Under the pieces are notes generated by a model. It saw nothing but the letters and a program-made list of their open reading frames with translations. It was not told the DNA's origin and made no database searches. 44,144 nucleotides of DNA from a virus: the IMG/VR virus record IMGVR_UViG_3300030098_003858, positions 1-44,144 of that record, one strand, 5' to 3'. The translations under genes and the position numbers were made by a program. How positions within the stretch are numbered: the stretch's first letter is position 1; every line of letters starts with the position of its first letter. Below, in pieces: positions 1-44,144 of this stretch.

Positions 1-150
1 AGGGACAGATATGTACACGACTACAGACAACCGATATACGATCTAAATAAAACATTTCAACTGTATTGCAAAAGCCACAAGCAGTGGGAACGAGTACGAA
101 TGTTATCAACAAATAAGGGAACTATTTTCATTGTTGGTGCGTTAAAATAA
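1..150 (+). CDS. C-terminal part of a small lipoprotein-like protein (cut by window edge)
   Basis: The frame is open from base 1 to the TAA at 148-150 and matches the last 49 codons of the complete gene at 43742-43963. It differs by two amino acids (Leu for Met, Asn for Lys). It is the same locus seen through the circular join, not a paralogue. The missing start and signal sequence lie at the other end of the window. Confidence 0.85.
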   Translation, partial: RDRYVHDYRQPIYDLNKTFQLYCKSHKQWERVRMLSTNKGTIFIVGALK

Positions 151-163
151 AAAAGGATAAAAT
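134..163 (+). promoter_or_regulatory. Weak sigma70-like promoter candidate for the 173-249 RNA
   Basis: TTGGTG (134-139) and TAAAAT (158-163) are 18 bp apart. Transcription would start near 170, just before the closing stem of the structured RNA at 173. The placement is suggestive but both boxes are imperfect and the region is AT-rich, so chance is possible. Confidence 0.3.
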
Positions 164-172
164 TGGAATTTT

Positions 173-249
173 ACTTTGCTACATCTAAGAAGTTAAGCCA
201 CGCATGTAAAAGCACCGCCAATGTCTTGTTGGGCGTAGCAAAGTTTTTT
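173..249 (+). ncRNA. Structured RNA with 10-bp closing stem and T-run
   Basis: ACTTTGCTAC (173-182) pairs perfectly with GTAGCAAAGT (235-244), and the T-run 244-249 follows as at an intrinsic terminator. Inside, CGCCAA and TTGGGCG can form a second stem with one bulge. GAAGTTAAGCC at 189-199 and GCCAATG downstream resemble, in the same order, conserved strings of bacterial 5S rRNA; this may be chance. It lies between the lipoprotein-like gene and the 271 gene, so it could be a stand-alone small RNA or an attenuating leader. A near-identical copy sits in the terminal overlap. Confidence 0.5.
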
Positions 250-270
250 AAAATAAAAAAGGAGATAAAT

Positions 271-489
271 ATGGCAAAATTCAATCAACCACAACTAGAC
301 GGGGCAATCTTACGAACCAAGACTTGCAAGTATGTTGTTAACCTCTTGTGTGAGGTGTATGAAAAGTATGTTCCCGAATCAGACCAATCTATATATAGAG
401 ATGCTTATGAACATATTGTAGGTCAGCGAAACAAGGCTTTAAATACGCTACAATTAATTAAAATAGCGTTAAAGAAGGAAGGTAACTAA
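271..489 (+). CDS. Small hypothetical phage protein (72 aa)
   Basis: ATG 271 follows AAGGAG at 259-264 with ideal spacing. A longer reading from TTG 163 would run through the structured RNA and is rejected. The product is mostly helical and basic at its end, with no motif I recognise. Its TAA overlaps the next ATG by one base (TAATG), the coupling that recurs through this early arm. The first 61 bases recur at the window end. Confidence 0.75.
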   Translation: MAKFNQPQLDGAILRTKTCKYVVNLLCEVYEKYVPESDQSIYRDAYEHIVGQRNKALNTLQLIKIALKKEGN

Positions 490-701
490 TGGGAAATATC
501 ACAGAAACCATACCATACCAAAAACTAGAGCAGGAACAAGAGGAAAGAGCCATAGAGGATTGGAAGATGGAAAGCCAACCTCGGGATGTGATTATTACAG
601 TACCCTCAAAAGAAGCGTATGAGAAATTATGCTTATGGATTATTCGGGGGAGAAGGGCTAAGGCTTTAGATTTTGAAGTTGTCATTAGGGAGGAGTGGTA
701 A
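489..701 (+). CDS. Small hypothetical phage protein (70 aa)
   Basis: The start shares a base with the stop of the 271 gene. The N-terminal half is rich in Glu and Gln and likely helical. The C-terminal half has alternating hydrophobic residues (DVIITVPS, FEVVIREEW) suggesting a small alpha/beta fold. No family recognised. TAA 699-701 overlaps the next ATG. Confidence 0.7.
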   Translation: MGNITETIPYQKLEQEQEERAIEDWKMESQPRDVIITVPSKEAYEKLCLWIIRGRRAKALDFEVVIREEW

Positions 702-1030
702 TGAACGCTAACGACTTTAAAGAAATGCGAGAGGCGTATATACGAGAAACGTTTGAGTTGTCAGATACAAAGAGGATTGAGTATACCGAAGGACACTACA
801 ACGAGAACGTATTGTGGAACTTTGAGAGCATTGGAAAAACACTATCACTTACACCAATGAAGGTTCTTTCTGTATACCTACAAAAGCACACGAGTAGCGT
901 GTTTAATTATATCAAGGATGGCAGGGAGTATTCAGAATCTATTGAGGGTAGAATAAGCGATATTATTAATTATCTTATCTTGCTACTGTGCATGATACGA
1001 ACCTATAAAAAGAAAGGAGAAAAATCATGA
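701..1030 (+). CDS. Hypothetical phage protein (109 aa)
   Basis: ATG 701 is chosen because GGGAGGAG lies at 688-694 and the start overlaps the previous stop; an in-frame GTG at 695 is less likely. The product is alpha-helical, with a C-terminal Leu/Ile-rich helix followed by a Lys-rich end. Its sequence pattern resembles a structural or regulatory small protein, but I do not recognise the family. It ends in an ATGA overlap with the 1027 gene. Confidence 0.7.
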   Translation: MNANDFKEMREAYIRETFELSDTKRIEYTEGHYNENVLWNFESIGKTLSLTPMKVLSVYLQKHTSSVFNYIKDGREYSESIEGRISDIINYLILLLCMIRTYKKKGEKS

Positions 1031-1233
1031 AAGAATACTTAGGCAAAACAGTTTTGTGGAATCAAGACTATGGTGATGAACAGCCTAAAGACACTATAGT
1101 CCTTGATTCTATTTGCTACAATGGTGGTTTTGACGAATTAAACGAACCCGTTTTTTTAAACAAGGAAAAAGATAGGTATGTGACTTTAGACTACGTTAAG
1201 TCATTTATCACAAACAAAGGAGACAAACAATGA
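1027..1233 (+). CDS. Small hypothetical acidic protein (68 aa)
   Basis: ATG 1027 overlaps the previous TGA and follows AAAGGAG. The product alternates beta-type and charged stretches (GKTVLWNQDYG, DRYVTLDYVKSF), reading as a compact beta-rich domain. Function unknown. It shares the N-terminus MKEY with the next gene, which may only reflect similar start contexts. It overlaps the 1230 gene by four bases. Confidence 0.68.
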   Translation: MKEYLGKTVLWNQDYGDEQPKDTIVLDSICYNGGFDELNEPVFLNKEKDRYVTLDYVKSFITNKGDKQ

Positions 1234-1445
1234 AAGAATATACAATATATCAACTTAATTATTATGAGGATGATACAGAATATTCAAGATGGGGTGTAGA
1301 CAAAGAAGTGTTGGAGAAGCAACTTAGAGAGTGGCAATCAAAAGGTTTCTCTATAGATAATGACTCCATAGAAGAGGTTACTTTTACTAATGCAGAACAG
1401 TTGGTTGAAATGCTTAATATTATTGAGGAGGGGAGAAATGAGTAA
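1230..1445 (+). CDS. Small hypothetical acidic protein (71 aa)
   Basis: ATG 1230 follows AAAGGAG and overlaps the previous TGA. The product has an N-terminal beta-like segment (MKEYTIYQLNYYEDD) and a helical, acidic rest. No recognised family. Its 3' end overlaps the start of the basic 1438 peptide gene by eight bases. Confidence 0.68.
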   Translation: MKEYTIYQLNYYEDDTEYSRWGVDKEVLEKQLREWQSKGFSIDNDSIEEVTFTNAEQLVEMLNIIEEGRNE

Positions 1446-1551
1446 GTTCTTAAAAATAACAAAGTTAGTAACTCAGGTAATATTAGGAGATACGGCAACA
1501 AAAAAACAACCAAGAAAGAAAAGAAAGTACACGAGGAGAAAAAAGAAATGA
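1438..1551 (+). CDS. Tiny highly basic peptide (37 aa)
   Basis: ATG 1438 follows GAGGAGGGGAG and ends at TGA 1549-1551, which overlaps the next ATG (1548). The first 17 residues are hydrophobic/helical and the last 18 are mostly Lys, Arg and Pro (KKQPRKKRKYTRRKKK). Such a tail would bind nucleic acid non-specifically. The good Shine-Dalgarno and coupled overlaps on both sides support a real gene. Function unknown. Confidence 0.55.
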   Translation: MSKFLKITKLVTQVILGDTATKKQPRKKRKYTRRKKK

Positions 1552-1721
1552 ATGAGAACGAATTAATATTTGACAAATTAGCAGAGGTAATATTTCCCGA
1601 CTTAGACGAAGCACTTGATAGAGAGTCTGAACACATAATGAAGGAACATGGTATTAACCCCGAGTTAATGATAGACTTAATTGAGTCTTGGTTAACTAAA
1701 CGAGCAGAGCAGGTATCATAA
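1548..1721 (+). CDS. Small acidic helical protein (57 aa)
   Basis: ATG 1548 overlaps the preceding TGA, with GAGGAG about 14 bases upstream inside the previous gene. The product is acidic and almost fully helical, with no recognised motif. Its TAA (1719-1721) overlaps the ATG of the membrane peptide gene. The tight chain of overlaps is the main support. Confidence 0.6.
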   Translation: MNENELIFDKLAEVIFPDLDEALDRESEHIMKEHGINPELMIDLIESWLTKRAEQVS

Positions 1722-1837
1722 TGGATAACGCTCTACTCTACCTATTTTTCTTATCTATGGGTGGTATCACAATATTCATGGTATTATTATTGATTGCCTT
1801 AATGGTTTATTCAATACAAGATTGGAGGGAAAAATGA
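1721..1837 (+). CDS. Single-pass membrane peptide (38 aa)
   Basis: The product is short, with one hydrophobic span of about 24 residues (roughly 4-31) rich in Leu, Phe, Ile and Met, ending in a charged tail SIQDWREK. It probably inserts in the inner membrane. It sits within an overlapping gene string (TAATG before, ATGA after), so it is likely translated. Early phage membrane peptides can block superinfection or alter the host envelope; no specific role can be assigned. Confidence 0.58.
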   Translation: MDNALLYLFFLSMGGITIFMVLLLIALMVYSIQDWREK

Positions 1838-2172
1838 TTCTCAAAGACCCGATTACTTTTAAAGACTTGGCTATTTCTCAAGAAGAAGCTCAGTATTATT
1901 ACCTAGAAATGTTACGTTATGAAAAAATGGTAGAGCGTAGAGAGGACAAGATTAAAGAACTCAAAGCAAAAATAAAGTCATCAGACCCTAATGACTTATC
2001 AAGATTTTTATGCTGGCATTGTGGAGATGAATTAATATGGGGTGGTGATCATGATATTCAAGAGGTTTATCTTGATGGAGACAATGAAGGTATCGCATCC
2101 AACTTTTCTTGCTCTAATTATGATTGCCACACCTATGTTGAGGTCTACCATTATTATGAAGAAGAGGAGTAG
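1834..2172 (+). CDS. Zinc-ribbon protein (112 aa)
   Basis: ATG 1834 is chosen over an in-frame TTG at 1822 because it overlaps the previous TGA and follows GGAGGGA at 1823-1829. The N-terminal half is a charged helix/coiled coil (about 15-50). The C-terminal half has C60-x2-C63 and C93-x4-C98, a likely zinc-binding site, and ends in a run of Glu. Phage zinc ribbons often bind nucleic acid or host transcription proteins. Specific target unknown. Confidence 0.75.
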   Translation: MILKDPITFKDLAISQEEAQYYYLEMLRYEKMVERREDKIKELKAKIKSSDPNDLSRFLCWHCGDELIWGGDHDIQEVYLDGDNEGIASNFSCSNYDCHTYVEVYHYYEEEE

Positions 2173-2174
2173 CT

Positions 2175-2459
2175 ATGGTAATGTATACCCACGACCACAA
2201 AACGCCGTTAGAGGCTAAAATATTGCTATTGTTGGGCATGTGTGGTGCAAGGGCTAGCGAGTTTAGTTATCATTATTGGGGTGATAACAGAACATTGAGA
2301 TGGAAACAAGGTAAAAGGATCAATAAAGAGGTTAGGGATTATGTGAAAATGGTTTTTGTTGGAGAACATAACCAAGTTCTGAAATTCGCTGAATTTATGT
2401 ATCGAGACCGATCTCACAAGCGATGTTATCGATATATTATTTCTCCTCTAAAAAATTAA
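2175..2459 (+). CDS. Hypothetical basic protein (94 aa)
   Basis: ATG 2175 follows GAGGAG at the end of the previous gene by suitable spacing; a second ATG lies at 2181. The product is basic, with His, Arg and Tyr clusters near the C-terminus (YRDRSHKRCYRYI). It could be a small winged-helix-like protein (helices plus RWKQGKRI wing-like segment), but this is a guess. It closes the gene string, and a promoter candidate follows at 2463. Confidence 0.65.
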   Translation: MVMYTHDHKTPLEAKILLLLGMCGARASEFSYHYWGDNRTLRWKQGKRINKEVRDYVKMVFVGEHNQVLKFAEFMYRDRSHKRCYRYIISPLKN

Positions 2460-2462
2460 TTT

Positions 2463-2491
2463 GGAACTTTTTGAAACTTGGTGCGTATAAG
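2463..2491 (+). promoter_or_regulatory. GGAACT-type promoter (copy A)
   Basis: GGAACT (2463-2468), a 17-bp spacer and TATAAG (2486-2491) within the longer string TAATTTGGAACTTTT. It lies in the only gap between the 2175 and 2538 genes. GCG precedes the -10, as at copies at 39134 and 40669. The -35 box differs from TTGACA and resembles ECF-type GGAACT, while the -10 is sigma70-like. Confidence 0.6.
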
Positions 2492-2498
2492 AGTAAAC

Positions 2499-2517
2499 GG
2501 CACATAAAAAAAGTGCC
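2499..2517 (+). other. Leader hairpin at the start of the 2538 transcript
   Basis: GGCAC (2499-2503) pairs with GTGCC (2513-2517) around a loop of nine A/T bases. It lies at the predicted 5' end of the transcript from the promoter at 2463, where a stem could protect the message. No T-run follows, so it is not a terminator. Confidence 0.45.
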
Positions 2518-2537
2518 ACAAAAAAAAAGGAATAACA

Positions 2538-2831
2538 ATGGACAAACAACTAGAAAGTATATTAAATAAAGCACCTAGTTTACGGTATCAGCTCGACAGT
2601 CTTAGATACGACTCAGTAGCAAACTACATTGAAGACTTAGAGTGGGAATTGTATTGGTTTGATGAAGAGGGGTGCGTTGAGGAGGCAAAGGAGACATTCG
2701 ACTTGGTTAAGTTGAGGGCCAATGTAAGTAAGTATACTTTGATGGGTGCTAAAAGAACATATGAAAATGTTAAGAAAGAATACGCAGAGTTAAAAAATCA
2801 TTTAAGGTATGTTAAAAAATACAAATCGTAA
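2538..2831 (+). CDS. Hypothetical helical protein (97 aa)
   Basis: ATG 2538 follows AAAAAGGAAT. It is the first gene after promoter copy A and is followed by a strong stem-loop, so it may form a small unit with partial read-through. The product is nearly all helix with many charged residues, including a coiled-coil-like C-terminus (about 60-97). No family recognised. Confidence 0.7.
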   Translation: MDKQLESILNKAPSLRYQLDSLRYDSVANYIEDLEWELYWFDEEGCVEEAKETFDLVKLRANVSKYTLMGAKRTYENVKKEYAELKNHLRYVKKYKS

Positions 2832-2841
2832 CATAAACAAC

Positions 2842-2861
2842 GGGGTGGGGCAACCCGCCCC
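2842..2861 (+). other. GC-rich hairpin with GNRA tetraloop
   Basis: GGGGTGGG (2842-2849) pairs with CCCGCCCC (2854-2861) across the loop GCAA: eight pairs, one of them G-U. It lies directly after the 2538 gene and just before the AAAAAAGGAG ribosome site of the 2883 gene. No T-run follows on the plus strand, so it is more likely an RNA-stability or processing element than a clean terminator. Confidence 0.55.
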
Positions 2862-2882
2862 TATAAAAAAGGAGTTATTAAG

Positions 2883-3221
2883 ATGGAATATTTTTATGAA
2901 TGGCATTGGGAAACAATATATAATTTACATATTGGCGAAGATGGATTAGAACTTTGGAATACAGAAGATTTTGATTTTGCAGATTCTCTTTCTGAATTAT
3001 TTGGTAAAAGAGTTAATGTAAAAGAAATTGTTGGTGCTATCAATAATGATACCCACAGAATTACAATTCAAAAATGGAAAGATGATGGTGATGATTTATT
3101 TACGCTTCTTGACTATGCTAACGTTCAAAAAGATGGCACAATAATAATACCAAAAGATTTTGGAAGATTACCTAAAAAATATAGAATTGAATTAGAGCAG
3201 TTTTTAAAAGGAGATGTGTAA
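2883..3221 (+). CDS. Hypothetical acidic protein (112 aa)
   Basis: ATG 2883 follows AAGGAG. The product is acidic and looks alpha/beta, with aromatic residues near the start (MEYFYEWHWETIYN). A central stretch RITIQKWKDDGDD and a terminal helix are visible but do not place it in a family. Its TAA overlaps the next ATG at 3221. Confidence 0.7.
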   Translation: MEYFYEWHWETIYNLHIGEDGLELWNTEDFDFADSLSELFGKRVNVKEIVGAINNDTHRITIQKWKDDGDDLFTLLDYANVQKDGTIIIPKDFGRLPKKYRIELEQFLKGDV

Positions 3222-3400
3222 TGAATATAAATAAAATAAAATTAAGCAAAGAAGTAGAGGAGACGCTCAAGTCTTGCAGGGAAGCCACTCCCTCCTATGA
3301 ACGTTCAGAAGATGGAGGTGACTTGATTAATCAAGGATGGATAGAGGCTTTAGAGTATGTGTTAAATCAAATCAACACGATTGATAAAGGGGGTAAGTAA
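3221..3400 (+). CDS. Small hypothetical protein (59 aa)
   Basis: ATG 3221 overlaps the previous stop (TAATG) and its TAA at 3398-3400 overlaps the next ATG. AAAAGGAG lies eleven bases upstream. The product starts with a Lys/Ile helix, has a Ser/Glu/Gly middle (YERSEDGGD) and ends in a second helix. The coupled junctions and ribosome site support it. Function unknown. Confidence 0.65.
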   Translation: MNINKIKLSKEVEETLKSCREATPSYERSEDGGDLINQGWIEALEYVLNQINTIDKGGK

Positions 3401-3588
3401 TGAAAATAAAAAATAAAAAATACAAATTTTCTTTTTCATCGCCATTAAATAATTGGCCTTATGGAAGTGGAGATGTATTGGAAAACAAGCAATACCTACA
3501 AGACCGAAGGGAATTGTTAAAGGAGCACGGCAATGGTTGGTGGTGGGAGGAAAGTCCCAAAGAACAATTTAGGAGGAAGACAAATTAA
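3400..3588 (+). CDS. Small basic hypothetical protein (62 aa)
   Basis: ATG 3400 overlaps the previous TAA. The product is basic with an aromatic segment near the end (NGWWWEESPKEQ). Its last codons overlap the Shine-Dalgarno and degenerate start of the methyltransferase remnant. No family recognised. Confidence 0.62.
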   Translation: MKIKNKKYKFSFSSPLNNWPYGSGDVLENKQYLQDRRELLKEHGNGWWWEESPKEQFRRKTN

Positions 3589-3817
3589 AGCACTAGAATT
3601 ATTTGCAGGCTCTTGCACCCTATCCAAGACAGCAAGAGAGTATGGGCACGAGGCTTACACCGTTGATATTCACGGGTATAATGATATAGATCTACAACAG
3701 ACATTCTCTACCTTACTCCGGAGAAGACATCATTTAAACCTGATGTGGTGTGGGCCTCACCCCCCTGCGTTGTTGTCCCTGAAAATCGTTCAAGATTTTA
3801 ATGGTATATCTAATTGA
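3584..3817 (+). pseudogene. Remnant of a C5-cytosine DNA methyltransferase
   Basis: From 3584 the frame reads ALELFAGSCTLSKTAREYGH, the SAM-binding motif I of phage C5-cytosine methyltransferases. Near 3700 the reading must move to the other frame to continue as FKPDVVWASPPC (codons ending at 3768), the motif IV with the catalytic Cys. The start codon position after AGGAGG (3571-3576) holds ATT instead of ATG. After motif IV both frames stop (3801, 3817), so the target-recognition half is missing. This is therefore a fragment with a lost start, a one-base frameshift and a deletion. An HNH endonuclease gene follows directly. A sequencing error could explain the frameshift but not the missing C-terminal half. 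Confidence 0.82.
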
Positions 3818-3841
3818 TAATGAATAACTTAAGGAGTAGTT

Positions 3842-4369
3842 ATGAAGTTAAAGAGATGTAGTAGGTGTAAATCAGAAAAACCAAAAAGTGAGTTTTATCG
3901 CAACAGAAAAAAACCTGACGGCAGGCAAAATTGCTGTATTGTGTGTCAAAAATATTATCACAACTCTGAGTGGTATGTTAAGAATCGGGAGAAGAGAATC
4001 AGAGACACAAGAGAAAGGAAGGCTAGGTTGCAATTAGAAAATTATGAAAAAATATTATATCTATACTTCGCTAAGGGGTGTGTGGATTGTGGTGCAAAAG
4101 ACCATAGGATTTTAGAGTTCGACCATGTGAGAGGAACCAAGAGAAAGTTCGGAAGGACAGAGGGTGTATCGTACATGGTTCGTAATGGTTATAAGTGGAG
4201 CACGATTAAAAGAGAGATTGAGAAATGTGAGGTGCGGTGTAGGAACTGCCACAAGATTAAAACGTATAAAGATTATGATTATTATAAAAATATTCAGACA
4301 ATGATAAAAGAATATGAAACTAATTTGGAACTTATAGATGACAAGAATCGTTATAAGTGTACAATATGA
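3842..4369 (+). CDS. HNH endonuclease with N-terminal zinc knuckle
   Basis: The protein cuts DNA as a probable homing or mobile endonuclease. Residues C6-x2-C9 and C31/C32-x2-C35 form an N-terminal zinc site. The HNH core follows: C80-x2-C83, then FDH (D94-H95, the catalytic His), and C133-x2-C136-H137. ATG 3842 follows AAGGAG. It sits right behind the broken methyltransferase, an arrangement expected if a mobile HNH gene inserted and the neighbour decayed. It ends in an ATGA overlap with the next gene. Confidence 0.9.
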   Translation: MKLKRCSRCKSEKPKSEFYRNRKKPDGRQNCCIVCQKYYHNSEWYVKNREKRIRDTRERKARLQLENYEKILYLYFAKGCVDCGAKDHRILEFDHVRGTKRKFGRTEGVSYMVRNGYKWSTIKREIEKCEVRCRNCHKIKTYKDYDYYKNIQTMIKEYETNLELIDDKNRYKCTI

Positions 4370-4569
4370 AAACAACAATAAATAGAGGGCTTCAAGAATC
4401 ACTTAAGATTAGGTATGAGTATCATGGCCACAATGGAGAACGGCATGTTACGGTACCAATCATGTATGACCCTGATACGGGTATTACATATGATATTGGA
4501 GACATATATGACATAGAAGGAGACGGCGATGTTCACTGTTTTGAGCAAGTTAAAGTACAACATCAATAA
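4366..4569 (+). CDS. Small hypothetical protein (67 aa)
   Basis: ATG 4366 overlaps the HNH stop; an in-frame GTG at 4357 is less likely. The product is acidic, beta-rich by appearance, with repeated Asp-Ile-Gly steps (YDIGDIYDIEGDGD). Family unknown. TAATTTGGAACTT at 4321-4333, inside the HNH end, matches the upstream half of the promoter family, but its -10 is 19 bp away and would start the RNA at this ATG. Confidence 0.6.
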   Translation: MKTTINRGLQESLKIRYEYHGHNGERHVTVPIMYDPDTGITYDIGDIYDIEGDGDVHCFEQVKVQHQ

Positions 4570-4756
4570 AGACATAACTCACGTAGAAGAATGCTGGGAT
4601 GACAACCCCGACAATGATTACTACTATGCAGAGATATGTGGATTAAAACGGGCCCTAGAGCATGTCTTAAGAGCGGAAGCGGGAGAACTTACCGAACTAG
4701 ACAAGTGGGCCACCAAACAAGAAGGAAAGGAAAATTATGAACTTACAAGTAGGTGA
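4529..4756 (+). CDS. Small acidic hypothetical protein (75 aa)
   Basis: ATG 4529 lies inside the 4366 gene and follows AAGGAG at 4517-4522, which decides the start. It overlaps the 4366 gene by 41 bases in another frame. The product has an N-terminal beta/basic part and an acidic helical rest. No known motif. It overlaps the start of the 4737 gene by 20 bases. Confidence 0.62.
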   Translation: MFTVLSKLKYNINKDITHVEECWDDNPDNDYYYAEICGLKRALEHVLRAEAGELTELDKWATKQEGKENYELTSR

Positions 4757-4940
4757 GGTACAGAATATTACTATACATGGCGTATCGTCAGTATCTGTAG
4801 AAGACTCTAACCCATTAGAGTCCCCCATGAACAAAAACAATAAATACTACAGAACGATGGTAGTGAGAACAGAGGATGGGCAATACATAGAAATTACCTT
4901 ATTCTCAAGAGATTACGAACTATTGAGGTACAAAAAATAA
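4737..4940 (+). CDS. Small hypothetical beta-rich protein (67 aa)
   Basis: ATG 4737 follows GAAGGAAAGG. The product alternates hydrophobic and polar residues (VQNITIHGVSSVSVED, GQYIEITLF) and likely folds as a small beta barrel or sheet. It is the last gene before the structured RNA at 4948. Function unknown. Confidence 0.66.
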   Translation: MNLQVGEVQNITIHGVSSVSVEDSNPLESPMNKNNKYYRTMVVRTEDGQYIEITLFSRDYELLRYKK

Positions 4941-4947
4941 ATACCAC

Positions 4948-5037
4948 GCAGGGTGGACTAATGGTCAGGTTTTTATTCTATTCCGTTTTACCTGACTAGC
5001 CTATGACTACACATCTCAGTCTGCCCTGCATTTTTTT
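4948..5037 (+). ncRNA. Branched structured RNA ending in a T-run
   Basis: The 5' strand 4948-4959 (GCAGGGTGGACT) pairs with 5018-5029 (AGTCTGCCCTGC) over 12 pairs, two of them G-U, and is followed by a seven-T run (5031-5037). Inside, GGTCAGGT (4963-4970) pairs with ACCTGACT (4990-4997) over a T-rich 19-nt loop, leaving about 20 bases between this hairpin and the closing strand. There is no T-arm, so it is not a tRNA despite a D-arm-like start. It fills the gap between the 4737 gene and the Cas4-like nuclease, so it may be a small RNA, a leader/attenuator of the nuclease, or both. Confidence 0.6.
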
Positions 5038-5057
5038 CACATACCAAGGAAAATTAC

Positions 5058-5786
5058 ATGATTGACATACAAGCAATATATCACAAGTGGCTTCGCAAGA
5101 ATAATGACCTTCACTATAAGAAACGATATGATGGGCACGAGAAATGGTTTCATGGGTCTGCTTCAGGTATGTGTATGAGAAAACATTATTTTCAGCATAT
5201 TGCCGGAGTTAAACCAAAAGAGATTAAGGAAGATACATTACGGTTGTTTCGACTAGGAGACTTGGTACATGGAGATATTCAAGAAGCATTAATAGAGTAT
5301 GCCAGCTTACACGGGTCACAAATACTTATAGAGCGAGAGATACAACTTCCAGAGGTAAACGTAAGAGGATTTTTAGATGTTATTATTGTGGAGGACAACG
5401 CCCTCTACGATATTAAAACATGCAACGCTTGGAAATGGAAGGGCCTATTTGGAAGAACACCTGATGCCAACCCACCAGAAAATTATTATTTACAGCTAGG
5501 AACATACGGCTGGTGGTATGAAAAAGAATATGGGAACAAACTAAAAAAGTTAGCGTTATTGTATTATAACAAAGACAATTCAAGAATGAAAGAAAAGATT
5601 ATAAGGACATCTTACATCGATAGAGCAAAAGAATATTGGCTAGATGTGAATAAAAGATTTGAAAAAGGAAATCCACCAATAGAATTGGGAGTTGCTCCGG
5701 TGTACAAGTGGGAATGTAACCCAAAGTACTGCAACTTTTATGAAATATGTGGTGGAGGCTTAAAAGAAAAAGGAGATGATCTATGA
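5058..5786 (+). CDS. Cas4/RecB-like PD-(D/E)XK exonuclease with Fe-S cluster
   Basis: The protein probably resects DNA ends in replication or recombination. The order of motifs fits Cas4/AddB-type nucleases: C39, then H71 in GDLVHGD, D107 in GFLDVII, YDIK (D118-x-K120) and QhxxY (Q146-Y150). Three more Cys (C220, C225, C231) with C39 can bind a 4Fe-4S cluster. Length (242 aa) fits the family. The start at 5058 has an AAGGA site and follows the structured RNA. It is coupled to the 5783 gene by ATGA. No CRISPR array or other Cas gene is present, so a phage recombination role is more likely than adaptation. Confidence 0.88.
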   Translation: MIDIQAIYHKWLRKNNDLHYKKRYDGHEKWFHGSASGMCMRKHYFQHIAGVKPKEIKEDTLRLFRLGDLVHGDIQEALIEYASLHGSQILIEREIQLPEVNVRGFLDVIIVEDNALYDIKTCNAWKWKGLFGRTPDANPPENYYLQLGTYGWWYEKEYGNKLKKLALLYYNKDNSRMKEKIIRTSYIDRAKEYWLDVNKRFEKGNPPIELGVAPVYKWECNPKYCNFYEICGGGLKEKGDDL

Positions 5787-6193
5787 GCGATCAAAAACAA
5801 CCCGATTGGGACAAGATAACAGAGGGTAAGATACGACATGGTGTCGCAGTAGCCTTCATTGAACAGGGACAGGAGCTTAATCCCAACAACATGAAAACGA
5901 TGGAGAAGTGGGTACAGTTTATCATACACGGATATGATGGTATAAAAGAAGCACTAGATACGGGTAAGAAAATGACAGACAGAGAAGTGGCAGAGGATGT
6001 GGTGAAAAAGTTTGATGGTGAGGTAATTAAGGAGACTGACGAGGATTACATTAAGAATGAAATCAATAAGGCGGTGGATGGCTTAGGGCAAAAAGATAAG
6101 AACAAGGTATTGTACCAATTAAAGCAGGGCAATATTACTCTTGAGAATCTGGATGCTTGCTTGCAGAAAATTAGTACAATGAACAGATTTTAG
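5783..6193 (+). CDS. Hypothetical acidic protein after the nuclease (136 aa)
   Basis: ATG 5783 overlaps the nuclease stop and follows AAAAGGAG, so the two are translated together. The product is acidic, mainly helical, with a Lys/Asp-rich middle and a C-terminal helix pair. No family recognised. Its place between a nuclease and a possible single-strand-binding protein suggests a recombination accessory role (inference). Confidence 0.72.
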   Translation: MSDQKQPDWDKITEGKIRHGVAVAFIEQGQELNPNNMKTMEKWVQFIIHGYDGIKEALDTGKKMTDREVAEDVVKKFDGEVIKETDEDYIKNEINKAVDGLGQKDKNKVLYQLKQGNITLENLDACLQKISTMNRF

Positions 6194-6196
6194 ATA

Positions 6197-6673
6197 ATGG
6201 TAGATTTTGGAGACGCATATTATCCATCTGACAGTAGTCAATTTACACGGTCTGTGCCTTCGGGTAGGTATGTGGCAAAGATTGTGTCAATGGAAACATC
6301 TGAGAATGTAAAGTTTGGTAGGTATGTAGCAGATGTTTTTAAGCCTGAGTATCAAATAGTTGAAAAAGAACATCCTGAATATGCAGATTGCACAGTAAGG
6401 GATAATGGTATTTTTCGCTACAAGAAAATAGGTGACTGTTTGTATGAGCATAAGAAGAACTGGGGTTTCGCTAAGTTCATCTCTATTATGCAACTCCTTA
6501 AGGAAGAAGGTAAGGGTGGGCAACTACCCTACCTTTACCTTGCTGACATAGAAAAAGCAAAGGTTTTAATTGATGTCTTTATGAAAAAGTTTGTTAGTGA
6601 TATTGATGATGAGGTGATATACCCCGTGGCACGAACTATACAATTAGTAGAGGGGGCACCGGTTCCTTTCTAA
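6197..6673 (+). CDS. Possible ssDNA-binding-like protein (158 aa)
   Basis: ATG 6197 comes four bases after the previous TAG. The start (VPSGRYVAKIVSMETSENVK, residues about 20-39) follows the pattern of DUF669-type and related phage proteins thought to act as single-strand DNA binders beside recombination nucleases. The middle is alpha/beta and the end returns to beta. The match is by pattern only. It sits between two nuclease genes and overlaps the next ATG by one base. Confidence 0.5.
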   Translation: MVDFGDAYYPSDSSQFTRSVPSGRYVAKIVSMETSENVKFGRYVADVFKPEYQIVEKEHPEYADCTVRDNGIFRYKKIGDCLYEHKKNWGFAKFISIMQLLKEEGKGGQLPYLYLADIEKAKVLIDVFMKKFVSDIDDEVIYPVARTIQLVEGAPVPF

Positions 6674-7155
6674 TGGATATCCTAACTAAAAAAGGTCAAC
6701 GCTCATTAGAGTATGAAAGAATCATGTTAGAGAAAATACGATTTCATATTTGTAAAAATCACAAATCTGATTCTTATTTATTTGAGACAGATAAGAATAC
6801 AAGTGCCAAGGTAGATGGTGTTATTGTTAAAAATAATACACTCGCTGGGGTGTTTGAGTCTAAATGCAGAGATTTAAGTCTTATGGAATTGCGTAAATAC
6901 GGTTCATGGCTTATCACTCTCGATAAAATACTTGACGGGAAAAGACTATCTGAAATGCTATGTGTTCCATTTATGGGGTTTCTTTATTTAATTAAAGATG
7001 AGATTATTTTATATTGGAAGATTACTGATGAGCATGGGGATTTTCTTTTTGATTTTGAGGTCAGAAAAACCAAAACACAAAAAACAATCAATGGTGGGGT
7101 TGCACATAGGGCAAATGCGTATCTACCCATTGAGAAAGGTATGGAGCTATTATGA
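6673..7155 (+). CDS. PD-(D/E)XK-type nuclease-like protein (160 aa)
   Basis: A charged N-terminal helix is followed by VDGVI (D48) and, 13 residues on, VFESK (E62-x-K64), the pattern of a PD-(D/E)XK active site within a beta hairpin. The family could be a phage endonuclease or a restriction-like nuclease. It is the second such fold in this stretch, about 900 bases after the Cas4-like gene. It overlaps the neighbours by one and four bases. Confidence 0.65.
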   Translation: MDILTKKGQRSLEYERIMLEKIRFHICKNHKSDSYLFETDKNTSAKVDGVIVKNNTLAGVFESKCRDLSLMELRKYGSWLITLDKILDGKRLSEMLCVPFMGFLYLIKDEIILYWKITDEHGDFLFDFEVRKTKTQKTINGGVAHRANAYLPIEKGMELL

Positions 7156-7394
7156 AGAAAATGATTTGCACGGCAAAAATTAAATACACAAGGCATGAGG
7201 TACAGCTACATGTAAATGCGCTAAAGATGGCCCTTTCCAATCCGTCCTTGGCTAATTATCGAGGTAGGTATCAAATACTCTTAGATGATATGAGGAGGAT
7301 TGAAGATCAGATGCTTGAAAAGGAAAACGATGCGCTTATCAATAGGGATAAGGATGAGCAGTCAGTAGAGGGAGATGTGATACAAAATGCGTAA
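7152..7394 (+). CDS. Small helical hypothetical protein (80 aa)
   Basis: ATG 7152 overlaps the previous TGA. The product is helical with a charged, Asp/Glu-rich C-terminus. It overlaps the 7387 zinc-ribbon gene by eight bases. No family recognised; the location within the nuclease set suggests a DNA-metabolism accessory. Confidence 0.65.
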   Translation: MKKMICTAKIKYTRHEVQLHVNALKMALSNPSLANYRGRYQILLDDMRRIEDQMLEKENDALINRDKDEQSVEGDVIQNA

Positions 7395-7557
7395 TACTAC
7401 AAGAAGAACTACGAAAGAAGGATATGATTCTATAGAATACTTATATGAATGTGAAAAATGCGACAACACAATCTGGTCTCACTCTAAGAAATTATTTACT
7501 GTATGCTCAAAATGTTTTGTAAATCAAGTAAAGAGCAGAATGAGGATGGCGCTATGA
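7387..7557 (+). CDS. Zinc-ribbon protein (56 aa)
   Basis: ATG 7387 overlaps the previous gene. Two knuckles, C22-x2-C25 and C40-x2-C43, make a compact zinc ribbon between basic ends. TGA 7555-7557 overlaps ATG 7554 of the resolvase-like gene. Likely binds nucleic acid or protein; partner unknown. Confidence 0.65.
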   Translation: MRNTTRRTTKEGYDSIEYLYECEKCDNTIWSHSKKLFTVCSKCFVNQVKSRMRMAL

Positions 7558-7880
7558 AAAACCCCAACAATGTTAAACGTGGACGTAGAGCACGCCAAAG
7601 AGGGGCTGAGTTACAAAGGCAAGCTGTACGAATGGCAAAGGATATTGGACTCGAGGCTTTTAATAGAGATAGAGGTGGAGCACAACATGAGCAAGGAGAT
7701 ATAGAAATTGAAGGACATTATTATGGTTGTAAACGCAGAAAGCAAATAGCAAAGTGGATGAAACCAGAAAAGCAAGAAGAGGGTGTGGTGATTAGAGAGG
7801 ACAGGGGAAAACCATACATTGTATTGGACTATGAATATTTTATTAACATATTGGTGATTATGAAGGAGTTGGCAGAATGA
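7554..7880 (+). CDS. Holliday-junction-resolvase-like protein lacking a catalytic Glu (108 aa)
   Basis: Start ATG 7554 is preferred over ATG 7503 because it forms the ATGA overlap usual here. The chain has the layout of small archaeal/phage resolvases and other PD-(D/E)XK nucleases: basic N-terminus with RGAELQRQ (E19), GDIEIEG (D49) and CKRRK (K60). In most relatives the residue two before that Lys is Glu; here it is G58 (YYGCKRRK). Either another acid serves (E51 or E53) or catalysis is lost and DNA binding is kept. It may resolve branched DNA before packaging. Confidence 0.6.
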   Translation: MKNPNNVKRGRRARQRGAELQRQAVRMAKDIGLEAFNRDRGGAQHEQGDIEIEGHYYGCKRRKQIAKWMKPEKQEEGVVIREDRGKPYIVLDYEYFINILVIMKELAE

Positions 7881-8101
7881 GCACAGCATATAAAACTTTA
7901 AAACAGAGAGCGTTAATAGGGATGTATAAAAAACTATTGAAGCAGGGTAAGATTCAGCAGTCGGGTTCTGCATATCGCAGAATGAGGCAGTTGGAATTAA
8001 AATATCAACAACAAACGAGGTGGCTTGGTGTCAGATATCAAGAAAGTATGACAGATGATCATGCGTTGGCTAAATTGATAAAAACAGAAGACCTGAACTA
8101 A
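7877..8101 (+). CDS. Small basic helical protein (74 aa)
   Basis: ATG 7877 overlaps the previous TGA and follows AAGGAG. The product is Lys/Arg/Gln-rich and helical, with a tail that turns acidic. It may bind nucleic acid. No known family. A 24-base gap separates it from the 8126 gene. Confidence 0.65.
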   Translation: MSTAYKTLKQRALIGMYKKLLKQGKIQQSGSAYRRMRQLELKYQQQTRWLGVRYQESMTDDHALAKLIKTEDLN

Positions 8102-8125
8102 GCCATCTCATAAATAGGAGGCAAT

Positions 8126-8338
8126 ATGGCCGAATACAAAATGAAAGACAGCAATTTTAAGCTGTGGAAAAACAAGTACAAAGAAGATGGCGATAAAAAG
8201 CCTGACTACACCGGAAACGGAATGGTCAATGGAGAGAAAAAAGATTTCTCTTTGTGGATCAATGAGGATGATAATGGACAAAGATACCTCTCCGGTCAGT
8301 TTAAGGAGCCTTTTAAAAAGAAGAATAGCCCTTTTTAA
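8126..8338 (+). CDS. Small phage protein with a DYTGNG...YLSG pattern (70 aa)
   Basis: ATG 8126 follows AGGAGG. The sequence has an N-terminal helix or turn (FKLWKNKYKE), PDYTGNGMVNGEKKDFSLWI and RYLSGQFKEPF. This order recurs in small beta-type proteins of phages and proteobacteria that sit beside DNA-metabolism genes; I know them by pattern only. It is the last gene before the hairpin at 8350. Confidence 0.6.
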   Translation: MAEYKMKDSNFKLWKNKYKEDGDKKPDYTGNGMVNGEKKDFSLWINEDDNGQRYLSGQFKEPFKKKNSPF

Positions 8339-8349
8339 CTTGGGTTGAT

Positions 8350-8375
8350 AATAGGGGGGCTAGCGCCCCCTTATT
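8350..8375 (+). terminator. GC-rich stem-loop after the 8126 gene
   Basis: An 11-bp stem starts AATAGGGGGGC (8350-8360), has the loop TAGC (8361-8364) and closes with GCCCCCTTATT (8365-8375). Its 3' arm ends in T-rich sequence (TTATTCTTTAT). It would stop or slow rightward transcription 13 bases after the 8126 stop codon. Confidence 0.7.
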
Positions 8376-8392
8376 CTTTATAAAATATTTAG

Positions 8393-8425
8393 GCGATAGT
8401 TATATCAAAAAATATTTTTTATCGC
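8393..8425. other. AT-rich inverted repeat before the 8462 gene
   Basis: GCGATA (8393-8398) pairs with TATCGC (8420-8425) around an A/T loop that contains AAAAATATTTTTT, itself self-complementary. It could be an operator or a second weak terminator. It lies between the terminator at 8350 and the last two early genes. Confidence 0.35.
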
Positions 8426-8461
8426 TTTAAACGGAAATATAGAGGGGGTTTTTTAAGTAAG

Positions 8462-8704
8462 ATGTTTGAATTTTGTAGTAAAAGAAATAGGTCGTGTGGT
8501 TTTTGTGCAAAATCGTACTATAACCCAGAAAAACAAAAAAATGATAACGAACAAAGTTTATTTTGTGGTATTGCAGGTGGTTATAACACTCTTGTTTCTA
8601 ACTTACCAGACTGTTGGCTTACCATGACCAAGAGTCAGCGAAGCACATTCACAAAAAAACAAAAACAAAAATATTTAGAAATGAAAATTAAAGGGAGTAG
8701 GTGA
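8462..8704 (+). CDS. Cys-rich small protein (80 aa)
   Basis: ATG 8462 has a G-rich tract (GAGGGGG) about ten bases upstream. Cys at 5, 12, 15, 35 and 51 suggest metal binding (zinc or Fe-S), with C12-x2-C15 as the clearest knuckle. The C-terminus is Lys/Gln-rich. It lies beyond a terminator, so its expression may need read-through or antitermination. Function unknown. Confidence 0.65.
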   Translation: MFEFCSKRNRSCGFCAKSYYNPEKQKNDNEQSLFCGIAGGYNTLVSNLPDCWLTMTKSQRSTFTKKQKQKYLEMKIKGSR

Positions 8705-8901
8705 TGGATATCTTAGATGACTTTCCAGAAGAAGAAAAAATGATGAAAGATGAAAAAGCTACGGAGTTATATAAATTGATGAGAAGATTACAAACGGGGG
8801 CGATTGACCTAAACAACTATTATAGAAGACTTGCTGTGTTCTGGGAGGGAGAGGGTTTTCCAGAATGGGCCGATGAGGCAAAGGCAAAGATTAAGGATTA
8901 G
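8704..8901 (+). CDS. Last rightward early gene (65 aa)
   Basis: ATG 8704 overlaps the preceding TGA; GTG 8701 is less likely. The product is acidic and helical, with an aromatic C-terminal half (AVFWEGEGFPEWADEA). Its final 11 bases overlap the end of the leftward 8891-12832 gene, so there is no space for a two-way terminator. Function unknown. Confidence 0.65.
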   Translation: MDILDDFPEEEKMMKDEKATELYKLMRRLQTGAIDLNNYYRRLAVFWEGEGFPEWADEAKAKIKD

Positions 8902-11900
8902 ATCTTTTTTCTGCTTTTCTTTTTGCTCTCTCAAACTGAGCATCTATTCCTATATCCTCAATATAAAAGACATCGCTAGGATTAGACCTGTTCCAAGCAT
9001 CAATCATTTTATAGGCTTGAATTGATTTACCCTTTTGCATTAAGTCTAGTATTCTTGACTTAATAACACCCCTTCTGTACTTCCTATAGCTTTCTCTTTG
9101 TCCGGGGGTTTCAAATCTTGTTGCAATTCTTCTGGGAACTGTTCCTAATAACGGTGCTAAATACTTTACAGACCTTTTTCCAGCACCCATACCATAATCT
9201 TGCATATCCTTGTAAATTCTTTGCATGGCATCTATGCCCTTTAATGCGTCTTGCACTATCGCAGGTTTTAAAAGAAACTCTACGGCTCTAAATTTATTTT
9301 CACTAGCTACAATATCTGCTATAAAACCAAATGCTCCAACAGAAGAAACGTGGTCAAAGAAATCAGACATTGTAAACTGAGACATGTCTACGTTAGAGTC
9401 AGCACCATAGTCATCCATCTTGGTTCCCTTTGGCAGTCCCGGTATAAATAATCTATTTTCATCGTACACCCTTTGACCTGTTGGCAGGTTACTTATTCCG
9501 TAATCCTCACTTGTGAGTAATTCATTCAGCGCTTTCTTCGACCAAATTACAAAATGGGAGCCCCACATTCCCCCAACTCCCAAACGGAGAATAGGCATTA
9601 AATTACCGCGCATAAACTCCGCAGATAGTGTTTCCCTTATCCAATTAAACTGCCTTATGCCAAACCTCTTAAATAAAACAAAAGGCCTAAATCTAGGGTC
9701 ATTAAAAAACAACGGATCATTGAGAATATTTCTTTGTAATTGGGTATCCCTAGAAAACTTATACATTGTTTCTAATGTTTGACGCTCTGTTAACTGTTTT
9801 GTTTTTGGGTCAATCCCAAGCTCTTGTAAGCTTTTTCTTGCCCAATTCCTTCTCCATCCCACCCTGCTATTTCTAGCCTTGAGTAAGGCGTTAGTGTACT
9901 CACGGCCAGCCGCCGCCGCAACAAGCTGGTTTACCTTGTTCATCTGTTGAAAGCCAAGTTTAGTGGTAAAGTTTGCAAACTTACCCATAATAGAAGAAGA
10001 TGGCTCTAACCCAGAAAGCATTTGAAACACAGAAAGAGTGCTAATGCCAGATTTTCCAACAAGTGCACGATACTCCTTACCAGATTTAGAAGGATTTGCA
10101 AGTTTTAAAATCCCCTTAAATGTATTGTAGTAACCAGCCTTGACTGCCGTAGAAATTAATGTTTGTGTTACATTTGGAATTGTCGCAAAGCCCAAACCAA
10201 TTTTTGTACCAACCTCAAAGTCAACCAATCCCTTAAAAAAATTTTTTGCCCTAGGGTCTCCCCAGTTTTTTGTTGGGTCAAACTCTATCATATTAGTAAA
10301 AGAATCAAAAGCCTGATCCAGCAACTTTATTTCTCTTGCCAAAAGCACTTGCTTTTTGGGGTCAATAGTTTGGTTTCTTAAATTAACCAATGTTTCTCTC
10401 TGAGTCATAAACCATTCGTTCTTTGGCCCAAAAAACTCAACGTGCGCTATTCGTTTACCAGCATCAGATGCGTACTTGGTAAGAACTAACCTAGCATCAC
10501 GCTCATAAAAATCATCAGGCAACTCAGCCTTTCTTTTCTTTTCTAGCTTGGAATGTACTGAGTACCTTTGCTTATAAACAGTGTCTCTTAACTGCATCCA
10601 AGCTTTAGCTATTGCCTCATCCTTAGACAAACCTCCGTTCTCTTTTTTTTGAAAAAACCCTTGTAAATGGCTTAAAGCTTTTTTTGTAATACTGCTTAGC
10701 TTTACCCTATCAGAGCTGTATATATCATTTACTTTTTTTGTAATGTCTGGCAATTTATCCATAGATGTACTATGCAACGATATATCCTCGTTTATAAATT
10801 TAAAAATATCATTTCCTATTTTATCAAGATATCCTTGCTTTATGTGGTTTGGAAAATAGTTTTTTCTATAATCCATAACAGGAACCCCGGCTTTTTTAGC
10901 ATCTCGATATATCTCATCAAGGACAGATCTTAAGTTCTTGACATCTTTATCGCCTTGTCTAGCAATATCACCCATTCTCCTACCTAAATCTTCAAAATAT
11001 TTTTTTGCTTGCGATTCAGTTCTTATTTTTTTCTTTCCCGTAGGTGTGTCAACAACAAAGGTGCCAAGCAATTTAGAAAAAATGCCGCCACGATATAATT
11101 TATACTCTTGTAATTTTTGCAAGTATGTTCCAGTTTTTGTTATTCCCCTAGCGTCAGCTTTATTTATTCTGTCTACTATCTCAACACCGCCGGGAGAAAT
11201 TGCCCTGTTTTTTACCTGCATCAAAAGCTCACCATACTTTTTTAGATATGCAGTTGCCTTTCTTTGTGGAATCAAGTAATCCTCATAACCTGCCTGCTTA
11301 AAAGTCTTGGCGATTTTCTTAGTTAGTGATTGCTTTCGTAAATTATCAAGGACTTTCACCTTTTCAATATCAGTTAATTGAGACCAGCCAGTTTTCCTAG
11401 ACTCACCAACTTTTCTTCCAATAGAGCCCTCTATTTCAGCTTTAAATTCTTGGTCGGATAATTTAAGCTTGCTCTTCCTACCAAAAGCCTCTTTTTGCCT
11501 TGCTTCGTTTATTTTGTTGCTGTCTACCTTCCTTCTTGAAAATTTTCTTTTTGAAAACTCAGAACCAGTCATTTCAATTTCACCAGTTGCAACATTATCT
11601 TTCATAATCTTTGCTTTTACTCTTGTGGCTTTTTTTCCAGCTCCTTCTTGAGGCTTTATAAATTCAACATTGGTTATTTGAACACCGTCTTTATCTGTAA
11701 ATATTTGAGATTTTCTTTGAGCACTGTACTCAACCTCAGCTCTCTGCTTGGCATATTCTTTTGACGTAAGGGGCAATTTCTCAAGACCGGCCAACTCCAT
11801 TGCCTTACTTGGTAGTTTTTTAGCAACATACATTCCACCTATAACCCCAGCCGCATGAGCATAGTCTTCAACTCTGGGTAGCCTACCCTCAAATAAACCA

Positions 11901-12832
11901 GTCATTGTTCCAAACTCAGCAGTTTCCACCGCCTTAGTTGCAAATGATTTAGTTGTCGAACTGAGAGTAGAATCAAATATTTTTTTATTTACAGCGTTTA
12001 CGATTGGCTTCGCTGTAGCCGGAGGAACAGCACCCATAATAGCACCTTGACCAACATCTAGTAAAGTTTGAACAGCGTCTATATCTCCCACCCCTACTTT
12101 TTGACCTAGAGCAGATTGTAAACCGCTATAAAAACCCAGCCCAGTAGCACCCTGTGCAATCTCTGCATATAATTTATTACTTACCTTTTTTCCTGCCTCC
12201 GCTACTGCCTGCTCTGCAATATCTTTCTTAATATTGTTCTTCATTAATATTTCAGTTGCTTTTCTTGCATTGCCCTCAACAACAGTCTCAACAGACTCTC
12301 TGGCTATCCCCTTCTTTAAAGGTTCCCTGACACCTAGCTTTATAGCTTCAATAGCAGATTTTTTAGCACCAGCCCTAACAAGACCACCAGCTACCCCACC
12401 ACCAAAAGCAAGAGTAGCGAAGTCTGTTGGTGTTAAAAATGAAACAAGAGAAGCTGTAATGTCTCCTAGAATACCCTTGTCTTCTGTGTCGTATTTACTA
12501 AGATCAAATTTCTTTTCACCGGTGGCAAGTTCATAAGCCAACCCCTCTAAACTATTGTTATAACCTTCTTTTACCCAAGGATGTAGCCAGTTTCCCGGTA
12601 TAAAACCATACAAGTCTTCATCCTTGGTAGACGTTTTTATCTCATCTACCAACCCGGCTGTAGCCTTGGGTATGTAGGGGCTAGTATCAATAAGTGGTTT
12701 GTTTACAGCTTGGTCGTTTCTATCTGAAAAATATTGAAGAGTGTTTGCAGAGTTTGCATAGGTTTCTTGATCGCTAACGGCTAAATCTAAAAGCTCTGCA
12801 AAAGAACTATATGTTTTGCCCTTATCAACCAT
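8891..12832 (-). CDS. Giant internal virion / DNA-ejection protein (1313 aa)
   Basis: This is the last and longest late gene. The N-terminal 350 residues hold several Gly/Ala-rich hydrophobic segments (around SLVSFLTPTDFATLAFGGGV and GATGLGFYSGLQSALG) that could insert in a membrane. The middle is charged and helical with many Lys. The C-terminal third mixes aromatic-rich and helical parts. Size, position after the nozzle and ejection-type genes, and the membrane-active stretches fit a T7 gp16-like or P22-ejection-like protein that enters the cell before the DNA. No lysozyme or transglycosylase motif was recognised, so a role in cell-wall digestion is not claimed. Confidence 0.72.
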   Translation of the reverse strand: MVDKGKTYSSFAELLDLAVSDQETYANSANTLQYFSDRNDQAVNKPLIDTSPYIPKATAGLVDEIKTSTKDEDLYGFIPGNWLHPWVKEGYNNSLEGLAYELATGEKKFDLSKYDTEDKGILGDITASLVSFLTPTDFATLAFGGGVAGGLVRAGAKKSAIEAIKLGVREPLKKGIARESVETVVEGNARKATEILMKNNIKKDIAEQAVAEAGKKVSNKLYAEIAQGATGLGFYSGLQSALGQKVGVGDIDAVQTLLDVGQGAIMGAVPPATAKPIVNAVNKKIFDSTLSSTTKSFATKAVETAEFGTMTGLFEGRLPRVEDYAHAAGVIGGMYVAKKLPSKAMELAGLEKLPLTSKEYAKQRAEVEYSAQRKSQIFTDKDGVQITNVEFIKPQEGAGKKATRVKAKIMKDNVATGEIEMTGSEFSKRKFSRRKVDSNKINEARQKEAFGRKSKLKLSDQEFKAEIEGSIGRKVGESRKTGWSQLTDIEKVKVLDNLRKQSLTKKIAKTFKQAGYEDYLIPQRKATAYLKKYGELLMQVKNRAISPGGVEIVDRINKADARGITKTGTYLQKLQEYKLYRGGIFSKLLGTFVVDTPTGKKKIRTESQAKKYFEDLGRRMGDIARQGDKDVKNLRSVLDEIYRDAKKAGVPVMDYRKNYFPNHIKQGYLDKIGNDIFKFINEDISLHSTSMDKLPDITKKVNDIYSSDRVKLSSITKKALSHLQGFFQKKENGGLSKDEAIAKAWMQLRDTVYKQRYSVHSKLEKKRKAELPDDFYERDARLVLTKYASDAGKRIAHVEFFGPKNEWFMTQRETLVNLRNQTIDPKKQVLLAREIKLLDQAFDSFTNMIEFDPTKNWGDPRAKNFFKGLVDFEVGTKIGLGFATIPNVTQTLISTAVKAGYYNTFKGILKLANPSKSGKEYRALVGKSGISTLSVFQMLSGLEPSSSIMGKFANFTTKLGFQQMNKVNQLVAAAAGREYTNALLKARNSRVGWRRNWARKSLQELGIDPKTKQLTERQTLETMYKFSRDTQLQRNILNDPLFFNDPRFRPFVLFKRFGIRQFNWIRETLSAEFMRGNLMPILRLGVGGMWGSHFVIWSKKALNELLTSEDYGISNLPTGQRVYDENRLFIPGLPKGTKMDDYGADSNVDMSQFTMSDFFDHVSSVGAFGFIADIVASENKFRAVEFLLKPAIVQDALKGIDAMQRIYKDMQDYGMGAGKRSVKYLAPLLGTVPRRIATRFETPGQRESYRKYRRGVIKSRILDLMQKGKSIQAYKMIDAWNRSNPSDVFYIEDIGIDAQFERAKRKAEKRSNP

Positions 12833-12837
12833 AGATA

Positions 12838-14664
12838 TTATTGAAGTAGATTGTTGAAGTATTGTTCTAAATCAGATATGGTAGAAAACTTTTTTCTTTT
12901 TAAAAAAGATGCGGCTGTTGATTTGATATTCTTATCCCTCACACTTTTAGGACTTTGAATATCTTTTGCCATCAATGCTTGGGTTAAATTAGAAAGAACC
13001 TGTCTCGCTTCTTGTAACTTAGATAGCCTTTGCTCCCTAGACAACCTGCCTCCAGATTGTCTTATTTGTTTATTTATATTTTGTATCTTTTTAAACATTC
13101 CATTGATTTGGGTATTGTATTCCATAGCATTGTTAAAGTCAACCTTATTACCCTTAGCATCTTTTAAAGAAGTATTTCTTAAAGAGTCAATAGTTACGGC
13201 TTCTGTTTTAGGAAAAAGTTCAGCACCGCGAGCTTGTTCTTTTCTCCTCTCAATTACCCTATCAACAAACCTGCCATCCCGTGCCTGAGCTTGTTCAACA
13301 ACAGGTGGAAGAGTTGGAGTTTCGGGGCTTGGCTCTATTTCCTTTTTATCCTCCATCCTTGGAGCGTTCCCCTCGGGGTAAAAACCAGTTGTCTCTCTTA
13401 CGCTAGCAAGGATATCATCAACGTCCTGATCTGTAATTTCAACACCGGTTTCCATTTCAGTAGCGCCTTCCATCGCACCTTTTTCATAGGGCTCCCTATC
13501 GTCAACAACCTGATTATCCGCAACAACCGTATCTTGCCCCTCGCCCTCATCAAACTCAGCAACAATCTGGTCAAATTCCTTTTCTTGATTAACAATATCT
13601 TTTAACGTTTGATATTTTTCATAACGCTCAGTACTAGATAAACCAGATAAATCATCGTAAAGCATTTCAGCAAACATACCATCTTCCCCAGCCTTAGATA
13701 GCATATATGCTTGATTTTCAGAAAACCAGTCAGTCATCTCCTTATTCATAGCCTCACCAGCTTCTCTTTTTTTAGCAGTTGCAACTTCAGGATATCTTAA
13801 ATTATTATCTTCTATAAACGAACTTAGCCTTTTGTCAACCTCATCAAGATTTTTTTTTGCCAGATTGTATGAACGAGTTCTTTTTTGTAAATCTTGTTGC
13901 ATTATTTGATTGTCTCGCCAGCCACTTATAAGTTTGTGTGTTTTCGATGTACGGTCATAGTCTGCAATTTCATATAGACTTGCCTCCGCTTCTCTAAATG
14001 CTGTCCCTGCATTTTCCCGTAGCTTGTTCAAGCTTTTGTATTTACTTTTCACGCTAAAATCAGCATCATCAAGAGGAATTATTTGACCGCTTTTTTCTAA
14101 TAAAGTTGCTTTTAGGGTTGAAAGTTCTTTGTACTTACTAGACAAATCCTTTTCATATTCGGTTCCCCTATAATCAGACAACATACCTTCCATCTCTGTA
14201 AAAACTTTATTAATGTCTTCATACCTAGAAAACTGATTTTTAAACGGAGTTACCGCTATATCTTGATATCTGGAGATAATGTCATCATAAGCATTTTCAA
14301 GATTAACAGAATTTGAAGTAGCGTCATTCAATGCTGTTACATTAAAGTTTTTAAACTTTGGGTCTTGTAAAAATTTTTGAAGATATTGCTGTTTATGAGA
14401 AGCCTTATCTAGGCTATTATATATCTTCATATGGTTCTCAAAATCTTGCTGAATTAATGAATCTTCATACTTTATTTTTTCCCTTTCTCGTGCATCCTGA
14501 TACCTTGTCTCTGCCAACTCCTGCTTTTCACGTGCCAGTTTAACACCTTCAAGCTGAGCATAATAATCCGGCAATCTAGACAAAAAGTCTGCAAGGCTAG
14601 TGTCATACTGCCCGGGACGCATAGCTTGTTCCCTACTATATATACTTCTAGTTCCGTTAGCCAT
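12838..14664 (-). CDS. Coiled-coil internal virion protein (608 aa)
   Basis: The first 350 residues are long charged helices (rich in Glu, Lys, Asp, Gln), then an acidic, Pro-rich linker (about 395-470), then a basic helical end. Such a build suits an extended internal core protein. It lies between the 14664 and 8891 virion genes with five or fewer bases between them. No enzymatic motif is visible. Assignment as an ejection protein rests on position and composition. Confidence 0.62.
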   Translation of the reverse strand: MANGTRSIYSREQAMRPGQYDTSLADFLSRLPDYYAQLEGVKLAREKQELAETRYQDAREREKIKYEDSLIQQDFENHMKIYNSLDKASHKQQYLQKFLQDPKFKNFNVTALNDATSNSVNLENAYDDIISRYQDIAVTPFKNQFSRYEDINKVFTEMEGMLSDYRGTEYEKDLSSKYKELSTLKATLLEKSGQIIPLDDADFSVKSKYKSLNKLRENAGTAFREAEASLYEIADYDRTSKTHKLISGWRDNQIMQQDLQKRTRSYNLAKKNLDEVDKRLSSFIEDNNLRYPEVATAKKREAGEAMNKEMTDWFSENQAYMLSKAGEDGMFAEMLYDDLSGLSSTERYEKYQTLKDIVNQEKEFDQIVAEFDEGEGQDTVVADNQVVDDREPYEKGAMEGATEMETGVEITDQDVDDILASVRETTGFYPEGNAPRMEDKKEIEPSPETPTLPPVVEQAQARDGRFVDRVIERRKEQARGAELFPKTEAVTIDSLRNTSLKDAKGNKVDFNNAMEYNTQINGMFKKIQNINKQIRQSGGRLSREQRLSKLQEARQVLSNLTQALMAKDIQSPKSVRDKNIKSTAASFLKRKKFSTISDLEQYFNNLLQ

Positions 14665-16241
14665 TATGCGATTTGACCAGTTTGAGAGTCTTGAAAAGAT
14701 TGCATATCACCATGAAAATTTGGGTCTCCCCACCCCGGCGGCCCCATAATCATTGTATTCCAATCTTCTTTACTTAAATATTTATTCAGTCTTAATGACC
14801 AGTAGTGCGGTTCTCCACCTACTGTTATCTCAAATGAAGGCAAATTAACACCCCCCTTGTCAGTAGCCACCTGTAGTGTAGATGGTGCTGTGGCAAATTC
14901 AGGCATGCCCCCCTCTCCTTTCTCAGAAATAGTAGCTCCCTCTTCAATTAAACCAGCAACCTGACCTTCTAAATCAGACCTAACATCTTCTCTAAATTGT
15001 TCTACGCCCGCTTCAAAGCCTTCTTGAATATCTTGTCTTTGTTGACCGGCTTGATACGTAGCCGCACCCAAACCTAGGCCTGTTTGCGCTGTAGCCATTG
15101 CTGGTTGACCAGATAATCTCGAAAGGGCCTCTGTACCCTGAGTAGCCATTTCGGTTATTGGGCTTGTGTCTACATCAGTAATCAATTTTAATTGATCTGG
15201 GGTTAGGTTATACTCATCACCTAATAAACTAGCCTTGTCAAAACCTCCTCCATATTGAGTGGACTCTGCCCCTTGCGCTAATACCGATGCTTCTCTGTCG
15301 AGTGCTCTTTGCGCTACTTCTTTCCTACGTTGCCTTATTCCAGCTCTCATCTCTTCTCCGATAGTAGGAGTAGGAGTTGAAGCTGTATATCCATAATTTC
15401 CCGGTATGTTGCTATAAATTGTATCAGCGGTTTGGTCATAATCCATAAAATCATCGCCCGGTACATAACCGCCATCTTGAAAGTTTATATTTTTTAAAAG
15501 CTGAGTGATCTCGAAAGGATTACCTTCTATTCCCTGAGCAAAAGGTGGCGGGCCAATAAAAGATAGTAGTGAATCGTCTGAGATTGGCGCAAATGTTCTT
15601 TCTGCGATTGGCGTAAATCCTTTGCCTAGACTTGAAGGAACTGATAGAGCATCACCACTTAGACGGCTATATGACTGTAGTGGTTGGTCAAAAATATTTT
15701 TAGTCAAAACCTCTCCTTGCACTGGGGCTTTGCGTAACTTTCCTGCAACTTTACCGTAGAGACCTTTACCTAGCCCAGAAACACCTGCCATCAAACCAGC
15801 CTTAATCCCTGATTTCAATGCTCTTTCTCCCATGCCTGAGCGGTAGTCAGATCCAGCACGACTCACATCAGAAAAAGCATCTTGAGCATACACAGTACCC
15901 TTTCTATCTAATTTTGTTTTTCCCTTTCCATATCCCAATTTTTGACCTAATAAACTACCACCAGCAGTCCCTAGTCCAGCCGCAAGGGCTAGTCCCAGTG
16001 GCCCGGTTGTAGCTACTAATGCTGAACCAAGTAAACCACCAGCTAAACCACCAATAGAGCCAAGTAAGCCACCTCTCTTTTGCCTTTTAGCCTCTCTCCT
16101 TTGGGTTTTTGCAATTTGAGATTTATCGTACCTCCTTTGCTTTGCTCTTCTTACTGCGGTTTTACCCCTTGAAACACGACCTCCGGTCTGCATCATGCTT
16201 AATAAATTATTATTTTGTATATTGGAAGGTTTATAACGCAT
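14664..16241 (-). CDS. Gly-rich internal virion protein with GGxV motifs (525 aa)
   Basis: Start at 16241 follows AAAGGA. A basic N-terminus (residues 24-57) leads into a Gly/Leu/Ala membrane-like segment (about 57-100, GGLLGSIGGLAGGLLGSALV). The short motif [FYM]QxGGxV occurs at 17-23 (MQTGGRV) and 254-260 (FQDGGYV), and also in the 33506 protein. The C-terminal half is acidic and helical. Gene order and the fusogenic-looking segment suggest a DNA-ejection protein. Its stop overlaps the next start by one base. Confidence 0.6.
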   Translation of the reverse strand: MRYKPSNIQNNNLLSMMQTGGRVSRGKTAVRRAKQRRYDKSQIAKTQRREAKRQKRGGLLGSIGGLAGGLLGSALVATTGPLGLALAAGLGTAGGSLLGQKLGYGKGKTKLDRKGTVYAQDAFSDVSRAGSDYRSGMGERALKSGIKAGLMAGVSGLGKGLYGKVAGKLRKAPVQGEVLTKNIFDQPLQSYSRLSGDALSVPSSLGKGFTPIAERTFAPISDDSLLSFIGPPPFAQGIEGNPFEITQLLKNINFQDGGYVPGDDFMDYDQTADTIYSNIPGNYGYTASTPTPTIGEEMRAGIRQRRKEVAQRALDREASVLAQGAESTQYGGGFDKASLLGDEYNLTPDQLKLITDVDTSPITEMATQGTEALSRLSGQPAMATAQTGLGLGAATYQAGQQRQDIQEGFEAGVEQFREDVRSDLEGQVAGLIEEGATISEKGEGGMPEFATAPSTLQVATDKGGVNLPSFEITVGGEPHYWSLRLNKYLSKEDWNTMIMGPPGWGDPNFHGDMQSFQDSQTGQIA

Positions 16242-16274
16242 AGTATAATTCCTTTAAATTTAATAAAACTTTTA

Positions 16275-16955
16275 TCATATAACCACCTTTACTCTCCACA
16301 CAGATGTTACATACCAGTCTATTTCTCCCGATGGGTCTGTACTCGCATCTACGTTGATTGCAACCTTATCACCAGCCTCTACCTTTGGAGCATTGTTCCA
16401 GTCTGACTCATTAATAGTAATAAGAGTGTCGCTAGCTAAGGTTGTAGTGTAAGTAAAGGTCGCTACCGTATCCACAGTTGTATCACCATCATCCTGCTTA
16501 ACAAGTGTAAAAGTAAAGTCAGCGGAACCAGCAGATAATGTTTCGGGCCTAAACAACATCTTGTAACAACTCATATTAAAGGGTGTAAGAAAAGCAGAGG
16601 TAGATGAATTCATTGCTGTTTGCTCTCCTGTTCCCTGCCAAGGAATGTATATGGTAGAAGTACCAATGTCATCTGTAAAATTGTGCATAAACACACGATA
16701 GTCAATAAATTCCCTCTGGTACTCAAGTGCATTAGTGGTAAGCTTTTTATCAACAATTTGATTCCCATCAGCAGACATATACACCTTCCACAGCTTCCCA
16801 AATCTTTTTCTATAAAGCGCCAATAGACTATTAGATTTTTTTTCAATCGCCACCTGTCCCTCTAGCATCGTGTCCATAGATGGGGTACCACGAAATTCTA
16901 CAGTATCTTGTTTACTATTCATTAACTTTCTTAATTCTCGCTGTGTTAACTTCAT
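16275..16955 (-). CDS. Tail-associated structural protein (226 aa)
   Basis: ATG 16955 is chosen because it forms an ATGA overlap with the nozzle stop; an in-frame TTG at 16958 is rejected. The N-terminal 60 residues are helical and basic. The rest is beta-rich with Thr, Asp and Val, as in tail adaptor, fibre or Ig-like proteins. It lies right after the nozzle gene, so it probably joins the tail. No named family. Confidence 0.6.
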   Translation of the reverse strand: MKLTQRELRKLMNSKQDTVEFRGTPSMDTMLEGQVAIEKKSNSLLALYRKRFGKLWKVYMSADGNQIVDKKLTTNALEYQREFIDYRVFMHNFTDDIGTSTIYIPWQGTGEQTAMNSSTSAFLTPFNMSCYKMLFRPETLSAGSADFTFTLVKQDDGDTTVDTVATFTYTTTLASDTLITINESDWNNAPKVEAGDKVAINVDASTDPSGEIDWYVTSVWRVKVVI

Positions 16956-19786
16956 CAAGTAGCTTCTTTTTGTGATATGATTCTGTGCTGAATACTCATA
17001 TCATTTATTTCAAATACTCCCGCACTGGGAGATGCAAACTTTATTTGTAAACTTTGGCAGGAAATAGTAGAAGACGGAGTTAGCGTAACTACATCCCACT
17101 TACCCGACGTATCAGCAAAGTTGCCCGTGAATGTTCCGCCACCATCCCCAGAAAAGTTTTGCTTACCATCTACCGCATAACTAAAAGGGGTTGTTTCGGC
17201 GCCATCAGATATATACGTAACAATTACCTTGTATATCTTTTTTACAATTCCGGGCGCACCAAAATCAATATCGGCAGTGTAAAACTCTTGCCCAGTTTGA
17301 GAAAGACTTACGGGTAATACTTTTTTAAATTCTACATCAGAGCTACCGTCATACACTCCGATAGAAAGGTTATTGTTAAAATCTGTAATAAAATTAGTGT
17401 GGTAGGCGCTATCCGTAAACATTCCTGTATTGTAGGCCCACCCACCACTGTCAAAATCATATATAAAAGCTTGATTGGAGTTAGTCGATGAATCATTAGG
17501 ACTCCTCATCATAACAAGGGAATTACTTATAGGATCGTAACCAATCATAATATCTTTAATAAGTGCAGAACCACGAAACCATGTATTCCAATTAATATTA
17601 GTACCGCTAAAAGCAGAGACACTAATAGCTATTTTTCGATTTAATAAGTTGCGAGTAGTAGAACCATCATATAAATGACAACCCTCATCAGACACCCAGA
17701 CAATTCCATATGGGGTTTTTGTAACACTAAACGGGTACTGAACACCAATATGCCTTATCGTATCTTCTAAATACCAACTAAAAGGACTTGGGCTTGCTAT
17801 ATTAACTACATGAATCAAATTATGTTTAAATGCTAAAAGTCGGTCTGCGTAATACTCCATTGCGGTGTATTCACCATAATCTGTAATAGGTACATCTACA
17901 GTGTTTTGTGGCAAAAACGTATCAAACTTTCCAATCTCACTGTACATTATCCTATCGCCCTTCTTTTCTACTTCTCCACCCTTAGCACGCTTTTTTACGT
18001 TAGCAATAAACGTTCTGCGGTTAGCAATCACCCCAGCTTGATACCCCTCATTTTCACCGCCTACTCCTAAGAAAGCCAACTCAGGGCTAAAGCCATTAAT
18101 ACTTTCATATGTGTCAAGATTGGGTGATTTGTTTTTAGCGGAAGCGGGAATCACGTAATAGCCCTTTCCGGTCTGGTAACTCCACATAGAGTGATTATCA
18201 ATTAAGTTGGGTCGTACACCCTTTACAATGTCTAAGTCTTGAACAAGGATTAAATCCCCCTCGCCACCTTTAAGCTTTGCATATATCCTACCGCCTGTAA
18301 TCCTGCCATTATACGCTAAGTCCGCATATACAGAAATCTTAAATCCTTGACCATCTTCTAGGCTAACCTCAAAAGCCACAATCGTAGCGGCACCATTACC
18401 AAATTGCACAGGAAGAGACTCTTGGTTGTTATCATAAACAAAGGTTTGATAAAATTCATATGTACCAGCACCCCAAGACCCTCCATCTACTGCGGTTACA
18501 CCAATATTCCAACCTACACCCCTTTCAATGATTGGCGATTCATTATCCGCAAAATCAAAAGGTGCTGTTCCGTCAGGCAAAGCTCCTCCATATGCACGTT
18601 GATATGTCGCAGAGCCAAGTTTGGAGTTATGTCCTTTTTTGCAAAATAAAAACTCTTTTGGGTATTCACCCAAATCTCCAACTCCACCACTCGCTTCCTT
18701 AATAGATATAACCTCCCCAACCCTAGCGGTTTCGGTAAGGTCTACGCTAGAATTATCATCAAATTTAAAAAGTTCAGCAGTAGCAGAAACATTACCATTA
18801 ACATGAACATCATATCTAGTACCACCAACCTTACCTTGTTTATGTATTGCTACCCCTCTATAGTTCTTAGGGTCAGAACCGTGTTGTTCGTAGTAATTAC
18901 CAGCATGTGAGTTAGTATGACTATCGCCATCACTCGTACCAAGGGAATAGGTAAATGCACCAGCAAGCCTAGGTGGGCTTAAACCAACTCGATGCTCTTG
19001 CCATTCTGCGAAAACCAATCCAGTGCCTAGGTTGAATTGCGTTCTTTGAATATATCCATACCACTTAATCCGTGTTTGGTTTTCGGGATTAACGTCACGA
19101 GCACGCAAAGTACCATCTGCGTACAGATACATATACTTAGCATTGTCACCTCGAGTAGTAGGATTGATTTCAGCCGCCTGCCAACCACTATTTTTTGTAG
19201 CGTAATTAGACACAGCGTTATTTGACCATATATCTATTCCATTAGCACTGTCTACATCGCCCAAAGCTATTAACTTGTCTCCGGTCTGACCAATCACCCT
19301 AATTTCAGGGTCTCCACCTGATGTCAGAGCTGAAATAACCTTCCCCTTTAAGACATAATAAATATCTTGATCTCCAAATGTTAGCGTAGTCCCCCCTGTC
19401 AATGCACCATCTAGCTCTTTAGAAATTTCAAATGTAGCAGGGTTAGAGGTTTGAGTAACGGAAGTAATATATACATCAGACCCAATAGTTCCACCACTTA
19501 CAGATAGCCCAGCCACAAGGGCTGTATTAGCACCATCCATAATAATCGTAGTCGCTTCATCTTCAATACCACCTGATTGAACATTATCTGTAAAAGTGGT
19601 ACCGGACGCTTCTCCCGTATTGAGGGTGCTCACAACATCTGTTACTGTATATACCCCATCATTGCCTCCACAACCAGTGATTTTTACATTATCACCAATT
19701 TTAATTAGAGAGGAAGTATAAATAGTACTATTAACAGAATTGGCCCCGCCAACTAATTTAAGATGTTGCTGTAATGGAGCTGGCAT
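16955..19786 (-). CDS. Tail nozzle protein, main part (943 aa)
   Basis: The chain is long and beta-rich. Its second half has propeller-like strands and the signature HIGVQYPFSVTKTPYGIVWV, seen in T7 gp12/P22 gp10-type nozzle proteins of short tails. Residues 1-130 look like an added beta domain. A GGEV segment lies near residue 600. The ATG at 19784-19786 is preceded in the same frame by TAG TAG, the end of the 140-residue gene upstream. The two together have the order expected of one nozzle protein. GGTGGTGGA just before the stops could serve as its ribosome site. Confidence 0.75.
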   Translation of the reverse strand: MPAPLQQHLKLVGGANSVNSTIYTSSLIKIGDNVKITGCGGNDGVYTVTDVVSTLNTGEASGTTFTDNVQSGGIEDEATTIIMDGANTALVAGLSVSGGTIGSDVYITSVTQTSNPATFEISKELDGALTGGTTLTFGDQDIYYVLKGKVISALTSGGDPEIRVIGQTGDKLIALGDVDSANGIDIWSNNAVSNYATKNSGWQAAEINPTTRGDNAKYMYLYADGTLRARDVNPENQTRIKWYGYIQRTQFNLGTGLVFAEWQEHRVGLSPPRLAGAFTYSLGTSDGDSHTNSHAGNYYEQHGSDPKNYRGVAIHKQGKVGGTRYDVHVNGNVSATAELFKFDDNSSVDLTETARVGEVISIKEASGGVGDLGEYPKEFLFCKKGHNSKLGSATYQRAYGGALPDGTAPFDFADNESPIIERGVGWNIGVTAVDGGSWGAGTYEFYQTFVYDNNQESLPVQFGNGAATIVAFEVSLEDGQGFKISVYADLAYNGRITGGRIYAKLKGGEGDLILVQDLDIVKGVRPNLIDNHSMWSYQTGKGYYVIPASAKNKSPNLDTYESINGFSPELAFLGVGGENEGYQAGVIANRRTFIANVKKRAKGGEVEKKGDRIMYSEIGKFDTFLPQNTVDVPITDYGEYTAMEYYADRLLAFKHNLIHVVNIASPSPFSWYLEDTIRHIGVQYPFSVTKTPYGIVWVSDEGCHLYDGSTTRNLLNRKIAISVSAFSGTNINWNTWFRGSALIKDIMIGYDPISNSLVMMRSPNDSSTNSNQAFIYDFDSGGWAYNTGMFTDSAYHTNFITDFNNNLSIGVYDGSSDVEFKKVLPVSLSQTGQEFYTADIDFGAPGIVKKIYKVIVTYISDGAETTPFSYAVDGKQNFSGDGGGTFTGNFADTSGKWDVVTLTPSSTISCQSLQIKFASPSAGVFEINDMSIQHRIISQKEAT

Positions 19787-19789
19787 CTA

Positions 19790-20212
19790 CTATCCACCAC
19801 CAATCGCAGGAGGCACATCATCATCATCCTCAGAGCCAAATCCAGCATTAGCAACAAAATTAATATTTCCTACACCAGTGCCTAAGACTAAAGCATTACT
19901 ACTGCCGGGATGTTTTGTATCTGTAATAGTGTATGTTGCATCGCGACCCTGATCAGCCTCAAAATAAAACAAACCATAGCCACCAGCACCCGCAATAGAT
20001 GCCGCCCTCTCTACAATATATTGAGGGAGAGTAGCCGAACCATCTGTATCTTTTGAATGAGCATATAGACCACCAGCAGTCTTGATTTTTCCCAAGGCAT
20101 CAATAGACATATTGACAATGCCAGAGCTTTCATTTTGCGCAATGTCTCTAGGGTCTTTACGGTTGTTCATTCCTCCAGACCAATCTCGAATGGTTAACAT
20201 CCGTTTAGGCAT
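19790..20212 (-). CDS. N-terminal part of the nozzle protein (140 aa)
   Basis: The protein starts with RDWSGGMNNRKDP, then NESSGIVNMSIDALGKIKT. This opening is typical of nozzle proteins in short-tailed phages, which normally run on as one long chain. Here the chain ends after VPPAIGGG with two consecutive TAG codons, then an ATG opens the 943-residue part in the same frame. So the two are either separate subunits, or one protein by stop read-through. Its ATG overlaps the stop of the 20212-20388 gene. Confidence 0.75.
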   Translation of the reverse strand: MPKRMLTIRDWSGGMNNRKDPRDIAQNESSGIVNMSIDALGKIKTAGGLYAHSKDTDGSATLPQYIVERAASIAGAGGYGLFYFEADQGRDATYTITDTKHPGSSNALVLGTGVGNINFVANAGFGSEDDDDVPPAIGGG

Positions 20213-20388
20213 TATGCACCTATTTTTTTATACAACACCACTTTAATTATTTTCCATAACGCTTCTAGTATTGCTTTTTCAGTTTTTTCACTAATTATTG
20301 GGATATCAACTGACTTATTAATTTCATCAATAATTTCTTCACCTGTTTGATCAGATAGTAATTCATCTGCTATCATTTTAATTAACAT
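20212..20388 (-). CDS. Small hypothetical protein before the nozzle (58 aa)
   Basis: This short gene fills the gap between two longer ones. ATG at 20388 overlaps the TAA of the 20388 gene and its own TAA overlaps the nozzle ATG (TAATG both sides). The product has an acidic helical N-terminal half and a basic hydrophobic C-terminal helix (ALWKIIKVVLYKKI), which could associate with a membrane. Function unknown; a lysis or virion accessory is possible. Confidence 0.6.
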   Translation of the reverse strand: MLIKMIADELLSDQTGEEIIDEINKSVDIPIISEKTEKAILEALWKIIKVVLYKKIGA

Positions 20389-20606
20389 TATACGAACCTC
20401 ATTATTATGTTTACGATTAGAGGAAAAGTAACAACAGCTACACTTCCCCAGACTTGCATTTTAGCAATATCTGTTTCATGTTCAGCTACTTTTCCATTCA
20501 ACTTTTCTAAATGTTTTTCAACCCGAATTAAAGTATTAAAAATAGTCTTTTGCCTCTCATCTAACTTAACCATCATTCCATATAAATCTTCTTGGCTTCT
20601 TCTCAA
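20388..20606 (-). CDS. Membrane protein with C-terminal anchor, holin-like (72 aa)
   Basis: The start is TTG 20606, overlapping the previous TGA and following GGGGGT; no ATG fits as well. A charged coiled coil (1-50) is followed by one membrane span (about 52-70, VWGSVAVVTFPLIVNII). This tail-anchored build resembles small phage proteins annotated as holin or haemolysin-XhlA-like. It lies in a run of four small membrane or secreted proteins next to the fibre gene. Role in lysis is inferred. Confidence 0.58.
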   Translation of the reverse strand: MRRSQEDLYGMMVKLDERQKTIFNTLIRVEKHLEKLNGKVAEHETDIAKMQVWGSVAVVTFPLIVNIIMRFV

Positions 20607-20938
20607 TGTTTACCCCCGCCATTTAACCTTCCAGACATATAACTAATTTTATCTGACAAATCATCTACCTCTTTCATTAAACTCTCGTGACGGCGAGAAG
20701 AAGAACCCTGTTGATTTTCTGACTCTCTTTGAATTCGGTCGAGTAATTTGAGCAATATAGACTCAACGTTGTTTATTATCTCTTCGGCTTTTGCTTGGCT
20801 TACTGCTAAGTTATCTAAGCTGTCTGATTGTGAGGTTTGGCTCTTCATTAAATTAACCAGCATGTATCCTAAGAATACTACACAAAACCCACTCGCGCCC
20901 AGCGTCATATAACTATCTAATATTGTTTGTGTATCCAT
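20603..20938 (-). CDS. Membrane protein with N-terminal anchor and coiled coil (111 aa)
   Basis: One membrane span (about 13-32, LGASGFCVVFLGYMLVNLM) is followed by a long coiled coil rich in Gln, Ser and Glu and a Gly/Lys end. The start follows the previous TAG directly. Together with the 20388 protein, it looks like a holin or spanin-type lysis component, or a membrane platform. No closer family recognised. Confidence 0.58.
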   Translation of the reverse strand: MDTQTILDSYMTLGASGFCVVFLGYMLVNLMKSQTSQSDSLDNLAVSQAKAEEIINNVESILLKLLDRIQRESENQQGSSSRRHESLMKEVDDLSDKISYMSGRLNGGGKH

Positions 20939-21259
20939 CTACTTTCGCTTTTTCTTACCCCAACTTAACGGGTTTATATTAAACTCTTTTTCATAAAATG
21001 CTATTTTCTCTGCCAGCTCTGCTCGTTCAGACCGTTCCTCCACGATATGTTTATTAAGTAAATCCCCAATTTGTTTATTAGCCTCAGACATCTTATCTTC
21101 AAGCTCTGTGATTCTTCCCACCAGTTGCAGAAAGCAGTATACGAGCGATCCACATAATACCAGACCTTGTCCAAGCCAACGAAGATTAATAGAAACGACT
21201 GCGTTATCATCAACCACAGTCCCTCTATAACTCCTTGCAGTTTTAATCTCATCACTCAT
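20939..21259 (-). CDS. Membrane protein with coiled coil and basic tail (106 aa)
   Basis: Residues 1-25 (TARSYRGTVVDDNAVVSINL) face outward or inward, then one membrane span (about 29-48), a coiled coil (about 50-95) and a Lys/Arg end. The layout TARSYRGTxVDDNAVVS followed by a span is common in small late proteins of aquatic phages, probably lysis-related. It overlaps the 21252 gene by eight bases. Confidence 0.6.
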   Translation of the reverse strand: MSDEIKTARSYRGTVVDDNAVVSINLRWLGQGLVLCGSLVYCFLQLVGRITELEDKMSEANKQIGDLLNKHIVEERSERAELAEKIAFYEKEFNINPLSWGKKKRK

Positions 21260-21503
21260 GGGCCTTTACTACATCCTCAAACCGACCATGTATATAACAC
21301 CAATTTTGAGTACTGTACATTCTTTGATGATAGTAGTGCATTACAGAATCAGTATCTAGAACTTCTAAAAACACCGTATTAATTGTTGTGTCTGCTGGAG
21401 TTAGTTGAACCCCTGCGATACTCCAACCCTGACTGCAATTTGCCATAATAAATATACCGAAAGCCAATATTGTAGCTCGTACTAACAATTTCAAAATCCC
21501 CAT
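21252..21503 (-). CDS. Probable secreted or lipoprotein (83 aa)
   Basis: A signal-like N-terminus (KLLVRATILAFGIFIMANC, about 5-23) ends in Cys23, with Asn rather than Gly/Ala/Ser before it, so lipid attachment is uncertain. The rest is small and mixed. An outer-membrane spanin subunit is one option. It sits among the late membrane genes, with no strong ribosome site. Confidence 0.52.
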   Translation of the reverse strand: MGILKLLVRATILAFGIFIMANCSQGWSIAGVQLTPADTTINTVFLEVLDTDSVMHYYHQRMYSTQNWCYIHGRFEDVVKAHE

Positions 21504-21534
21504 TTTTTAATTTGCGAACCTTACGATTCATTAA

Positions 21535-21720
21535 TTACTTAGAGCCAAACACCTTTGAAAAGAAACCTTTCTTCTTTTTCTTTCCCTTTCCAACCATTTT
21601 CTTACCCTTCTTCTTCTTTTTCTTTACGTCTTCAGCAAGAACAATTTCTGTTTCTACTGGTTCTGCTGGTTGATTTATTACTGGGGTCGCTATTAATAAT
21701 AATGTAAGTATTGTTTTCAT
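21535..21720 (-). CDS. Secreted Lys-rich cationic peptide (61 aa)
   Basis: ATG 21720 is chosen because it makes an ATGA overlap with the preceding stop; an earlier ATG at 21735 reads MEQIR first. A signal peptide (about 1-16, MKTILTLLLIATPVI) is followed by an acidic propart-like stretch (about 17-31) and then 30 residues with 16 Lys. Such a cationic tail could disturb the outer membrane or lipopolysaccharide during lysis. The last residues (FFSKVFGSK) are amphipathic. Its place beside other membrane genes supports a lysis role. Confidence 0.58.
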   Translation of the reverse strand: MKTILTLLLIATPVINQPAEPVETEIVLAEDVKKKKKKGKKMVGKGKKKKKGFFSKVFGSK

Positions 21721-22037
21721 TCTGATTTGTTCCATTTAGTTGAGTTGTTTTTATAGTTAATTACCTCTGAATTTGTATACACTACGAATGTGGCAGGTAG
21801 GGCATTTAATTCAGCTAGTGTAAAATCTGATTTAATAATACATTCGGAATCATCTTTCGCGTAAGTAGGTGCAAAATAATTTGGATGCCTTTCAATTAAG
21901 TCACTTAACTTTGCTTGATTAGTGACTTCTTTTTCATCATCGTCTAATGTAATCCAGTCATATCTATCTGTGACTCTTTTATTTTTGGATGTAGTTGTAT
22001 TATTAAATTTTATATAATGTGTGTATTGACCAAGCAT
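21717..22037 (-). CDS. Fibre-adjacent small protein (106 aa)
   Basis: The start at 22037 is one base after the LamG fibre stop. The product has a Thr/Asn/Lys-rich beginning and an acidic middle, with no known domain. Its place suggests a fibre chaperone, a small tail protein or the first member of the lysis run. It starts MLG like the fibre itself. Function unknown. Confidence 0.6.
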   Translation of the reverse strand: MLGQYTHYIKFNNTTTSKNKRVTDRYDWITLDDDEKEVTNQAKLSDLIERHPNYFAPTYAKDDSECIIKSDFTLAELNALPATFVVYTNSEVINYKNNSTKWNKSE

Positions 22038-22038
22038 C

Positions 22039-24963
22039 TTAACTCCTACTATTATGTGCTTTATTTTGCTTAATATCTGCTAAACTTAATGTGCTATTGT
22101 ATATTCTAAACTCATCTATTAAGCCTTTGAAATAACCTGTTGTGCCTCCTGCATTTGTTGTCCTTGCACCAAATACAAGATTTGACAGTATAGAACCTAT
22201 ACCTACATTTCTATCACCAGTTGCAGTTCCAAGAGTTCCCGATTTTTCTACAGCCCCATTTATATACATCACATAGGCGTTACTATTTAATGTAACTGCT
22301 ACATGATACCAAGTATCTACTACCAAAGTTGTAGTTCCATCAATCCTTTCATCAGATGTAGTATGGTTATCTGTCACACCAAAACAAAGTTTAGAGTTAT
22401 TTATTCCAAGATTAAAAGGTATGTGAGTTCCACTACCATCGGGCATATCGTTGTTATCAGTTTGGGTTCTTAATTCGGCAATAGTATAATAGCTTTGATA
22501 ATTTCCTGAATCATTACCAGTTACTTCAAAAGGTTTAATCCAACATTCAACAGTAAGGTTATCATCAAGGGCTTGAAGTGAGCTATCCACCTGAGTGCTA
22601 TTGTATATCATTACACTATCAGAGCCATTAAAACGTAATCCGTTTGAAATTTTGTCTGTAGTAGATAAGGCAAAACCTAACCCATCTTTACCTGAAGTTA
22701 ATCCTTCTGTTAGTAATACTGTTTTTACATTGCTTGGAGTAAGGTGATTACTATTTGTTGATAAATCAGTCCATTGATTCGCACCTTCATTCTTCCAATA
22801 ACCTTGTAAGTCATCACTAGCTACATTAGTAGCATCATAAGGCACTCCACTATTATATAAAGTAGATACATTCGAGCTAGTTAAAGAACTGTCCCAAACT
22901 GCTACTTCATCTATTATAGCACCTTCAGGTTCATATCCGTTGCTTGTATGGTCAAATCCACCAATTAACAATTCAGAGGTGGTAGCTGTTACATCTACTG
23001 TCGTAGGAGCATTTGCTTGGCTACTGTCATGGTTGGCTGTAGTTTGAGCTGAACCATTTAAATAGACTTGTACATAGGGGCTACTCCCTGAACCCACTAA
23101 AACTATATGATAAAATCTATTTGGCGATAAAACTATATTCCATCTATTAAAACTGCTATCAATATATGGGTGAGGGAATGAGTATAACCTTCCGTCACTT
23201 TCTAAGACAGTAATTGATATTTCTTCATTATACCTAAGGTAATAACTATAACCACCACCACCAAAAGATGCTCCTGTATAAATCCAAGCTGATAAACTCC
23301 ATGTAGTTCCAAGAGCAGGAGTTCCTGTTCCCCTTACGAATGAGTAATTGCTTCCATCTGCACCTGTGCCTTCTGTACTGTAAAATACATCTCTTGAGCG
23401 AACTAAAGAAGATTGAAATCCACCATCTTCACCAGTTGCCCATGTTGCTCCAACTAATTCACCGTGATTATTGTTTCCCGATGTGTCTATTACCGCCTTG
23501 CCACTTCCTTCTTGCATAGGAAGATTTACTTTTAAATTTGATGCAGAAATTCCAGTTGGTAAGGCTTGTTCAGGAGCTTCATAAATCTCTTTAATTTGGG
23601 CAAGGGTAAGTTCTGCAGAATAAATCCTAAAACTATTCATCAGCCCAGTCCCATAATTAGTACGCTCTTTCATAATTGTCAAAGCCCCACCTACATTTTC
23701 CATAGCAGTATAACTTCCATCATCTGCACCCCCAAGTGTTTGAGACTCAGCGTTAAGGTAAATCTTCATCCCTGAACGATTACCAGACCCATCATAAGTA
23801 GCTACTATATGAGTCCACCTCCCCACATATTGATTGAAAGTTGCCCCTGCTACATTGACGTACCGACTGCCATTTGTATCCTCATCCCAAATATAGAAAT
23901 CTAAGTTTGTGCCAGATTGTGTCAACATCCATTCAAAGTCACCACCATTTGACACGCCTTTTGTAGCAACTGTATAGCGATTTGCAGTAGTCATTTTACA
24001 CCAAGCTGATACGCTAAATGGAGAATCGCTACTACTATCGCCAAAAGTAAAATCATCAGTATCAGGGATTGTAATGTAGTCATTACTTCCGTCAAAGCTT
24101 ACAGCTCTTGCAGTATGAGTTGTTGCTCTTGGATAATCTAGGGTGCTTACTTCATTTGATAATCTTGGCTTGAATAGTGAGCTTCTTCCATATGCTGACG
24201 AAAGGAACGTAGCATTGTTATTTGTTCCATTATTGCTTGAAGTTGAGTCATTTGCATTGGATACTAATGGATACCAACTGATTAATCCCGATTTTAGTGA
24301 AGCCGATAAGTCAGCATAATTTTTAAACCTCAAGTCTAATAATTCATTTTGAGTAATAGCCCTATTCCAAAATCCTACATTAGCAATTAATCCTGTAAAA
24401 TAACCACCTAAACTTGAGCCTTTAGATAAATGCCCTATTCGTAAATTATCTAACCCAGTACAATCGGGAATCCAATCTGCTTTATCTGTGCTAACTGAAA
24501 AAGTCTGTGGTGGCTTTGCACCATCAACAAATAGCTCTGGTTCTGTTCCATTGTGTCTTAGTGCAACATGATGCCATGTATTATTTATAAATGCTGGAGA
24601 ATCTGTTTTAACCTCCCACCTATTAGACCCAGCATCTCTTAAAAATGCTCTTAAGTCGCCATCATCATCTTTTGTAAGTATTATAAACTCATCTGCATTT
24701 GTATCCCCAGCAGATATAAAATAACTTTCAGCAGATGTGATGTCTGGATTATTAAGCCAAGCACACCAAGTGCCTGTAGTTGTTCCGAGAGATGATATAA
24801 CCCCATCAACTGTAATGTAGTCATTCCCATCAAAACTAGTACTCCCCTCAAGAAATAACTCAGGGGAAGTAGTCTTCATGTTAAAGTATTGTAAGAGGTT
24901 TTCAGTAATATATTTTAACTTAGTTACCGTTCCCCTGTATAAGGATAAACCTACACCAAGCAT
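22039..24963 (-). CDS. Tail fibre with four LamG/concanavalin-like domains (974 aa)
   Basis: Four lectin-like domains follow one another (about 40-215, 285-465, 535-715 and 775-970). Each has the strand pattern FDGNDYITVD or FNGSDSVMIY, then TWCAWLN/SAWCKM/SAWIYTG/ECWIKPF, WHHVALRHN/WTHIVATYD/FYHIVLVGS/WYHVAVTLN, a short VDG/YLNG/YINGA turn and an IGHLS/IGSI-type strand. Such domains bind sugars, so this is a receptor-binding or adhesion fibre. Linkers are rich in Ser/Asn. It lies between a connector-like gene and the lysis run. A Cys in domain 1 (WCAWLN) and domain 2 (WCKM) may be paired or free. Confidence 0.85.
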   Translation of the reverse strand: MLGVGLSLYRGTVTKLKYITENLLQYFNMKTTSPELFLEGSTSFDGNDYITVDGVISSLGTTTGTWCAWLNNPDITSAESYFISAGDTNADEFIILTKDDDGDLRAFLRDAGSNRWEVKTDSPAFINNTWHHVALRHNGTEPELFVDGAKPPQTFSVSTDKADWIPDCTGLDNLRIGHLSKGSSLGGYFTGLIANVGFWNRAITQNELLDLRFKNYADLSASLKSGLISWYPLVSNANDSTSSNNGTNNNATFLSSAYGRSSLFKPRLSNEVSTLDYPRATTHTARAVSFDGSNDYITIPDTDDFTFGDSSSDSPFSVSAWCKMTTANRYTVATKGVSNGGDFEWMLTQSGTNLDFYIWDEDTNGSRYVNVAGATFNQYVGRWTHIVATYDGSGNRSGMKIYLNAESQTLGGADDGSYTAMENVGGALTIMKERTNYGTGLMNSFRIYSAELTLAQIKEIYEAPEQALPTGISASNLKVNLPMQEGSGKAVIDTSGNNNHGELVGATWATGEDGGFQSSLVRSRDVFYSTEGTGADGSNYSFVRGTGTPALGTTWSLSAWIYTGASFGGGGYSYYLRYNEEISITVLESDGRLYSFPHPYIDSSFNRWNIVLSPNRFYHIVLVGSGSSPYVQVYLNGSAQTTANHDSSQANAPTTVDVTATTSELLIGGFDHTSNGYEPEGAIIDEVAVWDSSLTSSNVSTLYNSGVPYDATNVASDDLQGYWKNEGANQWTDLSTNSNHLTPSNVKTVLLTEGLTSGKDGLGFALSTTDKISNGLRFNGSDSVMIYNSTQVDSSLQALDDNLTVECWIKPFEVTGNDSGNYQSYYTIAELRTQTDNNDMPDGSGTHIPFNLGINNSKLCFGVTDNHTTSDERIDGTTTLVVDTWYHVAVTLNSNAYVMYINGAVEKSGTLGTATGDRNVGIGSILSNLVFGARTTNAGGTTGYFKGLIDEFRIYNSTLSLADIKQNKAHNSRS

Positions 24964-24966
24964 CGC

Positions 24967-25266
24967 CTAACCTAAATAAGCTATCACCGTTCCACTAGCT
25001 AAAGTAAAAGCAGTCCAATGCCCTAGGATAGTCATGCCTTGTGGGAATGTATTTGATGTGTCTATCGCATCTCCATTACCACCAGCAGTTCCAATGTAAT
25101 TAGCATCTTTGGGAGTAAGGGTGGTGAATGTCGAATCAGCTAAGAACTGAATCGCTACAATGCTTTTTCCTGTTACTGCATCTGTAGAATCTTCAAATAT
25201 TGCACCAGCTTGCCCCAGCGCTACATTTCCCGACTCTGATGCTGTAAATTTGTGTATACTTGCCAT
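24967..25266 (-). CDS. Small virion-type protein (99 aa)
   Basis: The protein is Thr/Ala/Gly-rich and beta-like (SIVAIQFLADSTFTTLTP, GTVIAYLG), resembling small proteins placed next to tail fibres in aquatic phage genomes. It may be a head- or tail-decoration protein. A 129-base non-coding stretch separates it from the 25396 gene; I see no clear promoter there. Confidence 0.6.
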   Translation of the reverse strand: MASIHKFTASESGNVALGQAGAIFEDSTDAVTGKSIVAIQFLADSTFTTLTPKDANYIGTAGGNGDAIDTSNTFPQGMTILGHWTAFTLASGTVIAYLG

Positions 25267-25395
25267 GTTATTGCCCTATTATTTTGTATCCGATTGTGAG
25301 GCGATAAGACCTCTCTACCTGATACACATATTTTGTTATTTTTTTACAATAAAACTTACCTCTCTTGATAGCATATAAGCAATCACACAACCCAC

Positions 25396-25824
25396 CTATT
25401 TAAAGTCGGGCACCGCAACCGCTCTAGAACCACCAACCTTTGTACGCTTTCTTGTACCATACTTTTTTACTGCTAAGTCAAATCTTTTTTGATGTTCAGC
25501 CATCAGAGCCATAGCCACTTGTGAACCCCCAGCATCTTGTGATGCACCAGCTCGATCCATATATAAACATTTTTTTACATAGTCAACAATCACTCCATGA
25601 AACAAATTGTCAATATCTGGCGTATCTGTAATTGAAACAACTTTACGGGGATTGCCATAATAATGAAGAAGCAGACCATTGGTTACAGCATGATCAAAAG
25701 CTTGATACGCCTTACGGTCTGTGCGACTGGCGTTTGTTGAGTCGTGTGTTGTGACCAAGCCTAAATGGTCTCCACGTATAAAATATAAAGACCTATCTTC
25801 AGGATATTTAATATTGCTTGCCAT
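25396..25824 (-). CDS. Head-tail connector or tail-completion candidate (142 aa)
   Basis: A helical/mixed N-terminus with LYFIRGDHLGLVTTHDS is followed by basic, charged helices. It overlaps the 25824 gene by one base (TAATG), in the usual place of connector and completion proteins after the capsid genes. No named family. Confidence 0.6.
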   Translation of the reverse strand: MASNIKYPEDRSLYFIRGDHLGLVTTHDSTNASRTDRKAYQAFDHAVTNGLLLHYYGNPRKVVSITDTPDIDNLFHGVIVDYVKKCLYMDRAGASQDAGGSQVAMALMAEHQKRFDLAVKKYGTRKRTKVGGSRAVAVPDFK

Positions 25825-26174
25825 TACGATGGTTCCTTTATTGCAGATTCAGATGTAATATCAAACATTAACGGTTCCCCATTTAACCCACGAGGTATAC
25901 GAATATAATCACCGTCACTGTCCATAACGTCAACACGGTGTATTTTATTAATTCCCATTTCACTATCAGAGGAATCTTTTGCATTGTCTGAAATATCGTA
26001 GAACATTTGATTGGCTACGATATTGACCTTAGCCGACATAGATTTTTGTGAATACTCACCTAGCTCATTCAAAGCATCATTAATTAAAGAGATAATATAT
26101 GCCTCAGGAGCATTAGGGAATACCTGCCTAACCCTGCTAATAATTTGCTTTACCGTTAAGGAGTGTATTGCCAT
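25824..26174 (-). CDS. Head-tail adaptor-like protein (116 aa)
   Basis: The real start is ATG 26174 (MAIHSLTVKQII); a longer reading from 26267 would overlap the previous gene. The N-terminal helices SRVRQVFPNAPEAY and LINDALNELGEYS resemble phage adaptor proteins that sit under the portal. The remainder is beta-rich with an RVDVMDSDGDYIRIPRG turn. It is two bases after the 26177 stop. Confidence 0.62.
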   Translation of the reverse strand: MAIHSLTVKQIISRVRQVFPNAPEAYIISLINDALNELGEYSQKSMSAKVNIVANQMFYDISDNAKDSSDSEMGINKIHRVDVMDSDGDYIRIPRGLNGEPLMFDITSESAIKEPS

Positions 26175-26176
26175 TA

Positions 26177-26653
26177 TTAAACGTCGTCTAGTATTGCGGC
26201 TACTTGCACTACAACAGTTGCAGAGCCTTGAGCGGTTGCATAGCCATATGTCCCATCTAAAGTGCAACTTCTGGCGTGTAAATCTTGAACAGTGGTATTT
26301 ACTGGCTTTAGCATAATCATTTCTCCAGCTCCTATTATATTTATACCTTTTAAGTCATAAGCGGCTGTGCCAGTAATTAAATCAATGGCTACGCCTTCAG
26401 TTGCCACTGAGGATGTATTCTTAATTGCAATCCACTGTACTTTGTCCGATAGTGATACTTGAGCAAATTTACCAAGATAAGAATCACCCGTATCTAATAA
26501 ATCTGTACTAGCGGTATTGTCTACAGACACTTGAGCATACAACCATTTATCATTAGCGTCTTTTGGTTCATAATCAAAAGAACCGCTCATGCCTGACCTT
26601 ACATTATCCATAAAAATGCTACAACTCAAGTTTGCTATTGCTTTATCTGCCAT
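26177..26653 (-). CDS. Virion protein (158 aa)
   Basis: The start at 26653 follows GAGGGGG. The protein is beta-rich with many Thr/Ser/Val and a short Cys pair; it resembles minor head or tail proteins in gene order and composition. No domain recognised. Confidence 0.6.
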   Translation of the reverse strand: MADKAIANLSCSIFMDNVRSGMSGSFDYEPKDANDKWLYAQVSVDNTASTDLLDTGDSYLGKFAQVSLSDKVQWIAIKNTSSVATEGVAIDLITGTAAYDLKGINIIGAGEMIMLKPVNTTVQDLHARSCTLDGTYGYATAQGSATVVVQVAAILDDV

Positions 26654-26663
26654 TATATCCCCC

Positions 26664-27896
26664 TCATGTCTTTAATAATTGTAACCCCTTATCATAATCA
26701 GCTTGTAATTTAGCCTGCTGTTGAGCATAAACATTGTAATTACGCTGATTATTTTCAAGGTTTTGAGAATAAGTTTGCACCTCAGCATTAACCTGCGCAC
26801 TATACTTATTTAATTCTGCTGAAAACTTAGATACAAGGTCGTCATTATTTTGCACAGCCGCCTGTAAATCTTGTGCTTTATTTTGCAAGTCCAGTGCCTG
26901 ATCTTGGGCTTTATTAAACTTATCTACATCAGTTGCCTGAGAGGCTTCTTGCTGTGCATCTGCGGCATCCAACTGGGTCTGCCTTAATTCTACCTGCAAA
27001 TCGGTGTTGTGCTTTGCAAGCTCTGCTTGAACATTAGCCTGATATCTGACATTTTCTTTATTGAACTCGTTTAACTCATTCTGTATGTCTGTATTGTAGG
27101 CACTTAGTAATTGATTCTGTTTTTGCAACTCAACAGAAGCCAACTCGGTATCTTCATTAGTTCCCAGTAAAGTATCAAAATTATTACCAGATCCAAAATT
27201 AACCGAGGTGCTAGGTTTTGTATATTGTGGTATATCACCACTAATATCTGCTTTAGAAATTGTAGAAACGTTAATAGGACTCACATTACTAGAACTAGCA
27301 TCCGCATTACTGGCATCTGTATAAGACAAGGTAGCCAAACTGGGAGCACTTGGTGATGGTGCAGATATATTTAAATCCGTTTTTATCAAACTACTTAATT
27401 TATTACTAAGAGATTTAATAGCACCATACAAAGCTACAAGATACTCTGCTTCATTTGGAAAAGCTGTAATAGCATCTGCGCTGTATGCTACTGAAGGGTA
27501 CGCAACCGCAGAATAAGAACAAGAGCCACCAGCAGGCAAAACATCTAAAGTGTTATTATCTATAAAAAATACAGGGTCTGTTATAGTAGCGTATGACATA
27601 TCATCGGGGTCTGACGCCCTACCTTTTTGACTTGCAGAAACTCTTCTACAGGGTTGACTAATATCCCCATCACTCCTAAATACATTTAATATTTTTCCAG
27701 TAACCAATGTTTCAGCACTACCAGATGTAAACGTATTAGATGATGCACACAAAGGCAATAAAGAACTCGGTAGGTTGTTAATAATCTCTTTAGCACCATC
27801 TGTAAGAAATTGAGTAAGCTCCGTTTGCGTAGGAGCAGAACTGCCATCTATCGCAAGACTCGTTAAGGCTTCTACTTGTGCTTCAAACGTTGCCAT
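26664..27896 (-). CDS. Virion protein with long C-terminal coiled coil (410 aa)
   Basis: Residues 1-180 (ATFEAQVEALTSLAIDGSSA, TQFLTDGAKEIINNLP) have an N-terminal pattern frequent in aquatic phage genomes between capsid and tail genes. Residues 180-260 are Ser/Asp-rich linker. The rest is a long Gln/Asn/Ala coiled coil. Adaptor, ring or stalk roles are possible. It overlaps the previous stop by one base. Confidence 0.62.
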   Translation of the reverse strand: MATFEAQVEALTSLAIDGSSAPTQTELTQFLTDGAKEIINNLPSSLLPLCASSNTFTSGSAETLVTGKILNVFRSDGDISQPCRRVSASQKGRASDPDDMSYATITDPVFFIDNNTLDVLPAGGSCSYSAVAYPSVAYSADAITAFPNEAEYLVALYGAIKSLSNKLSSLIKTDLNISAPSPSAPSLATLSYTDASNADASSSNVSPINVSTISKADISGDIPQYTKPSTSVNFGSGNNFDTLLGTNEDTELASVELQKQNQLLSAYNTDIQNELNEFNKENVRYQANVQAELAKHNTDLQVELRQTQLDAADAQQEASQATDVDKFNKAQDQALDLQNKAQDLQAAVQNNDDLVSKFSAELNKYSAQVNAEVQTYSQNLENNQRNYNVYAQQQAKLQADYDKGLQLLKT

Positions 27897-28342
27897 TAAA
27901 CGCTCGCTATAAACAATTCAAGCCCAACCGCATTGCCACCCGGATTAACTTTAATTGCCGCTAAATCTTCCAAGCTAGCAAATGATGGGGTCGTATCTAC
28001 CTCACCCCTCATAAAATCATCTGGAGCGCCAAACATTAAACTTTTACCAGCTTCTAAAACAAACTGAGCATTGTCCGAAGCGCCAATCAAAGCCACTGTA
28101 ACCGGATTAGTAGTTTCTGTATTAGTAATTCTAATATACCTTACATCAGCCACATCAAATGCACCATCAGACGTGCTAACCGCCGCCGCAAATGTTGCTA
28201 TGGTAGTGCTTGCTGATGCGGGAGCGGTAATAATTCTTTTATAAATCTCATCAATACTAGCAACTTCAAATGTTCTTTTTGAGCCGTAGTCTTGATTTTC
28301 TAAAATAATATCTTCTTGTATTTTTACTTTTAATGTAGCCAT
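27896..28342 (-). CDS. Beta-rich virion protein (148 aa)
   Basis: The protein has alternating beta strands (VRYIRITNTETTNPVTVALI, AQFVLEAGKSLMFG), like capsid-decoration or spike-type proteins. It overlaps its neighbours by one base on each side. Location after the capsid genes supports a head role. Family not recognised. Confidence 0.62.
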   Translation of the reverse strand: MATLKVKIQEDIILENQDYGSKRTFEVASIDEIYKRIITAPASASTTIATFAAAVSTSDGAFDVADVRYIRITNTETTNPVTVALIGASDNAQFVLEAGKSLMFGAPDDFMRGEVDTTPSFASLEDLAAIKVNPGGNAVGLELFIASV

Positions 28343-28533
28343 TATTTTCCTATCTTTTTCATAGCCAACTTATGAGACTGTGTAAAGGTTTTACCTTTGT
28401 TCATCATACTAACCATACCCCTAATGTGTTTAACACTATGGTGCTTTGCGTGCTTTTTCATAGCACCTACTTGCCTTTGGTTTAAACCAGACATAGAAAC
28501 ACCTTTTATTTTTATAGATTTTTTAGTTGCCAT
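28342..28533 (-). CDS. Small basic protein (63 aa)
   Basis: ATG 28533 (MATKKSIK) is taken as the start; an in-frame ATG at 28566 would add 11 residues. The protein is rich in Lys and His (KKHAKHHSVKHI) with a helical C-terminus (FTQSHKLAMKKIGK). It may bind DNA in the head. Similar small H/K-rich proteins occur near capsid genes of aquatic phages, known to me by pattern only. Confidence 0.58.
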   Translation of the reverse strand: MATKKSIKIKGVSMSGLNQRQVGAMKKHAKHHSVKHIRGMVSMMNKGKTFTQSHKLAMKKIGK

Positions 28534-28723
28534 AAATTTTTTTATTTCTTTGTGCGATATCCTCATCCATTGTCATTGAAGAAAATTCAATATCGGTTCT
28601 TTTGCCGATGTCACTCATCATATAAAGATTGGTGGTAAACAAAGACTTTGAAGCTTTACGGCCACAATGACGACAGTAAAACCATCTTTTAGGATTAGGT
28701 TGATTGCAATGTACACATTTCAT
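28523..28723 (-). CDS. Zinc-ribbon protein in the head region (66 aa)
   Basis: Two knuckles, C3-x2-C6 and C17-x2-C20 (HC near YCRHCGRK), form a zinc ribbon of the RanBP2/rubredoxin kind. The rest is Ser/Met/Asp-rich. It lies downstream of a perfect hairpin (28745-28771). The role of a zinc ribbon among virion genes is unknown. Confidence 0.62.
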   Translation of the reverse strand: MKCVHCNQPNPKRWFYCRHCGRKASKSLFTTNLYMMSDIGKRTDIEFSSMTMDEDIAQRNKKIYGN

Positions 28724-28744
28724 AATAATTCTTTTGGATATTTC

Positions 28745-28771
28745 GGGAGCTGTCTTTTTTTGACAGCTCCC
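28745..28771. other. Perfect 10-bp hairpin after the capsid-decoration gene
   Basis: GGGAGCTGTC (28745-28754) pairs with GACAGCTCCC (28762-28771) around a seven-base T loop (A loop in the leftward RNA). Read leftward, it has no T-run behind it. It probably stabilises or partly ends the abundant capsid message before the low-level genes that follow. Confidence 0.6.
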
Positions 28772-28804
28772 ACAGTTAAATACTGCTATCCTTATTTATT
28801 CGGA

Positions 28805-29308
28805 TTATACATCTAGCGAGTTAGCCATCTCTACATATTCAACAATGAATCTTAAAGCACCTGTGTCAGCAGTAAAATTACCACCACTTGAGGTTGCTGT
28901 AAAATGCACATCTGTATCAGCGGCTCTATAAGCATTAGCTAAAGCCCCCATTATTGCAGTCCCACCTAAACCGGCTGTTAAGACATCATCAGTTGATGTT
29001 CCAACTCCAGCCGCTACTGATGTGGCTGAGGCTTCAAGACAATCTGCGTCAAGAGTACCAGTAAACTGAGTACCTGCCGCCGCTGTCCCTGCGCTAACAC
29101 CAACATTTCCACTTGCCTGAGCAAGAGCTTCTTCAACAATACAAGTTAACCTTGTAATAATCGAATTGGCTGGCACTGAAATAGCGCCTGAAGCAATAGT
29201 GGTAGCCGCAGTTCCATGTTTAACAACTTTAGACTTAACCTTAATAAGGTTTTCACCTGAAGCTAACGCTTGGGAGTTACTATTTGGATTTATTACATCA
29301 CTTCTCAT
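28805..29308 (-). CDS. Capsid decoration or head fibre-like protein (167 aa)
   Basis: The start follows GGAGG. The sequence is Ala/Thr/Gly-rich and beta-like, with low charge, fitting small head-decoration proteins. It sits directly downstream of the capsid gene (one base gap), so it likely is produced at high level. Family not recognised with certainty. Confidence 0.65.
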   Translation of the reverse strand: MRSDVINPNSNSQALASGENLIKVKSKVVKHGTAATTIASGAISVPANSIITRLTCIVEEALAQASGNVGVSAGTAAAGTQFTGTLDADCLEASATSVAAGVGTSTDDVLTAGLGGTAIMGALANAYRAADTDVHFTATSSGGNFTADTGALRFIVEYVEMANSLDV

Positions 29309-29309
29309 T

Positions 29310-30653
29310 TTACACGTCCTCCAAGTTAATCAAAGCATGAGTCTCAGGAAGAGAAACTTCAAGACCTGCCTCTGTAAGAATCATGTCTTTTCTCAAGTCT
29401 TCATCAGCCGCTTGCACATTTGTTTGTACTTGCGTATCACGATTCACACCGTTTCCAACCAGTGGTCGATATGAAACATGGTCAAGATCAACAAAACACA
29501 TATGGCCAGAAGCATTGTTTCTGAACAATGGTTCTTTTACTAATGTACAATCCCCATGCACAGTTTCAATCTTCATTACCTTATGACCAAATGCACCTTT
29601 AGCAGACTCAAAATTGTATCTTGTCTCACCACTCATACTCAATTCTCCAAAACCTGAAATTTTGTTAAAATGTGATACGACTGGTAAAGAAGCTAAACAC
29701 AACTTAGCACTGGAACCACCTCGAGCTGGGTCATACAATGTTTCAAATGCAGTAAGTAGACCATCATAGGTCAATTCGCTTGTAGCATATGAAGCCAAAT
29801 AAGGAACACCTTCCGAGTAAGAACCAATAGTACCATCAGTAGTAGCAGTTCCATTAACTATAATGTTTCCCACTATACCTTCAGTATATTGAACCCCGCC
29901 TTGAGAACCTCTCATACCAAAGAGCATAGCCCTTTCGATATCAACTTTATGTTCACGAAGTTTCAAGTTCCAAAGACGTGCCCATTCATCAGCATAACCA
30001 CGATACACTGTAGCACGTGCTGTGTTTGACATCTCACAAGCTGTTTTAAAGATTTGGGTGTAACCATAATCATTATCCATTTCTTGTGACCATACATCTG
30101 GAGCACCTGAACCTTGCTCATATGATGTTCCAATTACAACACATTCACCATTATCATCAAGTGTTGTTGTACCACTACCAGCACTATTAGCAATGGTCTT
30201 TACAACAATAGTTGTATCAGAACTATTGTGGGTTACAGATTCTATCCTAGCTGTAGCTTGAGTGATAGCTTCTGTATCAGCACCGCCGCCTTTATTGACG
30301 TTCTGTGCAAATTGAACCACCATCCCTTTGATAAGCCAGTTAACAGCCGCTCCACCGCTAGTGTCAACAGTTAGCGATGTATTGCTTCCTGCCGCCGCTA
30401 AGGTTCCACCACCTTTTTGAAGAAAGCTTCTATCGGTCATAGAGACCTTTGTTCTATCTTCTAAAAAACGGAATTGAGAATCCGTTGTTGGAACTTTTCC
30501 AACTTTTGACAGGTATACAAAAAATGGAGACTCTTCAGGTGCTAAGTCAGCTACTCTATCACTAAAATCATATAATCTACGTGATGGAATCGTACTATCA
30601 ATAACAGCACCCGGAGTATCAAATTTTACCTGTCCACTATTATAAGTAGCCAT
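29310..30653 (-). CDS. Major capsid protein, SU10/DUF5309-type HK97 fold (447 aa)
   Basis: The start is preceded by AGGAG. The N-terminus (PSRRLYDFSDRVADLAPEES, PFFVYLSKVGKVPTTDSQF) has the order of SU10-like (DUF5309) capsid proteins, and the length fits. The middle holds the E-loop and A-domain region; the end has a Met/Leu-rich strand. It lies after portal and scaffold. It forms the icosahedral shell. Certainty on the family is good but based on pattern. Confidence 0.86.
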   Translation of the reverse strand: MATYNSGQVKFDTPGAVIDSTIPSRRLYDFSDRVADLAPEESPFFVYLSKVGKVPTTDSQFRFLEDRTKVSMTDRSFLQKGGGTLAAAGSNTSLTVDTSGGAAVNWLIKGMVVQFAQNVNKGGGADTEAITQATARIESVTHNSSDTTIVVKTIANSAGSGTTTLDDNGECVVIGTSYEQGSGAPDVWSQEMDNDYGYTQIFKTACEMSNTARATVYRGYADEWARLWNLKLREHKVDIERAMLFGMRGSQGGVQYTEGIVGNIIVNGTATTDGTIGSYSEGVPYLASYATSELTYDGLLTAFETLYDPARGGSSAKLCLASLPVVSHFNKISGFGELSMSGETRYNFESAKGAFGHKVMKIETVHGDCTLVKEPLFRNNASGHMCFVDLDHVSYRPLVGNGVNRDTQVQTNVQAADEDLRKDMILTEAGLEVSLPETHALINLEDV

Positions 30654-30671
30654 TTATTTTCTCCTAGTTAG

Positions 30672-31454
30672 TTATAAAACGTTATTTCTACCCCCAGAAC
30701 TAACTATGCTATCCCACATTTTATCACCATCAGACCTATTTGGTGCTGATTGTCCTTGTAAAACGCCAGCCGTTCTCGGAGCTTGTTTTGCGGCGTTAAC
30801 CGCTTCCATTGTGTCATTATTAGCAACCGATTGACCGTTTTGCATTTGCCAAAGCTTCACTAGGTTGTTTAAACCCACTTGCTCTTTGGGTTGGGTTGTA
30901 AACTGCATAAAATCTTGAATATCCCCATCGGACATCTTGTATTTACCACGCAATTCATTAACCGTATTATTCATCTGCATTTCAGCCTGCATCTGTTGCT
31001 GTTGTCTGGCAAGCCTCTCTGATACCATCCGGTTAACCTTTTGGTCAATCTTCTGATTGACAAATTTACTTGACTCGGATCCATCTTCTGTAAAAGCTTC
31101 CCAAGGATTAAAATCGTCTTTATTAACATTCGGTTCGTTTACTTTTTGAGCAGTGGGATTAGCTATACCATTTTCAAGGACTTGCACAAGGTCAGGTCTC
31201 TGCTCCAATAACTGAAGAATTTGAGCACCTTGTTGCAATTTAGCATTTTCGGCTTGTGACCGATCATACATAGACTGAAACTTCTTTGCTTCTTCTTCGT
31301 AATTGATTGAAGTAGTTGGCTCTGCAACTTCCTCTTGATATTCCGCTGGGCCGTCTAGGCCAGCGTTCTCTTGAATGATATCTTCCACATTCTGTTCATT
31401 GGCAACGGGTTGATTGTTTAACACGTTTTCATCCTGTTGTTCTAGTGTAGACAT
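30672..31454 (-). CDS. Scaffold protein (260 aa)
   Basis: The start follows AAGGAG. The product is acidic at the N-terminus (many Glu/Asp/Asn), Gln-rich and coiled-coil in the middle (about 55-180), and ends in a basic, Gly/Asn-rich tail. It lies directly between portal and capsid genes, as scaffolds do. It guides shell assembly and is then removed; no protease gene was recognised nearby. Confidence 0.78.
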   Translation of the reverse strand: MSTLEQQDENVLNNQPVANEQNVEDIIQENAGLDGPAEYQEEVAEPTTSINYEEEAKKFQSMYDRSQAENAKLQQGAQILQLLEQRPDLVQVLENGIANPTAQKVNEPNVNKDDFNPWEAFTEDGSESSKFVNQKIDQKVNRMVSERLARQQQQMQAEMQMNNTVNELRGKYKMSDGDIQDFMQFTTQPKEQVGLNNLVKLWQMQNGQSVANNDTMEAVNAAKQAPRTAGVLQGQSAPNRSDGDKMWDSIVSSGGRNNVL

Positions 31455-31474
31455 AGTTTTCTCCTTAGATGTCC

Positions 31475-33505
31475 TTAGGCCTCTGGAGCGGAACTGACTT
31501 TTCTCTGTACATCTTTGAGATTATTAGACAATTTCTCCACCTCAAGCTTCACCTCGTTTTCTAGTTTTCCACGTTGTACCCTTCTGTCAGCCTTAGACTC
31601 TGAGTTAACCTCAGAAAGTCGAGATTTAAATTTTTCAACCTCCACTCTTTTTCTATCGCTGACAGACTCTCGTTGGGCTGTCTGCAAGTCACCTTGCAAA
31701 TTCTTTATTTGTTCTTCCATAGCTTGCATTTGCTGTTGCATCAACTGCTTTTCTTCCGTTCTTCGCATAATGCCTTCCTTATCAAATAGCTCTGGGTTTT
31801 TCTTTAACACTTCATACCTGTCTACAATACCCATTTGAAACGCCTCTAAGTAAACATTTAACTCTGCGTACTTATTAGAAGGCATTGTAGAACCCGGTTC
31901 AATTCTTATATCGTGCTGATCTAGCAAGTGCTTATCCTTTTTTAGGTCTAGCACAGCACCAGAAACATCTGTATAAAAGTTTGCCATCACCTCTGTAATA
32001 TTGTTATTTGGCTGGGCAAGTCTAAATATTTTTTTATATGTATAGTGCCCCTTGGCTAAGTTGTACATCACCTTACCCAACTTATTTACACTAAACTCTA
32101 TATCTCTTAATTTCGATTTGGGACGCTCACTTCCAAGGGATATCATTCTTTCAGTAGCCCTAACAGTTTCAGGGGCCTTCTCTGCAAAACCGTGCATCAT
32201 TTCAGGCAACCCAAAAATAAAATCTATATAAAACTCAGACTGCTGTATAAGCCTATAAAACTCACCTGACAGTGGTTGAGGCGCTGGATAGTGAGGCTCT
32301 CCTTGAGAAGAATCTACTTCAATAACGGCGTTTGGATTTGCCCAATCTTTCTCTAACTGATCGAGGTCATCTACACTTCCTAAAGGCACTAAAAGTTTTA
32401 AGCCTGCCGAGGCTTGCGCATGTGATAGTGCCAAAGACCAAAGTTTATTCAATAACCTTTGCATTGGCCTAGCTCTAGATATGTCTGATTTTGGGTATGG
32501 GGTTCCAGTCCATATGTTGGGCAATGGTACAATAGGGTACTCATCCGTGTTTAAAACCTGCTCATACAAAACAATTTCTCCAAGAGATGCACATACCTTT
32601 ACACGAGTTTGTAAAACTTCTATAGCAGTAAAAGCTCCAATGTCAAACGCCTCTTTGTTTTCAGAGATAAATTCATAATACTCATCTTGGGATAAAATAG
32701 TTTCGTCTTGGGTTTTTAAATCAATCACTCGATAAAAAGGAACCTTCACCTTGTAAAAACGCTCTAAAACCTGATACTTGTCCACGCTAAGAGAATCCTT
32801 ATCTTTAACATCCGCTGGTGTAAAAACAGTCATTGAGTTTTTATTATGCGAGGACGGATAATCCTCTTCATCGTATGTAAACCCAGACAACTCTCTAATA
32901 ATTCCCGGTACAACTTCTCCAGTTTCTGGGTCTTGCCGGTCTCCTAATTCTGGGTAGAGGTTGACGGCCTGTTCGCCAGTAAGGATGGTGGAAAGGATTA
33001 AACCATCCGAGTCGCCGAACCAGCGATCACGGGAATTTGGAGACGCATAAACCCGAAAAGGGTCTACGTATGTGAACTTAACGTCACCTCTACCAAAATC
33101 TGATTCTGTGTCAATATATGCATACAGATAACCCATACCAGTAGTAGCGTAGTCCTGTATTGCTTGCTTCATTTGCCAGTCGCCATCGGATAATTCCCAT
33201 ATATACCCCATAATTGACCGCCATAAAGAGGCCACCTGAACATCAGAGTCTTCTCGGGGGTTTATAGTAAACGCAGGCGCTCTCGAAGTCAAAACTGCTT
33301 TAAATTTTTCAATAGCCGCAGAGACACGATCCATTGGTATGTCTGCTTGATTTCTTGACGCTAATTCATCCGATTCATTAGATGTAAAATGATTACCAAG
33401 GTAGAAATCAATATCTTGCCTAGCCTCCGTATCCCAATCAGAGCGAGCGTTTCTCCACTCTCTATGTAATTCTTGATTATTCTTTGCTCTGGGGTCTTGA
33501 TCCAT
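31475..33505 (-). CDS. Portal protein, P22-like (676 aa)
   Basis: The N-terminal 200 residues (REWRNARSDWDTEARQDIDF, NQADIPMDRVSAAIEKF) and the central turns (YVDPFRVYASPNSRDRW) follow P22-type portals. The last 120 residues are a long basic coiled coil, the likely barrel. It forms the dodecamer through which DNA enters. It starts directly after the TAA of the preceding gene. Length fits the family (P22 gp1 725 aa). Confidence 0.88.
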   Translation of the reverse strand: MDQDPRAKNNQELHREWRNARSDWDTEARQDIDFYLGNHFTSNESDELASRNQADIPMDRVSAAIEKFKAVLTSRAPAFTINPREDSDVQVASLWRSIMGYIWELSDGDWQMKQAIQDYATTGMGYLYAYIDTESDFGRGDVKFTYVDPFRVYASPNSRDRWFGDSDGLILSTILTGEQAVNLYPELGDRQDPETGEVVPGIIRELSGFTYDEEDYPSSHNKNSMTVFTPADVKDKDSLSVDKYQVLERFYKVKVPFYRVIDLKTQDETILSQDEYYEFISENKEAFDIGAFTAIEVLQTRVKVCASLGEIVLYEQVLNTDEYPIVPLPNIWTGTPYPKSDISRARPMQRLLNKLWSLALSHAQASAGLKLLVPLGSVDDLDQLEKDWANPNAVIEVDSSQGEPHYPAPQPLSGEFYRLIQQSEFYIDFIFGLPEMMHGFAEKAPETVRATERMISLGSERPKSKLRDIEFSVNKLGKVMYNLAKGHYTYKKIFRLAQPNNNITEVMANFYTDVSGAVLDLKKDKHLLDQHDIRIEPGSTMPSNKYAELNVYLEAFQMGIVDRYEVLKKNPELFDKEGIMRRTEEKQLMQQQMQAMEEQIKNLQGDLQTAQRESVSDRKRVEVEKFKSRLSEVNSESKADRRVQRGKLENEVKLEVEKLSNNLKDVQRKVSSAPEA

Positions 33506-34663
33506 TTATCTCTCGGGGAAAAAGGGAGCCGGTTGTAGGTTATCCCCCAACACACGACCCTTAAAAGTTCTGCGAGGAGTAATCTCAAAACCAGAGCGGC
33601 CATCTGGAGAGTCAAGCGCTTCCGATGCTCCTGTTAGCACACCCATTAATCGGATATACTCCAATGCTTTACGTGCTCTATCCGCAACAAGATCTTCCTG
33701 CATCATCTGATTTTGCATCATTTCTTCTTCTAGTATTTCAGACTCTAAAAGTAAAGGGTCTGTAGGTGCATCAACATACATTTCAGGATTTGCCATTATT
33801 TCGTCAATCTGTGGAGGATTTTGCTCCATACCACCACCGCCTAACACACTACCCTCATACATGCTAGGGTCAGCCTGTCGCTTGTCTATTTGGAACGGGT
33901 CGGCAGGTTGTGGTGGAAACATCACCTCTCCACCTTCTTGCATACCCTTAAAACCCAACAACTTCATTAAGCTGCCTTTCTTTTTATCCTCTCCTTCATC
34001 CTGTTGTTGAAAATAAGAATCAACTAACATAGCAGGTATTGAGTCCTGAGGTGCGTTTTGCATTTTTTCCATTGCCATTTTCCTTGCGAGGCGCTGATTT
34101 TGTTTAACGCTTGGCCCCTGAGCCTCTCCCAAATAATAACTAAACCCCCCGCTTTCTTTAGGCGCTTGTACAATTTGCTGAAAGCCAGTCATACCATCAC
34201 CCATATCTGATATATAGTTTGACAGGTAATCAACCACTCCACCGTCTTGATAACCATAGCCCTTTTTCTTCTTGGCCATACCACCACCCATCATACCCAT
34301 TAAATTATCTTCTACCATGCCACCACCTCGATAGGCGGTAGGCTTCACCTCTCCACCACCATACATAAGTTTCATATTTTTTAATGCGTTCATTGCTATT
34401 AGGCGATCTATCTCATAAGTAGCGCCTTCTTTCGGTGTTTCATTCATCATTTCCAATGTTTTAACTCCTATTGCCTCTACGCCATCCGGGGGAATGTATG
34501 TTTCTCCATTCGTTAAGACAGCACCTAAACTATTTGCCATGTCCTCACTGTCAGCACGGAACATACTGGCAACCTCCTTCATAAAAGGAAATGTCTTCGT
34601 AGCGCCTTCATTTAATATGTAAGACCCTATTGGCACCCTTGCTGTGGTGGTGTCAGTAGCCAT
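33506..34663 (-). CDS. GGxV-motif virion-associated protein (385 aa)
   Basis: The protein is Met/Gly-rich and low in complexity. The short motif [FYM]QxGGxV occurs at 138-144 (YQDGGVV) and 241-247 (MQEGGEV); two looser copies are YGGGEV (101-106) and YRGGGMV (111-117). Between them lie helices and a Gln/Glu/Asp-rich stretch. It sits between the endolysin and portal genes. The motif also occurs in the 14664 gene, so it may be a capsid-loading or binding tag. No known family. Confidence 0.6.
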   Translation of the reverse strand: MATDTTTARVPIGSYILNEGATKTFPFMKEVASMFRADSEDMANSLGAVLTNGETYIPPDGVEAIGVKTLEMMNETPKEGATYEIDRLIAMNALKNMKLMYGGGEVKPTAYRGGGMVEDNLMGMMGGGMAKKKKGYGYQDGGVVDYLSNYISDMGDGMTGFQQIVQAPKESGGFSYYLGEAQGPSVKQNQRLARKMAMEKMQNAPQDSIPAMLVDSYFQQQDEGEDKKKGSLMKLLGFKGMQEGGEVMFPPQPADPFQIDKRQADPSMYEGSVLGGGGMEQNPPQIDEIMANPEMYVDAPTDPLLLESEILEEEMMQNQMMQEDLVADRARKALEYIRLMGVLTGASEALDSPDGRSGFEITPRRTFKGRVLGDNLQPAPFFPER

Positions 34664-35055
34664 TAATCTCTTATCTCGAAATGTGGAAAATCATCAAAGC
34701 GATTGTCCATTACTTGAAAATCTTGATCCCAATCTCCACCCCATCTTAGCTTATGACCCATGCCCCGAGCAATGCCAAGAACGAACCCAGCAAAGAGGGT
34801 TTGCCGCTCCCGGTCTTCCCAATCCACAGGATAAGGGGTAACATCAACGGCTTTAGAGGGAGAGTGATTATGCCTGCCATTAGGATACTTAACCTTAGTA
34901 CGTCCTTCATCATATAATTTATTTTGCCTTTCCTTTTCTCTGTAACCTTCTAATACAGAGCAATCAACATGTTTAATAACCTCATTAAACACATCTTGCA
35001 ATCTCTGGTCACAAGTTGCTAATCGTTGTTTGGATCGTTTTGAATACCTTGGCAT
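34663..35055 (-). CDS. Endolysin, M15-type L-Ala-D-Glu/D,D-peptidase (130 aa)
   Basis: The protein cuts the peptide part of peptidoglycan. The motif order is GYR (R39), HNHSPSKAVDVTPYPVD (zinc ligands H64 and D71), then a final PHFEI (H125) after WGGDWD, as in T5 endolysin and VanY-like M15 peptidases. Its size fits a single-domain endolysin. No signal peptide is seen, so a holin should release it. It is far from the membrane genes at 20388-21720, between terminase and head genes. Confidence 0.86.
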   Translation of the reverse strand: MPRYSKRSKQRLATCDQRLQDVFNEVIKHVDCSVLEGYREKERQNKLYDEGRTKVKYPNGRHNHSPSKAVDVTPYPVDWEDRERQTLFAGFVLGIARGMGHKLRWGGDWDQDFQVMDNRFDDFPHFEIRD

Positions 35056-35109
35056 GTATATATTTCGCTACCCTATCTTAACAACAAAGGAATACAATGT
35101 GCAATAGAT

Positions 35110-36702
35110 TTAGACCCTTGCACCTGTCATCCAACTATAGGCCTTTTTACCGATAGATGTATTGTTTTTCACCGAACCTTTCATTATTGCACTTTTTGAG
35201 GTCTTGGAACTTTTTGGAGGCTTGGCAAAGTAATCAGCATAATACAACGCATCCATTACATCATCATTTTTTGGCTTGGGATGCTCAAAGAACTCATCTA
35301 CCAGTTCTGTCATTTTCCTTTGCAGGTATAGCTTTTTAGAGTTGACAAGAGGGCCAAGGCTTGTTTCCAACCTATCTTGCTTTTTAATTCTAGCCGGAGG
35401 CTTAACTCCCTTAAAAATACCCGGAAGAAGTCTTTTCTCCGTTGAGGAAAGCCGTGTAACCATATCCCGAACCATCTCCTGTGCCGCAACCGTTTCAATA
35501 GTAACTCTTCGCACCGGAGAATACTTCTTTGCAAGACGTATAATCTCTTTTGGAACATCGAATGTAGGGATACGCTCACGGAAATACTCCAAGACATAAC
35601 GATTATTACTGGAATCAATACCCATAACAAGTATGACTTGGAAGTCAGAAGTCTCAGAAGCTGTTGCCGCAAGGTCAACACCCATGTATATATTGATTGG
35701 GATTGCATCATCACCGTCTATAAGATAGTTAAATCTATCCTTACATTCAACCCTTCCGTTGTAATACTGTATTCTGTCTATCTTAAATGAGGCATTCGTC
35801 ACATCTCGAGCATCATTCATATACTCCTGAGCAAACTTATTGACTAGACCGGCCTCAATAAACTCTCTCTTCTTCGCCTTTAACTTCTTTTTAGAGAACT
35901 GGGAAGCCCACAGCGGTTTGTCGTCTTCTATTGCCCTGTAGAAATTTACATCCCAAGGATATTCTCTTTTATCCTTTTTGGCGTTTTTCCAGCCATCATA
36001 CGTCATTTGCAGGTAAGAGTCATAGTGTACAATAGTCCCAGAAAGCCATATCCACCCCTCATTCCCCGGAGTTTCCTCTAAGGCAGGGTATACTGTGGAT
36101 ACTATCCACTTTTTGATGTCAGCACGCCTTTCTGGCGTTTTTGTGTTAAGCTCCGATTCAAAATCATCAAGAACGATACCTGTATAGCGCACATCTACTT
36201 CTGCCCTACCCCTAAGCCTTTGCGATGTACCCTTGGATATGACCCTATCTCCTTTAGGGGTAACTAAATCTTTTTCTGTCCACCTCTTCCCCACACTGCC
36301 ACCATCCATGTTTCCAAAGTAGTAGCGTATCATCTTGTTGTTTTCAAAATGAGAGCGGATATACTTTAAGTGGTCAATAGCCTGAGACTGTTCTTCTGAC
36401 ACCCAAGCTATAAAATGCTGGTCTCCTTCTTCCGCAAAGCACAATTTGTGCATAATAGCCGCTTTTGCTATAACCGACTTACCGTGACCACGTGGTATAA
36501 TATTGCATATACGTGCTCCGGGTGCAGTGTCTATCATCTTTTTTGCCATTTCGTAGTGAAACGGTGCTGATTCTGATTTCTTTAGGAAGTCGTTAGGAAG
36601 AAAAGCCCTGCCAAAGTAAATAAGGTTTGCATATGCCTTGGCAAGAACCTCGTCTTTTTTCTCCATCTCTGATGGTGGAGGAGTAATGTTAAAAGCATTC
36701 AT
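35110..36702 (-). CDS. terL: Terminase large subunit
   Basis: The enzyme packages DNA with an ATPase motor and a nuclease. Residues 70-76 (PRGHGKS) form the Walker A; GIVLDDFE (D179/D180) forms the Walker B. The nuclease acids are D343 (MGVDLAATAS), E403 (TIETVAAQ) and D484 (NDDVMDALYYAD). Length (530 aa) is normal. It follows the ART-like gene by five bases and precedes the endolysin by 54. Confidence 0.95.
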   Translation of the reverse strand: MNAFNITPPPSEMEKKDEVLAKAYANLIYFGRAFLPNDFLKKSESAPFHYEMAKKMIDTAPGARICNIIPRGHGKSVIAKAAIMHKLCFAEEGDQHFIAWVSEEQSQAIDHLKYIRSHFENNKMIRYYFGNMDGGSVGKRWTEKDLVTPKGDRVISKGTSQRLRGRAEVDVRYTGIVLDDFESELNTKTPERRADIKKWIVSTVYPALEETPGNEGWIWLSGTIVHYDSYLQMTYDGWKNAKKDKREYPWDVNFYRAIEDDKPLWASQFSKKKLKAKKREFIEAGLVNKFAQEYMNDARDVTNASFKIDRIQYYNGRVECKDRFNYLIDGDDAIPINIYMGVDLAATASETSDFQVILVMGIDSSNNRYVLEYFRERIPTFDVPKEIIRLAKKYSPVRRVTIETVAAQEMVRDMVTRLSSTEKRLLPGIFKGVKPPARIKKQDRLETSLGPLVNSKKLYLQRKMTELVDEFFEHPKPKNDDVMDALYYADYFAKPPKSSKTSKSAIMKGSVKNNTSIGKKAYSWMTGARV

Positions 36703-36707
36703 TGGCT

Positions 36708-37718
36708 TTACCGAACCTTTGAAAAGGGTTGAAACCTGTATGTTGGAGTATTTAATAACTGTTCAGTAGCTTGTATATAGTCTGGCGTGTTAATTCCTTG
36801 TTCTTTAAAATATGGATTCTTTAATATATTCAATGTTTTTTGCAGTCCCTCTTTGGCCTCAAAGCTTTTTATTATTGGTTTATTTGACCTTGCCAGTTCC
36901 AATAATGTTTTAAATCTTTCTACGTCTATCTTGCCTAAGTCATTGCTTTGCCCGGAAGGAAGCCTAGTTAAATCTATAAGTTTAACATTTTCAGTAGGAA
37001 CATACCCTCTTATCCTCTCTTCGAACTCAAATTTTGGATTCACTTTGCTTCCAGTCCTATAAAGCTTTCCTGCCGCAATGTCTCCTAAAGTTTTACCCCC
37101 ATACAAAGGAACAGTCTTTCTATAACCTGCTTCTGCAAATGGTTGAATCTTCATACCTTGTTTTATTAACTGGCCCCTATCCATAATTAACCCAATGTCC
37201 GAACCCACATGAGCATGGGGCCTAGATAAGAACATAGGGTCTCTTGTCACTGAAACCGCTGGTGAGCCCTGTATTAATTCATTTGCATAAAAGTCCAACT
37301 CATCAGCACTTGCTAATGTTTTTTCCCTAAACTCTTTAAGTCTTGCGTCTATTGCTTTCTTACTGTCTTTTTTAAATGGCTTACCGGGAAATGCTTGGCT
37401 TCTACCTCGTATTGTTCCTGATTTTAATATCTCAGTAGCACCACTACCAGTTGTGTAGTGCGTTACAGGGTTTCGCAAACCGGTTTTTTCTAAAAGTTTT
37501 TTACCTACGCCACCAAGACTTTTTAATGTTAACAATGGCCCTAATGCTACATTAGCTACCACATCATCTGCCCCACCAATGTACTGAGGTGTTTTGTCAG
37601 CATACATCACACCCGTTTGGTCAAGTCTATCTAGTTCTGCTTGTAATATCAAATTATCTATATTGCTATGAACATCAGTTGATGCTGGTTGTGCCATTTG
37701 TAATAAGTTCTTAGCCAT
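36708..37718 (-). CDS. ADP-ribosyltransferase-like protein (336 aa)
   Basis: A helical N-terminal part (1-80) precedes a core with the order HYTTGS (H87-Y88), EILKSGTIRGRS, then VSVTRDP (S156-R159), SDIGLIMDRGQL, and FEFEERI (E231, E233, E234). This His/Tyr, Ser-Thr, Glu order looks like members of the ADP-ribosyltransferase superfamily (DarT- or Alt-like). The match is by eye only and the chain could instead be a non-enzymatic relative. It sits between small and large terminase genes, and overlaps the TerS stop by eight bases. Virion-packaged ARTs modify host proteins on entry. Confidence 0.5.
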   Translation of the reverse strand: MAKNLLQMAQPASTDVHSNIDNLILQAELDRLDQTGVMYADKTPQYIGGADDVVANVALGPLLTLKSLGGVGKKLLEKTGLRNPVTHYTTGSGATEILKSGTIRGRSQAFPGKPFKKDSKKAIDARLKEFREKTLASADELDFYANELIQGSPAVSVTRDPMFLSRPHAHVGSDIGLIMDRGQLIKQGMKIQPFAEAGYRKTVPLYGGKTLGDIAAGKLYRTGSKVNPKFEFEERIRGYVPTENVKLIDLTRLPSGQSNDLGKIDVERFKTLLELARSNKPIIKSFEAKEGLQKTLNILKNPYFKEQGINTPDYIQATEQLLNTPTYRFQPFSKVR

Positions 37719-38493
37719 CGGTTAATTCTTTTTGCTTCTCTGGTAGTATTCCCTGCTCAAAGGCTTTTAGCTTTTCTCTGCTAAACCCACTGAATTCTTG
37801 TATAAGAGCCACTGAGTCTACTTTCTTTTCAGTGGAGAGCAAACCAGATATCTTCATTAGGGTTTCTATAGCCCTCAGTTTGTCATTATCTTTGACCTCT
37901 GTCTTGTCAATGACATCTTTTGTGGTTTCTAGGAGGTATCGTTTTGTGATACCCACTTCTGACATTAAATTTTCTATTTCTTTATCCACTGCCTGCCTCA
38001 CTGTTTTGTTTTTAAGTAGTAGTGTTGACTTTTTTTCTGCATAATCCAAACTTTTTGTAGTTGGAAAGGCTTTTTGATACGCCTCTACCGGATCCATACC
38101 ATGTGCAATATACTTTGCAAAGTGCTTTTTTGGCAAAGTTAAAAAACCTTCAGTCATTACAGCGTATCCAGATCGCTTTGTAAACCTATACATTTCATCT
38201 TTTACCGTACCAACAAAAGGACTACCACCTCTATGATTAAACATTCCAATTACGGTTCTGATATAATTGTTATCTCTTTTCCTTTTATCTACAAAACAAC
38301 CTTTCTTTAATATCTGAACTACCTTGCCATCATCTGCAAGACACCAATCTCCCTCTTCTGCTTTTTTCCAATCTGTAATCAGTGGAGTATCTGGATGCGC
38401 CCTACGAAACTCTTCTTTGGACTCGTAAGCGTAATGCTTTTTTCCTTTAATTGTGCGGGTTAAAGCCAATTTAATTTTTCTCTTGGTCTGCAA
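37711..38493 (-). CDS. terS: Terminase small subunit-like protein (260 aa)
   Basis: The protein recognises DNA for packaging. The middle (FLTLPKKHFAKYIAHGMDPV, residues about 120-140) and the helix DNDKLRAIETLMKISGLL (about 200-220) fit phage small terminases: an N-terminal HTH with AYQKAFPTTKSLDYAEKKS. An extra N-terminal domain (about 1-110) precedes these. The first possible start is TTG 38493, without a clear ribosome site, inside the end of the 38471 gene; an internal start is possible. Confidence 0.78.
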   Translation of the reverse strand: MQTKRKIKLALTRTIKGKKHYAYESKEEFRRAHPDTPLITDWKKAEEGDWCLADDGKVVQILKKGCFVDKRKRDNNYIRTVIGMFNHRGGSPFVGTVKDEMYRFTKRSGYAVMTEGFLTLPKKHFAKYIAHGMDPVEAYQKAFPTTKSLDYAEKKSTLLLKNKTVRQAVDKEIENLMSEVGITKRYLLETTKDVIDKTEVKDNDKLRAIETLMKISGLLSTEKKVDSVALIQEFSGFSREKLKAFEQGILPEKQKELTDG

Positions 38494-38707
38494 AAACGTC
38501 TAAGTCAAGTATTTCTAATTCTGGCATATGCTTCATGCGGTATAACAACTCAGACAACAAACCCATTTGTTTAGATGTGGGGTCAATAATATCAAGAATG
38601 CTTAACTCGTTGGATATCTCCCTACAGCGTTCAAGGTTGTGGTAGACATCGTTTATTTCAAAATCGCCGCTAAGGGCTCTTTGGTATAATGTTTTGTAAA
38701 TATCCAT
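38471..38707 (-). CDS. First gene of the leftward late operon (78 aa)
   Basis: The start at 38707 opens the late arm after the divergent control region. The product is acidic and helical with Leu-rich helices (LSILDIIDPTSKQMGLLSEL). It overlaps the small terminase gene by 23 bases. Its role is unknown; gene position suggests a packaging or regulatory part. Confidence 0.65.
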   Translation of the reverse strand: MDIYKTLYQRALSGDFEINDVYHNLERCREISNELSILDIIDPTSKQMGLLSELLYRMKHMPELEILDLDVFADQEKN

Positions 38708-38789
38708 ATTTAAATTTAATAAAAACTTGACAGTAATGTTTTATATAATATATATTTAATTAAGATTGGTTAGTTCGGTTGGGTTTTTT

Positions 38790-38928
38790 ATAATAGTACT
38801 ATAGTATATATAGTATATAGTATTTATAGTAAGTAGTATATATTATATATATATTATATATATAGTACTATAGTAGTATTATATATATATTATATATATA
38901 GTATATAGTAATATAGTAATTATAGTAT
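38790..38928. repeat. A/T-rich TATAGTA repeat block
   Basis: About 140 bp built from TATAGTA, TATATA and AGTACTA units. A 27-base unit occurs twice, at 38841-38867 and 38877-38903, identical in sequence and 36 bp apart. TAGTACTATAGTA occurs near 38794 and 38863. The block is nearly all A/T with a few G/C of the repeat. It may be a DNA-unwinding element or bind an AT-specific regulator. Assembly collapse or slip in the repeats is possible. Confidence 0.75.
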
Positions 38929-38939
38929 CGGCCTAGTAA

Positions 38940-38968
38940 TCTTTAGTACCCGCCCCAGTAAAAGTTCC
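38940..38968 (-). promoter_or_regulatory. Leftward GGAACT-type promoter candidate (late arm)
   Basis: On the minus strand, TTGGAACTTTT holds GGAACT at 38968-38963, and 17 bp on lies TAAAGA (38945-38940). The -10 is weak, and TACTAA sits 14 bp away instead. It faces the late operon through the A/T repeat block, giving a leader of about 225 bases. The upstream box is the same as in the early promoters. Confidence 0.35.
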
Positions 38969-39133
38969 AAAAAATTCTAAAAAAAAATATTAGTATGCGT
39001 GTCTCTCTTTTATTTCTCACGGCCCTCCCCCCAATCCGTTTTCAGGTTAGGATTATTGGATTGAAAAAAGCAAATTGACTTTAGCCGTTATAATTTTACG
39101 TGGCAATTTATTTTCAGAAAGTTTAAATATTAT

Positions 39134-39163
39134 GGAACTTTATTGAACTCTCAAGCGTATACT
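39134..39163 (+). promoter_or_regulatory. GGAACT-type promoter for the DUF932 unit (copy C)
   Basis: GGAACT (39134-39139), an 18-bp spacer and TATACT (39158-39163), with GCG before the -10. CTAATTGT (39162-39169) and ACAATTAG (39184-39191) form an inverted repeat at the predicted start, a possible operator or leader stem. The nearest gene is DUF932 at 39378. Confidence 0.55.
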
Positions 39164-39169
39164 AATTGT

Positions 39170-39377
39170 AATTAGTTTTATTGACAATTAGGATACGTAG
39201 TATACATGGCATGGCCAAGCTAGTCTCTGACCCCGCGAATAGTAAGATTGAACCGGGGCCTAAGATGCGGTGAAAATAGGCCTTAATGAATTTTTGATAC
39301 GTGGTACCTTATCGTATAGTGACGGGTACATTATATAACTTAATTAAATTTCTTAATACAAAAAACAGGAGTAAGTA
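39170..39377 (+). other. Long structured leader of the DUF932 gene
   Basis: The untranslated leader is about 208 bases. Two mutually exclusive stems share GG at 39257-39258: CCCCG (39231-39235) with CGGGG (39254-39258), or GGCCTA (39257-39262) with TAGGCC (39277-39282). ATACG (39297-39301) with CGTAT (39313-39317) follows. The arrangement suits a regulatory switch, but no known riboswitch was recognised. Confidence 0.4.
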
Positions 39378-40325
39378 ATGCAAAAAAACGCATGGAATGA
39401 ACTAACAGCTAATTGGGATAATATATCTGAAAAGGTAGAAACCGATATAGCTATGCCAAATAATGGATTACCGGTAATTGAAAATTGTGGTGGTAATTGG
39501 GATCCTTTTATAGAGGTACATAAGGAACCTGTGTTTTTTAATGATAGTACACAGAACCCGACAGTTTATGGAGTAAGGTTAGGGTCTCAGGATAAACACC
39601 TTGCTGGTAATGTTTCAGAAAAATATTTGTTAGTTCCAAACAGAGAATTGGTAGATGTTGCTAATGAAATAATGAGTGAATCAGAAATTTCATTTGAGCA
39701 TCATAAAAGATTCTTTAATAATAGAGGTCAATTCAGGGATATATGGTATGCTGATAGTAGCATTGAAGCTAAAGTTCCTGAAGTTGGTGATGTTATACGC
39801 CTTGTAATGGAACTACAAAATTCTTACAATGGAACAACTAGAGCCGGTATCAGGTTTTATTTTGAGAGGTATATCTGTAAGAATGGTATGACATCTAATG
39901 TTTTTGGTTTTGGTCATACTTTTGAGCATACTCTAGGAAACATAGATTGGAAGGATCAAATCTTACAAGCTACTCAGCTTCTCAGAACACAATCTCAGTA
40001 TAAAATTCAACAATTTGCTGAAGCTTGTGGTAAGTTACAGAAACCGGTAGGAAATACAGAAATTGCTACTATCCGAGAATCTTATCTGTCTAAGTTACCT
40101 ATGCAACAGTGGGGCCAACTTACAGATAAATTCTATAAGGATAAGGATTACACAGCGTGGGGTTTGTTAAACGCCGGAACGAATGTTTTATGGCACGCTA
40201 ACAAACTAACGAATGCTAACTTTGAAAATAATACTATAGTAGTTGATGGACTTTTGAAGTATGGTAAAGATACAGAAGAAACTCCGTTTGTAGATCCTAA
40301 TCAAACTGACATGTTCCAATCATAA
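39378..40325 (+). CDS. DUF932 phage/plasmid-like protein (315 aa)
   Basis: The start has AGGAG at 39367-39371. The sequence follows the DUF932 order: YGVRLGSQDKHLAGNVSEKY, LVPNRELVDVANEI, then WYADSSIEAKVPEVGDVIRL, RAGIRFYFERYICKNGMTSN and LLNAGTNVLWHANKLTN. Members are found in phages and plasmids; their role is unknown, though they are often early and abundant. The gene forms its own unit with a leader, a strong terminator and likely a single promoter. Confidence 0.88.
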   Translation: MQKNAWNELTANWDNISEKVETDIAMPNNGLPVIENCGGNWDPFIEVHKEPVFFNDSTQNPTVYGVRLGSQDKHLAGNVSEKYLLVPNRELVDVANEIMSESEISFEHHKRFFNNRGQFRDIWYADSSIEAKVPEVGDVIRLVMELQNSYNGTTRAGIRFYFERYICKNGMTSNVFGFGHTFEHTLGNIDWKDQILQATQLLRTQSQYKIQQFAEACGKLQKPVGNTEIATIRESYLSKLPMQQWGQLTDKFYKDKDYTAWGLLNAGTNVLWHANKLTNANFENNTIVVDGLLKYGKDTEETPFVDPNQTDMFQS

Positions 40326-40333
40326 CACAAAAC

Positions 40334-40378
40334 AGAGATAGGGCCCTGAAAAGGGCCCGACTCTCTATATTTTTTTTA
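40334..40378 (+). terminator. Strong terminator after DUF932
   Basis: GGGCCC (40341-40346) pairs with GGGCCC (40353-40358) around TGAAAA, extended by AGAGA/TCTCT outside a small internal loop. A T-rich stretch follows (40370-40390). It lies nine bases after the DUF932 stop codon. Confidence 0.85.
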
Positions 40379-40400
40379 TTTTTTTTTATTTTTTATTATT

Positions 40401-40501
40401 TGTGCACGTAGGTAGATTGTGCACGTAAGTAGATTTACCTATATTTATTAAATTCTGTGCACGTAGGTAGGTATTTTATAAACTTTGTGCACGTAGGCAG
40501 G
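40401..40501 (+). repeat. Four iterons TGTGCACGTAGGTAGR
   Basis: Four copies of TGTGCACGTAGGTAGA (with one or two changes) start at 40401, 40418, 40456 and 40486, all in the same direction. GTGCAC is a self-complementary core. They lie in a 400-base non-coding stretch between the DUF932 terminator and the 40726 gene, together with TGTAAAT-type short repeats and CATACTAT/ATAGTATA (40584 on). Iterons of this size bind a replication initiator or a repressor. No initiator gene is recognised in the window. Confidence 0.8.
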
Positions 40502-40668
40502 TAAAACCCCGTATATTGTGTAAATGCGCCGACATTATGTAAATAAATCTTTGTATATAAGTAAGTATATCTATATAGCAATTCATACTATATTATATAT
40601 CTTTCATAGTATAACACAACCCCCTTACACAACCCCCCTAAAAAAGATTAATTTATTTCATTTATTTT

Positions 40669-40697
40669 GAAACTATTTAAGCTAGTAGGCGTATAGT
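40669..40697 (+). promoter_or_regulatory. GGAACT-type promoter (copy E)
   Basis: GAAACT (40669-40674), a 17-bp spacer and TATAGT (40692-40697), again with GCG before the -10. The start would be near 40704, 22 bases before the GTG of the 40726 gene. Confidence 0.5.
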
Positions 40698-40725
40698 ATA
40701 TATACAACAAAAAGGGAGTTTTAAA

Positions 40726-40923
40726 GTGAAAATAATAAAAGATAAAAGAACATTAAATAAAATTAAAAAGGCTGGATTTATTAAAGAGCCTAAATATTGT
40801 ACTTTTCCAAGAGTAGATGAAACACAAAAAAAATATTTTATTTTTGGATTCAGCTTTGATAATAAAAAATACAAGTTTAAATATTTTGACGGGAACTTTT
40901 ATCCTTATTTAATAGAGGTATAA
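40726..40923 (+). CDS. Small basic hypothetical protein (65 aa)
   Basis: Start is GTG 40726 with AAGGGAG at 40711-40718. The product is Lys/Phe/Tyr-rich and looks beta-type (KKYFIFGFSFDNKKYKFKYF), preceded by a basic helix. It follows promoter copy E. Function unknown; its place near the iterons invites a regulatory role (inference). Confidence 0.65.
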   Translation: MKIIKDKRTLNKIKKAGFIKEPKYCTFPRVDETQKKYFIFGFSFDNKKYKFKYFDGNFYPYLIEV

Positions 40924-40940
40924 AATAAATAAAAAAGTAT

Positions 40941-40969
40941 GGAACTTTTGGCAAGTTTGAAAGTATAAC
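40941..40969 (+). promoter_or_regulatory. GGAACT-type promoter (copy B)
   Basis: GGAACT (40941-40946), 17-bp spacer, TATAAC (40964-40969), in the 76-base gap before the 41000 gene. The context TATGGAACTTTTGG matches the other copies. Confidence 0.55.
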
Positions 40970-40999
40970 AAGTAATAAAACAAAAAGGAGTAAATAATA

Positions 41000-41119
41000 A
41001 TGGATCAATCAACACAAAACTGTATTGTTTATCGTTGGATCAATGAGAGTTTTGATGACATGATAAAAAGAATAACAAAACAATTCGAAAGCGAGGTAAA
41101 AAATGGAACAAGTAAATAG
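41000..41119 (+). CDS. Very small protein (39 aa)
   Basis: ATG 41000 follows AAAGGAG. It ends at TAG 41117-41119, overlapping the 41103 start. It has no recognisable motif; one Cys and a helix-like middle (ESFDDMIKRITKQFESE). The promoter, ribosome site and overlap support it. Confidence 0.55.
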   Translation: MDQSTQNCIVYRWINESFDDMIKRITKQFESEVKNGTSK

Positions 41120-41441
41120 TACAGAAGTTAAAACGGGTTTTGGAACTGAAAGAAAATCTGTAAAGGCTCGTTGTTGGGATGGTGATGGTGTATCATCGTG
41201 GCAAGATGTGGAGGTATGCCAAAACACAGACGAAGGAAAGAATATAATTTCTATACATAGCAAAGATTTTACAAACGTTCCACTGAAGGACAACCCAAGT
41301 AGAGAAGCGAGTTTATTTTTTCTCCTCGAGGACATACCCTCACTAATAGCAACCCTCACAAAAGTAGCAGAGGACTCACAAAAAACAGAGTTTCAAAATC
41401 AAGTTGATTGGCAAGTAAACCAACTAAAAAAAGGAATATAG
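41103..41441 (+). CDS. Hypothetical protein (112 aa)
   Basis: ATG 41103 overlaps the previous gene. The product has a beta-rich start and an acidic helical end (LFFLLEDIPSLIATLTKVAE). No domain recognised. It follows promoter copy B through the small 41000 gene. Confidence 0.65.
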   Translation: MEQVNSTEVKTGFGTERKSVKARCWDGDGVSSWQDVEVCQNTDEGKNIISIHSKDFTNVPLKDNPSREASLFFLLEDIPSLIATLTKVAEDSQKTEFQNQVDWQVNQLKKGI

Positions 41442-41444
41442 AAT

Positions 41445-41666
41445 ATGTATACAACAGAAACAGCAACAACAAGAACAACACTAGAAAAGTACAAACAAAA
41501 TCTAAAAGTTGATTATAATAATATATGGAGTTATGAGACAAAAGTTGCAGATATAGACCACAACAAGAGAACCATTACGCCTTTGGGCTGGTGGTCTGTA
41601 ACCACATCAAAGCACATAAATTATGTAGGTTCTGAGTACGGATACGAGGTACAGAAAGCAAACTAA
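41445..41666 (+). CDS. Phage protein of the YeTKVA/TTSKHINYV family (73 aa)
   Basis: ATG 41445 follows AAGGA. The sequence IWSYETKVADID, then LGWWSVTTSKHINYVGSEYG, belongs to a small widespread family known from phages and some plasmids; its function is unknown. The perfect palindrome at 41677 follows. Confidence 0.7.
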   Translation: MYTTETATTRTTLEKYKQNLKVDYNNIWSYETKVADIDHNKRTITPLGWWSVTTSKHINYVGSEYGYEVQKAN

Positions 41667-41676
41667 CTTACAGAAA

Positions 41677-41706
41677 TTAAAGGGAGTGTTTAAACACTCC
41701 CTTTAA
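41677..41706. other. Perfect 30-bp palindrome
   Basis: The strand reads the same on both sides (TTAAAGGGAGTG...CACTCCCTTTAA) with centre TTTAAA. It begins ten bases after the 41445 gene and its right end merges with the AAGGAG site of the next gene. It could be a hairpin that hides this ribosome site, a terminator without T-run, or a dimeric-operator site. Confidence 0.8.
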
Positions 41707-41719
41707 GGAGAAATAAAAC

Positions 41720-41917
41720 ATGAGAAAATTTACAATAAAAGAAAAAGATGTATTGGTTGGAACGCAAAAGGGCAAATTTTTCAATGAAAAGGACTACGAA
41801 AAAGAGAAATTAATTTTTATGAAAGAGTCAAAAAGTAAGGTTGTTGATTGGTATTTAAAAGATATGAAAAATAACATGGTGTTGATAACGCTTGTTAATT
41901 ACAAAAGGCCAGATTAA
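41720..41917 (+). CDS. Small basic hypothetical protein (65 aa)
   Basis: ATG 41720 follows AAGGAG (41705-41710). Lys/Glu-rich, mixed beta and helix, no known motif. If the palindrome forms in RNA it would cover the ribosome site, so translation may depend on it opening. Confidence 0.66.
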   Translation: MRKFTIKEKDVLVGTQKGKFFNEKDYEKEKLIFMKESKSKVVDWYLKDMKNNMVLITLVNYKRPD

Positions 41918-41922
41918 TAAAT

Positions 41923-42102
41923 ATGAAAACTATAAAATTACATATTGACGACAAGGTATATAAGAAGCTGAAAACTTCATTGGTAGCGAAAAAAATGGGA
42001 GATGGTTACGGAAGTATTACGGATAAATTTGCGATGAGAGTAATGCAATTAATAGATGGGGGAGTTAAGGAATATACCATAGAATTTAAAAAGAAAAAAT
42101 AA
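41923..42102 (+). CDS. Possible ribbon-helix-helix protein (59 aa)
   Basis: ATG 41923 is six bases after the previous stop codon. A short strand (TIKLHIDDKVYKKLKTSL) followed by two helices (VAKKMGDGYGSITDKFAMRV) matches the layout of small ribbon-helix-helix regulators. The end is Lys-rich. It could be a phage repressor or activator; no proof. The promoter copy D lies just after it. Confidence 0.5.
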   Translation: MKTIKLHIDDKVYKKLKTSLVAKKMGDGYGSITDKFAMRVMQLIDGGVKEYTIEFKKKK

Positions 42103-42105
42103 TTT

Positions 42106-42134
42106 GGAACTTTTAATAAATAGTGTAGTTAAAT
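42106..42134 (+). promoter_or_regulatory. GGAACT-type promoter (copy D)
   Basis: GGAACT (42106-42111), a 17-bp spacer and TTAAAT (42129-42134). The upstream string TAATTTGGAACTTTT is the same as at copy A. It precedes the 42154 gene. Confidence 0.5.
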
Positions 42135-42153
42135 AAACAAAAAAGGAGTTGTA

Positions 42154-42297
42154 ATGGAAAAAGATAGAAAGAGTTTGGTAAAAGGTATCATGTATTTAAT
42201 TAGGGATGTTCTGTACTATTCCGAACTTGTAGAAATCAAGCAGTTTTTAGAATCTATAATGGAAGACAAAAAACAAGGGGGTTACGACAATGAGTAA
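42154..42297 (+). CDS. Small helical protein (47 aa)
   Basis: ATG 42154 follows AAAAGGAG. The product is helical and acidic at the end. It overlaps the 42290 gene by eight bases. Function unknown; first gene after promoter copy D. Confidence 0.6.
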   Translation: MEKDRKSLVKGIMYLIRDVLYYSELVEIKQFLESIMEDKKQGGYDNE

Positions 42298-42598
42298 TAA
42301 ATACAACGGATGGACAAATTATGAGACTTGGAACTTTAATTTGTGGATAACAAACGAAGAGGAGGATTATAGCCACGCTCTAGAAATGGCGTTTGATTCT
42401 GAGCACGAAATCGAACTCAGTAAAAGGTTGGAAGAGTGGGCGATTGAAATGGCTGATGATTGTATAGGTACAGAAATTGGTTTTATTGTAGATATGATTT
42501 ACAGTTCTATAAAAGAGGTTAATTTCTATGAAGTGGCTACACATCTGTGGGATGATCGACAAGAGGCAATACGAGAACATGATAGGGAGGAGGAGTAA
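42290..42598 (+). CDS. NGWTNYETWN-family phage protein, DUF7249-like (102 aa)
   Basis: The start of the chain (NGWTNYETWNFNLWI) is the hallmark of a small, widespread phage protein family (recalled as DUF7249-like). The rest is acidic and helical. ATG 42290 overlaps the previous gene. The role of the family is unknown. Confidence 0.78.
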   Translation: MSNKYNGWTNYETWNFNLWITNEEEDYSHALEMAFDSEHEIELSKRLEEWAIEMADDCIGTEIGFIVDMIYSSIKEVNFYEVATHLWDDRQEAIREHDREEE

Positions 42599-42783
42599 TG
42601 ATTGATATCAATAGATTAACTTCAGCTATTTGCGATATGGAGGATATTAAAAGGAGCATACCTCAAAAAATAAAATCACTACCAAAAGACAATGAAGGTA
42701 CAGAATATACAATAGGTGAGTGCATCGATGATGTTCTTGAATACTTGAAAGAAATAGAAAAAATAAAAAAGGAGGAAGAGTAA
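42598..42783 (+). CDS. Small acidic helical protein (61 aa)
   Basis: ATG 42598 overlaps the previous stop by one base. The product is Ile/Lys/Glu-rich, helical with a coiled-coil-like end (EYLKEIEKIKKEEE). It overlaps the next gene by one base. No family known. Confidence 0.65.
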   Translation: MIDINRLTSAICDMEDIKRSIPQKIKSLPKDNEGTEYTIGECIDDVLEYLKEIEKIKKEEE

Positions 42784-42959
42784 TGAAGCAATATTTTAGA
42801 GAAGACCATACAGACCACGAATGGTTTGAACTGATGAAGAGTCTTGGCGAGGATATACCTACTGAATATTGTGATTGTTTTGATGAGTATGGGGAATATG
42901 TAGAAGAATATCACGATATTTTCACAACCGATATTTACCAAGTAAAAAGGAGTAACTAA
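42783..42959 (+). CDS. Small acidic protein (58 aa)
   Basis: ATG 42783 overlaps the previous stop and follows AGGAGGAAGAG. The product is rich in Asp/Glu/Tyr with a Cys pair (YCDCFDEYGEY). It could be a DNA-mimic-like acidic protein, but this is speculation. The two-base gap to the next gene supports reality. Confidence 0.6.
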   Translation: MKQYFREDHTDHEWFELMKSLGEDIPTEYCDCFDEYGEYVEEYHDIFTTDIYQVKRSN

Positions 42960-42960
42960 A

Positions 42961-43494
42961 ATGCACATGATAATAAGAAATATAGTATATGCCAATTCTG
43001 AAAGTGAAGCTCTGTCTGTAGCCAAGAACAATTTTAGTAGTCTGTGCGAAGGGCAGTATCCATTTGATTACTACAACACATTTGATGAAGGGGGTACTTC
43101 GTATTGGGGTGATCGGTTGCAACCCGTATCACATATAACCACCACAGAGGGGCGTAAATTATTGGTAGATGGATGGAGGAATACATTACGAGATATGAGA
43201 AGCAATTTAAGAGTAATACAAAAACTTACAGAAGGTAAGAAGACTACAGAAATCATACGAGACATCAGAAAAGATTGGCTTCAGTACCATTTTAAAGCCA
43301 TAGGTGATTACTATGGGGAAAGTGTTTGGCTATACGACAATGACGGAGAGGGTATAAAGGATAGGTCGCATTTAAATAACGTGCTAAACAAGTGGTCTAC
43401 AGATAATCATTATAAGCATGAGAGCAGAGCCCATTGGCATAGACAATACAAAGACTTGGATGTGTATATAGTACCTGCTGATGTACATTATTAA
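42961..43494 (+). CDS. Hypothetical phage protein (177 aa)
   Basis: ATG 42961 follows AAAAGGAG. The N-terminal part (VYANSESEALSVAKNNF, PFDYYNTFDEGGTSYWGDR) recurs in small proteins of other phages as I recall them, of unknown role. The C-terminal half is helical, rich in Tyr/His. It is the largest gene of this stretch. Confidence 0.72.
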   Translation: MHMIIRNIVYANSESEALSVAKNNFSSLCEGQYPFDYYNTFDEGGTSYWGDRLQPVSHITTTEGRKLLVDGWRNTLRDMRSNLRVIQKLTEGKKTTEIIRDIRKDWLQYHFKAIGDYYGESVWLYDNDGEGIKDRSHLNNVLNKWSTDNHYKHESRAHWHRQYKDLDVYIVPADVHY

Positions 43495-43552
43495 AAAGGA
43501 AAGCGTATACATGCCATATCCAATGAAAAAAAAGAAAAAAAAGGAGAACAAT

Positions 43553-43738
43553 ATGACAGTTACTGAATTAATTAAAGCGTTACAAAGAATCAAAGATAAA
43601 AGTTTGTTAATTAACTGTATCGTTGAGGACAGTAATGGAAGTGTCCCAAATAATTGGGTGGTTGCAATAGAAGAACATGCAACGGGTAATAGTGGTTATG
43701 AAATAGAGGGTGAAGTAAGCCTTATAACCGAGCAATAA
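43553..43738 (+). CDS. Small hypothetical protein (61 aa)
   Basis: ATG 43553 follows AAAAGGAG and gives MTVTELIKALQRIKDK; the longer frame from 43511 would add a Lys-rich start without a good ribosome site. Helix-strand pattern; no family recognised. The next gene begins three bases after the stop. Confidence 0.65.
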   Translation: MTVTELIKALQRIKDKSLLINCIVEDSNGSVPNNWVVAIEEHATGNSGYEIEGEVSLITEQ

Positions 43739-43741
43739 AGG

Positions 43742-43963
43742 ATGAAATATATTTTATTACTTATCATTTGTTGTAGTTGCAGTATGAACATACCATCGCA
43801 TAAAATAATGGATAGGGACAGATATGTACACGACTACAGACAACCGATATACGATCTAAATAAAACATTTCAAATGTATTGCAAAAGCCACAAGCAGTGG
43901 GAACGAGTACGAATGTTATCAACAAAAAAGGGAACTATTTTCATTGTTGGTGCGTTAAAATAA
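43742..43963 (+). CDS. Small lipoprotein-like protein (73 aa)
   Basis: ATG 43742 is preceded by AAAGG. Signal-like start (KYILLLIICCSCSMN, residues 2-16) with Cys at 10, 11 and 13; one may be the lipid site, but none has a perfect lipobox. The rest is basic and polar (DRDRYVHDYRQPI). It may act at the envelope. This is the full copy of the gene cut at the window start. Confidence 0.65.
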   Translation: MKYILLLIICCSCSMNIPSHKIMDRDRYVHDYRQPIYDLNKTFQMYCKSHKQWERVRMLSTKKGTIFIVGALK

Positions 43964-43985
43964 AAAAGGATAAAATTGGAATTTT

Positions 43986-44062
43986 ACTTTGCTACATCTA
44001 AGAAGTTAAGCCACGCATGTAAAAGCACCGCCAATGTCTTGTTGGGCGTAGCAAAGTTTTTT
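43986..44062 (+). ncRNA. Right copy of the structured RNA
   Basis: Same RNA as at 173-249, seen again through the circular overlap. Sequence is identical in the paired arms. It belongs to the same locus. Confidence 0.5.
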
Positions 44063-44083
44063 AAAATAAAAAAGGAGATAAAT

Positions 44084-44144
44084 ATGGCAAAATTCAATCA
44101 ACCACAACTAGACGGGGCAATCTTACGAACCAAGACTTGCAAAT
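44084..44144 (+). CDS. N-terminal part of the 271 protein (cut by window edge)
   Basis: ATG 44084 with AAGGAG upstream opens the same reading as at 271. The only difference in the shared part is a silent AAG/AAA at codon 20. It is the same gene seen through the circular overlap. Confidence 0.75.
   Translation, partial: MAKFNQPQLDGAILRTKTCK

What the first reader, a model, noticed from the sequence alone, without database searches (positions are those of the whole stretch)
4948..5037. Second structured RNA, 12-bp closing stem, before the Cas4-like nuclease
A 90-nt element with a long closing helix, an internal 8-bp hairpin and a seven-T tail fills an intergenic gap between small genes. It resembles the 173-249 element only in architecture. 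I know of no Rfam family that fits. It could be a small RNA or a leader controlling nuclease expression.
Basis: seen in the sequence. Interest (0 to 1): 0.75.

Follow-up and report, generated by a model that had tools for sequence, protein, structure and literature searches.

The report
Conserved leader RNA before phage nuclease
Just before a DNA-cutting enzyme gene in a group of uncultivated phages lies a short folded RNA whose shape has been kept by paired mutations in every close relative examined; it is most likely a built-in control or processing element of that gene's message, and it matches no known RNA family.

Summary
Window 4948-5029 folds into a 12-bp closing stem and a 9-bp inner hairpin (z -5.8), with a T7 run after it. 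It is a real structured RNA: the same architecture lies in front of the Cas4-like PD-(D/E)XK nuclease in all 35 distinct relatives of one nuclease clade (support 100/99), between the upstream stop codon (2-12 nt away in 34 of 35) and the ribosome-binding site. Stem sequences change freely but stay paired: 94.8% of cells paired, 13 of 16 pairs with compensatory changes. G-U pairs are common and A-C mismatches essentially absent in the closing stem, so the coding-strand RNA is what is selected. The conserved letters are unpaired: a 3' strand CACAACUACACAUCUC and a loop ACUCCAUUUGUUU. The T-run is not conserved; no Rfam match. It is best read as a cis-acting leader or intercistronic element, not a free small RNA. 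Which factor it binds, and whether it acts on translation or mRNA processing, is not shown; Shine-Dalgarno masking and a pseudoknot were tested and not supported. More distant relatives carry elements with the same unpaired words further upstream, some apparently circularly permuted. Other structured leaders exist in the same operon.

The parts
4948..4959 (+). closing stem P1, 5' strand
   Evidence: fold; anchored pair counts over 29 distinct relatives show compensatory changes
4962..4970 (+). inner hairpin P2, 5' strand
   Evidence: fold; 4 of 6 modelled P2 pairs have changes on both sides
4971..4989 (+). pyrimidine-rich hairpin loop; relatives have ACUCCAUUUGUUU here
   Evidence: alignment
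4990..4998 (+). inner hairpin P2, 3' strand
4999..5017 (+). conserved, G-poor single strand J2/1 (GACUACACAUCUC here; CACAACUACACAUCUC in most relatives)
   Evidence: most invariant columns of the alignment; predicted unpaired 0.83 here, mean 0.87 over 23 sequences
5018..5029 (+). closing stem P1, 3' strand
5031..5037 (+). run of seven T, not conserved in relatives
   Evidence: sequence; tails of 35 relatives
5046..5050 (+). Shine-Dalgarno-like AAGGA of the nuclease gene
   Evidence: sequence; conserved CAUACYAAAGGA in relatives
5058..5786 (+). Cas4-like PD-(D/E)XK nuclease gene that the element precedes
   Evidence: PHROG 1706/1990, Pfam PDDEXK_1 above its cut-off
4737..4940 (+). 67-aa upstream gene of unknown function; stop codon 7 nt before the element

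Best explanation
It is a cis-acting structured element in the 5' leader (intercistronic region) of the Cas4-like nuclease message. Shown: a long clamp helix and an inner hairpin are maintained by selection on the coding-strand RNA; they hold out a conserved G-poor single strand and a conserved pyrimidine-rich loop; the whole is fixed between the upstream stop codon and the nuclease ribosome-binding site. Inferred: a trans-acting factor, most likely a phage or host RNA-binding protein, reads the two unpaired words and thereby sets how much nuclease is made, by helping or blocking ribosome loading at the adjacent start, or by protecting or processing the mRNA at that joint. A ribosome terminating on the upstream gene would reach into the closing stem, so coupling to upstream translation is possible.
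For: Same architecture in the same gap in all 35 distinct nucleases of one clade, 0 of 20 outside it at that place, one change on the tree with support 100/99. A model seeded with 10 sequences finds the element once per genome, only there, in 26 of 30 whole contigs; the few weak extra hits (E 0.37-0.81) look like chance: three of the four inspected fall in one coding gene and the other has no such fold. Covariation: 94.8% of cells paired, 13 of 16 pairs with changes on both sides, score 0.534 against 0.198 +/- 0.015 shuffled and 0.035-0.094 when slid (also 30). An ungapped count of the closing stem anchored on GGG/CCC, free of any model, gives the same: several pair types at nearly every position outside the anchor, G-U cells present and no A-C cell except at the outermost counted position. 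Gap geometry fixed: stop to stem 2-12 nt in 34 of 35, stem to start 17-28 nt. L202 keeps the RNA where the small upstream gene is not detected, so it goes with the nuclease. Unpaired words are the best conserved letters.
Against: No factor or ligand identified. Tests for the simplest switch, pairing of loop or single strand with the Shine-Dalgarno region, were negative (weaker than swapped controls), as was a loop/strand pseudoknot. The start region is hardly more exposed or hidden than average. In one subclade the single-strand word changes from CAACUACACAUC to ACGUCAUGU. Nothing here measures expression.
Confidence: 0.6

Rival explanations
1. It is an intercistronic mRNA-processing or stability site of the kind phage T7 has between its early genes: a double-strand-specific RNase such as RNase III cuts at the stem and gives each cistron its own end, with no dedicated regulator.
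For: Several long-stem elements lie between early genes of these phages, each ending about 12-31 nt before a start codon. Stem sequence is free while a long stem is kept. T7 gaps before genes 1.1 and 1.3 also fold into hairpins ahead of the start codon.
Against: RNase III sites need helix, not long conserved unpaired words; here the unpaired strand and loop are the best conserved letters. The internal loop is about 2 against 19 nt, more lopsided than I recall for T7 sites (from memory).
Confidence: 0.22
2. It is a stand-alone small RNA ending in the T-run after the closing stem.
For: In the window a GC-rich stem is followed by seven T, as in an intrinsic terminator.
Against: Only 4 of 35 relatives have five or more T there (reading). 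The gap leaves 2-12 nt before the stem, no space for its own promoter. The element is never found away from the nuclease leader in whole contigs of this clade.
Confidence: 0.08
3. It is a metabolite-sensing riboswitch whose lopsided internal loop is the binding pocket.
For: Conserved unpaired core inside a closing helix just ahead of a ribosome-binding site is typical riboswitch anatomy.
Against: Single gene context, one phage clade, core word replaced in a subclade, and no alternative pairing with the ribosome-binding site found.
Confidence: 0.06
4. The inverted repeat matters as DNA (replication origin, cruciform, protein operator), not as RNA.
For: Inverted repeats occur at phage origins; the neighbouring genes include nucleases.
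Against: G-U pairs are tolerated but A-C, which is what a G-U looks like on the other strand, is absent from the same anchored positions apart from the outermost; spacing to stop and start codons is fixed.
Confidence: 0.03

Closest known systems
Phage T7 intercistronic RNase III processing sites
   Same: Hairpins in the gaps between early genes, ahead of start codons (T7 gaps before 1.1 and 1.3 folded)
   Different: The T7 hairpins folded there have nearly continuous stems; this element has a large one-sided internal loop with conserved sequence. Cleavage not testable here.
Autogenous leader elements of phages and ribosomal-protein operons (protein-bound hairpins ahead of a ribosome-binding site; general knowledge)
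   Same: Position next to the start codon, conserved unpaired letters in a variable helical frame
   Different: No binding protein known; no sequence or structure match to any curated family
manA and wcaG RNA motifs of marine metagenomes and cyanophages (PMC2864571)
   Same: Structured RNAs associated with phage genes, found mainly in marine metagenomes
   Different: Different genes, and no Rfam hit here

Membership tests
any Rfam 15 family | score at or above the family's gathering threshold | tested here: not met
   0 matches in the window; lax search of the element gave two chance hits; 7 divergent relatives gave none
cis-acting mRNA leader element | fixed position upstream of one gene on the coding strand | tested here: met
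   35 of 35 distinct relatives, 17-28 nt before the start codon
cis-acting mRNA leader element | RNA structure under selection (compensatory changes, coding strand) | tested here: met
cis-acting mRNA leader element | element changes expression of the downstream gene | not testable with these tools
   needs reporter or RNA-seq data
intrinsic terminator / terminated sRNA | GC-rich stem followed directly by a conserved T-run | tested here: not met
   T-run of five or more in 4 of 35 relatives (reading)
SD-sequestering translational switch | loop or linker complementary to the ribosome-binding site, co-varying with it | tested here: not met
   observed pairing weaker than swapped and shuffled controls
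RNase III processing site | about two turns of helix in an intercistronic gap | tested here: inconclusive
   P1 plus P2 together come near two turns in most relatives but are interrupted by the lopsided loop
RNase III processing site | cleavage by RNase III | not testable with these tools
   needs enzyme or mutant data

The most novel reading that the evidence does not exclude
The element belongs to a dispersed family of clamp RNAs that these phages place before several early genes, read by one factor through shared unpaired words, and the module tolerates circular permutation. In the nuclease clade of the window the word strand is on the 3' side of the internal loop; in seven more distant loci ACGUCAUGU sits on the 5' side, between a short outer and a long inner helix, 449-491 nt before the nuclease. 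It would then be an RNA-coordinated early operon.
Probability: 0.2. Interest if true: 0.72.

Novelty: new member of a known kind. Interest (0 to 1): 0.55.

Why it matters
It is a new RNA family with strong comparative support, in phages whose nuclease has no match in the phage collection searched. It marks a likely control point of a nuclease that a phage must dose carefully, and together with other conserved leaders in the same operon it suggests that these phages rely heavily on RNA structure to set gene dosage. The covariation model makes the family searchable, and the conserved words give direct bait for finding the binding factor.

Tried and rejected
Loop or single strand masking the Shine-Dalgarno sequence: weaker than swapped controls. 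Pseudoknot between loop and single strand: no better than swapped. Pairing of UACACAU with the AUGUGUA that encodes the conserved Met-Cys-Met of the nuclease: seen in several loci, rejected because TGT/TGC codon changes are not matched by the RNA. Exact word CAACTACACATCTC in all viral contigs: hits that carry the element are the known group plus one new contig, the other contexts inspected are unrelated (part of that output was cut). Weak extra model hits: of four inspected, three fall in one coding gene and one has no such fold. First plain RNAalifold run recovered only P1 because the sequence aligner misplaced P2 in some groups. Dependence on the small upstream gene: not required, L202 lacks a detectable copy. 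Host assignment: only one relative, in a contig binned as Candidatus Marinimicrobia, too little to name a host; the nuclease has no tblastn match in the phage collection.

Full report
OBSERVATION. It fills the gap between a 67-aa gene (4737-4940) and a 242-aa gene (5058-5786). The second is a Cas4-like PD-(D/E)XK nuclease: PHROG 1706 at 3e-21, Pfam PDDEXK_1 above its cut-off. Energy alone would not make it stand out from all other folds of the window, so relatives were collected.

RELATIVES. The nuclease found 50 loci in IMG/VR, a nuclease alignment found further ones down to 55% identity, and one came from a contig binned as Candidatus Marinimicrobia. In every nuclease of the clade that holds the window, 35 distinct sequences, the gap just upstream holds an element of the same architecture. 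In 20 more distant nucleases no such element stands in front of the gene; in many of them the nuclease abuts or overlaps the previous gene. On a maximum-likelihood tree the presence of the element needs one change, support 100/99.

STRUCTURE UNDER SELECTION. A covariance model built from 10 sequences recovered the element once in each of 44 loci and nowhere else in 580 kb, and found it in 26 of 30 whole contigs; seeds match by construction, the others do not. On the 37 distinct model-aligned sequences 94.8% of cells are paired, 13 of 16 pairs have changes on both sides, and the covariation score is 0.534 against 0.198 in shuffles and at most 0.094 when the partner strand is slid (a smaller set). 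Because such alignments lean towards their model, the closing stem was recounted without any alignment, anchored on its invariant GGG/CCC: nearly every position outside the anchor shows several pair types, G-U cells are present, and no cell is A-C except at the outermost counted position. A G-U on the coding strand is A-C on the other, so the selected molecule is the coding-strand RNA. This also argues against a DNA-level function.

WHAT IS CONSERVED IN SEQUENCE. Stem letters vary; the unpaired ones much less. The 3' single strand reads CACAACUACACAUCUC in most relatives (GACUACACAUCUC in the window) and the loop ACUCCAUUUGUUU in many. The single strand is predicted unpaired with mean probability 0.87. 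In one subclade (L038, L173, L178, L184, L185) the strand word is ACGUCAUGU instead.

GEOMETRY. The upstream stop codon lies 2-12 nt before the stem in 34 of 35 relatives (18 in one), and the stem ends 17-28 nt before the start codon. In L202 the 67-aa gene is not detected and another gene stands upstream, yet the element is there; so the element belongs to the nuclease. The T-run of the window is found in only 4 of 35 relatives (my reading). A terminated small RNA is therefore unlikely.

MECHANISM. Shown: RNA structure, strand, fixed place in the leader, conserved unpaired words. Inferred: a trans-acting factor reads the words and sets nuclease output through ribosome loading or through mRNA processing or stability. 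Simple switches were tested: complementarity of loop or strand to the ribosome-binding site is weaker than in swapped controls, and no pseudoknot is supported. Pairing with a conserved stretch inside the nuclease gene looked promising but fails the covariation test. An RNase III-type intercistronic site, as between T7 early genes, is the strongest rival.

WIDER PICTURE. In the more distant clade the unpaired words reappear further upstream. In 14 loci (100 kb) ACGTCATGT occurs seven times on the coding strand, all at 449-491 nt before the nuclease, and never on the other strand; ACTCCRTTTGTT with at most one mismatch occurs four times, at 412-601 nt before it (once on the other strand), three of them inside a long stem. 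In the seven ACGUCAUGU loci the word is on the 5' side of the loop, between a short outer and a long inner helix, as expected for a circular permutation; the minimum-energy fold of two of the seven (L200, L203) does not show the outer pairs. Elements of the same general build precede an HNH gene in that clade. In the window three further structured gaps precede genes: 173-244, 8017-8109 and 8365-8449. The 8017 element, with a UUGGC core, is conserved in both clades with 35 distinct 5' stem strands among 38 loci. This supports a general use of structured intercistronic leaders in these phages; that they share one factor is only a possibility.

NOVELTY. No Rfam family matches. Works like: a protein-bound leader element or a processing site. 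Membership in either is open because the defining activity cannot be tested here. I file it as a new family of a known kind.

Noticed in passing
window 8017-8109, before the gene at 8126: A second, different structured leader: stem of 6-18 bp with 35 distinct 5' strands among 38 loci, enclosing UUGGC, ending mostly 16-23 nt before a start codon, present in both nuclease clades; in the window its 5' part overlaps the end of the previous gene. No Rfam match. UUGGC was the search anchor, so its invariance is partly by construction.
   Followed up: partly
window 8365-8449, before the gene at 8462: A third structured gap: GCCCCCUU..AGAGGGGGU closing stem; elements with the same closing stem stand in the corresponding gap of L010, L012, L028 and, with a longer stem, L038.
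   Followed up: no
   Followed up: partly
window 1-331 and 43814-44144: The two ends of the window are a 331-bp direct repeat, 99.1% identical, so the record is probably a complete genome with overlapping or repeated ends.
   Followed up: partly
L048, L200, L203, L204, L205, L206, L207, 449-491 nt before the nuclease: Elements with ACGUCAUGU on the 5' side of the internal loop, a likely circular permutation of the subclade L038/L178/L184 element.
   Followed up: partly
L189:1615-1678, L045 near 4632, L046:4385-4444, L195 near 2037 and L198 near 2046: Lopsided hairpins with pyrimidine-rich loops just before an HNH endonuclease gene in the clade that lacks the element at the nuclease.
   Followed up: partly
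L020:3674-3764: A 20-bp closing stem 17 nt before the start of a 118-aa gene.
   Followed up: no
window 38831-38920: Very AT-rich (10% GC) strong hairpin on the + strand, about 460 nt before the gene at 39378.
   Followed up: no
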